From positions 34,725 to 85,490 of the forward strand of contig NZ_NVEC01000076.1 in the NCBI RefSeq assembly GCF_002571225.1: DNA of 50,766 bases, given 5' to 3'. A model generated the notes under the pieces. It was given only the letters and a program-made list of their open reading frames with translations. It was not told the DNA's origin and did no database searches. The DNA comes from Bacillus sp. AFS059628. GTDB taxonomy: Bacteria; Bacillota; Bacilli; Bacillales; Bacillaceae_G. Shown piece by piece: positions 1 through 50,766 of the stretch. The translations under genes were made by a program, and so were the position numbers. Each line of letters opens with the position of its first letter. Position 1 is the first letter of the stretch.

Positions 1-50
1 AATCAGTGGGGGATGAAGACAACCCCCACTGATTAAAGTTTCACTTTATC
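1..50. repeat. Dispersed hairpin repeat, copy 1 (cut by window edge)
   Basis: Perfect 12-bp arms AATCAGTGGGGG (1-12) and CCCCCACTGATT (23-34) are followed by the small dyad AAAGTTTCACTTT (35-47). The same layout recurs at 4346-4397 and, inverted, at 19591-19640. The tail contains the stop codon of the lipoprotein gene. It probably belongs to the short dispersed intergenic repeats of the B. cereus group and may also end transcription. Confidence 0.6.
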
Positions 51-897
51 TTTGTAAATTCATTTTTTCACCATACTCTTTCACAATTTGAATGATATTT
101 TGAAAAACACCTATTTTCTCTTTTTTACTATTTAATATTTTCAAATCATAATTTTCATAATATGTTTCTAATGCCTTTAATTGTGATTGTGAAGCATCTT
201 TTACCTGCACAGTAGCGTGTAGTTCATACTGTTTATATCCTTCCTTTACCTTTTCACCTGAAATTTCTTTACTTTCTTTTGCTCCAATTAATTTTTGAAC
301 TTTTTCCGGATAAATGACTTGCAAATAATATTCTTGTTCCTTTTCTAACTTATTGTATAGTGATTGTGAAATCGTATACCGTACTGTATAATCCACTTTT
401 TGATCTCCTGCTTTAATATGAAACGCAGTAATCTGCAAATCTTTTTTTGTTACTTCCGTTAAAGAACCTACCTGCTTCTCACCTTCTATTTTTTCTGAAA
501 CATTTGGAAATATAGCCAAGAGCTTTTCCGTATCTTTTTTATTCAGCATATACATAGCTTGCTTATGTTGTATCCATCCTCGTCTATCTTCCCCTCTTAG
601 CCATGCATAATACGTTTCTTTCTTTCCATCTCTACTAATTTGTATTTCGTATTCAGGTTCACCGAAGCTTCCTGTTATTTCTTGTTTCTCAGCTTTATCC
701 ATAATGTCTATTACTAACTTCGCTTCTGATTTCTGTAACTTTTTCTCTTTATGTTTTTTTTGTATAACGGTTACCCCTATCGTTTCTTTCACTTCATTCA
801 CCGTCTCTTCTATTTTTTCTGTTTCTTTTTTTGGCTCAGTTTGACTACAGGATGCTAGTAACATAACAACCATTAACAATACATATTTCCTTTTCAA
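46..897 (-). CDS. Putative lipoprotein of unknown function
   Basis: The product is 283 aa. I start at TTG 897 because AAAGGAGGA sits just upstream and this places a lipoprotein signal at the N-terminus: basic LKRKY, a hydrophobic stretch, then the lipobox LLASC with Cys near residue 17. A longer upstream extension in the same frame has no ribosome site and would bury the signal. The mature part is Lys/Glu-rich and hydrophilic, begins with a charged, probably coiled stretch (about 20-75), and has no domain I recognise. It should be anchored on the outer face of the membrane. The gene diverges from the methyltransferase at 1006 and ends inside a dispersed hairpin repeat. Function unknown. Confidence 0.75.
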   Translation of the reverse strand: MKRKYVLLMVVMLLASCSQTEPKKETEKIEETVNEVKETIGVTVIQKKHKEKKLQKSEAKLVIDIMDKAEKQEITGSFGEPEYEIQISRDGKKETYYAWLRGEDRRGWIQHKQAMYMLNKKDTEKLLAIFPNVSEKIEGEKQVGSLTEVTKKDLQITAFHIKAGDQKVDYTVRYTISQSLYNKLEKEQEYYLQVIYPEKVQKLIGAKESKEISGEKVKEGYKQYELHATVQVKDASQSQLKALETYYENYDLKILNSKKEKIGVFQNIIQIVKEYGEKMNLQR

Positions 898-1005
898 TTT
901 AATCCTCCTTTTATAATAAGAAATTCTTATAATCTTCATACAAAAAACCAAAACGTGACACACTATAAAATACGCTATACTAAGCATTGAAAGGAGGTCT
1001 TTTTC

Positions 1006-1782
1006 ATGTCCATTAATTTTCACGATGCAAATAATAAATACACATACGCACAGCGAAACGCCCATAGTTCTTGGGGAGAGATGATAAAAAGTATTACAAA
1101 TATACAAAACAAGCAAATTATTGATATCGGCTGTGGTGGCGGAATTTATACGAAAGAACTTGCCCTTATGGGAGCAGAAAGTGTTGTTGGACTTGATTTT
1201 TCAAAAGAAATATTACAAGCTGCAAAAGAAAATTGTAGCGGCTTTTCAAACATTTCATTCATTCACGGTGATGCACATAGCGTTCCATATCCTAATGATA
1301 CATTCGACATTGTTATTTCACGCGCAGTTATTCATCATTTACACGACATTCCCATATTTCTACGTGAAGCTTCTCGTATATTAAAGAAAAACGGTGTATT
1401 CATTGTACAAGACCGAACCATTGAAGATTGTACAATTCCTGGAAGCCCCGAACACATCCGTGGATATTTTTTCTCTATCTTTCCAAAACTCATTGAAATT
1501 GAAGCAAAAAGACGTCCAAAAACCACCACGATACAACAAGAATTACAAAAATATTTTCTTCACGTATTCCCCACTCAAACACAATGGGAAGTACGAAAAA
1601 TACATGATTCTGTAGAAGCATTATTACAAGATTTATCACCTCGAACAGGTCGATCTATTCTATTCGAATTAACAGATCATGAACTTTCTCAACTTCTACA
1701 ACAAGTACAGACTGCCTTGCAAAACGTATCTCCTATTATCGAAAGGGATCGGTGGACAATTTGGAGCGCCATGAAATTGTAA
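1006..1782 (+). CDS. Class I SAM-dependent methyltransferase (Methyltransf_11 type)
   Basis: The product is 258 aa, cytosolic. The SAM-binding motif I, IDIGCGGG, lies at about residues 39-46. It is followed by the acidic ribose-binding strand VVGLDFS (about 60-66) and the motif region FDIVISRAVIHHLHD. This is the UbiE/Methyltransf_11 fold; the C-terminal third is variable and gives no hint of the substrate. AAGGAGG lies about 10 nt before the ATG. The gene stands alone, with a strong terminator directly after the stop. It could act on a small molecule or a lipid; the sequence does not decide. Confidence 0.85.
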   Translation: MSINFHDANNKYTYAQRNAHSSWGEMIKSITNIQNKQIIDIGCGGGIYTKELALMGAESVVGLDFSKEILQAAKENCSGFSNISFIHGDAHSVPYPNDTFDIVISRAVIHHLHDIPIFLREASRILKKNGVFIVQDRTIEDCTIPGSPEHIRGYFFSIFPKLIEIEAKRRPKTTTIQQELQKYFLHVFPTQTQWEVRKIHDSVEALLQDLSPRTGRSILFELTDHELSQLLQQVQTALQNVSPIIERDRWTIWSAMKL

Positions 1783-1783
1783 G

Positions 1784-1821
1784 GAAGGAAGCCTCACAAA
1801 ATAATGTGAGGCTTCCTTCTT
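1784..1821. terminator. Bidirectional intrinsic terminator
   Basis: Perfect 15-bp arms (1784-1798 and 1805-1819) with a 6-nt loop sit between the converging methyltransferase gene and the small zinc-ribbon-like gene. Confidence 0.8.
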
Positions 1822-2031
1822 TCATAATCTAATTTTGCAACACTCTTGATATCCTCCACTTCTGGCCTGTGCACTTCCACACTTCGGACATACTAAATAT
1901 CTAGACTGATTTGTCAACAAACTACCTTTTTGAAAGAGTAAAACTTCTGCTTGTTTAAACGAACGCGAATAATATAACCACATAAAACCAATTATAGCAA
2001 TAATGCCAAATAATACTCCCATCGCAAGCAT
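1822..2031 (-). CDS. Small membrane protein with C-terminal Cys cluster
   Basis: The product is 69 aa. Start ATG 2031 is chosen because AGAGGTGA lies five bases upstream; a GTG at 2040 falls inside that ribosome site. One transmembrane helix (about residues 3-20) is followed by a linker and a C-terminal CPKCG motif (Cys48, Cys51) with CC at 64-65. This resembles a half zinc ribbon facing the cytoplasm. Function unknown. It converges on the methyltransferase gene, with which it shares a terminator. Confidence 0.65.
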   Translation of the reverse strand: MLAMGVLFGIIAIIGFMWLYYSRSFKQAEVLLFQKGSLLTNQSRYLVCPKCGSAQARSGGYQECCKIRL

Positions 2032-2254
2032 TTCAGTCACCTCTTTTGGTTTGTTCTTTCCAGCAAGTGGATTGTTGTATTATTCTCTGTAAATTCAAAC
2101 AATCCCTTCTTTACTCCTATAAATATCAACTTTCTCTACAAATTTTACAATTCTCCACAAAATTTCACCCTCGTTTTACAATTCACCATTCCCTTTACAA
2201 CAATGAAAATCACATTCGATATTTCGCTATTTAAATATATCTTTCAAAAAAATA

Positions 2255-2283
2255 TTGACTTTCAAAAAAAAACATGTGACAAT
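2255..2283 (+). promoter_or_regulatory. Likely promoter of the brnQ T-box leader
   Basis: TTGACT at 2255-2260 and GACAAT at 2278-2283 are 17 bp apart, with a TG one base before the -10, consistent with an extended -10 sigma-A promoter. It lies about 30 bp upstream of the T-box stem I. The -10 match is weak. Confidence 0.4.
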
Positions 2284-2314
2284 ACTGTCAGAATACTTGA
2301 ATAAAAATTCATTG

Positions 2315-2578
2315 ACGAGAACGAGTACGTTATAGGACTGTCCCCCAGAGAGTTGGCGATTGCTGAAAGCCAACGTTCAGTGCGTAGCCGAAAATCATCT
2401 CCGAGAAGTAGAACCGAATGTTACAGTAAGTTCTTACCGGCTGTCCCCCGTTACAAGGAACACGTATCATGTTGTACGTTGTAAAGCCGTATACATATAG
2501 ACTCATTTCTACATGTATAAATTAGGGTGGTATCGCGGGTAAATATAACTCGTCCCTTTCTTTAGGGACGAGTTTTTT
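2315..2578 (+). promoter_or_regulatory. T-box leader upstream of brnQ, probable isoleucine specifier
   Basis: The conserved T-box AGGGTGGTATCGCGG begins at 2524 and is followed by a terminator with arms ACTCGTCCCT/AGGGACGAGT (2548-2572) and a T-run. Upstream, stem I carries the usual AGAGAGTTGGC apical segment. In the specifier loop the codon aligning with other T-boxes is ATC (2394-2396), preceded by GAAA, which fits tRNA-Ile. AAT (Asn) is the only other frame that aligns, and it does not fit the downstream carrier. Uncharged tRNA should favour the antiterminator and switch on brnQ. Confidence 0.9.
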
Positions 2579-2616
2579 GTGTTCTTACAAATGAATGTAA
2601 AAAAGGAGGAAAAACA

Positions 2617-3972
2617 ATGAACACTGTATCAAAAAAACATATTTTTTTCACGGGTCTTATGCTATTTTCTTTATTTTTTGGGGCAGGTAATTTAATTTTC
2701 CCTCCCATGCTTGGACAAAATGCAGGTGAAAACTTTTGGCCTGCAATAATTGGATTTTTACTAACAGGGGTCGGTTTACCATTATTAACTGTTATTGCAA
2801 TTTCTTTATCAGGAAATGGTATGCAACAACTCGCAAGTCATGTTCACCCATTATTCGGAATTTTCTTTACTGTTGTTGTATACATCGCTATCGGTCCTTC
2901 TATGGGAATTCCACGCGTTGCAAATGTCGCTTATGAAATGGGTGTTAGTTCTTTCTTACCAGAAACAATTCGCTCTAGTAGTCTAGCACTATTTTTATAC
3001 ACGATCATTTTCTTCGCAATCGTATTTTGGCTTAGTTTAAATCCATCTAAACTTGTCGATCGCATTGGAAATATTTTAACACCTATTTTATTACTCTCTA
3101 TTTTCTTGTTATTTGTTAAAAGTGTATTTACACCACTCGGGCAATCAGGACTAGCAATGCAAGAGTATCAAACTTCTCCAATCTTCAAGGGCTTTATGGA
3201 AGGATACTTAACGATGGATACCATTTCGGCACTTGCATTTGGAATTATCGTTGTAAATGCCATTCGTTCTAAAGGTGTACAGGATCGTAAATCCATTGCC
3301 ATCGCAACAGCAAAAGCAGGACTTATTGCCGCTATCGGTCTCGTACTTGTATATGGTGCACTTGGCTGGCTCGGTGCAACTAGTGTCTCTCTCGGATACG
3401 CAAAAAATGGTGGACAATTACTTACTGTCATCGTACAACAGTTATTCGGTCCATACGGTTTGTTTCTATTATCTCTTATCGTTACACTCGCTTGCTTAAC
3501 AACATGTGTTGGACTTGTATCTGCATGTAGTCAATACTTCTCAACATTATTGACTAAATTTTCATACAAAACGTACGCTAGCATCATTTGCGCATTAGGA
3601 TTATTAGTTGCCAACTTAGGTTTAACAAAAATTATTGCTATCTCTGTTCCAATCCTACTTGTCGTATATCCAATTGCGATTGTACTTGTTCTACTATCGT
3701 TACTTCATAAATATTTCGGTGGGTATCGCTCTGTTTATGTAGGTACTTTAATTGGAGCAGCAATTGTAAGCGTATTTGATGGATTAAAACAAGGTGGTAT
3801 TTCCATTTCATTTATCACACCATATTTTGAGTTTATCCCTTTATATAATGAAGGAATTGGCTGGCTAATACCAGCATTAGCCGGAGCTCTTATTGGCCTT
3901 ACAATCGCTAAGCTAAGCGGTGCAAAAAAAGTTCCTTTACTAAACGAATCTCATGAAGTAAAAGCATCCTAA
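2617..3972 (+). CDS. brnQ: Branched-chain amino acid:cation symporter BrnQ
   Basis: The product is 451 aa, the usual size for the LIVCS family, and an integral membrane protein with about 12 hydrophobic helices. The N-terminal segment FFGAGNLIFPPMLGQNAG (about 20-37) is the family signature. The protein imports Leu, Ile and Val with Na+ or H+. AAAGGAGG sits about 9 nt before the ATG. The T-box upstream (2315-2578) ties its expression to isoleucine shortage, in line with the ilv-leu operon of this window. It is monocistronic, closed by a terminator at 3971-3998. B. cereus strains usually carry several BrnQ paralogues, so the symbol names the family rather than one copy. Confidence 0.92.
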   Translation: MNTVSKKHIFFTGLMLFSLFFGAGNLIFPPMLGQNAGENFWPAIIGFLLTGVGLPLLTVIAISLSGNGMQQLASHVHPLFGIFFTVVVYIAIGPSMGIPRVANVAYEMGVSSFLPETIRSSSLALFLYTIIFFAIVFWLSLNPSKLVDRIGNILTPILLLSIFLLFVKSVFTPLGQSGLAMQEYQTSPIFKGFMEGYLTMDTISALAFGIIVVNAIRSKGVQDRKSIAIATAKAGLIAAIGLVLVYGALGWLGATSVSLGYAKNGGQLLTVIVQQLFGPYGLFLLSLIVTLACLTTCVGLVSACSQYFSTLLTKFSYKTYASIICALGLLVANLGLTKIIAISVPILLVVYPIAIVLVLLSLLHKYFGGYRSVYVGTLIGAAIVSVFDGLKQGGISISFITPYFEFIPLYNEGIGWLIPALAGALIGLTIAKLSGAKKVPLLNESHEVKAS

Positions 3973-3998
3973 AAAAACTCCCGCATGGGAGTTTTTTT
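3971..3998. terminator. Intrinsic terminator after brnQ
   Basis: AAAAAAACTCCC (3971-3982) and GGGAGTTTTTTT (3987-3998) flank a GCAT loop. It can act in both directions and also closes the converging small gene that ends at 3997. Confidence 0.85.
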
Positions 3999-4260
3999 AC
4001 ATTCGATAAGCAGTATGATTAAAGCTACTTATTTTATAAGCTTTCGTATAATAGTCGATATTTGTATCCACCGTTTCTACTTTGACAACATCATAGGACT
4101 CTTCTTGCTTTACTAAAAATAAATAGTACTCTTCTGTCGCCTCAACAATTGCAATTTTATCTGTTTCAACATTATATTGTTCACAAAGCGCTTGTAATGC
4201 GTTCACATAATCCCCTAGTTTTTTAGACTTATCCATGCCGAATATAGTTTGAACTAACAT
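3997..4260 (-). CDS. Small conserved-looking protein of unknown function
   Basis: The product is 87 aa and soluble. Several starts are possible; I take ATG 4260 because AAAGGGGAG is 7 nt upstream, whereas the ATG two codons earlier is too close to it. The sequence is mixed alpha/beta and ends in an aromatic-rich tail (YYTKAYKISSFNHTAYRM). I recognise no domain. It lies between brnQ and liaR on the opposite strand to brnQ and is not obviously linked to either. Confidence 0.6.
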   Translation of the reverse strand: MLVQTIFGMDKSKKLGDYVNALQALCEQYNVETDKIAIVEATEEYYLFLVKQEESYDVVKVETVDTNIDYYTKAYKISSFNHTAYRM

Positions 4261-4345
4261 ATACATTCTCCCCTTTATATGTACTGTTAACAACCTAATG
4301 ATAACGCTTACATTTATTATCGTCAATAAAAAAATTTGGTGCAAA

Positions 4346-4397
4346 CTAATAATCAGTGAGATAGCCCTCCCACTGATTATTAGCCTTCACTTTATCA
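4346..4397. repeat. Dispersed hairpin repeat, copy 2
   Basis: Perfect 13-bp arms (4346-4358 and 4371-4383) centred on AATCAGTG/CACTGATT are followed by TTCACTTTATC, as in copy 1 at 1-50. The repeat starts exactly at the liaR stop codon and may end the lia transcript. Confidence 0.6.
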
Positions 4398-5027
4398 TTT
4401 CGTCAATTGATGTCTAAATGCATAAATAACCGCCTGTGTACGATCACTTACATTAAGCTTATTTAATATATTACTCACATGTGTCTTTACTGTTTTGAGA
4501 GCAATAAACAATTCATCTGCAATCTCTTGATTACTTTTCCCTTCTGCAATTAATAACAAAATTTCAGACTCTCTTTCTGTTAACTCCTCATGCAAAGGTT
4601 GTTCTTTCTTCTGACGCATACGAGACATCATTTTACCAGTAACTTTTGGCTCTAATACCGTTTCTCCATCATAAGTAGCTCGTACAGCGTCTGCTATATC
4701 ACTCGCTCTTGATGTTTTTAATAAATAACTTGTCGCTCCAGCCTCAATTACAGGGTACAACTTCTCGTCATCTAAAAAGCTCGTTACAACTACAATTTTT
4801 GCTTCTGGCCATTCCTGAATAATAGCTCGTGTTGCTTCAACCCCATCCATCTCATCCATGACAAGGTCCATCAAAATAATATCCGGTCTTAATTGCAAAG
4901 CTAACTCTGCACCTTTTCTCCCATTTTCAGCTTCTCCAACTACTTCAATATCTGGCTGTGTTGATAAATATGCTGATACACCCATTCGAACCATTTCATG
5001 ATCATCCACTAGTAATACTTTTATCAT
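4395..5027 (-). CDS. liaR: Response regulator LiaR (NarL/FixJ family)
   Basis: The product is 210 aa. The N-terminal receiver has the acidic pair DD8-9, phosphoacceptor Asp54 in ILMDLVMD, and the switch Thr and Lys near residues 82 and 104. A LuxR-type helix-turn-helix occupies about 145-205 ([40 protein letters not shown]). It is the cytoplasmic partner of LiaS; in Bacillus, LiaFSR answers lipid II-targeting antibiotics and envelope damage by activating liaIH. The start overlaps the liaS stop by 4 nt, so the two are translationally coupled. A LiaR-like operator is visible upstream of liaI at 8074-8093, supporting positive autoregulation of the whole operon. Confidence 0.93.
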
Positions 5028-6079
5028 GATTCTCCCCCTCTCTCAATCATAATCGGTACTTTCACTTCTATTTGCGTACCTTTAGCCGGAAAACTAAGCA
5101 CTTTTAATGTCCCACCAATTTCATGAACACGCTCTTGCATTGATCTTAAACCATATGAACCAGCTTTATTAACTCCAACTTCAAATCCAACACCATCATC
5201 AATAATTTTTAGAATTGCATATTGATCAATTTTTCGAAGACGCACTTCCGTTTTCTTTGCCTTCGCATGCCGTAAAGTATTAGAAAGCGCCTCTTGTACA
5301 ATGCGGAATAAATGATCTTCTACACCTTTTTTCAATTCTATTGGATCGATTAACCATTCAATTTTCATATGTTGCTTTCTAGAAAGTTCTGTTAATAACT
5401 CTTCTATTCCCTCTGTTAGCTTCTTACCTTCTAACTGTACTGGGCGTAAATGAAGAAGTAATGCTCTCATTTCTGATTGTGCATTTACAACCATATTTTC
5501 AACGAGCTGCAACTGCTTTTTCGTCGTTTCTGGAAATTCAGCTACTTGTTCATTAATAGCCGACATCATCATCGACATTGCAAAAAGCTGCTGACTTACA
5601 GAATCATGCAGCTCCCTCGCCAATCGATGCCTCTCTTGGGAAATCGCTTCTTGTCTCATCTCTTCATTCCAATGAGCTCGTTCATTCGTTACTTTTTGAA
5701 AGAGTCCAGCTTGCTCCTCTAATCGACGAGCAAGACCGATTACTTTTCGTTCCACTTCATGAAATTCATCATCTGCAGTAAACGAAACATCGCTCGGAAA
5801 ATTCCCTCGCTCTACTTCAAATAAAAACGTATTTAATCCTTGTATACGCTGCTCTATATAGTAACCGATTGCATATCCTACAATTCCCCCGATAAGTAAA
5901 CTTGTAGTCATAATAAACAAGCCAATTGGAACAGAAGCGATGGATTCCTTCCATAGTAAATCATACACTTGTTGCTCGCTCTTCCATACATATACAATTG
6001 TACAAATAAGTGCGATACTAACAGAGGACAACATAGAATAACGAATATACATCCACGAAATATTTTTTTGTTTCTTCAT
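5024..6079 (-). CDS. liaS: Sensor histidine kinase LiaS
   Basis: The product is 351 aa. Two transmembrane helices (about 14-31 and 50-74) enclose a very short extracellular loop, typical of intramembrane-sensing kinases. A HAMP-like linker follows, then a HisKA_3 dimerisation helix with [13 protein letters not shown] (phosphoacceptor His158), then the HATPase domain (about 250-345) with N box [19 protein letters not shown] and [12 protein letters not shown]. It phosphorylates LiaR and is held inactive by LiaF in known systems. The start overlaps the liaF stop by one base and the end overlaps liaR. Confidence 0.93.
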
Positions 6080-6819
6080 TATACTTTCCTCACTTCCGTA
6101 TCGCCTACGACAAGCGAAGAAATAATTTTAATACGACGAGGAGCCTCTTTATACTGCTCTGTTCTAAATGTAACATTGCGGTTAAACCCTGTCTCTTCAT
6201 GTCCTGGCAAAAGCACCCGTCCGACAATAACAGAATGATTTAAAGAAAGTTCAATATCATATGGCACATATAAACGAATATTACCAACGACACCTCGAAT
6301 AACAATTACCGTTTCTCCTTCAGGAATCATAGCAGTTGTTAAATCTATTTCCACATCGCAAGCACCATATTGAACATTAATATCCTCGAGTTCATAAATA
6401 TGATCCATCATTCGTACATTACCTACAAACATATTTTTCAAATATGGTTCTGTACGATATATTTGCTTCTCTTCGTCTATAATCCCTTTTTCTTTAATTT
6501 CAACTTTCATTGCCTTTTGCTTATGCCCTTGTTGAATCAATTGATAACCAATTAAAGCTAAACAAGCGAATACGACAAGAACAAATGCTGCTGATGAAAA
6601 TAAGAAGAATAAAAATACGATACCACCAACAAATAAAAATACATTTCCCCGTACATAACGATTCTTTTTACGATAATGCCTTCCAAACATAAGCATAATA
6701 AATGCAAAAATGAGACCACCTGGTTCAAAATGTCCAAGTATCATATCAAGAAAAAGACCGAATCCAAATATGATGAGGAGCATCCCCATTAATTGTGTTT
6801 TTGAAAAATGTTTCTTCAT
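6079..6819 (-). CDS. liaF: LiaF, membrane inhibitor of the LiaRS system
   Basis: The product is 246 aa. I use ATG 6819, which follows GGGGGGAGCTGAA; an in-frame start further upstream has no ribosome site. The N-terminal half has four hydrophobic segments. The C-terminal half (about 135-246) is the soluble beta-rich YvqF domain of cell-wall-active antibiotic response proteins, with repeated hydrophobic strands such as GETVIVIRGVVGNIRLYVPYDIEL. LiaF keeps LiaS inactive until the envelope is stressed. It lies directly upstream of liaS, as in the conserved liaFSR order of Firmicutes. Confidence 0.9.
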   Translation of the reverse strand: MKKHFSKTQLMGMLLIIFGFGLFLDMILGHFEPGGLIFAFIMLMFGRHYRKKNRYVRGNVFLFVGGIVFLFFLFSSAAFVLVVFACLALIGYQLIQQGHKQKAMKVEIKEKGIIDEEKQIYRTEPYLKNMFVGNVRMMDHIYELEDINVQYGACDVEIDLTTAMIPEGETVIVIRGVVGNIRLYVPYDIELSLNHSVIVGRVLLPGHEETGFNRNVTFRTEQYKEAPRRIKIISSLVVGDTEVRKV

Positions 6820-6925
6820 TTCAGCTCCCCCCTTCTTGTCACATATACATAGAAGAAAAGGCATTGCTTTCCAATACCTTTTCTCCTATCACTATATCAT
6901 AAGCCTGTTTTATAATATACTACTA

Positions 6926-7588
6926 TTATTTTGTTAACTCTTTCGTTAACGATACATCATTCTTTTCCTTCATTTCACGCTCAAGCTTTGCAATCTTCAT
7001 ATCAAATGTGTCACGTTCATGTTCCTCATTCATACGAGTTTCTAAGTCGCGAATATGATCCTCAATTTCTTCAAATCGTAAAAATGGATTATTTTCATCC
7101 ATTTTATGCATCGCAGTATTCATACGGCGATTTGCATGCGCCATATTTTCACGTGCCATTAATTCCATACGCTTTGCGTGCATTTCTTTTAATTTATTTT
7201 TCATTTCAGAAAGACGACGCTCTAACTCATCAATTTGCTCTACAACACCTGCATACATTTCTTCTAATCGAGTTACTTGCCCTTCATAATAAGCTACTTC
7301 CTCTAAAGCACGCTCATGTAGTTGTAGTTCGCCTGCTTCTTGAGCAATGATTGCTTGCTTCGATCTTTTATTAACGAAATATCGCGCTTGCTCAAGTTCA
7401 CGAGCAAAATTAGATTTTAATGTTTTATGACGCTGAATTAACTTCTCAATTTTTGTGATTTCACGCTCACTATCGCGTAAATATTGGTTTAACATAGCGA
7501 TTGGATTTTTTCTTTCTTTCTCATCTAACACATTATGAAAATCTGCTAAAATTGCATCGCGTACACGTCCGAATAAAGATTGTTTCAT
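6926..7588 (-). CDS. liaH: LiaH, PspA/IM30-family membrane-stress protein
   Basis: The product is 220 aa, nearly all helical and highly charged, as in the PspA/Vipp1/IM30 family. The long coiled coil runs from about 25 to 155 (ERKNPIAMLNQYLRDSEREI onward). The family oligomerises into large rings or arcs at damaged membrane. It sits 45 nt downstream of liaI and upstream of liaF, so it should be induced by LiaR with the rest of the operon. Some databases label B. cereus homologues as flagellar basal body proteins; the sequence does not support that. Confidence 0.88.
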   Translation of the reverse strand: MKQSLFGRVRDAILADFHNVLDEKERKNPIAMLNQYLRDSEREITKIEKLIQRHKTLKSNFARELEQARYFVNKRSKQAIIAQEAGELQLHERALEEVAYYEGQVTRLEEMYAGVVEQIDELERRLSEMKNKLKEMHAKRMELMARENMAHANRRMNTAMHKMDENNPFLRFEEIEDHIRDLETRMNEEHERDTFDMKIAKLEREMKEKNDVSLTKELTK

Positions 7589-7633
7589 TATAATCTTCCT
7601 CTCTTCTACTTTATAAATTTGATTTATTTTATA

Positions 7634-7990
7634 TTAGTTTTTCATTAACTTGTTCCACTCATCTTCAAAGTTGCTATATGGTTTAGAACTTTCTGGAGCA
7701 GAATCAACAACTACATCTTTTTCTTTTTTCCACTCACGGTATCCGTAGTATAAAACTACTAATGCTGCAATACCGATTAATGCTGGGGAATGAGAAAGGG
7801 CGATGGACAAGCCGATTAAACCAACAATACCCCAAGCTAACTTTCCAAAAAATGATTGTGCTCGCACAAATGATTTATAGCTCCAGTACACAACTCCTGC
7901 TCCAATTGCGAATCCTATAATACCAGCAAGACTGCCAAGAGCAATTAAAGCTAAAATACCAGCCGCGATAAACGCTAGAAATTGTTTCAT
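7634..7990 (-). CDS. liaI: LiaI-like small membrane protein
   Basis: The product is 118 aa. It has two clusters of hydrophobic helices (about 5-40 and 48-85) and a short hydrophilic cytoplasmic tail ending EDEWNKLMKN. LiaI anchors LiaH at the membrane in B. subtilis. The position as first gene before liaH, behind a LiaR-like operator, supports the name. GGGAGG lies 9 nt before the ATG. Sequence similarity to B. subtilis LiaI is in topology more than residues, so the symbol rests partly on context. Confidence 0.75.
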   Translation of the reverse strand: MKQFLAFIAAGILALIALGSLAGIIGFAIGAGVVYWSYKSFVRAQSFFGKLAWGIVGLIGLSIALSHSPALIGIAALVVLYYGYREWKKEKDVVVDSAPESSKPYSNFEDEWNKLMKN

Positions 7991-8023
7991 CTTGTGCTTG
8001 CCTCCCTTCGATTTGATACTCTT

Positions 8024-8093
8024 ATCTTAACTATTTTTTCTTTTTTCCATAACGAGCTTAAGAACCGTTTTCGACTCAGACTTAAGACCGAGT
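8024..8093 (-). promoter_or_regulatory. liaI promoter with LiaR-type operator
   Basis: On the minus strand a -10 box TAAGAT lies at 8029-8024, with only a weak -35 (TTATGG, 8052-8047). Upstream, ACTCAGAC-TTAA-GACCGAGT at 8074-8093 is an imperfect palindrome (6 of 8 arm pairs, 4-bp centre), the form expected of a LiaR box. A poor -35 with an upstream dyad fits a promoter that depends on an activator. Confidence 0.65.
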
Positions 8094-8157
8094 TGCATTC
8101 AGCCTTTTGTAAAAACATACGGTAGGATAGAATCATTCACTCTTTTTCCGCACATAA

Positions 8158-8191
8158 AAAGCCGCACAGAGAACATTCTCTGTACGGCTTT
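8158..8191 (-). terminator. Intrinsic terminator after the NhaC-family gene
   Basis: AAAGCCGCACAGAGAA pairs with TTCTCTGTACGGCTTT, with a mispair near the base. On the minus strand it is followed by a T-run and lies about 28 nt past the transporter stop codon. Confidence 0.8.
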
Positions 8192-8218
8192 CGTTACGAT
8201 TCATAAACTTCATTTTCA

Positions 8219-9535
8219 TTATGCTGTTTTATCATACTCTTTCTTTCCCGCTACTTTAGAAAACCGCGGGAAACCAATTAATATAGAAATGATTCCACAT
8301 ACTCCAACTAAAATCGGATAAAACGCATATGGCAACAATTCAACCGGAGATAACGCCGCAAATCCTGCTGCTGTTAACATTTGCGCGCCGTACGGTATTA
8401 ATCCTTGCACACAGCATGAGAAAAGATCTAAAACACTCGCTGATTTACGGGGATCAATTTCATATTGATCTGCAATGTTTTTCGCAAGTGGACCTGTAAA
8501 GATAATAGAAATCGTATTATTCGCTGTACACATATTCGTCATACCTACTAAACCAGCGATACCAAACTCTGCTCCTTTTTTTGAACGAATGTTACGAGTT
8601 AAAATATTCATTAAATATTGAATGCCACCGTTATATTGAATCAGTTCGACCATACCGCCAATTAAAATAGCAAGTAATACTAACTCCATCATACCGCCCA
8701 TTCCAGTCGTTACACTTTTAAAGAAACTCTCTAACGTGTAACTTCCATCTAAAAGACCGATAACACCTGATAATACAGTTCCACCAGTTAACACGATAAG
8801 TACATTCCAGCCAAGTAATGCTGTAATAAGTACTCCTGCATACGGTAAAATCTTTATCCAGTCAAAGCTATGCGCTTTAATCTGCGTATCGCTTCCTAAA
8901 GTAACGATTACTAATAGTACAATTGTAATAATCGCTGCTGGTAATACAATTAAAAAGTTTGTTTTAAACTTATCTTTCATTTCCGTTCCTTGTGAACGTA
9001 CGGCTGCAATTGTTGTATCTGAAATAAATGATAAATTATCACCAAACATCGCTCCACCAACAACAGTAGCCATCGTAAGTGCAATGGAGATATCAGTTTG
9101 CCCACTAATACCTACAGCAATTGGTGCTAATGCAGCAATTGTACCCATTGAAGTTCCCATCGCTAATGAAATAAATGCCCCTATAACAAAAATTCCAGCT
9201 ACGATAAATCCTTGTGGTAAAATGGATAACGCTAAGTTAACTGTAGAATCAACGCCGCCCATCCCTTTTGCTGTTTCAGAAAATGCTCCTGCCAGTACAA
9301 AAATTAGAACCATAATCATAATATCCGGGTTCCCTGCACCTTTAGCAAATCGTTCTACTTTTACATGAAAACTTTCTTTACGATTCATTGCTAAAGCGAC
9401 TCCCACAGCAATTGAAATCGCTACAAGTATCGGCAATTTATAGAAATCACCTGTAATAATTCCAGAACCAATAAATAGCGCCAAAAATATCCCAAGTGGT
9501 AATAAAGCCAAACCATTTCCTCTCGTTTCTTTCAA
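8219..9535 (-). CDS. NhaC-family transporter, probable methionine carrier (MetT type)
   Basis: The product is 438 aa with about 11-12 transmembrane helices, of the NhaC Na+/H+ antiporter superfamily. I start at TTG 9535, preceded by AGGGAGA; the open frame continues upstream to 9700 but only because it runs through the riboswitch. A family-typical segment is GTSMGTIAALAPIAVGIS. The SAM riboswitch in its leader (9577-9733) is the best clue to function: NhaC-like carriers under S-box control have been proposed as methionine importers (MetT). The alternative is a true Na+/H+ or malate/lactate antiporter, but that would not explain SAM control. It is monocistronic, with a terminator at 8158-8191. 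Confidence 0.8.
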   Translation of the reverse strand: MKETRGNGLALLPLGIFLALFIGSGIITGDFYKLPILVAISIAVGVALAMNRKESFHVKVERFAKGAGNPDIMIMVLIFVLAGAFSETAKGMGGVDSTVNLALSILPQGFIVAGIFVIGAFISLAMGTSMGTIAALAPIAVGISGQTDISIALTMATVVGGAMFGDNLSFISDTTIAAVRSQGTEMKDKFKTNFLIVLPAAIITIVLLVIVTLGSDTQIKAHSFDWIKILPYAGVLITALLGWNVLIVLTGGTVLSGVIGLLDGSYTLESFFKSVTTGMGGMMELVLLAILIGGMVELIQYNGGIQYLMNILTRNIRSKKGAEFGIAGLVGMTNMCTANNTISIIFTGPLAKNIADQYEIDPRKSASVLDLFSCCVQGLIPYGAQMLTAAGFAALSPVELLPYAFYPILVGVCGIISILIGFPRFSKVAGKKEYDKTA

Positions 9536-9576
9536 AGTACCATCTCTCCCTAGTTTCAACCTTTTTCTAATAAATA

Positions 9577-9733
9577 ACAAAAGACCTCTTCCAATGAGAA
9601 GAGGTCTTATACATCTATAAGAAACGCTCTTCTCATCTTTCAAGCACATGCTTGCTGGATTTGGCACAGCACTCTGAAATCGAGTCCGCTGCCGAGGCAT
9701 CGTAGGGCCAGTCCCTCCGCCTCTCTTTATAAG
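9577..9733 (-). promoter_or_regulatory. SAM-I riboswitch with terminator
   Basis: Read on the minus strand from 9733, the conserved S-box elements appear in order: CTTATAAAGAGAG, GGCGGAGGGACTGGCCC, ATGCCTCGGCAGC, then GTGCTGTGCCAAATCC and AAGATGAGA. The terminator AAGACCTCTT/AAGAGGTCTT (9581-9608) with a T-run follows. High SAM should stop transcription before the NhaC-family gene. Confidence 0.93.
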
Positions 9734-9773
9734 AAGGTTTCATATTTATTTTTTAATAATAATTTCTTCCCTA

Positions 9774-9802
9774 ACTTTACTCGCTTACAAAACAAAAGTC
9801 AA
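9774..9802 (-). promoter_or_regulatory. Sigma-A promoter of the SAM riboswitch/NhaC-family unit
   Basis: TTGACT (9802-9797), 17 bp, TAAAGT (9779-9774) on the minus strand. The predicted start near 9767 leaves about 35 nt before the aptamer. Confidence 0.65.
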
Positions 9803-9860
9803 TTATTTTTTGTATAGATTTTTTTGGTAATTATACAAAAATTTAAATACAACAATCATT

Positions 9861-10373
9861 TTAACTTTTGATTTCTTCTTTCAATATTGAAATCCAATAA
9901 AATTCACTATTTTTTATTGCATCTATGATCCATTTCGTAGTGTACCAAGCCAATTCATACTCTTCTTTTGTAACATCGCCACTTTTATAAGCATCCTCTA
10001 GCTCATCTTCATCCAATATATACATTTTACCGTTCGGTAATAACACTACATCTAAATATAAATCATCAAAATACGGTAAACCACGTTCGTCTATTTCATA
10101 TTCTTTCGCCACATCGATATAATATTGTACTAATTCTTTTTGATCATCTAACATAGCGGTAATCGCAAAGTTTTTCCCGTTTATGAAATACTGAATCCAC
10201 GTATACCGATCGCCAGCAATACAAAGCTCTTTACCATCATATTCTTTACAACTAGGTTCTCTCACCTTTTTTATTTCCAGTATTCCTAGCATTCCCTCTT
10301 CGACTTGCTTAACCGTATAATCTTTCTCTATTAGTCGCTTCCACGAAGAACCGTCACCATATTTACGTTTCAT
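9861..10373 (-). CDS. DUF402 protein, Ntdp-like nucleotide phosphatase candidate
   Basis: The product is 170 aa and soluble. Start ATG 10373 follows AAGGGGAGCAGACGAA. The region YFDDLYLDVVLLPNGKMYILDEDELEDAY (about 105-135) is the conserved acidic heart of the DUF402 fold. This group includes the Firmicutes nucleoside tri-/diphosphatases (S. aureus Ntdp; B. subtilis YgaC), which use these Asp/Glu residues with a divalent metal. The length is close to that family's (about 176 aa). It starts just downstream of the gltP terminator and seems to be transcribed alone. Confidence 0.7.
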   Translation of the reverse strand: MKRKYGDGSSWKRLIEKDYTVKQVEEGMLGILEIKKVREPSCKEYDGKELCIAGDRYTWIQYFINGKNFAITAMLDDQKELVQYYIDVAKEYEIDERGLPYFDDLYLDVVLLPNGKMYILDEDELEDAYKSGDVTKEEYELAWYTTKWIIDAIKNSEFYWISILKEEIKS

Positions 10374-10397
10374 TTCGTCTGCTCCCCTTCTATATAG

Positions 10398-10430
10398 AAA
10401 AGCCCCCACATATTATGTGAGAGCTTGTTC
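10398..10430 (-). terminator. Intrinsic terminator after the GltP-type symporter gene
   Basis: AGCTCTCACATA and TATGTGGGGGCTTTT (minus strand) form a hairpin ending in T residues, directly after the symporter stop. It also separates this gene from the DUF402 gene. Confidence 0.7.
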
Positions 10431-10439
10431 AAATTATAA

Positions 10440-11711
10440 TTAAGCTGCTTGCTTATTAGAAATTTCTTTCAAGTAGGCTTGTCCTTTTTCAGCGTCATAC
10501 TGACCTTCCCACTTAGACATAACTACAGCTGCTAAAGAGTTACCTACAACGTTAACTGCTGTACGAGCCATATCTAAAATACGGTCAATACCAGCGATAA
10601 AGGCTAAACCTTCAGCTGGAATACCTACTGTACCAAGTGTCGCTAATAATACAACGAATGATACGCCAGGTACACCCGCAATACCTTTTGATGTAAGCAT
10701 TAATACAAGCAATAATGTAATTTGTTGTGTAATGGATAAATCAATACCGTACATTTGCGCTAAGAAAATAGCTGCAATTGCTTGATATAAAGTTGATCCA
10801 TCTAAGTTAAATGAATAACCTGTCGGAATAACGAAAGATGTAATTGCCTTTGGACAACCGAACTTCTCCATTTTCTCCATGATTTTTGGTAAAACTGTTT
10901 CTGAACTTGCTGTAGAGTACGCTAAGATCAGTTCATCTTTTAAAATCTTAAAGAATTGGAAAATGTTAATTCCAAATATTTTCGCTGTAATTCCTAATAC
11001 GACTACAACGAAGAAAATCATTGCTCCGTATACTACAATTAATAATTTCCCTAATGGAATTAATGACGAAAGACCAAATGTAGAAACTGTAACTCCAATT
11101 AACGCAAATACACCAAATGGTGCAAATTTCATAACTTGGTTTGTTACGTAAAACATTGCATCAGCTACACCTTGGAAAAATTGAAGAACTGGTCTTCCTC
11201 TTTCACCAATTGCCGCTACACCTAAACCAAATAATACAGAGAAGAAGATAATAGCAAGCATATCTCCGTCAGCTAATGACTTTACAATGTTCGTTGGAAC
11301 AATATTTACAAATGTATCTGCAAATGAATGACTTTGTACTTGCTCTGTCGTATGTGTATATTTCGAAATATCTGTCTTCGTTAACTGCTCCATATTTACG
11401 CCTTTTCCTGGTTGGAAAATATTCGCAATTAACAGACCGACAATAATTGCAATTGTTGTAATAATTTCAAAGTAAATAATTGTTTTTCCGCCTAGTCGAC
11501 CTAATTTTTTAACATCGCCAACACCAGCAACCCCAACAACAATACTTGCTACAACAATCGGTACAACGATCATTTTAATTAATCGGATAAAAATATCACC
11601 AATTGGTTGTAAATAACTCACCACTGCCGGATTGCCAAAGAAAATCGCCCCAACTGCAATACCTAGCGCAAGTCCAATTAATATTTGCCATGCAAGTCCT
11701 ATTCTTTTCAT
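10440..11711 (-). CDS. Proton/sodium:glutamate-aspartate symporter, GltP/GltT type
   Basis: The product is 423 aa, a DAACS-family membrane carrier with eight helices and two re-entrant hairpins. Signatures are the Ser-rich tip STASSETVLPKIMEK (hairpin 1), GYSFNLDGSTLYQAIAAIFLAQ (the substrate/Na+ helix, NLDG in place of NMDG) and MLTSKGIAGVPGVSFVVL (hairpin 2). It imports glutamate/aspartate. The ribosome site GAGGGGG is 9 nt before the ATG. The gene is single, with its own terminator. The sequence does not say whether this is the GltP or GltT paralogue. Confidence 0.88.
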   Translation of the reverse strand: MKRIGLAWQILIGLALGIAVGAIFFGNPAVVSYLQPIGDIFIRLIKMIVVPIVVASIVVGVAGVGDVKKLGRLGGKTIIYFEIITTIAIIVGLLIANIFQPGKGVNMEQLTKTDISKYTHTTEQVQSHSFADTFVNIVPTNIVKSLADGDMLAIIFFSVLFGLGVAAIGERGRPVLQFFQGVADAMFYVTNQVMKFAPFGVFALIGVTVSTFGLSSLIPLGKLLIVVYGAMIFFVVVVLGITAKIFGINIFQFFKILKDELILAYSTASSETVLPKIMEKMEKFGCPKAITSFVIPTGYSFNLDGSTLYQAIAAIFLAQMYGIDLSITQQITLLLVLMLTSKGIAGVPGVSFVVLLATLGTVGIPAEGLAFIAGIDRILDMARTAVNVVGNSLAAVVMSKWEGQYDAEKGQAYLKEISNKQAA

Positions 11712-12126
11712 ATTTGTTGTAACCCCCTCTTCGATGTGTCACTCTACCTCTCATTCTATATCTATAAAACTTGAAATTAAGAGTATTACATATTATTCGA
11801 CAATTCACTACATTTTGTCCCTGTTAAAAATCATAAATCAAAATTTAAAATCTGACAACAAAATAACTTTTCCTGAACACAAATAATTTTCTTGACAAAA
11901 ACAAATCCCATGTCAGAAAACCTAACATGAGAACGATTCCCTACTAGTATTTTAGAGGGTTTTCAACTTAAATTTCACTATATAAAGGCGCGCTTTTTTC
12001 CTTTATTTCACAGATGAAATCCAGAATACACCTTTGTTGCATAAACTAAAAAAATACAATCATCATTACAATTACTGTTGAAAAATGCTAAATTCCGACA
12101 AAACTTAGCAATTTTATAAAATTTTC
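11712..12126. other. Intergenic region between divergent gltP-type and M23 genes
   Basis: No gene is visible. It holds the upstream regions of two divergent genes. One dyad stands out, CATGTCAG (11909-11916) with CTAACATG (11922-11929), one mismatch, just after a TTGACA at 11892; no -10 box fits at the right spacing. Confidence 0.4.
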
Positions 12127-12176
12127 TTTACATTATGATTACAACGATAGACACTCTTCTTCTTATGATATATAAC
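12127..12176 (+). promoter_or_regulatory. Promoter of the M23 gene with WalR-type box
   Basis: Core promoter TAGACA (12148-12153), 17 bp, TATAAC (12171-12176). Directly upstream, 12127-12143 reads on the minus strand TGTAAT-CATAA-TGTAAA, an exact match to the WalR (YycF) consensus TGTWAH-N5-TGTWAH. The short 5' leader carries AAAGGAG before the ATG at 12204. Confidence 0.65.
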
Positions 12177-12203
12177 ATTCATAGGGAAAGGAGTTAGACA
12201 ACC

Positions 12204-13466
12204 ATGAAAAAGAAATTTGCAGCGTTTAGCGTTTTAGCAGCAGGAACCATTTTTGTTTCTCCACTACTTTCACCCGTATACGCTGAAACGAATCAAGATA
12301 AATTATCTAATATTCAATCTAAATTAGAAGGAAAACAAAATGACTTACAAAATAAATCAGCTGAGAAAGAACAAATAGAAAAAGAAATTCAAGAATTACA
12401 AAAGAAAATCGATGACTTAACTACTTCTATTAATAAAAACGAAGCTGAGTTAAACGATACAAAAAAAGAAATTAGTAAAACACAACAAATAATAACTGAC
12501 AAAAAGAAACATATAGAGCAATTACAAACAAACATAGATACACGCCAGGAAGTTATTAAGCAACGACTTCAATCTATGCAAGAAAAACCTCGCACGAATA
12601 TCATTACTGAAGTATTAACAAATTCTGCAAACATTGCTGATCTTGTTGATAATATGTATTCTGTCAGTTTAATTTTAAACAACGATACTGATATTGTGAA
12701 AAAACAAACAACTGACCAAGATGCTGTGACGAAAGAAAAAGAGGCTGTTGAGAAAAAAGAGCAACAATTGAAAGAATCCGAGCAAAAATTAGAACAAAAA
12801 CAACAAGAATTACAAAATAACCAACAACAGCAACAAACTCTTATTAGCGATCTACATACGAAAGTAGCAAAAGTAGATTCAGAGATTGAAGGATTAGAAG
12901 AATCTAAAGGCATTTTAGAAAATCAGCGTCAAGCTGTTCAAAAAGCAATTGAAGAAGAAAAACGCGCGGAAGAAGCTCGTAAAGCTGAAGAAGCACGTAA
13001 GGCAGAGGAAGCTCGCAAACAAGCTGCCACACCTGCTCAAGCTGCTCCAGTACCTCACGATACAAACGTTGGTGGATTTATTAAACCAGCAGCTGGATCA
13101 AAAACTTCTGGTTTTGGCGTGCGCTCTATAGATAACCATAAAGGAATCGATATCGCAGCTTCAGGAACGGTTCCAATTATTGCCGCTGCAGATGGCGTTG
13201 TTATTCGCTCAGAATTATCATCTAGTTACGGAAATGTTGTGTACTTATCTCACCGTATAAACGGAAAAACATACACAACAGTATATGCTCATATGAGTAG
13301 CCGTTCTGTATCGAATGGACAAACTGTAAAACAAGGAACTCAACTTGGATTTATGGGGAATACTGGCCAATCATACGGACAACATTTACACTTCGAACTT
13401 CATCTTGGAGAATGGAATGTCGGTAAAACAAACGCAGTTGATCCATCTCCTTATATCGGATTATAA
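12204..13466 (+). CDS. Secreted M23 peptidoglycan endopeptidase with N-terminal coiled coil
   Basis: The product is 420 aa. The signal peptide ends VYA (about residue 27). A long Gln/Lys/Glu-rich coiled coil with heptad character spans about 30-260, ending in the charged repeat EEARKAEEARKAEEARKQ. An M23 (LytM) domain fills about 295-418. The zinc ligands are present: His312 and Asp316 in HKGID, and His394/His396 in HLHF, so it should be an active hydrolase, not a degenerate activator. It resembles the EnvC/YvcE-type architecture. A WalR-like site in its promoter suggests control with other wall hydrolases. Closed by a terminator at 13464-13496. Confidence 0.9.
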   Translation: MKKKFAAFSVLAAGTIFVSPLLSPVYAETNQDKLSNIQSKLEGKQNDLQNKSAEKEQIEKEIQELQKKIDDLTTSINKNEAELNDTKKEISKTQQIITDKKKHIEQLQTNIDTRQEVIKQRLQSMQEKPRTNIITEVLTNSANIADLVDNMYSVSLILNNDTDIVKKQTTDQDAVTKEKEAVEKKEQQLKESEQKLEQKQQELQNNQQQQQTLISDLHTKVAKVDSEIEGLEESKGILENQRQAVQKAIEEEKRAEEARKAEEARKAEEARKQAATPAQAAPVPHDTNVGGFIKPAAGSKTSGFGVRSIDNHKGIDIAASGTVPIIAAADGVVIRSELSSSYGNVVYLSHRINGKTYTTVYAHMSSRSVSNGQTVKQGTQLGFMGNTGQSYGQHLHFELHLGEWNVGKTNAVDPSPYIGL

Positions 13467-13496
13467 AAAAACTCGGTGCATACCGAGTTTTTTTAT
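13464..13496 (+). terminator. Intrinsic terminator after the M23 gene
   Basis: ACTCGGT (13471-13477) and ACCGAGT (13482-13488), flanked by A- and T-runs. Confidence 0.85.
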
Positions 13497-13510
13497 TTCC
13501 CCTTCACACA

Positions 13511-13550
13511 CTATAGGCATTCCACATAGACTACAACTAAATGCCTATAG
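13511..13550. repeat. Perfect 10-bp inverted repeat upstream of a small membrane gene
   Basis: CTATAGGCAT (13511-13520) and ATGCCTATAG (13541-13550) are separated by 20 bp, 17 bp before the start codon at 13568. It could be a spaced operator or a leader hairpin; no regulator gene is nearby. Confidence 0.6.
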
Positions 13551-13567
13551 TTTACGGGGTGAATGAT

Positions 13568-13729
13568 ATGAATACACAATTACAACAAAAAATAGAAGAA
13601 GCTAGAGAAACTTACATTGGTCGGTTATTTACATTTGGCGGCTCAGCGTTATTTTTAATCGGATCATTTATTGCAGTCGTGACAGCCTATAAAGCCTATC
13701 AACGCTTATTAAATACACCTACAACATAA
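13568..13729 (+). CDS. Small single-pass membrane protein of unknown function
   Basis: The product is 53 aa. Start ATG 13568 lies 5 nt after GGGGTGA; an earlier in-frame ATG at 13541 falls inside the inverted repeat and has no ribosome site. A hydrophilic N-terminus (MNTQLQQKIEEARETYIGR) precedes one transmembrane helix (about 20-41) and a short basic tail. I do not recognise a family. It stands alone between two terminators. Confidence 0.6.
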   Translation: MNTQLQQKIEEARETYIGRLFTFGGSALFLIGSFIAVVTAYKAYQRLLNTPTT

Positions 13730-13730
13730 T

Positions 13731-13758
13731 AAAAAGACGGAGATTTCTCCGTCTTTTT
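13731..13758. terminator. Bidirectional intrinsic terminator
   Basis: AAAAAGACGGAGA and TCTCCGTCTTTTT flank a 2-nt core between the converging small gene and NSS transporter gene. Confidence 0.85.
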
Positions 13759-13759
13759 A

Positions 13760-15115
13760 TTATGCAAACATTTTAAATACGCCTATCGCATTTAAAAATA
13801 CAATAATTACAGTTACCGGAATAACATAACGAAGCAAGAAAAACCAAATATTAAATAACGTTTTCCCTTTTGTTTCCGTAACTTCTAATTCTTTCATTAA
13901 CATTTCTTTACTCATTTTATTTGGTACGAATAGCGAAATGGCTAATACCCCAAGCGGCAGTAATACGTTACTTACCGAGAAATCGACTAAGTCAAAGAAT
14001 GTTTTCCCAAATATTTTCACATCACTCATAATTCCAAACGATAGGGCTGACGGGATTCCAACTCCAAAAATAAGAATACCAATTAATAACGATGCTGATG
14101 GGCGCTTTTTCTCATTATCTTTCGCAACAGATGCTACTACAATTTCAAGCATGGAAATCGCAGATGTTAACGTTGCAAAGAAGAATAACACTAAAAACAT
14201 AATGAAGAAAAATTGTCCAAATGGTATTTTTGCAAATACTGCTGGAAGGACGATAAACAGTAGTCCTGGCCCTTCAGTCGGCTTAACGCCTAATGCGAAA
14301 ATCGCCGGGAAAATTGCTAATCCTGCAAGTACTGTAATAAAAACAGTTAAACTTACAATAGATGTTGCTGATTTCGCTAAATGTTCTTCTTTCTTCAAAT
14401 AGGAACTATACGTTACCATTACTGAGGCACCAACTGTTAGCGAGAAGAACGATTGCCCCATCGCGTATAAAATCGTATCTGCTGTCAACTTTGAAAAATC
14501 CGGTTTCAAGAAGAACTCTACCCCAGCAAAAGCACCATCGAGTGTCAATGCACGAATAATGATAGCAATAAACAAAATAAATAATAGCGGCATCATATAC
14601 TTACTTGCTTTTTCTATCCCTTTCTCTACACCTTTACTTACAACAAAAATAGTGCAAAGCATAAAGAGAAATTGCGCTCCAATTGCGCTTACTGGATTTG
14701 AAATCGTTTCACCAAACAATTGTCCATAATCAACAACACCATTCCAGAAGCTTCCTGTAACACTATAGTATAAATACAGTAAAATCCATCCACCTACAAC
14801 ACTATAAAAAGATAGTACACTAAAACAAGTAACAACTCCCATACGACCAATCCAAGGATATAACTTGCTATTTGGCACCAATACTTTATACGCTGTAACT
14901 GCCTCTTTTTGCGTACTACGCCCAATAACAAATTCAGCTAAAAGAAGCGGCATACCTATAAATAAAGTTAATAGTAAAAATACAAGGAAGAATGCGCCTC
15001 CCCCACCATTACCTGCAACATATGGAAATTTCCATATCGCACCAAGACCTACTGCGGCTCCGGCTGCTGCGAGTACAAAGCCTATTTTCGACGTCCATTG
15101 CTGTGTTTCTTTCAT
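13760..15115 (-). CDS. NSS-family sodium symporter, probable tryptophan importer
   Basis: The product is 451 aa with 11-12 helices. The N-terminal QWTSKIGFVLAAAGAAVGLGAIWKFPYVAGNGGGGAF is the LeuT/SNF signature with the unwound helix-1 Na+/substrate site. The specificity clue is the leader: a T-box with TGG (Trp) in the specifier position (15195-15475). NSS carriers of the YocR/YhdH group under Trp T-boxes have been proposed as tryptophan importers, and TnaT of this family carries tryptophan. AAAGGAG lies 8 nt before the ATG. It is monocistronic. Confidence 0.85.
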   Translation of the reverse strand: MKETQQWTSKIGFVLAAAGAAVGLGAIWKFPYVAGNGGGGAFFLVFLLLTLFIGMPLLLAEFVIGRSTQKEAVTAYKVLVPNSKLYPWIGRMGVVTCFSVLSFYSVVGGWILLYLYYSVTGSFWNGVVDYGQLFGETISNPVSAIGAQFLFMLCTIFVVSKGVEKGIEKASKYMMPLLFILFIAIIIRALTLDGAFAGVEFFLKPDFSKLTADTILYAMGQSFFSLTVGASVMVTYSSYLKKEEHLAKSATSIVSLTVFITVLAGLAIFPAIFALGVKPTEGPGLLFIVLPAVFAKIPFGQFFFIMFLVLFFFATLTSAISMLEIVVASVAKDNEKKRPSASLLIGILIFGVGIPSALSFGIMSDVKIFGKTFFDLVDFSVSNVLLPLGVLAISLFVPNKMSKEMLMKELEVTETKGKTLFNIWFFLLRYVIPVTVIIVFLNAIGVFKMFA

Positions 15116-15194
15116 TATAATTTCTCCTTTTCTGAATATTTAAACTTTTGTTAATTATACACTTTCATTTCATACTCGCACACCTCCTTTAGAA

Positions 15195-15475
15195 AATAAA
15201 AAAGTCCCCTACACGCAAATATGCATGTAGAGGACGATATATGTAATGTAAATACCGTGGTACCACCTCAATTGGATTGATAAATCCCACTTGTTCAAGT
15301 ACAGGAAAAACTCCGATACTCTATCCTTTTAACGGCGGAACCCGGGTTGCCTACTACAATGTTCAACATACCTCTCGCAAGCCCATTCTGTATATTTTAT
15401 CGTACCGGGCTCACACCTTACCCCAGCTCTCTGAACGTATCAAATATACCTACTCTTCTTGCTCATCGATTTCAT
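15195..15475 (-). promoter_or_regulatory. T-box leader with tryptophan specifier
   Basis: On the minus strand, stem I has the AG-bulge region, AGAGAGCTGGGG, and a specifier loop reading GAA-TGG-GCTTGCGAG with TGG at 15385-15383. The T-box GAGGTGGTACCACGG lies at about 15269-15255. The terminator GTCCTCTACATG/CGTGTAGGGGAC with a T-run lies at 15204-15235. The specifier predicts response to uncharged tRNA-Trp. Confidence 0.9.
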
Positions 15476-15536
15476 CTATTGAAGTTACTTGTGATTATAA
15501 ATTATATTTTTATAGTTGTAAAGTACAATTTATTCA

Positions 15537-16154
15537 TTATCCTATATGAACTCTTCTCTCTAATTCTTGTAAAAACAATTCTCTTTTTTGTTCATTTTGA
15601 ACATATATCGACTTTAATACTTCTTGCAACAATATATTTCTCTGTCTTTTCTCTATTTGTAATTCTTTCACTTTTATTCTAACTTCGTATAAAAAATTAA
15701 GGTACGACTCATACGCCTCATCATATTTATTTGCAATATCATCACGAATTTTTTTTGCAAGTTTTGGGCTCGCTCCCCCAGTAGAAACAGCCACATTCAG
15801 TAATCCACGATGAATCGCCGCCGGAAAATGAACATTACCACTTTCCGGGTTCGTAATAACATTTACTAATTGATTTTCTGCGCTATCTTCAGCAATTTGT
15901 TCATTTAATACAGCATCACTACTCGCTGCAACAACTAAAAAAGCGTCTTTAATGTCACTTTTTTCATACTCCCTTTGATACCAACGAATTTTCTTTTCTT
16001 CTACAAGTTTCACTAAATTTGCATCCAATTCAGGACTTATCACAACTATATCCGCACCTTGTTTTAGTAAAGGAATAATTTTAAATCCCGCAACTTTCCC
16101 TCCACCAATAACAACAACACGTTTCTTCTTAACTCGCACTGTAAGTGGATACAT
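15537..16154 (-). CDS. sirC: Precorrin-2 dehydrogenase (siroheme synthesis)
   Basis: The product is 205 aa, close to SirC/YlnF of other bacilli (about 200). The N-terminal Rossmann motif VVVIGGGKVAGFKIIPLL (about 12-29) binds NAD+. The segment NPESGNVHFPAAIHRGLLNVAVSTGGASPKLAKKIR is the conserved Met8p/CysG-N active region. It oxidises precorrin-2 to sirohydrochlorin. It is the last gene of the sulfate operon and its start overlaps the end of sirB. Together, sumT, sirC and sirB make the siroheme needed by the sulfite reductase encoded upstream. Confidence 0.9.
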   Translation of the reverse strand: MYPLTVRVKKKRVVVIGGGKVAGFKIIPLLKQGADIVVISPELDANLVKLVEEKKIRWYQREYEKSDIKDAFLVVAASSDAVLNEQIAEDSAENQLVNVITNPESGNVHFPAAIHRGLLNVAVSTGGASPKLAKKIRDDIANKYDEAYESYLNFLYEVRIKVKELQIEKRQRNILLQEVLKSIYVQNEQKRELFLQELERRVHIG

Positions 16155-16884
16155 ATTGATCTCCCTTCAATAATTTTTTCGTTTTCTGAATTAACATATA
16201 CTGAAATGCTTCATTCTTGCCTAAATACGGACTTATTTTTATCTCTTCCAGCTCATATTGACTCACTTCTTTTTCAATATGTTTCATAAGTAAACCTGTA
16301 AATAATAAGTAAGGCAGTACAACGATGTTCTTTTCTTTTCGTTCTATGACTTCTTTTAACTTATCCTCAAATTTCGGCTTGGCAGCTGCTAAATAACAAA
16401 CCTCTACTTTTTTAATTTTCTCTTCCGTTTGAAATAAAGAAGCAATCCAGTTTATATCTCGTAATACTTCAGGGTCACTGCTCCCTCTTGCAACAAGAAG
16501 TAGCGTCACTTCATTTTTATCTTCCTGTTCAATACCACTTCCACTATATACCGATTTAACAAGTGTTTCTGATACACCAAACGGATTACCATAAGTCACT
16601 TTAACATTCGAAAATTGATTATTTAACTTTTCCAATTCAAACGGGATATCTTTTTTCACATGACCTGCCGCTAATAAAAAAACTGGAATAACAATAATCT
16701 CTGTAGCACCACGCTTCACACATGTACGGAACCCTTCATCAATAGTTGGACTCGCTAACTCTAAAAAACAAACTTCTTGAATACTTGCCTCTACACGGTT
16801 CATGCATGACGTAATAAACGCAACAGCTTCTTCTTTAGCTGCTTTCAAACGACTTCCATGGCATATATATAAGATGGCTTTCAT
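16129..16884 (-). CDS. sirB: Sirohydrochlorin ferrochelatase
   Basis: The product is 251 aa. ATG 16884 follows the sumT stop by one base and uses AGTGGAGTG, inside the end of sumT, as its ribosome site. The N-terminus AILYICHGSRLKAAKEEA carries the CbiX/SirB metal-binding His, and LLLVARGSSDPEV is the degenerate equivalent in the second half. The protein is a tandem of two CbiX-like domains. It inserts Fe2+ into sirohydrochlorin to give siroheme. It overlaps sirC by 26 nt. Confidence 0.88.
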   Translation of the reverse strand: MKAILYICHGSRLKAAKEEAVAFITSCMNRVEASIQEVCFLELASPTIDEGFRTCVKRGATEIIVIPVFLLAAGHVKKDIPFELEKLNNQFSNVKVTYGNPFGVSETLVKSVYSGSGIEQEDKNEVTLLLVARGSSDPEVLRDINWIASLFQTEEKIKKVEVCYLAAAKPKFEDKLKEVIERKEKNIVVLPYLLFTGLLMKHIEKEVSQYELEEIKISPYLGKNEAFQYMLIQKTKKLLKGDQYVSTYSAS

Positions 16885-16885
16885 T

Positions 16886-17662
16886 TTATAACACTCCACT
16901 TACTTGATACGTACTTTCTGTCTGTTTCTCAAACCAATGGATTTTTTCTCGAAAACGGACCACCTCTCCAATTACAATCATGCTCGGATTTTGAATTTGT
17001 TCTTTTTTTGCAACATCTACAATTGTTCCTAACGTTCCAACAACTGTACGCTGCATAGATGTCGTTCCTCGCTCAATAATAGCAACAGGTGTACTTTTAT
17101 CTTTTCCATGCTTCATTAGTTGCTCACATATGTAGGGTAAATTGCTAACCCCCATATATACAGCTAAAGTCTCTACACCTTTCGCTAAATTTTCCCACTT
17201 CACTTCCTCTTCGGCATCTTCTTTTCTATGCCCCGTTACAATAGCAAAACTTGCACTTGCATCACGATGTGTCACTGGGATACCAGCATAAGCAGGAGCA
17301 GCTATTCCAGCTGAAATACCAGGAACGATTTCAAACGGTACACCTTGCTTTGCTAACGCTTCAGCTTCTTCTCCTCCCCTACCAAATACAAATGGATCCC
17401 CACCTTTTAGCCTCGTTACAACTTTTCCCTTTTTCGCATATTTAATAAGAAACATGTTAATTGTCTCTTGCTTCATCGTGTGATAATTTGGTAGTTTTCC
17501 GCAATAAATTAAATCCGCTTCAGGCTTTGCATAAGAAAGCAATTCTTTATTCACGAGACGGTCGTATAAAATAACATCTGCTTTCTCAATACATTTCAAT
17601 CCTTTTACAGTAATTAAATCTGGATCACCAGGACCCGCCCCAACGATATAAACCTTCCCCAT
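16886..17662 (-). CDS. sumT: Uroporphyrinogen-III C-methyltransferase (SUMT)
   Basis: The product is 258 aa. There are two adjacent ATGs; I use the second (17662), better spaced from GAGGAG. Signatures: VYIVGAGPGDPDLITVKG (about 3-20), LYDRLVN, RLKGGDPFVFGRGGEEAEAL and VVPGISAGIAAPAYAGIPVTHR. It converts uroporphyrinogen III to precorrin-2 with two SAM. It begins the siroheme branch in this operon and is followed without a gap by sirB. Confidence 0.93.
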   Translation of the reverse strand: MGKVYIVGAGPGDPDLITVKGLKCIEKADVILYDRLVNKELLSYAKPEADLIYCGKLPNYHTMKQETINMFLIKYAKKGKVVTRLKGGDPFVFGRGGEEAEALAKQGVPFEIVPGISAGIAAPAYAGIPVTHRDASASFAIVTGHRKEDAEEEVKWENLAKGVETLAVYMGVSNLPYICEQLMKHGKDKSTPVAIIERGTTSMQRTVVGTLGTIVDVAKKEQIQNPSMIVIGEVVRFREKIHWFEKQTESTYQVSGVL

Positions 17663-17691
17663 CATCTCTCCTCATTTCTACTATTAAAGTG

Positions 17692-17723
17692 AAACTTCCA
17701 TCCTTATATACGAATGGAAGTTT
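17692..17723. repeat. Intercistronic hairpin between DUF3906 gene and sumT
   Basis: AAACTTCCAT (17692-17701) and ATGGAAGTTT (17714-17723) form a perfect 10-bp stem. No T-run follows on the minus strand, so it is more likely an mRNA-processing or stability element than a terminator. The flank TTAAAGTGAAACTT resembles the tail of the dispersed repeat at 19591-19640. Confidence 0.5.
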
Positions 17724-17740
17724 TCATTATTTTTTATTCC

Positions 17741-17941
17741 CTACTCATGAATAACAAATGCCGCACCTTTTCGAATCTTCTTTTTTTCAAATAAAGAAAT
17801 CTCCTTTACTTCTGGCAGCGGTAAAAAATGCTTTTCAAGCTCCATCTCTGCAAGCTTAAACGCCTGTTCTTCACTTTGAGCAACGACAACAATAGGAACA
17901 ATACTATTTACTAATACAGCTTCAAATCGATATAAATCCAT
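17741..17941 (-). CDS. DUF3906 family protein in the sulfate operon
   Basis: The product is 66 aa: MDLYRFEAVLVNSIVPIVVVAQSEEQAF and a charged second half. I recognise it as a DUF3906-type protein, known mainly from Bacillus. It is small and soluble with a probable beta-alpha-beta fold. It starts 10 nt after the sulfite reductase stop, with GGAGGGACAAT just before the ATG, so it is co-transcribed with sulfite reductase and siroheme genes. A role helping sulfite reductase or siroheme delivery is a guess from position only. Confidence 0.7.
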   Translation of the reverse strand: MDLYRFEAVLVNSIVPIVVVAQSEEQAFKLAEMELEKHFLPLPEVKEISLFEKKKIRKGAAFVIHE

Positions 17942-17951
17942 ATTGTCCCTC

Positions 17952-19574
17952 CTAAGACGCTATTACTTCTTCTAGCACGTTATTTAACGCTATTTGTAAT
18001 GTCTCTACACCAACACGGCCGACAAAATCATAAAACGTTTCAGCTAATAATTTATTCTCTTTGAAATAACTGATAAATGCTGCAAGTACATCTGGTAGAT
18101 CCTCACCATCTATTTTCCCTTTTAACTTTTGGTTATAAGCACCACCATCTAACAGCGTTCCACCTACATATATTTCAAATGCTTCAACAATTCCTTTTTC
18201 CTTCGTTTTCATTTTCACCCCTTGTAATCCAATGTCAGCAATTTGACGTTGACCACATGAATTCGGGCACCCTACCATATGAATACGAACCGGAACATCG
18301 AGTGCAATTTGTGTATCTAAGTATTCGGCAATTTTTCGCAATCTTTCTTTCGTTTCTACTAAAGCAAGATTGCAATATTCAATACCAGTGCAAGAAACTG
18401 CATGACCAATAAACGATTTCGGACTTGCTGATATCGCTTCAAATAATGGCTCATTTAGTAAACCCTCCACATTTTCTGGCGGAACATTCGGAATAATAAA
18501 GTTTTGTGAATTACATGTACGAATTTGTCCATTCCCATACTGTTTAGCAATTCTTGCAATCTCAAACATTTCTTCTGCATGTAGGCGTCCTACTGGCACA
18601 TTAAAACCTACATATTTTAGTCCGTCTTGTTTTTGATCTTGAACTCCATAAAAGTATCCCGCATTCCAGCCTTTGAGAGCACTTTCCCCTTTACTTTGCA
18701 ATGGCCCTGTATACTCTATTAGTTTCTCTTTGAACTTCTCTGCTCCCCAGTCTGCAACAAGAAACTTCAAACGGGCTAAATGACGTTTTTCGCGATATCC
18801 AAAATCACGGAATATTGTAGCAATCGCAATTGCTACCGCCTTCACTTCTTCTGGTAAAACGAATACATCTAATTCATCCGCTAAATATGGACGAGCTGAT
18901 AATCCACCGCCTACTTTTATATGAAAACCAACTTTTTTCTCACCGTCTATCTCTTTCGTTGCAGGTGTAAACGCAACACAGTTAATCTCTGCGTTTGCTG
19001 AATTATAAATGTTAGAACTAATAGACATTTTAAATTTACGTGGTAAGTTAGAAAACTCTTCATTATGTTGGAAATAGTCATATACCTCTTTTACAATGCC
19101 AGTTGTATCAAACAGTTCATTTGCATCAATACCAGCAAGTGGATTTCCTGTAATATTACGCGTTATATCACCACACGCTCCAGCTGAAGATAGCCCAACT
19201 CTTGCTAATCTTTTAAAAATATCTGGAATTTGCTGAATTTCTAACCAATGAAACTGAATCGCCTGTCTTGTTGTAATATCTATTACGTCACGCCCATAAT
19301 CCTCAGCAATAGAAGCAAGCACTTCTGCCTGTGCATTCGTAATAATCCCTGAAGGAATATTTACACGCATCATAAAATAACCAGCTTCTTTCGGTCTTTG
19401 TAAATACAACCCTGCCCATTTGAATGCGTCCCACTCTTCTTTCGGAATAGATTCGAAGCCATTCTCTGCATAGTAAGGAATATCATTAAAGATCTCCAAG
19501 CCATCTTTTTTTAATTTATTTTTCTCAGTCTGATTTAATTTTTCATTGTTAGCCCATACTTTTTCATAACTCAT
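17952..19574 (-). CDS. Sulfite (nitrite/sulfite) reductase, siroheme/4Fe-4S type
   Basis: The product is 540 aa and single-chain, with two ferredoxin-like half-domains of the NirA/Sir family. The cofactor cysteines are in CTGIEYC and, about 40 residues on, CPNSC (C-x5-C and C-x3-C), which bind the 4Fe-4S cluster bridged to siroheme. The early segment GYFMMRVNIPSGIITNAQAEVLA is typical of the first half. It reduces sulfite to sulfide. The place in an operon with cysH, sat, cysC and the siroheme genes favours sulfite over nitrite. It is the ferredoxin-type enzyme, not the CysI/CysJ NADPH type. AGGGGGAT precedes the ATG. Confidence 0.9.
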   Translation of the reverse strand: MSYEKVWANNEKLNQTEKNKLKKDGLEIFNDIPYYAENGFESIPKEEWDAFKWAGLYLQRPKEAGYFMMRVNIPSGIITNAQAEVLASIAEDYGRDVIDITTRQAIQFHWLEIQQIPDIFKRLARVGLSSAGACGDITRNITGNPLAGIDANELFDTTGIVKEVYDYFQHNEEFSNLPRKFKMSISSNIYNSANAEINCVAFTPATKEIDGEKKVGFHIKVGGGLSARPYLADELDVFVLPEEVKAVAIAIATIFRDFGYREKRHLARLKFLVADWGAEKFKEKLIEYTGPLQSKGESALKGWNAGYFYGVQDQKQDGLKYVGFNVPVGRLHAEEMFEIARIAKQYGNGQIRTCNSQNFIIPNVPPENVEGLLNEPLFEAISASPKSFIGHAVSCTGIEYCNLALVETKERLRKIAEYLDTQIALDVPVRIHMVGCPNSCGQRQIADIGLQGVKMKTKEKGIVEAFEIYVGGTLLDGGAYNQKLKGKIDGEDLPDVLAAFISYFKENKLLAETFYDFVGRVGVETLQIALNNVLEEVIAS

Positions 19575-19590
19575 TTTTTAATCCCCCTAT

Positions 19591-19640
19591 ATAAAGTGAA
19601 ACTTTAATCAGCGAGGGGTGTTCCTCCCCCACTGATTATT
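19591..19640. repeat. Dispersed hairpin repeat, copy 3 (minus orientation)
   Basis: Read on the minus strand it is AATCAGTGGGGG, a short loop, then CTCGCTGATTAAAGTTTCACTTTAT, matching copy 1 at 1-50 almost base for base. It lies inside the sulfate operon, between cysC and the sulfite reductase gene, just before the latter's ribosome site. Confidence 0.6.
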
Positions 19641-19652
19641 ATTTGAACCAAT

Positions 19653-19730
19653 CGGGCATTTACAGGCAATTCATCTCCCACCTAACTTCTTTGCCCTAGC
19701 CAAATTTTGAGATGACAGTTTTACTGCCCG
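19653..19730. repeat. 78-bp structured intercistronic element
   Basis: The ends are an imperfect inverted repeat: CGGGCATTTACAGG...CATCTC on the left against CGGGCAGTAAAACTG...CATCTC read from the right. It abuts the cysC stop codon exactly and lies next to repeat copy 3. It looks like a second dispersed palindromic repeat or a folded mRNA element. It has no open frame. Confidence 0.45.
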
Positions 19731-20330
19731 TTAACACGAGATAAAACTACGCTCTTGTAAGTACTTCACGATTTGTTCTGCACATTCTTCAATAGAATAC
19801 TTATGCGTTTCTACAATTAATTCCGCTTGCTCTGGTTCCTCATACGGTGAATCGATACCTGTAAACTCTTTAATATCACCTTTTCTTGCTTTTTTATACA
19901 GCCCTTTCGGATCACGCTTTTCACACTCTTCAATTGGACATTTTACAAACACTTCTATAAACTCATCTGCAGCTAATAGATCTCTAACTTGTTTTCGGTC
20001 TACTCGAAACGGTGAAATAAACGCCGTAAGAACAACAGTACCTTGATCTACAAATAGTTTCGCCACTTCGCCAATCCTTCTTATATTCTCCATACGATCA
20101 CTTTCAGAAAACCCTAAGTCTTTATTTAAACCGTGGCGTATATTATCTCCATCTAGTACATAGTTTCCAATATTCTTTTCAAATAGTTTACGAGCAACCG
20201 CGTTCGCCACTGTAGATTTACCTGAAGCTGATAAACCAGTAAACCAAATTACAAAACTGTGATGTCCATTCTTCACTCTTCTCTCATCTTTTGAAACCGA
20301 AGCTGTATGCCAAGTAATATTTGTGTCCAT
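19731..20330 (-). CDS. cysC: Adenylylsulfate (APS) kinase
   Basis: The product is 199 aa. The P-loop GLSASGKST is at residues 32-40, and the segments [15 protein letters not shown] and [16 protein letters not shown] are family signatures. It phosphorylates APS to PAPS. GGGAGAGAATGAG gives the ribosome site and the gene starts 12 nt after sat. Having cysC together with a CysH that may accept both APS and PAPS means the PAPS step may not be strictly required for reduction. Confidence 0.93.
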
Positions 20331-20342
20331 CTCATTCTCTCC

Positions 20343-21479
20343 CTATTCTGTTACTACTGCTTTTTTCAAGCCTTTAATTAGCACTTCCACTACTTCTTTA
20401 CGACTAAATGTACTTGGCGGAACCTCACCGTTTCTTAATAATTCTCTTACTTTCGTACCCGATAAAATGACATGATCTTCTTTTCCGTGCGGGCATGTTT
20501 TCGTCGAAGCCATTGCTTCACATTTCGTGCAGTAAAAACTATGTTCAAAAAATAGCGGTGTAATCCCTAATTCTTCTACTGTAAAGTTTGTAAAAATTTC
20601 TTGCGCTTCATAAGTACCGTAATAATCTCCTACCCCTGCATGATCTCGCCCTACAATAAAGTGGGTACATCCAAAATTCTTTCTGACTAGTGCATGAAAT
20701 ATCGCTTCCCTCGGTCCTGCGTAACGCATCGCTGCAGGAAATACACTTAAAAAGACACGATTTTTCGGATAGTAGTTTTGAAGTAACACTTCATAGCTTT
20801 CCATTCTTACATCAGCAGGAATATCGTCCGACTTCGTTTCCCCAACGAGCGGATTTAAAAAGAGGCCATCTACAATTTCAAGAGCAGATTTTTGAATATA
20901 TTCATGGGCACGATGTACCGGATTTCTCGTTTGGAATCCGACTACTGTTTTCCAACCACGTTTTTTAAATTCTTCTCTCGTTTCAATTGGATCTAAATGA
21001 TAAGAAGGAAATGGATTACTTTCAAAACGTTTCGTAAGAATAATAGCTCCTCCGACGTAAACGTTCGGTCGTTCGTATAATTTTTTCACCCCTGGATGAG
21101 CCTCATCCGTCGTTTTATACACTAGTAACGCTTCTTTTTCCTTATCCGGAGTAAAAATATCTTCTATTTGAATGACACCATATACGTTTCCATCTTTAAC
21201 AAGTTTTACTTTCTCTCCAGCTATTAGACTCTCTGCTACTTCTTCTGTTACTGGTAATGTAATTGGTATACTCCAAACGCTCCCATTAGCTAAACGAAGC
21301 GTTTCTACCACCGAATCATAATCTTTCTTCCCTAAAAAACCAGTAAGCGGGCTATATCCTCCTGTTGCTAATAGCTCTAAATCACTTAACGCAATGTTGT
21401 CTAGCCCAATTTCTTTTTCAATTTGTGATACATCATATGTCTCGTCTATAAGATTTACTAATTCGTTTCTTGTACTCAT
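20343..21479 (-). CDS. sat: Sulfate adenylyltransferase (ATP sulfurylase)
   Basis: The product is 378 aa, the monofunctional bacterial/archaeal type. Active-site motifs are [14 protein letters not shown] (the QTRNPxHxxH signature) and [14 protein letters not shown] Cys/His cluster [20 protein letters not shown] near 315-335 probably binds zinc. It makes APS from sulfate and ATP. It lies between cysH and cysC in the SAM-riboswitch-controlled operon. Confidence 0.95.
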
Positions 21480-21517
21480 TTTCTATACCCTCTCTTAGCT
21501 TTATTTTCAAATTCATC

Positions 21518-22222
21518 TTATTGGTAATGTAGACCACATTCAGTTTTCACTTTCCCGGCCCATCTACCATCTCTCGAATCGCCACCCTCACCTACAGGTA
21601 ACGTACACTTCTCACACCCAATACTTGGATATCCAACATCATGCAGCGGGTTATACGGCAAACTATGTTTGTATACATATCGCCATACCTCTTTCCATGT
21701 CCAATGAATGAGCGGACAAACTTTAATAGAATGAAAGCGATGATCTTGATTTATAAACTTTGTATGCTTACGCGTTTCTGATTGTTCCCTCCTTAAGCCC
21801 GATATCCACGCTTTTTCCGCTGCTAATGATTTTTCTAACGGTAAAATTTTTCTAATCTTACAACAAAGATTCGGATTACTTTCCCATAATTTCTCACCAT
21901 GCAACTTCGCTTGTTCATCAAGCGTAAGTTCCGGTTGTTTTTCTATAATATTTAATGAAGGAAATCGCCTCCGCACTTTTTGAATTAATTCATATGTTTC
22001 TTGAAAATGAACATTTGTATCTAAAAATACAACTTTAGCAGATGGATTTACTTGGTTTATAAGATGCAGCAATACCATCCCTTCCACTCCGAAGCTACAT
22101 GCGTATACAATTTCACCTTCATATTCTTTATAAGCCCAACTTAAAACAGATAGCGCGCCTTTCGTTTCATCTTCTTCTGAAAATGAAACATTATTTTCTT
22201 CCCACGTTTCATACGTCAACAT
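21518..22222 (-). CDS. cysH: APS/PAPS reductase (thioredoxin-dependent)
   Basis: The product is 234 aa. [14 protein letters not shown] is the PP-loop-like phosphosulfate-binding region. Two cysteine pairs, [10 protein letters not shown] and CEKC, mark the 4Fe-4S-containing form, and the C-terminal ECGLHY holds the catalytic cysteine. It reduces APS and/or PAPS to sulfite; the Fe-S cysteines point to APS use. It is the second gene of the operon, separated from yezD by a strong hairpin (22242-22284). Ribosome site AGGGGGAAAAAAC before the ATG. Confidence 0.93.
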
Positions 22223-22241
22223 GTTTTTTCCCCCTGTAAAA

Positions 22242-22284
22242 GCAAAAAGACGGTTTTAACCTAATCAAAATAGGTTAAAACCGC
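22242..22284 (-). terminator. Intercistronic terminator between yezD and cysH
   Basis: On the minus strand, GGTTTTAACCTA (22282-22271) and TAGGTTAAAACC (22263-22252) form a perfect 12-bp stem followed by GTCTTTTTGC. It has the form of an intrinsic terminator or attenuator inside the operon, so cysH and later genes may be transcribed less than yezD. Confidence 0.7.
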
Positions 22285-22309
22285 CTCTAGTTTTTCTAGT
22301 CAGCGCTTT

Positions 22310-22453
22310 TTACTTTAAACGTACCTTTTCACTTTTCTCTAATTGAATGACTTTTCCATCTTGCACAACAATTGTAATTGAACCATATTTCATATCAGCA
22401 AGCATCGCTTCAATTTTCTCAGATACTTCCTCAAAATGTTCCCGTACACTCAC
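22310..22453 (-). CDS. yezD: YezD-like small protein (DUF2292), sulfur-regulated
   Basis: The product is 47 aa: VSVREHFEEVSEKIEAMLAD, then MKYGSITIVVQDGKVIQLEKSEKVRLK. Start GTG 22453 has GGGGGG 8 nt upstream. The YGSITIVVQDGKVIQLEK core is the DUF2292/YezD hallmark, a small beta-hairpin protein found next to sulfur-assimilation genes. The biochemical role is unknown to me. It is the first gene after the SAM riboswitch and precedes cysH, so it is the gene most directly controlled by SAM. Confidence 0.8.
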   Translation of the reverse strand: MSVREHFEEVSEKIEAMLADMKYGSITIVVQDGKVIQLEKSEKVRLK

Positions 22454-22478
22454 GCGAACAGCCCCCCTTTTTATTCAT

Positions 22479-22632
22479 AAAAAAAATCTTTCCCATTTCG
22501 AAAAGACTGTTCGGTAATATATTTTACCTTATCTTTCAAAATGGATTCCATTTTGCTGGATTTAGCACCTTGCTTTCTATAAGCAGGTTGCCGAGCTTCG
22601 TCGGGCCAGTTCCCTCCGCTTCTCTTGATAAG
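22479..22632 (-). promoter_or_regulatory. SAM-I riboswitch of the sulfate operon
   Basis: From 22632 on the minus strand: CTTATCAAGAGAAGC, GGAGGGAACTGGCCC, GACGAAGCTCGGCAACC, GGTGCTAAATCC and AAAGATAAGG, all S-box landmarks. A terminator stem TCTTTTC/GGAAAGA with an eight-T run (near 22479-22505) follows, before yezD. Confidence 0.93.
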
Positions 22633-22644
22633 CTTTGTATTTGT

Positions 22645-22672
22645 ATTTTATCACAATTCTGATTTTTTTCAA
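22645..22672 (-). promoter_or_regulatory. Promoter of the sulfate operon
   Basis: TTGAAA (22672-22667), 16 bp, TAAAAT (22650-22645) on the minus strand, placing the start a few bases before the SAM riboswitch. Confidence 0.55.
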
Positions 22673-22710
22673 TCCTAGTTTTCCGATATATTTTAATTAT
22701 TTTATTTTAT

Positions 22711-22745
22711 AAAAAAGGAATTGTCCCTCCGAACAACTCCTTTTT
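22711..22745 (-). terminator. Intrinsic terminator after lysA
   Basis: AAAAAGGAGTTGT and ACAATTCCTTTTTT (minus strand) form a stem with one G-T pair, ending in T residues, seven bases after the lysA stop. Confidence 0.75.
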
Positions 22746-22751
22746 CCTCAT

Positions 22752-24068
22752 TTAAACAAGTTCTTTAATACGTATGCGATCGTTCCCAATAATATTTTCA
22801 TATGTTTCGCGCTCTACAACAATTTGTGACGTACCACCTTTCGCGAAGACGACAGCTGGTCTACGAATCCGATTATAATTATTCGCCATCGAGTACCCAT
22901 ATGCCCCTGTACAAGAAATTGCTAGTAAATCCGCAGAGGCAACTTTCGGTAGATTAATATCCCAAATTAACATATCTCCACTCTCACAGCATTTCCCTGC
23001 AATCGAAACAACTTCCTCATTCTCATCGTTCCCTCGATTCGCTAACATCGCTTCATAACGAGCATTATATAAAGCAGGCCTTAAATTATCAGTCATCCCA
23101 CCATCGACTGATACATATTTCCGAATACCAGGAATGTCTTTCACAGATCCAACTGTATAAAGGGTCGTTCCAGCATCACCTACAATACTACGGCCTGGTT
23201 CAACCCATATTTCTGGCAAGGGATAATTACATACTGTAAATTGCTCTCTCACTGCACTTGTTACAGCTCGCACATACTTCTCAAGAGTTAATGGCGTATC
23301 TGACTCTGTGTAGCGTATTCCGAATCCTCCGCCCACATTTAGCACTTTTACTACATAATTTGTTCGCTCTCTCACTTTTTCTAAAAATTGATGAAGAACT
23401 TCAATCGCTCGCACAAAGCCGGCTGTTTCAAATATTTGTGATCCGATATGTGAATGAATTCCTAACACGTTATAATTTGATTTTTGTAAAGCAAGCTCAA
23501 TTGCTTGCATCGCTTGACCATTTGACACGCCAAATCCAAATTTCGAATCATCTTGACCTGTTGTAATATATTCATGTGTGTGCGCCTCTACCCCAGGCGT
23601 TACACGAATTAATATGTTCACAAATTTCCCATGTTGCACTGCTAAATCATGCAAAATTTCTAATTCTAAGAAGTTATCTACGACAAAACAACCAATATTC
23701 GCCTGAAGAGCCATCACAATTTCTTCATCTGTTTTGTTATTGCCGTGAAAATGAATGCGCGATGCCGGAAATCCTGCTTGTAGTGCAGTATATAATTCCC
23801 CTCCAGAAACAACATCTAATGACATATTCTCTTCACGAGCTACTCGGCACATCTCCATGCACAAGAACGCCTTGCTTGCATATGCTACTTGATAAGAGAA
23901 ACCACTTTCTTTAAAAGCACGATGAAACGCGCGGCACTTTCCTCGAATTGACTCTTCATCGTATACATAAAGTGGTGTTCCATATTGTTTTGCTAGCTGC
24001 GTCGTATCGCACCCTCCAATTTCTAAGTGTCCTTGCCCATTGATTCGGCTTGTGCCGTGTAAATACAT
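22752..24068 (-). CDS. lysA: Diaminopimelate decarboxylase
   Basis: The product is 438 aa. Start ATG 24068 follows AAGGGAGGAATTC. The PLP lysine is Lys66 in VAYASKAF, the glycine loop is LNVGGGFGIRY, and CCESGDML supplies the cysteine that completes the active site across the dimer. It decarboxylates meso-diaminopimelate to L-lysine, the last step of lysine synthesis. A lysine riboswitch (24143-24445) in its leader closes the feedback loop. Single gene. Confidence 0.95.
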   Translation of the reverse strand: MYLHGTSRINGQGHLEIGGCDTTQLAKQYGTPLYVYDEESIRGKCRAFHRAFKESGFSYQVAYASKAFLCMEMCRVAREENMSLDVVSGGELYTALQAGFPASRIHFHGNNKTDEEIVMALQANIGCFVVDNFLELEILHDLAVQHGKFVNILIRVTPGVEAHTHEYITTGQDDSKFGFGVSNGQAMQAIELALQKSNYNVLGIHSHIGSQIFETAGFVRAIEVLHQFLEKVRERTNYVVKVLNVGGGFGIRYTESDTPLTLEKYVRAVTSAVREQFTVCNYPLPEIWVEPGRSIVGDAGTTLYTVGSVKDIPGIRKYVSVDGGMTDNLRPALYNARYEAMLANRGNDENEEVVSIAGKCCESGDMLIWDINLPKVASADLLAISCTGAYGYSMANNYNRIRRPAVVFAKGGTSQIVVERETYENIIGNDRIRIKELV

Positions 24069-24142
24069 TTGAATTCCTCCCTTATTTCCTCTAAAACTCA
24101 TAACCCCAATCTTCTATTCATTGCAGCACGCTTTTAGATAGA

Positions 24143-24445
24143 CAAAAAACGCGCGGAACAATGTTCACACGCGTTTCTTATTAGGAAAAATATATATTGA
24201 AAAAATAAACGAGTTGTTATCTCCTCAAAATAAGAAACCGCATCAACATCTCCAAATAGCTCTCCATAAAATAAATCTTATGACAGTACTACATTTATTC
24301 AATGCAGTCCCAATATATGAATAAGATGGTTATTCTTATATTTCGGCAATAGTCCCTTTCAACCTATGATCACAGATTCCATTAAATCTCCCATAGCTTA
24401 CTCTTTCCTATCGCGGCCTCTACCTTTGAGAGTAGATGAGGTAAG
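24143..24445 (-). promoter_or_regulatory. Lysine riboswitch (L-box) with terminator
   Basis: On the minus strand from about 24440: GGTAGAGGCCGCGATAGG, AGAGTAAGC, AAGGGACTATTGCCGAA, GGGACTGCATTG, ACTGTCAT and TGGAGAGCTATTTGG, the ordered L-box elements. The terminator AAACGCGTGTGAACA/GTTCCGCGCGTTTTT lies at 24146-24176. High lysine should prevent lysA transcription. Confidence 0.93.
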
Positions 24446-24519
24446 TCTATTTAATTTTCAAACATCTAATTGTTGCTATTAACAATACCAAAGGACCATT
24501 TTATTTGTCAAACAATTTT

Positions 24520-24915
24520 TTATATTGTTTTTTTACAGTTTAGTTTCGTATCGTTCGGTAAGCGCTTTACTAAAACCTTCGTCACTTCCCATTCGCCTTC
24601 TTCGTTATTAAATGTAATCGTTACCTTCTCAAATGGTGGAGCAATTTTCCCGGCAACACGTTCATACTTCGTTACTTCAATAACTGCTTGAAATAAATAT
24701 GTACCGCTATACACTTTTTTTAAACTAATAATTTTCGGGCATTGATAAGGCTTCAAGCTCCCATATTGTTTTTCAATTGCTTTATTTATTTTCGGAAATA
24801 AGACAGAATAAAGGGCATCTTCCATAAGAGGTGCATCATATTGCGCTACCGACACACTCGGTGAAGCAAAAAGTATAACACTACTACATACTATAAAATA
24901 CAATAACTTTCGCAT
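24520..24915 (-). CDS. Secreted DUF3888-type protein
   Basis: The product is 131 aa. The signal peptide MRKLLYFIVCSSVILFASPSVSVA is followed by a mature part of about 107 aa with APLMEDALYSVLFPKINKAIEKQYG and a strand-rich C-terminal half, which I place in DUF3888, a family of small secreted Bacillus proteins of unknown role. Two cysteines (in PYQCPK and LNCKK) could form a disulfide. AAGGAGGTTATA precedes the ATG. It is divergent from ltaS. Confidence 0.7.
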   Translation of the reverse strand: MRKLLYFIVCSSVILFASPSVSVAQYDAPLMEDALYSVLFPKINKAIEKQYGSLKPYQCPKIISLKKVYSGTYLFQAVIEVTKYERVAGKIAPPFEKVTITFNNEEGEWEVTKVLVKRLPNDTKLNCKKTI

Positions 24916-25163
24916 TATAACCTCCTTACACGATTCTTTCTGCGCACGACAATAATCATATATAGAAACTCCGTTTTATTGTCTCCTACTCCCCTTTTTC
25001 TAATCAATTATTATAAAAAAGCCCACAACTCTCTTTTGTTTTCGTATAATGATACTCATAGTATAATAAACATAATAACAAAGGACTGTTCGTATATATA
25101 AAATGAGGCGCTAATCAAATCGACTCACAAGAACTGTCATGCTTTTTAGGAGAGGAGTATATT

Positions 25164-27050
25164 ATGCTACAACGTCTGTTTCCAAAACTGCGATTTGCAC
25201 TCGTTGCAGTCGTTTTATTATGGATAAAAACATATATTGTGTACAAGCTAGCATTCGATATTAAAATTGATAATTTCTTTGAAGAATTTATGCTTTTTAT
25301 TAATCCACTAGCTGCGTTACTTTTATTTTTCGGTTTTGCTTTATTTGCATCTAAACACCGAAACCGCATTATAGTTGGAATTAGTTTTATACTATCATTC
25401 ATTTTATTTGGAAATGCAATGTTTTATGGGTTTTATAACGATTTCGTTACGTTCCCAGTATTATTTCAAACAAATAATATGGCTGATTTAGGGACGAGTA
25501 TAAAAGAACTCTTTACGTATAAAACATTACTGTTATTCGCAGATGCGATCATCTTAATGTTTCTTTCGCGTAAATTCCCAGCATTTTACGACAAGACGCC
25601 GCTTTCTCGCTCTGAGAAGAGAACTTTCTTTAGCGGTGTAACAGCTCTATTAGCACTACAAATTGTTGTTTCCGTTATTTATAAACCACAAATGTTCTCA
25701 CGCTCGTTTGACCGTCAAACTGTCGTGAAAAATTTAGGTTTATACACATATCATCTATTTGATATTACACTTCAATCTAAATCTTCAGCTGAACGTGTAT
25801 TTGCAAGTGGGGACGGGTTCTCTGAAATTAAAAACTATACAGATTCAAAAGATAAGCAAGTTGATAAAAATTTATTTGGAGCTGCCAAAGGTAAAAATGT
25901 TATTTTAATTTCAATGGAATCTACACAAAGTTTTGTTATTAATGAAAAAATAAATGGAAAAGAAATTACCCCATTTTTAAACGAATTTATTAAAGATAGT
26001 TTCTATTTCGATAATTTCTATCATCAAACAGGACAAGGTAAAACTTCTGATGCTGAATTTATCGTTGAAAATTCACTTTATCCGTTAGATCGCGGTTCTG
26101 TATTCTTTACTCATGCAACAAATGAATATACAGCTACACCAGAACAATTAAAAAAATACGGATATTCTTCTGCTGTCTTCCATTCAAACGATAAAGCGTT
26201 TTGGAATCGTGATGTAATGTATCCTGCACTTGGATATGATCGTTACTTTAATTTGAATGATTACGTAGGCACAGAACAAATGTCTGTCGGTTGGGGATTA
26301 AAAGATAAAGAGTTCTTTGAACAATCTATCCCAAAGCTAAAATCTTTACCACAGCCATTCTATACAAAGTTCATTACTTTAACAAACCATTTTCCATTTC
26401 TTCTAAATCCAGAAGATCAATATGTTGATGAGTTTAATTCAGAAAGTGGTGTTGTAAACCGTTACTTCCCAACGGTTCGTTACACGGATGAAGCTCTTAA
26501 ACGATTTATTAAACAATTAAAAGAAGAGGGACTATATGATAATTCCGTTATTATCATTTACGGAGATCATTACGGTATTTCTGAAAACCATAACGCAGCT
26601 ATGGCCCAGTTCCTTGGGAAAGACGCTATTACACCGTTTGATTCTATGCAACTACAACGCGTCCCTCTCATTATTCACGTACCTGGTCAAGAAGGAAAAG
26701 TCATTTCTAAAGTATCTGGTCAAATTGATATTAAACCAACGCTACTTCATTTACTTGGTATGAAAACAAATAAATCCGTTGAATTTGGAACTGACTTATT
26801 TATTAAAGAAAAAGACCCACTTATGGTAATGCGTGATGGTAGCTTCGTCTCGGAAGATTATGTGTATACAAAAAACATGTGTTATAAACGAAATACAGGT
26901 GAAGAAGCGGACATTTCATTATGTCAACCAAATATTGAAAAAGCAAAAACTGAATTGAAACTCTCCGACAAACTCATTTATGGAGATTTATTACGTTTCG
27001 ACCCTAACAATCGGTATAAGACTGGAACGATGACAACGAAATTTGAATAA
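25164..27050 (+). CDS. ltaS: Lipoteichoic acid synthase LtaS-type
   Basis: The product is 628 aa. Five transmembrane helices (within residues 1-175) are followed by an extracellular sulfatase-fold domain. The catalytic threonine is Thr294 in GQGKTSDAEF. Mn2+-binding residues include Glu252 in ISMES and the DH in YGDHYGISEN. It polymerises glycerol phosphate from phosphatidylglycerol onto a glycolipid anchor. B. cereus genomes carry several paralogues; which one is the housekeeping enzyme is not visible here. AGGAGAGGAG precedes the ATG. The phosphatidylserine synthase gene that follows has its own spacing, so the two may share only the theme of membrane lipids. Confidence 0.9.
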   Translation: MLQRLFPKLRFALVAVVLLWIKTYIVYKLAFDIKIDNFFEEFMLFINPLAALLLFFGFALFASKHRNRIIVGISFILSFILFGNAMFYGFYNDFVTFPVLFQTNNMADLGTSIKELFTYKTLLLFADAIILMFLSRKFPAFYDKTPLSRSEKRTFFSGVTALLALQIVVSVIYKPQMFSRSFDRQTVVKNLGLYTYHLFDITLQSKSSAERVFASGDGFSEIKNYTDSKDKQVDKNLFGAAKGKNVILISMESTQSFVINEKINGKEITPFLNEFIKDSFYFDNFYHQTGQGKTSDAEFIVENSLYPLDRGSVFFTHATNEYTATPEQLKKYGYSSAVFHSNDKAFWNRDVMYPALGYDRYFNLNDYVGTEQMSVGWGLKDKEFFEQSIPKLKSLPQPFYTKFITLTNHFPFLLNPEDQYVDEFNSESGVVNRYFPTVRYTDEALKRFIKQLKEEGLYDNSVIIIYGDHYGISENHNAAMAQFLGKDAITPFDSMQLQRVPLIIHVPGQEGKVISKVSGQIDIKPTLLHLLGMKTNKSVEFGTDLFIKEKDPLMVMRDGSFVSEDYVYTKNMCYKRNTGEEADISLCQPNIEKAKTELKLSDKLIYGDLLRFDPNNRYKTGTMTTKFE

Positions 27051-27053
27051 TAC

Positions 27054-27087
27054 AAGGAGCAACTTTATAAAAGTTGCTCCTTTTTTT
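27054..27087 (+). terminator. Intrinsic terminator after ltaS
   Basis: AAGGAGCAACTTT and AAAGTTGCTCCTT with a 4-nt loop, followed by a T-run. Confidence 0.88.
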
Positions 27088-27231
27088 ACTTATTTTTCAA
27101 ATCATTCTTCTATGAAATCTTTCACAAATTGGGAATTTTTTTCGTATGAAGAAGAAATTTATGGTATGATAAAATAAGTAAACTTTCATACACTAATTAA
27201 GAATTTATTACAGAAAGCAAGGGATCAGATT

Positions 27232-27933
27232 TTGTATAGAGCAGCTATTCCAAACTTATTTACGCTCGGAAATTTATATAGTGGATTCTTGTCAATCGGC
27301 TATGCATCTTTAGGATATTATAAATCAGCTGCTATTTTAGTACTTATCGGGATGATGTTAGATAGTCTTGATGGGCGTGTTGCTCGTTTATTACGCGTTG
27401 ATTCACAAATGGGAAAAGAGCTTGACTCGCTTGCAGATGTCGTAACATTTGGTGCAGCACCTGCTGTCCTCATGTATTACACATCTTTCTCCAATTATGG
27501 AATCATCGGACTATACATAGCGGGACTATTCCCTCTTTTCGGAGCATATCGTTTAGCTCGATTTAATGTTACACCATCTTCTACTTCAATGAAATATTTC
27601 ACTGGGGTACCGATTACAGCAGCGGGAGGGCTTGTTGCTTTCTTAACATTATTTTCACATACCATTCCAAAAATCGTTCTTATTACAGTATTTGTAACGT
27701 TCGCATTTTTAATGGTGAGCCGCATTCGTATCCCAAGTTTAAAAGATGTACCAATTCCACGATATAGCATCATTATTACACTATTTTTAGTTGGAATCAT
27801 TATCACAATGTACCAAACAGGTTTCGGTAATTTTTCTGTTTTCTTATTCATTGCTATTCCACTATATATTTTGTATATGCTATCTCAATTTCTTAGACAA
27901 AGACCATCTAAAAGAGCAAATAAAGACAAATAA
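27232..27933 (+). CDS. pssA: CDP-diacylglycerol-serine O-phosphatidyltransferase
   Basis: The product is 233 aa, an integral membrane enzyme. The CDP-alcohol phosphotransferase motif D-G-x2-A-R-x8-G-x3-D-x3-D is complete: LDSLDGRVARLLRVDSQMGKELDSLAD (about 43-69). It makes phosphatidylserine, precursor of phosphatidylethanolamine. The start is TTG 27232 with a weak ribosome site (AAGGGATC); the N-terminal YRAAIPNLFTLGNL is typical, so I keep it. A TGGTATGAT extended -10-like sequence lies about 70 nt upstream. No psd gene follows in this window. Confidence 0.92.
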   Translation: MYRAAIPNLFTLGNLYSGFLSIGYASLGYYKSAAILVLIGMMLDSLDGRVARLLRVDSQMGKELDSLADVVTFGAAPAVLMYYTSFSNYGIIGLYIAGLFPLFGAYRLARFNVTPSSTSMKYFTGVPITAAGGLVAFLTLFSHTIPKIVLITVFVTFAFLMVSRIRIPSLKDVPIPRYSIIITLFLVGIIITMYQTGFGNFSVFLFIAIPLYILYMLSQFLRQRPSKRANKDK

Positions 27934-27966
27934 AAAACCTTCCGATTCCGGAAGGTTTCTTTTTAT
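27934..27966. terminator. Bidirectional terminator between pssA and the dehydrogenase gene
   Basis: AAACCTTCC and GGAAGGTTT flank a short loop, with A- and T-runs on both sides. Confidence 0.85.
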
Positions 27967-28934
27967 TTTGTAACGAATACTTTTTGATTTACAGGTGTTA
28001 CCGGCTCTTCACCGTTTAATACTGCTAAAATATTTCTTACTGCCATTTCAGCCATCGCATCACGCGTTTCAAATGTTGCATTTCCTACGTGAGGAGCAAG
28101 TACTACATTCTTTAACCCTTTTAGCTCTTCAGTAATTTTCGGTTCAAATTCAAATACATCAAGAGCCGCCCCTTCAATTTCATTCGTTTTTAATGCATGA
28201 GCGAGTGCTGCTTCATGCATGATTGGTCCACGTGAAGCATTTATAATATACGCAGTTTTCTTTATCATTTTAAATTGTTCTTCATCAATCATATGGTGCA
28301 ATTTCGGATTATACGCACAGTTAATTGTAATAAAGTCTGCTGTTTGTAATAATTCTTCCAATGTTACATATGTTGCTTCCAGCTCACTTTCAGCTTCAGG
28401 CTTTCGATTTGGTCCTGTATATAAAACATTCATTCCAAACGCTTTCGCACGCTTTGCAACTGCCTTTCCGATTTCTCCAAGGCCAATAATTCCAATTGTT
28501 TTACCGTGTACTTCGCGGCCTAAGAAAAATAATGGTGCCCATCCGTTAAATCCAGTTGTACGACATAGCGTATCACCTTCAGGAATTCTACGTGCCGCCG
28601 CTAAAAGAAGTGCAAATGTTAGTTCTGCAGTAGCTTCAGTTGATACTTTCGGTGTATTCGATACTACAATTCCTTTTTCACCCGCATACGTGTAATCAAT
28701 ATTGTCGTAACCAGCACCATAGTTTGCAACAATCTTCAAATTAGGTGCCGCATCAATCACTTCTTTTGTCACCTTTGTAGAAAGTAGGCTTAACAATGCA
28801 TCTTTGTCTTTTACACGCTCTGTTAATTCATCTAAAGAAATTAACGCCTCTTTATCGTACATTTCTACATCATGATCCTTTAATAGTTCTAATCCGATTG
28901 CTGGAATTTTCCCTGCTACTAATATTTTTGCCAC
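27963..28934 (-). CDS. D-2-hydroxyacid dehydrogenase (NAD(P)-dependent)
   Basis: The product is 323 aa. I start at GTG 28934, 6 nt after AGAGGTG. The Rossmann motif is IGIIGLGEIGKAVAKRAKAFG (about 146-166). The catalytic triad of the family appears as Arg in INASRGP, Glu in DVFEFEP and His in APHVGNAT. It reduces a 2-keto acid (for example glyoxylate, hydroxypyruvate or 2-ketogluconate) to the D-hydroxy acid. Nothing nearby fixes the substrate. It is not SerA: there is no ACT domain and the length is too short. Confidence 0.88.
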   Translation of the reverse strand: MAKILVAGKIPAIGLELLKDHDVEMYDKEALISLDELTERVKDKDALLSLLSTKVTKEVIDAAPNLKIVANYGAGYDNIDYTYAGEKGIVVSNTPKVSTEATAELTFALLLAAARRIPEGDTLCRTTGFNGWAPLFFLGREVHGKTIGIIGLGEIGKAVAKRAKAFGMNVLYTGPNRKPEAESELEATYVTLEELLQTADFITINCAYNPKLHHMIDEEQFKMIKKTAYIINASRGPIMHEAALAHALKTNEIEGAALDVFEFEPKITEELKGLKNVVLAPHVGNATFETRDAMAEMAVRNILAVLNGEEPVTPVNQKVFVTK

Positions 28935-29046
28935 TACTAACACCTCTTCTATAGAAAATAAGATATCTCTTATCTTTCATTGTAAGAAATCCACATATAA
29001 AAACCAAGGAATTTGATTATAGTTTTGAAAATCGACACTTTTCCAC

Positions 29047-29079
29047 AAAAAAAGAGGAGATGCAAGTCTCCCCTCTTCT
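29047..29079 (-). terminator. Intrinsic terminator after the 55-aa gene
   Basis: On the minus strand AAGAGGGGAGA pairs with TCTCCTCTT, followed by TTTTTT, overlapping the end of the gene. Confidence 0.75.
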
Positions 29080-29246
29080 TATGCTTTTTCTTGCGATTGT
29101 TTTCCAAGCTTCACATCGATCGTTCCTTCTGCAACTGTATCACTAATTTGTTCCTCAATAACGGATTGAGATGTAGCATTCGTTTCAGAAGTATACGCTT
29201 GTTGCTGTGCATCTTGTACATTTTGTTTATTTTGTTGTTTCACCAT
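29079..29246 (-). CDS. Small Gln-rich hydrophilic protein
   Basis: The product is 55 aa. Start ATG 29246 follows AAAGGAGGGTAAAGA, a very strong ribosome site, so it is very likely expressed. The sequence is rich in Gln, Glu, Ser and Thr, has no cysteine or tryptophan and looks disordered, in the style of small spore proteins. It does not carry the alpha/beta or gamma SASP signatures I know. It lies between hisJ and the dehydrogenase gene, on the same strand as both. Function unknown. Confidence 0.65.
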   Translation of the reverse strand: MVKQQNKQNVQDAQQQAYTSETNATSQSVIEEQISDTVAEGTIDVKLGKQSQEKA

Positions 29247-29314
29247 TTCTTTACCCTCCTTTTTATTCTTTCTTATTTTGAACAAAAAGTTGAGTTTTCA
29301 TCAAAAAATCGTGA

Positions 29315-30334
29315 TCATTTTAAAATTGTAACTTCTCCTTCCAGCAATTTCATCGTTCTTACTCGTTTCGTAAATGTAGCTAAATGCGAAATATCATGAT
29401 TGCGTAACGTCTTTATATTCTCTTCCACATATTTTCCTAAATCATGCGGATAATGAGCATCTGAGGAAAGTGTAATCGGGACCCCATGCTTAGCTAATAC
29501 TTGTAAATATAGTGGACTCGGGCACATTTCACGCACAGGGTAGCGATAATACAACCCCGCATTTATTTCCGTTGCCGTATTTGTTTCTACCAATGCACGT
29601 GCAATTTCCTTATAATAAGAAAGTTGTTCATTCTCATCTAGCCGGTAATTAAATACTTTTATATTATCAAGATGAGCTATTATATCAAATAACTCAGAAC
29701 GAACTGCACACTCCACCGTTTTGAAAAACGTATCATATAAAGCATATAAGTCATGTTCCTTAAAATATTCTTTCGTATCTGGATTGTCAAATCCCCAGCC
29801 ATTTAAAAAATGAACAGAACCTATTACATAATCAAAATCCCCTAATGCGAGTAAAGATTGTAATTCTTGTTCACCACCAATAAAATAATCCGCTTCAATT
29901 CCAAGTTTAAGCGTAACACCTCTTTTACTCCATCGTTCTTTTGCCTCTTCAATTGCCTTTGTAAAATCATGTAGTGACGCTACCCTTACTTGGTCTAACC
30001 ATTCCTTCTGTAAATGACCAAGCCTCGAATTACTAATATCGACATATCTTTCATAGTATTCTTTCGCTTCATAAAAACGGTATAAATGATCGACAATCCC
30101 AACTTCTTTTATACCTTTTCGCAAAGCTTCTTCTAAATATAAATCAATCCATTTCACTGTAAATGGCCCTTCTTTCACACGTCTTTGCAGGCGTTCTTGT
30201 GTTTTTACAAGCCATTCCATAGAATGTTTTTCTTCTTTAAGCGGTTCATAATGTTGCAGTGCTTCATTTATTTTAGCAAGCCACCCTATTGAATACGGTC
30301 CTTCTTCTAAATGAATGTGATAATCCACTTTCAT
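29315..30334 (-). CDS. hisJ: Histidinol-phosphatase, PHP family (HisJ/HisK type)
   Basis: The product is 339 aa. It opens with the metal-binding HxH of PHP proteins (DYHIHLEEG, residues 4-12), with further ligands in VGIVDHLYRF, GIEADYF, GSVHFL and SSDAHYP. It removes the phosphate from L-histidinol phosphate. As in B. subtilis, this monofunctional PHP enzyme replaces the HAD phosphatase domain absent from the short HisB. It is the last gene of the his operon, 11 nt after hisE. I see no strong terminator after it. Confidence 0.88.
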   Translation of the reverse strand: MKVDYHIHLEEGPYSIGWLAKINEALQHYEPLKEEKHSMEWLVKTQERLQRRVKEGPFTVKWIDLYLEEALRKGIKEVGIVDHLYRFYEAKEYYERYVDISNSRLGHLQKEWLDQVRVASLHDFTKAIEEAKERWSKRGVTLKLGIEADYFIGGEQELQSLLALGDFDYVIGSVHFLNGWGFDNPDTKEYFKEHDLYALYDTFFKTVECAVRSELFDIIAHLDNIKVFNYRLDENEQLSYYKEIARALVETNTATEINAGLYYRYPVREMCPSPLYLQVLAKHGVPITLSSDAHYPHDLGKYVEENIKTLRNHDISHLATFTKRVRTMKLLEGEVTILK

Positions 30335-30345
30335 ACATATTCCCC

Positions 30346-30669
30346 CTATAATGTATCTATTTCTCTCCTGTCTCCTACTCTCGAAAGCTTCCCATTTCTT
30401 TCTTTCACTTCCTCCATAATATCTTCTAATGGTATATTTTTTTCGGCTAATAAAACGAAGCAGTGATACATTACATCAACCATTTCTTTCACTAACTCTT
30501 CTTTATCATTATTTTTAGATGCGATAATTACTTCGGAACATTCCTCACCAATTTTCTTTAAAATTTTATCTTCCCCTTTTGAAAACAAGTAATTTGTATA
30601 TGATTCAGGAAGCGGACTTCTCTTTCGTTCTTCAATTGTTTCAAATAGTAATGTAAAGGCGTTTTTCAT
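30346..30669 (-). CDS. hisE: Phosphoribosyl-ATP pyrophosphatase
   Basis: The product is 107 aa, all-helical MazG-like fold. The metal-binding residues are in [16 protein letters not shown] and [19 protein letters not shown]. It is the second step of histidine synthesis, separate from HisI here, whereas many bacteria fuse the two. AGGGGGATACAT precedes the ATG, 10 nt after hisI. Confidence 0.93.
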
Positions 30670-30679
30670 ATGTATCCCC

Positions 30680-30985
30680 CTATATAATTTTGTAATGAAA
30701 ACATGTCTTTTCTCCCGTATGACATGCAGGCCCTACTTGCTTTACGACAACAACAATTGAATCTTGATCACAATCTAAATAAAGAGATTGCACATATTGG
30801 ATATTCCCTGATGTTTCCCCTTTATTCCATAACGACCTTCTTGACCGAGAATAAAACCAAGTTCTTTTCGTTTGTAACGTTTTTTCATATGCTTCTTCAT
30901 TCATATAAGCTAGCATTAAAACTTCTTTTGTACCTTCTTCAATTACAACTGTTGGTAGTAATCCTTTTGAAAAGTTAGGTTTCAT
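30680..30985 (-). CDS. hisI: Phosphoribosyl-AMP cyclohydrolase
   Basis: The product is 101 aa, the monofunctional form. Zinc and magnesium ligands are visible in [16 protein letters not shown] and [14 protein letters not shown]. It opens the adenine ring of PR-AMP, the third step. It overlaps the hisF stop by 4 nt (ATGA) and hisE follows at once. Confidence 0.93.
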
Positions 30986-31740
30986 AACCGCACCTCGACG
31001 TTTGCATTTCTTAATTTTCTCTTTACGTCCTGCACTGTCGCCTCACCATAATGAAAGATGGATGCCGCTAACGCTGCATCAACGGTTGTCTTTTGAAAAA
31101 CTTCTATAATGTGATCAACATGACCGCACCCGCCTGACGCGATGACTGGTACGGAAACGCTTTTTGAAATTTCTTCTGTTAAGCGAAGGTCATATCCATT
31201 TTTCGTTCCATCTGCATCCATACTCGTTAATAAAATTTCCCCTGCGCCTAGCTCGGTAACACGCTTTGCCCACCAGATGGCATCCATTTCTGTATCAATT
31301 CTTCCGCCGTTCACATATACATTCCACTTACCTTCTGTTACTTTTCTAGCATCAATTGCGACGACAATACATTGTGAGCCAAAGTGTTCTGCTCCTTCTT
31401 CAATTAATTTTGGATTTCGCACTGCCGCTGAGTTAATTGAAATTTTATCTGCTCCCGCTCTTAGTAAATTGTACATATCTTTAACACTTGAAATCCCCCC
31501 GCCAACTGTAAGAGGAATAAATACTTTTGAAGCTGTTTTCTCTACAACATCTATAATCGTCTTTCGTCCTTCATGCGTTGCCGTAATATCTAAAAATACT
31601 ATTTCATCTGCTCCCGCCTCATTATATAAAGCGGCTATTTCAACCGGATCACCGACGTCTTGTAACCCTATAAAATTTACACCCTTTACGACTCGCCCTT
31701 CTTTCACATCTAGACAAGGAATAATTCGTTTTGCTAACAT
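30982..31740 (-). CDS. hisF: Imidazole glycerol phosphate synthase cyclase subunit
   Basis: The product is 252 aa, a (beta/alpha)8 barrel. Catalytic Asp11 lies in [15 protein letters not shown] and the second Asp in VVAIDARKV. Phosphate-binding loops LTVGGGIS and ASGGCG mark the two half-barrels. With HisH it turns PRFAR and glutamine into imidazole glycerol phosphate and AICAR. Its start overlaps hisA by 7 nt. Confidence 0.95.
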
Positions 31741-32453
31741 AACTTTGTTACCTCTAATACTTCTTCTAAATCTATCGTTTTCTCGTAAAGAGCCTTACCA
31801 ATTATGACGCCGTATATATTCATATCATTTAATTTTTTCACATCTTGAATAGATGCTACTCCTCCAGAAGCAATAAGACGAATAGCAACGCTTTTTTGTA
31901 GTAACTCCAATTGCTCTATATTCGGCCCTGCAAGTGTCCCGTCTTTCGAAATGTCTGTAAACACAATTGTTAGAACACCTATATTCTCCATTTGCTTTGC
32001 TAAATCAATGTAAGAAATTTCAGACACATCAAGCCAGCCTCTCGTTGCTACGAAACCATTTTTCGCATCAATGCCAACAATGATTTTTTCTTTATATAGA
32101 AGAACCGCTTCTTCTAAAAATGCCTTATCATAAAGAGCGGCTGTTCCTAAAATCACTTTATCCACACCTACTGACAATAGCTTCTCTACCGCTATAAGCG
32201 ATCGAATTCCTCCTCCAACTTGTACGGGAATACATACTGCCTTACAAATTTTTTCAATGACGGACAAGTTTAACGACTCGCCAGCAACTGCACCATCTAA
32301 ATCAACAATGTGCAACCGTTTCGCTCCAAATTTTTCAAATATAATCGCTTGCGCAACCGGATCTTCATTCATTACTGTTTCTTTACTAAACTCTCCTTGA
32401 TAAAGCCTAACGCAGCGCCCCTCTTTTAAATCGATAGCTGGGAAGATTTCCAT
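31734..32453 (-). CDS. hisA: Phosphoribosylformimino-AICAR ribotide isomerase
   Basis: The product is 239 aa, a barrel related to His[19 protein letters not shown] holds the catalytic Asp (residue 8), and VQVGGGIRS and IASGGVAS are the phosphate loops. It performs the ring-opening isomerisation preceding HisHF. The start overlaps the end of hisH by 28 nt. Confidence 0.95.
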
Positions 32454-33055
32454 GCTTCTACCACTCCTTTGAAATTTTTCAACATTTGCATTCCGATGTC
32501 ACCACTCTTTTCAGGGTGAAACTGTGCGCCATATATACTTCCTTTTGCTACAAAACCAGGTACTTTCACTCCATATTCACTTATTCCATACACAATTTCA
32601 TTTGGACAATCTGCGTAATAAGAGTGGACATAATATACGAAAGAACCATCCTCTACTCCATTCCAAAGTGCTATTTCTCCCTCTTTCTTTAACTCATTCC
32701 ATCCCATATGTGGAATCTTATAAGGAACCTTTAACTTTCGAATAACACCTGGTAATAAACTTAATCCGTTACAGTCTTCTAGTTCCTCACTTTTTTCAAA
32801 TAAAAGCTGCATTCCTAAGCAAATGCCTAGAAGCGGTTTTCCTGAACGCCCGACTTCTTTTAACACACATACTAAATCTTTTTCTTCCAATACATTCATC
32901 GCCTTTGGAAATGCACCTACTCCTGGTAAAATTACTCCATCACTTCTAAGAATTTCTTCTTTCTCACTCGTTACGATATACGCTGCTCCAATATGCTTTA
33001 ATGCTTGTTCTACACTACGAATATTTCCCATTCCATAATCTATAATGGCAATCAA
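32426..33055 (-). CDS. hisH: Imidazole glycerol phosphate synthase glutaminase subunit
   Basis: The product is 209 aa, a class I glutamine amidotransferase. The nucleophile is Cys79 in [13 protein letters not shown], with His and Glu in AQFHPEKSG near 185. The start is TTG 33055, immediately after the hisB stop, with AAAGGGGTG at the end of hisB as ribosome site. It feeds ammonia to HisF. Confidence 0.93.
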
Positions 33056-33640
33056 TTACAACACCCCTTTCGTTGAATTTACACCAGTAATGTTGACATT
33101 TCTTTCGACTGCTTCTCTAAGCGCTCTACCAAACGCTTTAAATAACGCTTCAATTTTGTGATGTGTATTGCTTCCGTATAAAATACGAGCATGTAATGTA
33201 ATATTGGCAGCATGCGCAACTGCTCTAAAAAATTCTTCTGTTAATTCTGTATCAAAATCCCCAAGCTTCGGATTCGTTAATTCTCCTTGAAATACAATAT
33301 ATGAGCGCCCGCTTATATCAATTGCGACAAAGCCTAAAGACTCATCCATCGGTACATATGCTGAGCCGTACCTATTAATCCCCTCTTTACTTTGCAATGC
33401 TTCTTTCAAACAGTTTCCGAGTACAATCCCAACATCTTCAACTGTATGATGCGCATCAACGAAAACATCACCTTCTGCCTCCACTTGCAAACCGAATCTT
33501 CCATGCCTTGCAAATAAAGTTAGCATATGATCAAAAAATCCAACTCCCGTTTGTACAGAAACATTCTTTCCTTCATCAAGCTGTAAATTTAATTTTATTT
33601 TTGTTTCTGTCGTCTCACGTATTTGACTAGACTCGCGCAT
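33056..33640 (-). CDS. hisB: Imidazoleglycerol-phosphate dehydratase
   Basis: The product is 194 aa (195 if the first of two adjacent ATGs is used). Two Mn-binding motifs, [15 protein letters not shown] and [22 protein letters not shown], are intact. It is monofunctional: the N-terminal histidinol-phosphatase domain of enteric HisB is absent, and HisJ supplies that step. The start overlaps the hisD stop. Confidence 0.94.
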
Positions 33641-34929
33641 CATTCTTCCTCCTCAAATCTTATTTGAATCGCTCTCGCATGCGCATGTAACCCTTCTTTA
33701 TTGGCAAGTTCTACAATATGATGTTGTACATCTCTTAACGCGTCCTCCGTATAAGACAGGAAGCTTGATTTTTTCACGAAATCATCGACTGATAACGGTG
33801 AGAAAAATCTTGCTGTTCCACTTGTCGGTAACACATGATTCGGTCCTGCTAAATAATCACCGAGCGGTTCCGGTGCATATGGTCCAAGAAAGATAGATCC
33901 TGCATGTTTCACATAAGCTAGAGCATTCATCGGTTCTTTTATATGTAACTCTAAATGTTCTGGAGCGATTTCATTGGATAATTGTAGCGCCTCATTTAAA
34001 GAAGGAATGATAAAAATAGCTCCATTTCTATTTATCGATTCACGTGCAATTTTGCTTCTTGGTAATGTTTCTAACTGTCTTTCTATCTCTTTTTCTACCT
34101 CTTTTGCTAACTCTATATTCGTTGTAATACAAATTGCTGTTGCTCTCACGTCATGTTCTGCTTGTGATAATAAATCAGCAGCAATGTATTTTGCATTGCC
34201 AGTTTCATCAGCGATAACTACAATTTCTGACGGTCCAGCAATCATATCAATATTTACTATCCCGTATACTTCTCGTTTTGCCAGAGCGACGTACAAATTT
34301 CCCGGTCCAACTATTTTATCCACTTTCGGAATCGATTCCGTCCCGTATGCTAAAGCAGCAATTGCTTGCGCGCCACCTATCGTATAAATTTCATCTACTC
34401 CTGCAAGACTTGCAGCAACTAAAATATGTGGATCAATTCCTCCTTCCCTCGGCGGTGTTACCATTACAATTTTTTTCACACCAGCGAGTTTTGCTGGCAA
34501 TACATTCATTAATACTGACGAAGGATACGAAGCAGTTCCGCCTGGCACATATACGCCTACATTCTCTAACGGCCGAATGATTTGTCCTCTAATGATGCCA
34601 TTACTCTCGCAATCAAATATGGATTGCCTTTTTTGTTTTTCGTGATATGAAATAATGTTTTTCTTCGCTTCTTGTAACGCTTCTAAAAATGAATTCTCTA
34701 CAAACATACCCGCTCGTTTTATTTCTTCTTCACTTACACGAAACTCTTTCATCTTTACACCATCAAACTTTTTTGTATAAAAAGATAGGGCCTCATCCCT
34801 ACTCTCCCTTACATTTCGAACAATTTCATTTACATTTCTTTGAACAGTTTCTTCTATTATATTAGCGTTTTCCCGTAGCAATTTTATTTTTAATAACGCC
34901 TTTTGAAAATCTTCATACATGATTTCCAT
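33640..34929 (-). CDS. hisD: Histidinol dehydrogenase
   Basis: The product is 429 aa. Signature [34 protein letters not shown] lies near the middle, with the zinc-binding and catalytic Glu/His pair in [11 protein letters not shown]. It oxidises histidinol to histidine in two NAD+-linked steps. AGGGGGATTAAA precedes the ATG, 10 nt after hisG. Confidence 0.95.
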
Positions 34930-34939
34930 TTTAATCCCC

Positions 34940-35575
34940 CTATTTTCCGGATAAAATTTCTTGTTCCATCATATTCACAATACTGAATATTTCGTCTTTT
35001 TTAGTTTTTAATGCGGCTTTATTTACGATCATTCGAGCGGATATAGAACACATTTCTTCAAATACAACGAGCCCGTTTTCTTGTAATGTTTTTCCCGTTT
35101 CAACAATATCAACAACGGCATCTGCCAATCCAAGAATAGGAGCGATTTCTACAGAACCTTCTATTTTTATAATTTCTACATCCTCTCCTTTATCATGAAA
35201 ATAGTTAGAAGTAATATGTGGATATTTCGTCGCAATACGCTTCTTCCGGTAGCTCTTCGGGTTATAAGTAGGAATAGAAGCAACACAAAACTTACACACG
35301 CCTACTCCTAAATCCAACATTTCATAAATATCTTTCTCGTTTTCCATTAAAACATCTTTGCCAACGACCCCAATATCAGCTACTCCATGTTCTACATAAG
35401 TAGCAACATCTACTGCTTTTACTAAAATAAATGATATATCTGTATTTTTACTTTGAAAGACTAGCTTTCGTCCTTTATTTTTGAGCTCTGTACAATCAAT
35501 TCCAATTTGCTCAAAGAGCGGAATCACATGTTTTTCTAATCTTCCTTTCGTCAACGCAATTTGAATGTTACGCAT
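34940..35575 (-). CDS. hisG: ATP phosphoribosyltransferase catalytic subunit (short form)
   Basis: The product is 211 aa. I use ATG 35575 (AGAAGGGGAAACTTC upstream); a longer in-frame start has no ribosome site. [17 protein letters not shown] opens the protein and [19 protein letters not shown] holds the PRPP/ATP phosphate loop. This short form lacks the C-terminal histidine-binding domain and needs HisZ, encoded just upstream with a 25-nt overlap. It catalyses the first committed step. Confidence 0.94.
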
Positions 35576-36813
35576 GAAGTTTCCCCTTCTTTCTGGACTA
35601 CCCATTTCTCGTTCCATACATATTCCACTAACGATTCATTCTTTGCCTCAACGACCGTTACTATTTGATGTTTTCTTGCAAATTGAAAGGTTTCATTTAT
35701 ATTTGAGAATAAAGATAGCTCTACTTTTTTCCCGTCCTTTTGAAGTAAATTTCGCAATCGTTCCGCTTCTGCTAATCTATTTAACTCATAATGAATCATA
35801 ATATCTATTCTCTTTCGTTCATATGGTTCTTGTTGCTCTTGTAGCGCCTTCACAATTTGATTGACTTGCACCGCGAATCCAACAGCCGGCAGCATTTCTC
35901 CAAAATTTCCAATCAACTCATCATACCTTCCGCCACTAACAATTTCTTCTCCAATTTCGTATATATACCCTTTGAAAATAACACCTGTATAATAGTCCAA
36001 ATGTTGAATCATACCTAAATCAATGGATATGTACGATCCATATCCTAGCTTTTCAATTGCTTCATATATTTCTTTCACTCTTGCGATGGCCATTTTCATT
36101 TCATTACTTGAGGCGAGTTTTTCAGCTTCCTCAATCACTTCTAAATTCCCAAATAACCTTGGTAATTTCTCTAGTAATCTTACTGTTTCATCACATCGAT
36201 CTAATTTCTTTTCTCTAATAAAATTTGATAGCGCGGCATAATTTTTACTTTCAATGTATGTTCTAAGTATTCTCTCCTCTTCTCCATGAATGGAGAGCTT
36301 TTTGACAATACATTTATATAACTGTACTTGCCCAATCTCTATTGTAAAAGATTGCACTTTCAACTTTTGAAGTGATTGTATGACGCTTATGACACATTCA
36401 ATTTCAGCTCTTACATTATCAATTCCGATAATTTCAATACCACTTTGCACAATTTCATTATATTTTCCAGTAAGAGACTCATTCGCTCGAAATACATTCC
36501 CGCTATACGTCACTTTAAGTGGCGTATCACATCTCTGCGTTCCGATTACTCTCGCTAAAGGAATTGTCATATCAGGGCGTAACACAATAATCCGTCCCTT
36601 TTCATCAAAAAATTTATACATCTTTTCTTCATCTATCGGTCTATTTTGAAAAGCAAACACATCATAAAATTCTATTGTTGGTGTCCTTATTTCTTCATAA
36701 CCTCTCTCTAAAAAAGTACGCCTTAATTTTTGTTCTACTTCTTCAATTAACGTACATTCTTCGAATAAATAATCTCTCGTTCCATTTGGATTTGCACGTT
36801 TCCATTTTGTCAT
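35551..36813 (-). CDS. hisZ: ATP phosphoribosyltransferase regulatory subunit
   Basis: The product is 420 aa, a HisRS-like paralogue without tRNA-charging function. I use ATG 36813; a GTG four codons earlier overlaps the ribosome site. Class II synthetase-like motifs are seen in [38 protein letters not shown] and [12 protein letters not shown], and it lacks a C-terminal anticodon domain of normal size. It makes the short HisG active and histidine-sensitive. It is the first structural gene after the attenuator at 36877-37035. Confidence 0.93.
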
Positions 36814-36876
36814 CGAAATTTTCACACCTTTCCTTTTCTAATGTATGCCTATTTCATGCTCCTAAACCGAAAATAA

Positions 36877-36979
36877 AAAGAGCCTTGTAGATAAAATATA
36901 CCTACAAGGCTCTTTATTAGAGTGTAGGTACAACGGGAATAACCCTTGCACCTACACGTTTTCACGCTAGGTTCAAGGG
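36877..36979 (-). promoter_or_regulatory. Five-segment transcription attenuator of the his operon
   Basis: On the minus strand, following the leader peptide: segment 1 CCCTTGAACCTA (36979-36968); segment 2 GTGTAGGTGCAAGGG (36957-36943); segment 3 ending GTACCTACACT (down to 36921); segment 4 AAAGAGCCTTGTAGGTA (36915-36899); segment 5 CTACAAGGCTCTTT (36890-36877) followed by a T-rich run. Segments 4 and 5 form a perfect 14-bp terminator. Segment 1 pairs with 2 (11 of 12), 2 with 3, and 3 with 4 over the perfect 8-bp TACCTACA/TGTAGGTA, so the structures are mutually exclusive. Confidence 0.8.
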
Positions 36980-36981
36980 CT

Positions 36982-37035
36982 TTATGTATGATGATGTAGT
37001 TGTGTAAGCATTTTAATAGATTGCATTGTTTTCAT
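36982..37035 (-). CDS. Histidine leader peptide (HisL-like)
   Basis: The product is 17 aa, MKTMQSIKMLTQLHHHT, with three consecutive CAT codons just before the stop. AAAGGGAG lies 8 nt before the ATG. A promoter (37070-37098) lies about 28 nt upstream and the attenuator begins three bases after the stop codon. The layout matches classical leader-peptide attenuation: a ribosome delayed at the His codons leaves segment 1 free, whereas one reaching the stop covers it. It is too short for gene finders. I leave the symbol blank because the name hisL is used for an unrelated enterobacterial leader. Confidence 0.8.
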   Translation of the reverse strand: MKTMQSIKMLTQLHHHT

Positions 37036-37069
37036 AATACCTACTCCCTTTCTCCTCTAATTTTTACAT

Positions 37070-37098
37070 AGTATATAACACTTAATTCTGAATGTAAA
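37070..37098 (-). promoter_or_regulatory. Sigma-A promoter of the his operon
   Basis: TTTACA (37098-37093), 17 bp, TATACT (37075-37070) on the minus strand. The predicted start near 37063 lies about 28 nt before the leader-peptide ATG. Confidence 0.7.
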
Positions 37099-37123
37099 TA
37101 CATTTTAAATATTCCGTTATCTC

Positions 37124-37705
37124 TTAATATACAGCTACCCTTCTTTCATACTCTTTTATTTCTTGTTCATACTGCATTGTAATACTAATTTCATCTAAAC
37201 CATTTAGTAATTTCTCTTTCCACATTTTTTCGATTGTAAAATGAAACCTGTGCGTACTCGTTGTAATGACTTCATTCTCTAAATCTACTTCTATTTGCTC
37301 GCTCGCATCCGTTTTAGAAAGTTGTTCACGCATTTCTTTATCCATTACAATTGGTAACATACCATTTTTCATACAATTCATATAAAAAATATCTGCAAAC
37401 CCTCCAGCGATAATAGTGCGGAAACCATAATCAGCAAGTGCCCAAGGTGCATGTTCTCTTGAAGAACCGCAACCAAAATTATCCCCTGTAATTAATATAC
37501 TTGCCCCTTTTCTATCTTGTGCATTAAGCGGAAAATTCGGGTTTTCATGGCGGTTATTATCATAACGCCACTCATCAAATAAATATTTTCCAAATCCTGT
37601 CCTTTCAATTCTCTTTAAATATTGCTTTGGAATAATTTGGTCTGTATCAATATTATCATTCATCAGTACTGCCACGGTACCTTTATGAATACGAAATGGC
37701 TCCAT
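37124..37705 (-). CDS. leuD: 3-isopropylmalate dehydratase small subunit
   Basis: The product is 193 aa. Of two adjacent ATGs I use the second (37705), 7 nt from [24 protein letters not shown] is the aconitase swivel-domain signature. With LeuC it isomerises 2- to 3-isopropylmalate. The start lies within the last codons of leuC (23-nt overlap). It is the last gene of the ilv-leu operon; no terminator is visible between it and the his promoter. Confidence 0.95.
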
Positions 37706-39077
37706 CATAACTCTCCTTTCTAGTATCAACAAAATGACCATATAACGCAGCTGCTGCCGCCATTGCTGGGCTAACTAAATGCGTTCTTGCTCCTTTTCCT
37801 TGCCTTCCTTCAAAATTACGATTTGAAGTTGAAGCACAATGTTCTCCTTCAGGTACTTGATCTGGATTCATTCCAAGACACATGGAACATCCAGGTTCTC
37901 TCCATTCAAATCCAGCTTCTTTAAATATGTGATGTAGTCCTTTTTTCATTGCAGCTTCCCTTACTCTTTTTGATCCAGGAACAACGAGCGCTCGCACACC
38001 TTCTTTTACCTTTCTCCCTTTCACAACAGATGCAGCAATTTCTAAATCAGAAAGTCTAGAATTTGTACAAGACCCAATGAAAACATGCTGAACTGGAATG
38101 TCATACGTGCTTTGTCCAGGGCTTAATCCCATATAAGAAAATGCTCTTTCGTCATTTGCATCATGCTTTTCTGGCAACTTTTCATCAATACGAACACCCA
38201 TACTCGGATTGGTTCCCCACGTAACGTACGGGGCTAAATCTGTAACATCAATTGTAATATGTAAATCATACATCGCATCTGCATCTGTATAAAGCTCAGA
38301 CCATTTTTCCTCGAAAGTTTCATAGTCTTTCGGTGCATATTTACGCCCTTTTACGTAAGCAAATGTTTTTTCATCTGGCGCGATAATACCTGCTTTTGCG
38401 CCTCCTTCAATTGCCATGTTACAAAGCGTCATTCTCTCTTCCATCTCCATAGCCTCAATGGTCTCTCCGTAAAATTCCATTACGTATCCAGTTCCAACTG
38501 CCACACCGTACTTTGAAAGGAGATGCAAAATAATATCTTTTGCGTAAACACCTTTTTGTAATTTTCCTTTTAACTCAATGCCCATCGCTTTCGGTTTTCT
38601 TTGCCACAACGTTTGCGTTGCCAATACATGTTCCACCTCACTCGTACCAATGCCAAATGCTAGTGCGCCAAACGCACCATGCGTTGCTGTATGACTATCA
38701 CCACAAACAATTGTTTTTCCCGGCTGCGTGAGCCCTAGTTCTGGTCCTATGACATGAACAATCCCTTGCTCTTCATCTCCGATATCGGCTAATGGCACCT
38801 GAAATTGTTTACAATTTTCCCGAAGTGTGTCTAGTTGCTGCTTCGCAATGCGATCGGTAATATTCCAAACATCTTTCGTTGGGATATTATGATCCATCGT
38901 TGCGAATGTTAAATCTGGTCTGCGAACCGTTCGATTTGTAAGCCGCAAGCCTTCAAAGGCTTGCGGTGACGTTACTTCGTGAACAAGATGCAGATCGATA
39001 TATAATAAATCCAATCCATTTTCGTTTGTCGTAACTACGTGTCTTTCCCAAAGTTTATCTAATAACCTTTTCCCCAT
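37683..39077 (-). CDS. leuC: 3-isopropylmalate dehydratase large subunit
   Basis: The product is 464 aa, of aconitase family. The 4Fe-4S ligands are Cys in GSCTNSR (about 347) and the pair CSMC (about 407-410). [26 protein letters not shown] is the substrate-binding signature. It overlaps leuB by one base and leuD by 23 bases, suggesting coupled synthesis of the subunits. Confidence 0.95.
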
Positions 39078-40141
39078 TATCTTCCTCTCCCTACCAATGC
39101 TTGTTCTTCCATTTCTTGCATAACTGCCTTCGTAAATGAATTTGTCGTTTCAGTCCCCCCGATATCTGATGTACATTTCCCTGATTTAAGGACTGCGGAA
39201 ATTGCTTCTTCAATTGCACACCCTTCTCTCGTTAATCCGAACGATTGCCCAAGCATCATGGCAACAGAACGCATCATGGCAATTGGATTCGCCTTATTTT
39301 TCCCGGCAATATCCGGCGCTGATCCGTGAATAGGCTCGTATAATGAAGGTCCCTTTTCCGCATGACTTGCTGACGGAAGCATTCCTAATGATCCAGCTAA
39401 TACGGAAGCCTCGTCACTTAAAATATCTCCAAATAAATTTTCCGTTACAATTACATCAAATCGTCCTGGATTTCGAATTAACTCCATAGCAGCGGCATCT
39501 ACTAAAATATGTTCTAGTTCAACGTCTGGATAACGAAGTGCTACTTCTTCTGTCACAGTTCTCCATAGTTTACTAGATTCTAAAACATTCGCCTTATCAA
39601 TAGATGTTACTTTCTTCTTCCGCTTACTCGCTAATTGAAAAGCATAAGAAACGATACGTTCAATTTCATGGCGATGATACGTAAGGGTATCTGTTGCTAC
39701 TTCGTCCGTTCGTTCTTTCGGATAAGAAAAATAAATTCCCCCTGTTAATTCACGAACGACAACGAAATCAATTTCGTCAGCCTTTTTTAATGGCGATAAA
39801 TGTGCCGTTGCACTTTCTACCGTTACAGGACGAACGTTCGCAAATACACCAAGTCCTTTTCTTAGAGCTAATAATCCTTTCTCTGGCCTTTCTTTCGCAC
39901 TATCCCACCTTGGTCCACCAACTGCTCCTAGTAAAACCGCATCACTTGCTAAACAGGCGGCAAGCGTTCGTTGTGGTAATGGTTGCCCATTTAAATCAAT
40001 AGCACTCCCGCCGAAGTACTCATCTTGTAAATGAAAATGATGCCCATATAACCTCTCTACCATATGCAATACTTCCTTCGCACTTTCCATAACTTCCGGG
40101 CCAACACCGTCACCAGCTAAACAAACAATACGTTTTTCCAA
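39077..40141 (-). CDS. leuB: 3-isopropylmalate dehydrogenase
   Basis: The product is 354 aa. I start at TTG 40141, 8 nt after AAAGGAG; GTG and TTG codons further upstream overlap the ribosome site. Signatures are [14 protein letters not shown], the Tyr in [28 protein letters not shown] and [25 protein letters not shown]. It oxidatively decarboxylates 3-isopropylmalate with NAD+. A 36-bp perfect palindrome separates it from leuA. Confidence 0.94.
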
Positions 40142-40162
40142 TTTCAACACTCCTTTTAATTG

Positions 40163-40213
40163 AATTTTCAGAACCTTTTTGATAGGTGAGAGAAGCTTCT
40201 CTCACCTATCAAA
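40163..40213. repeat. 36-bp perfect palindrome with adjoining CodY-like box, leuA-leuB gap
   Basis: 40178-40213 is a perfect palindrome: 18-bp arms starting TTTGATAGGTGAG and meeting at AAGCTT. On the operon's strand it is not followed by a T-run, so processing or mRNA protection is more likely than termination. Next to it, AATTTTCAGAACCTT (40163-40177) matches the CodY consensus at 13 of 15 positions. Confidence 0.7.
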
Positions 40214-40216
40214 CAT

Positions 40217-41737
40217 TTATTTCACAAGCTGGATAAAAGATTTCAATTTTCCCGCTGCATGGACATATGCTCTTGCCGACGCTTCCAATACATCTTGTGC
40301 AACACCAAACCCTGATACTTGATGCGTTCCTTCTTTTAATTCAACATGAACATGAGCCAGTGCGTCTTGACCTTGTGTAATAGATTGTATGCGATAATCT
40401 GCCAATTCACATTCTAATCCTAAAATTCTTTGAATTGCATTATAAATCGCTTCAATACTACCAGAACCAGTAGCTGCATCTTCGTATACATTTCCTTCCT
40501 CGTCTTTTAGTACAACTGTCGCACATTGTGTACTATTTGACACGAAATGTACTTGCAGTTGGGTAATGTTATATTGCTGAGCCGCAAATGCTGCTTCCCC
40601 GAGCATAAGTGCACGTAAATCTTCCTCCGTAATTTCCTTTTTACGATCAGCTAATTTTTTAAACGCTTCAAACACTGCATCTCGTTCTTCCGTTGTAAAT
40701 TCATAGCCAAGCTCTTTCATTTTTTCTGTAAACGCGTGACGGCCAGAATGTTTTCCAAGTACGAACAGGTTTTGAGATTCACCTACTAACTCTGGTTCAA
40801 TAATTTCATACGTTGTCACTTCTTTTAAAACACCATCTTGATGAATTCCTGATTCATGAGCGAACGCATTCGCTCCGACGATCGCTTTATTTTTCGGTAC
40901 AACCATACCTGTTAATCTACTTACTAATGTACTCGTCGCTTTAATTTCTTTTAGCGTCATAGAAGGCTCCGCCTCATAGAAATCTTTTCTAATATGAAGA
41001 GCAACCGCAACCTCTTCTAACGCCGCATTCCCTGCTCTTTCTCCAATCCCATTAATTGTTCCTTCTACTTGCAACGCTCCGCCTTCAACTGCAGCTAATG
41101 AATTGGCTACAGCCATCCCAAGATCATCATGACAATGACAAGAGAAAATTGCTTTTTCATATGAAGGAACGGATTCTTGTAAATATTTAAAAAGAGAATA
41201 ATATTCTTCTGGATTCGTATACCCAACTGTATCTGGAATGTTAATTACATTCGCTCCTGCACGAATTGCAACTTCTACCGCTTCAGCTAAAAAGTCTCTT
41301 GCTGTTCTTGTCGCATCTTCTGCAGAAAATTGTACTGTCGGAAATAATGATTTTCCAAGTGTAACGGAACGATGAATACTATCTAATACATCTTCTTTTG
41401 ACATACAAAGTTTATACTTCATATGAATATCACTCGTAGCTAAAAATACATGTAAACGAGGAGATACAGCACCTTTCACAGCTTCATACGCTCTTCGAAT
41501 ATCACTTTCTTTCGCTCTAGCTAAACTCATAACTGTAGCATTTTGAATCGTATTTGCGATGCGTTTTACCGATTGAAAATCCCCTTCGGAAGCTGCTGCA
41601 AAGCCAGCTTCCATGACATGAATCCCTAGTCTCTCTAATTGCCTTGCAATTTGCAATTTCTCTTGTTCATTTAAATTCACTCCTGGTGATTGTTCGCCAT
41701 CACGTAGCGTCGTATCCATGAACAAAATCTGCTTCAT
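40217..41737 (-). CDS. leuA: 2-isopropylmalate synthase
   Basis: The product is 506 aa. The HMGL-type barrel starts [14 protein letters not shown] (8-21), and the metal-binding [21 protein letters not shown] follows near 200. A C-terminal LeuA regulatory domain (about 385-500) gives leucine feedback. It condenses acetyl-CoA and 2-ketoisovalerate. It begins one base after ilvC. Confidence 0.95.
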
Positions 41738-41738
41738 A

Positions 41739-42761
<1,023 letters not shown>

Positions 42762-42775
42762 CTATATTTAAATGA

Positions 42776-43285
42776 TTATTGAATTAACATCACTTGCTTA
42801 TCTTGCTTTTTCATACTGCGTGTAAATGCTGTTACACCTGTTCTAGCGATCTCTTTCAAACCGTATGGACGAAGTAATTCAATTAACGCTTCTACTTTCT
42901 CCTGTGTACCTGTTACTTGCACAACTATGGAATCCTTCCCAACATCTATTACAGTGGCTCGAAACGGCTCAATTAAACTGTATAATTCTGCTCTTGCTAC
43001 TGATGTTGCTACTTTAATAAGCGCGAGTTCTCTTGCTATCGTCGCTTCTTCTGTAATATCTGATACTTTCAGAACATCAATTTGCTTATGAAGTTGTTTA
43101 ATTAACTGCTCTACTTGCTGTTCATTTTCAACGTGTACAACAATCGTCATCCGCGATATGTCCGATGATTCCGTATGACCTACTGAAATGCTTTCAATAT
43201 TAAAATGTCTTCGTGTCATAACACCTGTAATTCGGTTTAACACACCGCTTTGATTTCGAACTGTCGCTATAACAATTCTCTTCAC
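42776..43285 (-). CDS. ilvN: Acetolactate synthase small (regulatory) subunit
   Basis: The product is 169 aa. I start at GTG 43285, whose GTGA overlaps the ilvB stop; a longer frame reads through the end of ilvB and is not credible. An N-terminal ACT domain ([34 protein letters not shown]) binds the feedback amino acid, and the C-terminal ALS_ss domain follows. It stimulates IlvB and makes it valine-sensitive. Also called ilvH. Confidence 0.94.
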
Positions 43286-44982
43286 CTTTTTTCCACTCCC
43301 TCCATTTGGTGAACACCTTTCCCTGGGGCAACCATCGGCATTACCTTTTCTGATTGAAGGACACGGCAATCAATTACGACCGGTTCTTGTAATTCAATCG
43401 CATGCTGGATTTGCTTCTTTGCAAGAAGTGGATCATCTATGCGAACTCCTTTTATACCATACGCATTCGCAAGAGCGACGAAATCGGGTTGACACGATAG
43501 TAAAGAGTGCGAGTATCTTTGATTATAAAATTCATCTTGCCATTGTCTTACCATTCCTAAAGCTTCATTATTTAAAATAAATACTTTAACAGGTAGCGAG
43601 TGTTCTTTTAATACACTTAATTCTTGCAGCGTCATTTGAAAGCCAGCGTCACCGACAATTGCAATAACTAGTTCTTCTGGCTTTGCAATTTGCGCACCAA
43701 TTGCTGCTGGAAATCCGAATCCCATCGTCCCTAATCCTCCTGAAGTTACCCATTTATCTGGATTTTTCAGCGGATAATATTGAGCTGCCCACATTTGATG
43801 TTGCCCAACATCTGTTGTTACAATCGCTTCTCCCTTCGTAATTTCATATAACATATCAATTGCGTATTGAGGCTTAATACTTTCAGAGTTTCTTTTATAA
43901 GAGAATGGATATTGTTCTTTTCTCCGCTTTAATAAAGTGATCCATTCATGATGATTTTCTTTTCCTCCTTCTGGTTCAAGTAATACTTCCAATGCCCGCT
44001 TAGCACTTGCAACAATAGGAATTTCAGTCGGCACATTTTTCCCGATTTCTGCTGGATCGATATCGATATGTGCAACAGTAGCCCCTTTAGCAAAATAAAC
44101 TAAATTCCCTGTAAGCCGATCATCAAATCTCGCGCCTACATTAATGAGTAAGTCGCATTCATATAAAGCCATATTGGCTGTGTAAGAACCATGCATTCCT
44201 CCCATTCCTAAAAATAGTTCATCATCTGGTGGAAAGCCACCGAGACCAAGTAATGTATGCACAACAGGAATTTCATATTTACGAGCAAAACTTGTTAACT
44301 CTTTTGATGCTTTCGCATGCAATACACCTGCTCCAGCTAAAATTAACGGCTTATTCGCAACTCTAATCGCTTGTAATAATTTGTTTATTTGGAGTAAATT
44401 TGGTTCATAATTTGGGTTGTATCCTGGTAAATCCATCTGCACATCATTACATCGTTCTCCTTGCTCTACTACCATATCTTTCGGAAGATCGATAACGACT
44501 GGTCCTGGTCTTCCTGTTCTAGCAATATGAAATGCTTCTTTAATAATACGAGATAAATCTGAAGCCTTTCGCACTTGATAGTTATGTTTTGTCACCGGCA
44601 TCGTAAGTCCCATAATATCCGCTTCCTGGAAAGCATCACTTCCAATTAACGTTGTTGCTACTTGCCCTGTAAATACAACAAGTGGTAGTGAATCAATCAT
44701 GGCATCTGCTAGACCAGTAATCACATTTGTAGCACCTGGCCCACTCGTTGCAATGACAACCCCTGGATTTCCAGTAATTCTGGCATATCCTTCAGCAGCG
44801 TGAATCGCTCCTTGCTCATGCCTTGTTAAAATATGCGGAATTTCACAGTCATAGAGCGCATCATAAAGAGGTAAAACAGCACCACCAGGATAACCGAAAA
44901 TCACTTCTACCCCTTCATTTTCTAGCGCTTCTAACAATAGCTGTGCACCAGTTGCCAGTTTCTCTTCCGTTTTTGAAGACAT
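43282..44982 (-). CDS. ilvB: Acetolactate synthase large subunit
   Basis: The product is 566 aa, ThDP-dependent. [17 protein letters not shown] and the catalytic Glu in [18 protein letters not shown] are in the N-domain. The ThDP/Mg site is [29 protein letters not shown] near 435-465. It condenses pyruvate with pyruvate or 2-ketobutyrate. It is the first gene after the Ile T-box; the operon runs ilvB-ilvN-ilvC-leuA-leuB-leuC-leuD and lacks ilvD. Confidence 0.95.
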
Positions 44983-45019
44983 AGTTCTTATAAGCCCCCT
45001 TTTTAAAAACTTTTATCAA

Positions 45020-45290
45020 TAAAAAAAATCCTACGTCCACACTCCAGCTATGTGCTGAAGGGACGAAAGATTTCGCGGTACCACCCTTCTTTGCAAGAAT
45101 ACTCTTGCCTCAGTGACCCATAAATGAGTCTAGCTAATAACGGAGCTACCGTCTAAGCCTAGACAAACGCTTCAGCTTAGCACTCAAGGGCGATGTTCGT
45201 CAACGTGAACCATCGGTTTTCAGCAACCACCGACTCTCTGTGAGGCTTCACAATCAACTACTCCTCCCTATCAACGCTTTCTTGTGTTAT
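45020..45290 (-). promoter_or_regulatory. T-box leader of ilvB-leuD, probable isoleucine specifier
   Basis: On the minus strand the T-box AAGGGTGGTACCGCG lies at 45088-45074. The terminator CGTCC...CAGC/GCTG...GGACG with an eight-T run follows at about 45068-45021. Stem I has CAGAGAGTCGGTGG and a specifier loop GAAC-ATC-GCCCTTGAG with ATC (Ile) at 45194-45192. It lies in the 317-nt gap after ilvE, so ilvE is outside its control. Confidence 0.92.
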
Positions 45291-45299
45291 AAAGAGTTA

Positions 45300-46196
45300 T
45301 TATCCAACTTTATTTTCTTCGTAAATTTTCTCTCCATCTTCTATAACTAACTTTCGGAATTCTTCTAATAAACGATTCGTATGTGGCCCCGTTTGCCCTA
45401 AACCAATCGTTCTACCATCTACTGTCGTAACAGCAATTACTTCAGCTGCTGTTCCTGTTAAAAATACTTCATCTGCTACATATACATCATGTCTTGTAAA
45501 TAACTCTTCTCTAACGTCATATCCAAGTTTTTCACCAATTTCTAAAATAGCGTTTCGTGTAATACCTTCTAACGCTCCAGCAGAACTTGGTGGTGTAATT
45601 AATTTATTTCCTTTTACAATAAATACGTTATCCCCTGAGCCTTCAGCTACATATCCTTGATCATTTAACATAAGCGCTTCTTGTACCCCAGCCAATTTCG
45701 CTTCGATGCGAACTAAAATATTGTTTAAGTAATTTAAAGACTTTACTTGAGGCGACAATACATCTGGACGGTTTCGGCGCGTTGCAACTGTTACAACTGG
45801 AATTCCTTTTTCATAATATTCTTGTGGGAATAAAGATAGTTGCTCTGCTATTACTACTACATTCGGTTTCTTACAAGAATCAGGATCTAATCCAAGATTT
45901 CCTGCTCCTCGCGATACAACTAGGCGAATGTATCCATTAAATAATTTATTTTGTCGAATCGTCTCAACAACAATATTCGTTACTTCATCTAAAGAATATG
46001 GAATTTCTAACATGATGGATTTTGCTGATTCATATAACCTGACAAGATGCTCTCTCAAACGGAAAACATTACCGCTATAAACTCTAATTCCTTCAAATAC
46101 TCCATCTCCATATAAATAACCATGATCATATACTGATACTTTTGCCTCGTCTTTTGGAACAAATTCTCCATTTAAGAAAATCCATTGCTCGTTCAC
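45300..46196 (-). CDS. ilvE: Branched-chain amino acid aminotransferase (class IV)
   Basis: The product is 298 aa, fold type IV. The PLP lysine lies in SPQVKSLNYLNNIL (about residue 158), and EGSGDNVFIVKGNKL and GITRNAILEI are class IV signatures. It transfers amino groups between glutamate and Leu/Ile/Val. It precedes the ilv-leu operon but is separated by the T-box. Its own promoter carries a CodY box (46271-46285). Confidence 0.93.
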   Translation of the reverse strand: MNEQWIFLNGEFVPKDEAKVSVYDHGYLYGDGVFEGIRVYSGNVFRLREHLVRLYESAKSIMLEIPYSLDEVTNIVVETIRQNKLFNGYIRLVVSRGAGNLGLDPDSCKKPNVVVIAEQLSLFPQEYYEKGIPVVTVATRRNRPDVLSPQVKSLNYLNNILVRIEAKLAGVQEALMLNDQGYVAEGSGDNVFIVKGNKLITPPSSAGALEGITRNAILEIGEKLGYDVREELFTRHDVYVADEVFLTGTAAEVIAVTTVDGRTIGLGQTGPHTNRLLEEFRKLVIEDGEKIYEENKVG

Positions 46197-46239
46197 TGGA
46201 AAGCGCCTCCTATGTTCTATGAATTTTTTATTGTTTCCT

Positions 46240-46285
46240 AGTTTACTCTCCTTTCTAAATAAATCAAGAGAATTTTTAGAAAATT
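46240..46285 (-). promoter_or_regulatory. ilvE promoter with CodY box
   Basis: TTGATT (46267-46262), 16 bp, TAAACT (46245-46240) on the minus strand. Directly upstream, AATTTTTAGAAAATT (46271-46285) matches the CodY consensus AATTTTCWGAAAATT at 14 of 15 positions. CodY bound with branched-chain amino acids or GTP would be expected to repress here. Confidence 0.75.
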
Positions 46286-46325
46286 TATAATCTTTAATCG
46301 TACGTACATCTTTGATTATATTGAT

Positions 46326-46341
46326 TTAACAGCATTGTTAA
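46326..46341. promoter_or_regulatory. 6-4-6 dyad in the ilvE upstream region
   Basis: TTAACA-GCAT-TGTTAA is a perfect small dyad with operator form. No matching regulator is recognisable. Confidence 0.4.
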
Positions 46342-46419
46342 CGTTTACAAAAAGTCAAAAAATTTTTTTCGCCAATTTTCACTAAAAAAATATTTGTTTA
46401 AAAGAAGGATTTTCATCAA

Positions 46420-46460
46420 TTGATACGAATCTATTGTATTCAATAAACGGACGTCCGTTT
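46420..46460 (+). promoter_or_regulatory. Perfect 16-bp palindromic operator candidate
   Basis: AAACGGACGTCCGTTT at 46445-46460 overlaps the -10 end of a weak promoter (TTGATA 46420-46425, TAAACG 46444-46449). A palindrome in this position is typical of a TetR-like repressor site. The next plus-strand gene starts at 46612. Confidence 0.5.
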
Positions 46461-46611
46461 TTATAAATTCGGGAATATACAACGACTTTTGCTGAAAAAG
46501 GAGGGAAATAATAAAAATAACGCTGTCTAAAAATAACATTCATATTTTTCATTTCGGAATCATAATCCTATTTTTAAAAAACAATTTGTCAAAATGAAGG
46601 AGGAAATCAAT

Positions 46612-46851
46612 ATGGCGTGTGTACAAATTAAAGGAACGAGACAAGAGGTAGTAGAAATGCTTCAACTGTTTGATCTAATGGATACAAAAGGTTTTTGTAA
46701 ATTCGATAACTATGTAGAGGTAGAACCAAATAATAAAGAACATAATAATTTTATTGCTTCAATTGATATCCATTCAAATACTTCTTTCGCTCAAGATACT
46801 TTAAACGATCAATTCGTAAGCCAAATGCTTACTGGTGTATATAACGACTAA
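46612..46851 (+). CDS. DUF3970-like small protein
   Basis: The product is 79 aa and soluble. Start ATG 46612 follows AAGGAGGAAATCAAT; an ATG six codons earlier overlaps this ribosome site. The sequence MACVQIKGTRQEVVEMLQLF with two Cys (3 and 22) resembles proteins grouped as DUF3970 in Bacillus; I am not certain. A perfect palindrome lies 150 bp upstream. Function unknown. Confidence 0.7.
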   Translation: MACVQIKGTRQEVVEMLQLFDLMDTKGFCKFDNYVEVEPNNKEHNNFIASIDIHSNTSFAQDTLNDQFVSQMLTGVYND

Positions 46852-46976
46852 ATAAAGTGATAATTTAATCAAACTACCCGTAAATAGCAAATAAATATAT
46901 GTTTCCTACCATCTTTGCATAAATATATGCGATGTACTTGAGCATACTAGTAACTAGATGGTAGGAGGTGAGAATT

Positions 46977-47216
46977 ATGGCTAGAATCGGTGTTGAAAAC
47001 TCATTAACAGATGTTCAGCAAGCTCTTCAGCAACAAGGATATGAAGTTGTTACCCTTAACTCTGAACAGGATGCACAAGGCTGCGATTGTTGTGTGGTAA
47101 CTGGGCAAGATTCCAATATGATGGGGATTGCAGATACATCAATTAAAGGATCGGTAATTACAGCTCATGGTTTAACAACGGATGAAATTTGTCAGCAAGT
47201 TGAGAGCCGTATTTAA
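46977..47216 (+). CDS. ykuS: UPF0180 (YkuS) family protein
   Basis: The product is 79 aa. Start ATG 46977 follows TAGGAGGTGAGAATT. The pattern [25 protein letters not shown]...[18 protein letters not shown] is the UPF0180 signature; B. subtilis YkuS is the named member. It has a small alpha/beta fold with a CDCC cluster at about 40-43. Role unknown. Closed by a strong terminator. Confidence 0.85.
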
Positions 47217-47235
47217 ATTTATTTTACAAAAAGAA

Positions 47236-47269
47236 AGAGGACTCCTTTTGAAAAGGAGTCCTTTTTTTA
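47236..47269. terminator. Bidirectional terminator after ykuS
   Basis: AGGACTCCTTTT (47238-47249) and AAAAGGAGTCCT (47251-47262), with a T-run on the plus strand and a T-rich stretch on the minus strand. It would also end the candidate RNA at 47236-47500. Confidence 0.85.
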
Positions 47270-47500
47270 TATTCACCTAACGGGAAAGTAACATATACTG
47301 GATGAAAGCCCTACCTCTCTCTCATCATTACGGTTCCACTGACCGCTCCTTGATTCACTAGTATACCTATAAAGCCTATAATTATAATTTATAGGGTTTG
47401 TTCACAAAAGTTGTTGGTAAGATTACCCGATCTTTCGCAAACTTTTCGTATTATATTTATAAGATTTATTTACTTTACACTAGCTGTAACCGAGACACGA
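47236..47500 (-). ncRNA. Candidate structured non-coding RNA (about 265 nt)
   Basis: A near-consensus promoter (47507-47535) fires into a gap with no credible reading frame, and the ykuS terminator closes it. The minus-strand sequence can fold several local stems: AAAAGTT/AACTTTT enclosing GGTAATCTTACC (about 47446-47405), CCTATAA/TTATAGG (about 47396-47375), CGGT/ACCG and GATGA/TCATC. It does not show the landmarks of tmRNA, RNase P, SRP RNA or any riboswitch I can recognise. No gene follows on this strand, so it is not a leader. Confidence 0.5.
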
Positions 47501-47506
47501 ATTAAA

Positions 47507-47535
47507 ATTTTAACATCAATACAATAACTTGTCAA
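47507..47535 (-). promoter_or_regulatory. Near-consensus sigma-A promoter
   Basis: TTGACA (47535-47530), exactly 17 bp, TAAAAT (47512-47507). It is one of the best promoter matches in the window and points into the non-coding region 47236-47500. Confidence 0.75.
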
Positions 47536-47551
47536 CATTTTTTACAAATTA

Positions 47552-47580
47552 AAAACAGACAGTAACGGTTTGTCTGTTTT
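47552..47580. terminator. Intrinsic terminator after the 29-aa gene
   Basis: AAAACAGACA (47552-47561) and TGTCTGTTTT (47571-47580) form a perfect 10-bp stem overlapping the small gene's stop codon. It isolates that gene from the promoter downstream of it. Confidence 0.75.
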
Positions 47581-47668
47581 AGAATGGAGCTTTTTCTTTT
47601 ATTACATATACAACAAAGCCGCTTACTAACATACATAAGCCAACTACTAAGTTTTTGATATTAATCAT
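47579..47668 (-). CDS. 29-aa small membrane protein
   Basis: The product is MINIKNLVVGLCMLVSGF followed by VVYVIKEKAPF. ATG 47668 follows GGGAGAGGAATTT. It is almost entirely one transmembrane helix with a short basic tail. A good ribosome site, a closely fitting terminator and a sensible topology support a real gene despite the length. I do not recognise a family; it might be a small regulatory membrane peptide or a toxin-like peptide. Confidence 0.6.
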   Translation of the reverse strand: MINIKNLVVGLCMLVSGFVVYVIKEKAPF

Positions 47669-47776
47669 AAATTCCTCTCCCTTATTCCACACATCATATA
47701 TATTTACAGTTCATTTATTCCGATCATCCTAAAGCACACTTGTTCTAATATATCATAATTCCTAAAAAATGCAAGT

Positions 47777-48184
47777 TCACTTTTGACGGTTATTTACAAA
47801 TTTATCTACAGTGCTTGGTACAGTATTTAAAGCCTTCTCAATTAAATGTGTACTACTATTGAGGTGCAATACTTGCACACCGTTAGAACCAACTACTAAA
47901 AAAGCAACTGGGCTAATAGAAACCCCAGCCCCGCTCCCGCCTCCAAATGGATGACTTTGTTTGTGCTCTTTATGTTGCCCTTGTCCGTTCTTATGTTTTT
48001 CGGAAATAAAATCACCTTTAAAATCACTTCCGCCAGCTCCAAAACCGAAAGCTACTTGAGATACTGTTAATACTACATTTCCGTCAGCTGTTGAAACCGG
48101 GCTGCCAACAATTGTATTTACATCTACCATCTCTTTTAAATTTGTCATTGCTGTTTTCATTAAATTTTCAATTGGATGTTCCAT
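47777..48184 (-). CDS. gerW: GerW/YtfJ family sporulation protein
   Basis: The product is 135 aa. Start ATG 48184 gives MEHPIENLMKTAMTNLKEMVDVNTIVG, the usual family N-terminus, with AAAGGGTG upstream; the frame is open further but without ribosome sites. VSQVAFGFGAGGSDF and PFGGGSGAGVSISPVAFLVV are the Gly-rich core. In B. subtilis YtfJ (GerW) is made in the forespore and is needed for normal germination. It is slightly shorter than the B. subtilis protein (about 150 aa). It diverges from the gene at 48375. Confidence 0.88.
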   Translation of the reverse strand: MEHPIENLMKTAMTNLKEMVDVNTIVGSPVSTADGNVVLTVSQVAFGFGAGGSDFKGDFISEKHKNGQGQHKEHKQSHPFGGGSGAGVSISPVAFLVVGSNGVQVLHLNSSTHLIEKALNTVPSTVDKFVNNRQK

Positions 48185-48374
48185 TATGTATTGCACCCTT
48201 TCCTCATTATTCTTTTTTATACTTTCCAAAATAGAGGAAGTCATACTAACTTTTACTATTTCAAAAAAACAATCTCCACTTTTTAAATGGATATGACTCC
48301 CTGTACATACTCGGATAAAAAGGAAAAAGAGATACATACTACTATTGAACCTTGTTATGAAAGGAGTCATGACT

Positions 48375-48749
48375 TTGACTGAGAAATTTGATGAGTACAA
48401 AAAAAGAGATAGAATAGATAGTGATTATAGTGACTATAAAGAAGAATATGCAGCTGAAGTTGCACCACAGCGCATTGATTATGATTACGATGAGAAGGAT
48501 CATAAAGATGATGTGAGATCGTCTGCCGCTGGATCAACTGCTGGCTTTATCGCTCTTGCCTTATCTATCTTATCACTCTTTACCTTCCCAACATTATTTG
48601 GCCTTGTTTCTGTATTACTAGGTATTTACGCTTATAATCGCGGAGCTACTGTAACTGGTGGTATCGCTGCGATAGTCGGCGGAATTGCAGCACTCATCGC
48701 AATTTTATTCCGAGTAGCGCTTATCGGATTATTGTTCTCCCTTTTTTAA
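48375..48749 (+). CDS. DUF4190-like membrane protein
   Basis: The product is 124 aa. TTG 48375 is preferred (8 nt from AAAGGAG); an ATG at 48369 is only 2 nt from it. A hydrophilic, acidic, Tyr-rich N-terminal half (EKFDEYKKRDRIDSDYSDYKEEYAAEV) is followed by two transmembrane helices (about 58-120) with LALSILSLFTFPTLFGLVSVLLGIYAYNRG, the DUF4190 pattern. Role unknown. Confidence 0.75.
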   Translation: MTEKFDEYKKRDRIDSDYSDYKEEYAAEVAPQRIDYDYDEKDHKDDVRSSAAGSTAGFIALALSILSLFTFPTLFGLVSVLLGIYAYNRGATVTGGIAAIVGGIAALIAILFRVALIGLLFSLF

Positions 48750-48751
48750 AA

Positions 48752-48788
48752 AGAAAAAGGTATCTCGCTTATGCGGGATACCTTATCC
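48752..48788. terminator. Bidirectional terminator
   Basis: AAGGTATCTCGC (48757-48768) and GCGGGATACCTT (48773-48784) with one G-T pair sit between the DUF4190-like gene and the converging potassium transporter gene, overlapping the latter's stop. Confidence 0.8.
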
Positions 48789-50126
48789 TGTAAATACATC
48801 TTCCGATGGATACTTAATTTTTTGTTTTGCTGGTCGCGCTAAAGAAAAGACAAGTGTTAACGGTCCAATTAATCCGCAAAACATAACAAACATAATAATA
48901 CATTTTCCAAACGCTGATAACTTTGCAGTAATCCCCATCGTTAATCCTACTGTACCAAATGCTGAAATTGTTTCAAATAGTAACTGAATAAAACTGAAGT
49001 TTTCTGTTAGCATTAATACAAATACTGCTGCAAAAATGAGAATTTGACTGGCAACAGCAATCGCTAACGCTCTCGTTACTGTCGACATTTTTATTGTGCG
49101 CTGAAATAATACAATTTCCTCTTTCTTTCTAAAAAAAGAAAGGACAGATGTAACTAAAATAACAAACGTTGTTAATTTAATCCCTCCACCTGTTGATACA
49201 CTTCCTGCACCAATAAACATTAAAACCATCGTAAATAATATAGATGATTCTTCCATCCCCCCGTAGTCAACTGTATTAAATCCAGCAGTACGAGGAGTAA
49301 TACCTTGGAAAAAAGAAGCCCATAACTTTTCATTTAAAGGTAAATTCCCTAACGTCTTCACATTATTATATTCCAATACAAAAATCACAATCATCGCTAT
49401 CACATTTAGCGCTACTGTTCCAACAATCATAATTTTGGAATGAAGCGATAATTTCCGAAAACTACGGCTATACCATATATCAATTAATACAGTAAAACCG
49501 AGACCACCTATTACGATTAAAGAGCAGATCCCAATATTAATAATAGGATCTCCTACATACCTCGTTAAATTATCTGGCCATAGTGCAAATCCGGCATTAT
49601 TATAAGATGCGATTACGTGAAAAATACTATAATATATACCTTTTCCAAAGCCAAACTCTGGAATAAAGCGAAATGATAAAAAGATAACTCCAATCAACTC
49701 AATACAAATTGAAAATATAAAGACACGTTTTACTAATTTTACGAGACCACCTATATTCGTCTGATTAAATGCCTCCCCAATTAATAAGCGATGGCGTAAT
49801 CCGATTTTTTTGCCTAATACCCAAACAATTAAAATGGCAATCGTCATAAGACCTAGACCACCTGTTTGAATTAAAAACATAATTACAATTTCGCCAAACA
49901 TCGTAAATGTACTTGCGGTATCTACTACTCCTAATCCTGTTACAGTTGCTGCTGACGTTGCCGTAAAGAAAGCATCTACCCAACTAATATGTACTTTCGT
50001 TGCCAATGGTAACTTTAATAACAAACCGCCAACCACAATTAAGCAGAAAAAACCTAATGCTAATATTTGTGGTGGATTTAATCGTATAAAACGATTATAC
50101 AGCCCTTGTCTTTTTGTTACTTCCAT
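48783..50126 (-). CDS. Ktr/Trk-type potassium channel subunit (KtrB/KtrD-like)
   Basis: The product is 447 aa. I use ATG 50126 after AAAAGGGAGTTAGTGAAT. It has four repeated M1-P-M2 units typical of the SKT superfamily, with selectivity loops TSAATVTGLGVVD, NNAGFAL, TPRTAGFNT and SAFGTVGLTMG. It needs a cytosolic KtrA/KtrC RCK subunit, which is not encoded in this window, as is usual for KtrD-type orphans. It imports K+ with Na+. Size is the same as KtrB (445) and KtrD (449), so the paralogue cannot be decided. I see no c-di-AMP riboswitch in its leader. Confidence 0.88.
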   Translation of the reverse strand: MEVTKRQGLYNRFIRLNPPQILALGFFCLIVVGGLLLKLPLATKVHISWVDAFFTATSAATVTGLGVVDTASTFTMFGEIVIMFLIQTGGLGLMTIAILIVWVLGKKIGLRHRLLIGEAFNQTNIGGLVKLVKRVFIFSICIELIGVIFLSFRFIPEFGFGKGIYYSIFHVIASYNNAGFALWPDNLTRYVGDPIINIGICSLIVIGGLGFTVLIDIWYSRSFRKLSLHSKIMIVGTVALNVIAMIVIFVLEYNNVKTLGNLPLNEKLWASFFQGITPRTAGFNTVDYGGMEESSILFTMVLMFIGAGSVSTGGGIKLTTFVILVTSVLSFFRKKEEIVLFQRTIKMSTVTRALAIAVASQILIFAAVFVLMLTENFSFIQLLFETISAFGTVGLTMGITAKLSAFGKCIIMFVMFCGLIGPLTLVFSLARPAKQKIKYPSEDVFTG

Positions 50127-50216
50127 ATTCACTAACTCCCTTTTTCCCCTCATAACTAAAGGCTTATAAGAAACCTTACATAGCGGGATAAACCTTATAC
50201 TCTTATAATATAGTTG

Positions 50217-50245
50217 AGCATAATCCTTTTTTTCATAGTTTTCAA
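50217..50245 (-). promoter_or_regulatory. Possible promoter of the potassium transporter gene
   Basis: TTGAAA (50245-50240), 17 bp, TATGCT (50222-50217) on the minus strand. The leader to the ATG at 50126 would be about 85 nt with no recognisable riboswitch. Confidence 0.4.
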
Positions 50246-50353
50246 CTTTTATTTATATTCGCACTTCATTTCCTCTTATAAATGAAGCCTTCTATTCTCT
50301 TTCTTTACTCTATAACCCTTACAGCAACAACTTCATATCTATCATTTCTCAAA

Positions 50354-50407
50354 TTCTCATACCTTTCACTCTATGTTCACACCCTGGTCACATCCACCTT
50401 TTATAGT
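50354..50407 (+). promoter_or_regulatory. PhoP-box-like array and -10 box, unit 1
   Basis: Four hexamers at exactly 11-bp spacing: TTCTCA (50354), TTCACT (50365), TTCACA (50376), GTCACA (50387). The -10 box TATAGT lies at 50402-50407 and there is no -35 consensus. Direct TTCACA-type repeats with 5-bp spacers, ending about 10 bp before the -10, are the arrangement of B. subtilis PhoP boxes. Confidence 0.6.
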
Positions 50408-50412
50408 ATATG

Positions 50413-50541
50413 TATCGGAGCTGTTCCTCCCTAATTTATAAGACATTCCCCAGTGTCTTGAACAGCTTTCCATCCCTAATTAAATTGACATAAATTGTCC
50501 CCTTCCTTAGGCCATCATTTTCGATGGTCTTATTTTTTGTT
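50413..50541 (+). ncRNA. Candidate C-rich small RNA, unit 1
   Basis: About 130 nt. The outer stem GGAGCTGTTC (50417-50426)/GAACAGCTTT (50460-50469) encloses the inner stem AAGACA (50440-50445)/TGTCTT (50454-50459). Unpaired segments hold TCCCTAATT twice (50428-50436, 50473-50481) plus TTCCCC and TCCCCTTCC, which could pair with ribosome sites. A terminator follows (50510-50541: GGCCATC, loop, GATGGTCT, T-run). There is no credible reading frame. Confidence 0.6.
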
Positions 50542-50563
50542 TACTCTATTTTTTATGGAAAAC

Positions 50564-50617
50564 TTCCTCTCTCTTTCACTCTATGTTCACATCAGGGTCA
50601 CATCTACCTTTTATAGT
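50564..50617 (+). promoter_or_regulatory. PhoP-box-like array and -10 box, unit 2
   Basis: The same design as unit 1: TTCCTC (50564, weak), TTCACT (50575), TTCACA (50586), GTCACA (50597), each 11 bp apart, then TATAGT at 50612-50617. The spacers have changed between units while the repeats have not. Confidence 0.6.
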
Positions 50618-50622
50618 ATATA

Positions 50623-50751
50623 TATCGAAGTTGTTCCTCCCTAATTTATAAGACATTCCCCAGTGTCTTGAACAACTTCCATCCCTAATTAAATTGACAT
50701 AAATTTTCCCCTTCCTTATGCCATCATTTTCGATGGTCTTATTTTTTGTTT
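50623..50751 (+). ncRNA. Candidate C-rich small RNA, unit 2
   Basis: A near-copy of unit 1 about 209 bp downstream. The outer stem is GAAGTTGTTC (50627-50636)/GAACAACTTC (50670-50679), all Watson-Crick. Relative to unit 1, one C-G pair has become T-A by changes on both sides. The two TCCCTAATT motifs, the inner stem and the terminator (50720-50750) are kept. The window ends just after it, so further copies may follow. Confidence 0.6.
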
Positions 50752-50766
50752 ACTCTATTTTTTATG

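What the first reader, a model, noticed from the sequence alone, without database searches (positions are those of the whole stretch)
50354..50766. Tandem pair of structured C-rich small RNAs with covarying stems
Two ~209-bp units each contain a -10 box, a two-tier stem-loop and an intrinsic terminator but no reading frame. Between copies the outer stem changes AGCTGTTC/GAACAGCT to AGTTGTTC/GAACAACT, a compensatory pair change, and G-T pairs become A-T or G-C. This is direct evidence that RNA folding is selected. Unpaired TCCCTAATT (twice per unit), TTCCCC and TCCCCTTCC could bind Shine-Dalgarno sequences, as multi-copy C-rich sRNAs of other Firmicutes do (LhrC family, csRNAs).
Basis: partly seen in the sequence, partly recalled or inferred. 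Interest (0 to 1): 0.85.

Follow-up and report, generated by a model that had tools for sequence, protein, structure and literature searches.

The report
Twin C-rich regulatory small RNA genes
At the end of this Bacillus-like window sit two neighbouring copies of a short gene that probably makes a folded, non-coding RNA able to cover the ribosome-binding sites of other messages, and whose promoter looks as if a signal-sensing two-component system switches it on.

Summary
Two tandem units each carry a -10 element, a two-tier hairpin, unpaired C-rich stretches and an intrinsic terminator, without a conserved reading frame. Both fold far better than shuffles (z -6.3, -6.2). The compensatory change is real, but it is one pair between two copies (chance P = 0.019), and two other substitutions weaken predicted helices: suggestive, not "direct evidence". 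Two of four C-rich stretches prefer translation starts beyond composition (1/60 and 0/60 shuffles as good). New here: no -35, but 11-bp-period repeats TTCACT-N5-TTCACA-N5-GTCACA ending 9 nt before the -10, the geometry of OmpR-family response-regulator boxes and nearly that of streptococcal csRNA promoters (0 of 826 other -10-like sites in the window have as good a triple; only modest when period and position are left free). Best reading: a two-copy, two-component-controlled, Shine-Dalgarno-masking sRNA that works like csRNAs and LhrC but matches no Rfam family. No homologue could be fetched; transcription, conservation, regulator, signal and targets are untested.

The parts
50354..50392 (+). 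copy 1: response-regulator-like direct repeats, 11-bp period: TTCTCA (weak) 50354, TTCACT 50365, TTCACA 50376, GTCACA 50387
   Evidence: binding inferred
50402..50407 (+). copy 1: -10 element TATAGT (within TATAGTATAT), no -35
50414..50538 (+). copy 1: predicted sRNA, about 125 nt (both ends inferred)
   Evidence: start assumed about 7 nt after the -10
50417..50469 (+). copy 1: two-tier hairpin; outer stem 50417-50426/50460-50469, 13-nt bulge CTCCCTAATTTAT 50427-50439, inner stem 50440-50447/50452-50459, loop CCCC 50448-50451
50473..50506 (+). copy 1: unpaired C-rich stretch, TCCCTAATT 50473-50481 and TCCCCTTCC 50498-50506
50509..50538 (+). copy 1: intrinsic terminator, 8-pair stem 50509-50530 and T run
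50564..50602 (+). copy 2: direct repeats TTCCTC (weak) 50564, TTCACT 50575, TTCACA 50586, GTCACA 50597
50612..50617 (+). copy 2: -10 element TATAGT
50624..50746 (+). copy 2: predicted sRNA (both ends inferred)
50627..50679 (+). copy 2: two-tier hairpin with the compensated pair T50631-A50675
50682..50715 (+). copy 2: unpaired C-rich stretch, TCCCTAATT 50682-50690 and TCCCCTTCC 50707-50715
50720..50746 (+). copy 2: intrinsic terminator, 6-pair stem 50720-50737 and T run

Best explanation
Two tandem genes for nearly identical trans-acting sRNAs of about 125 nt. A phosphorylated OmpR-family response regulator binds the 11-bp direct repeats, stands in for the missing -35 and recruits RNA polymerase (inferred from sequence; PhoP is my first candidate, ResD or a CssR/LisR-like regulator are alternatives). 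Each RNA folds into a stable 5' hairpin and ends at its own terminator (predicted, with strong fold statistics). Its unpaired C-rich stretches pair with Shine-Dalgarno regions of several mRNAs and block translation (inferred; a pairing preference is shown by computation). The duplication raises dose and lets the copies diverge slightly. It works like csRNAs and LhrC; it is not a sequence member of either.
For: Fold z -6.34 and -6.18. Two terminator-like sites in the 613 bases scanned, both at the ends of these units. The hairpin keeps its energy (-17.6, -17.7) through 3 substitutions and 1 deletion; random mutants average -12.6 and 6.9% do as well; a two-sided compensated pair arises in 1.9% of random placements. 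Triple repeat at period 11 ending 8-12 nt before the -10: 41 and 18 of 20000 shuffles as good, 0 of 826 other -10-like sites in the window. csRNA genes were sought as TTTAAG-N5-TTTAAG, then 10 nt, then TATAAT (PMC3091779, passages); here TTCACA-N5-GTCACA-N9-TATAGT. PHO boxes are pairs of 11-nt direct repeat units, with similar features in B. subtilis (PMC4415409, passages). C-rich regions 1 and 4 prefer 45 translation-start regions of this window over mid-gene stretches more than their shuffles do (1/60, 0/60; region 4 of copy 2, 1/60). LhrC4 binds a G-rich site before the lapB start codon through three UCCC sites (PMC4132741, passages).
Against: No transcript data and no homologue. With period (9-13) and position left free, the promoter repeat is only moderately unusual: 233 and 91 of 4000 shuffles, and 86 of 1678 real 60-mers of the window, are as good. 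The apical loop and C-rich region 3 show no clear preference for translation starts (11/60, 7/60). The best duplexes with 46 window genes lie within the range of shuffled segments. Two one-sided substitutions weaken a minor helix and the terminator base. The window ends at 50766, so a gene governed by copy 2 cannot be excluded.
Confidence: 0.62

Rival explanations
1. Cis-acting leaders: one or both units are structured 5' regions with terminators (attenuators) of a gene beyond the window's end, and the RNA senses a ligand or protein.
For: Window ends at 50766, right after copy 2's terminator; hairpin plus terminator is also the plan of leaders such as the 6 T-box, lysine and SAM leaders that Rfam finds elsewhere in this window.
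Against: Copy 1 is followed by a promoter and copy 2, not by a gene; no antiterminator alternative in the predicted folds, where hairpin and terminator are separate; no Rfam family matches.
Confidence: 0.15
2. An sRNA pair as described but with an ordinary housekeeping or other promoter: the hexamer repeats are a by-product of C/T-rich sequence and no response regulator is involved.
For: Repeat is only moderately unusual when period and position are free; the two copies are duplicates, so they are not independent evidence.
Against: With period and position fixed to the OmpR-class expectation, 41 and 18 of 20000 shuffles and 0 of 826 other -10-like sites match; no -35 found.
Confidence: 0.25
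3. A structured interspersed repeat or inert tandem duplication with no regulatory role (Bacillus cereus group genomes carry families of short structured repeats; recalled, not from a call).
For: Two near-identical copies; covariation rests on a single two-sided pair; genome-wide copy number could not be counted.
Against: Each unit has promoter element, fold and terminator in working order; changes in the main hairpin break no pair; no further copy in the window.
Confidence: 0.12
4. A gene for a small peptide or type I toxin.
For: 8 frames of 20-50 codons overlap 50300-50766.
Against: Start at 50410 is lost in copy 2; in the frame ending at 50434/50644 seven substitutions give five amino-acid changes (by eye).
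Confidence: 0.03

Closest known systems
csRNAs of streptococci (CiaRH-dependent sRNAs)
   Same: Intergenic, 51-202 nt, direct-repeat response-regulator box with N5 spacing about 10 nt before a -10, stem-loops, unpaired stretch complementary to Shine-Dalgarno sequence and start codon, terminator, 2-6 genes per genome; csRNA1-1 and 1-2 are in tandem in S. sanguinis (PMC3091779 and PMC8186281, passages).
   Different: Repeat is TTCACA-like, not TTTAAG; CiaRH is reported as not found outside streptococci; direct sequence comparison with csRNAs was not made.
LhrC1-5 of Listeria monocytogenes
   Same: Multicopy, UCCC sites in stem-loop and single-stranded stretch, needs a two-component system, LisRK (PMC4132741, passages).
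   Different: No Rfam family matches here; no UCCC in the terminator loop; the LisR-responsive element includes sequence upstream of -53, here the repeats span about -60 to -22.
RoxS/RsaE of Bacillus and Staphylococcus
   Same: C-rich regions that can pair with ribosome-binding sites; activated by ResD/SrrAB (PMC4409812, passages).
   Different: No Rfam family matches here; conserved ResD-like site around -65 there; no tandem copy is known to me (recalled).

Membership tests
LhrC family | Match to an Rfam covariance model (that LhrC is in Rfam is recalled) | tested here: not met
   No family at E <= 1 on 50300-50766
[quoted passage not shown] the terminator loop is ATTTTC. Two of three sites
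LhrC family | Dependence on LisR | not testable with these tools
   needs a regulator mutant
csRNA family | CiaR box NTTAAG-N5-TTTAAG upstream of the -10 | tested here: not met
   Repeats read TTCACT/TTCACA/GTCACA with N5
csRNA family | Unpaired region between two stem-loops with anti-Shine-Dalgarno and CAU sequence | tested here: met
   50470-50508 holds CATCCCT, GACATAA and TCCCCTTCC; region 4 prefers translation starts (0/60), region 3 not clearly (7/60)
RoxS/RsaE | Match to an Rfam covariance model (that RsaE is in Rfam is recalled) | tested here: not met
OmpR-class two-component-controlled sRNA (functional kind) | Direct repeats at 11-bp period in place of a -35 | tested here: met
   with the weaker free-period result; sequence evidence only
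OmpR-class two-component-controlled sRNA (functional kind) | Loss of expression without the regulator | not testable with these tools
   needs experiment

The most novel reading that the evidence does not exclude
A so far undescribed, tandem-duplicated sRNA family of the Bacillus cereus group, switched on by an OmpR-family two-component system through PHO-box-like 11-bp repeats, that masks many Shine-Dalgarno sites at once: an independent invention of the csRNA/LhrC design, possibly the RNA arm of the phosphate-starvation response.
Probability: 0.4. Interest if true: 0.6.

Novelty: new member of a known kind. Interest (0 to 1): 0.45.

Why it matters
Little is known of sRNAs in the Bacillus cereus group: a 2021 paper states that only one had been described in detail (PMC7843513, passage). 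A two-copy, C-rich sRNA driven by a two-component system would suggest that streptococci, Listeria and this group reached the same design separately, and would give a direct handle on which regulon uses it.

Tried and rejected
Homologues. The one genome-contig scan gave 3 stretches (Nostoc, a groundwater MAG, Cyclobacterium). Whether Bacillus cereus group genomes are held in that collection I could not tell, so the lack of a Bacillus hit means little. Plasmids and phages: no match. Viral contigs: searches found 0 stretches; (TrkH protein) had 4 pattern matches, none confirmed; one search gave 48 stretches and one search gave 3. I read by eye the flanks of the 51 stretches: none continues the similarity. 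The covariance model was run on the window and on 7 of the 56 loci then held, the 3 among them: the two copies at E 1.8e-33 and 1.5e-32 (they built the model), next best E 0.5.

Coding was rejected (by eye). Targets: best duplexes with 46 window genes lie within the range of shuffled segments. The start region of the adjacent, divergent trkH (GAGGGGAAAAAGGGAG) pairs with C-rich region 4 of copy 2 at -14.2 kcal/mol; an idea only. Print: 10 searches; no listed title or abstract start is about this RNA; two of them returned no paper. Passages of seven papers were seen; no paper was read whole.

Full report
What is there. The last 413 bases of the window hold two contiguous direct repeats, 10 substitutions and one gap apart over 195 columns. 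Each holds, in order: hexamer repeats at an 11-bp period, a -10 element TATAGT (within TATAGTATAT), a two-tier hairpin, a single-stranded C-rich stretch and an intrinsic terminator. The window's genes (a TrkH-family potassium transporter and a GerW/YtfJ sporulation protein by NCBIfam; amino-acid operons recognised by eye) look to me like the Bacillus cereus group; that name is recalled from gene content and comes from no call. No genome is held for the window.

Is it more than chance? The predicted RNAs fold with z -6.34 and -6.18, and 0 of 200 shuffles fold as well for either. A terminator scan of 50154-50766 finds 2 sites, those of the two units, with 0.2 expected. TCCCTAATT occurs 5 times in the window, 4 of them in these units, with 0.63 expected.

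The covariation. The outer-stem pair C50421-G50465 is T50631-A50675 in copy 2; a G.U becomes A-U; another G.U becomes G-C through a 1-nt deletion. The hairpin energy is unchanged (-17.6, -17.7). In 200,000 random placements of 10 substitutions on the unit, a two-sided compensated pair in the main hairpin arose in 1.9%; among placements with at least 3 changes at its paired positions, 5.4% broke nothing and 1.4% did so with a compensated pair. Random mutants with 3 substitutions and 1 deletion reach the observed energy in 6.9%. Against it, G50497 to T removes a weak 4-bp helix and G50510 to T shortens the terminator stem. I read this as suggestive support for selection on the fold, not proof.

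The promoter. The promoter scan lists no -35/-10 pair for either unit. Instead the hexamers TTCACT, TTCACA and GTCACA follow each other at 11-bp steps, preceded by a weaker TTCTCA or TTCCTC. With the period fixed at 11 and the last hexamer ending 8-12 nt before the -10, 41 and 18 of 20,000 shuffles are as good, and 0 of 826 other -10-like hexamers of the window. With period 9-13 and position free the signal is modest: 233 and 91 of 4,000 shuffles, and 86 of 1,678 real 60-mers. I fixed period and position after seeing the sequence, guided by the OmpR-class pattern; and the consensus counted is taken from these sites, so that count is partly circular. PHO boxes are made of 11-nt direct repeat units, with similar features in B. 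subtilis, and the Streptomyces coelicolor motif is GTTCACC (PMC4415409, passages). CiaR boxes of csRNA promoters have N5 spacing and were sought 10 nt before the -10 (PMC3091779, passages); here the gap is 9 nt. An OmpR-family regulator is the best guess; PhoP is the first candidate on sequence resemblance alone.

What the RNA could do. Starts of 45 window genes were picked partly by Shine-Dalgarno strength. C-rich regions 1 and 4 pair with these starts, relative to mid-gene stretches, better than shuffles of themselves (1/60 and 0/60; region 4 of copy 2, 1/60); the apical loop and region 3 do not clearly (11/60, 7/60). In a scan of 46 window genes the best duplexes lie within the range of shuffled segments, so no target is named. 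Binding of UCCC-type motifs to Shine-Dalgarno sequences is the assumed way of working of C-rich sRNAs of low-GC bacteria, proven in target binding for some, such as FsrA and RsaE (PMC4132741, passages).

Comparison with the known. No Rfam family matches at E <= 1. csRNAs and LhrC share the plan (several copies, two-component control, stem-loop, unpaired C-rich sequence), and S. sanguinis has a tandem csRNA pair (PMC8186281, passage). Defining features are not met: no TTTAAG box, no UCCC in the terminator loop, no model match. It works like them and is filed as a new member of that functional kind, not of those families.

Limits. Whether the group's genomes are in genome contigs is unknown. Transcription, regulator, signal, targets and anything beyond 50766 remain untested.

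Noticed in passing
47294-47373 +: Rfam BsrC sRNA match, 56.7 bits against a gathering score of 38; another sRNA candidate about 3 kb from the pair.
   Followed up: no
50300-50337: TTTCTTTACTCTAT and AGCAACAACTTC upstream of copy 1 resemble the end and the 3' stem arm of the units; perhaps the remnant of an older, decayed unit.
   Followed up: partly
50746-50766: The window ends in the same sequence that follows copy 1 and leads into copy 2, so a third unit may follow outside the window.
   Followed up: no
50120-50153 -: The start region of trkH (GAGGGGAAAAAGGGAG) is G-rich and pairs with C-rich region 4 of copy 2 at -14.2 kcal/mol; a possible neighbouring target.
   Followed up: partly
48345-48749 + and 47777-48400 -: A 134-aa hydrophobic ORF and the 5' end of the longest ytfJ frame overlap on opposite strands, probably because the longest frame starts too far upstream.
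   Followed up: no
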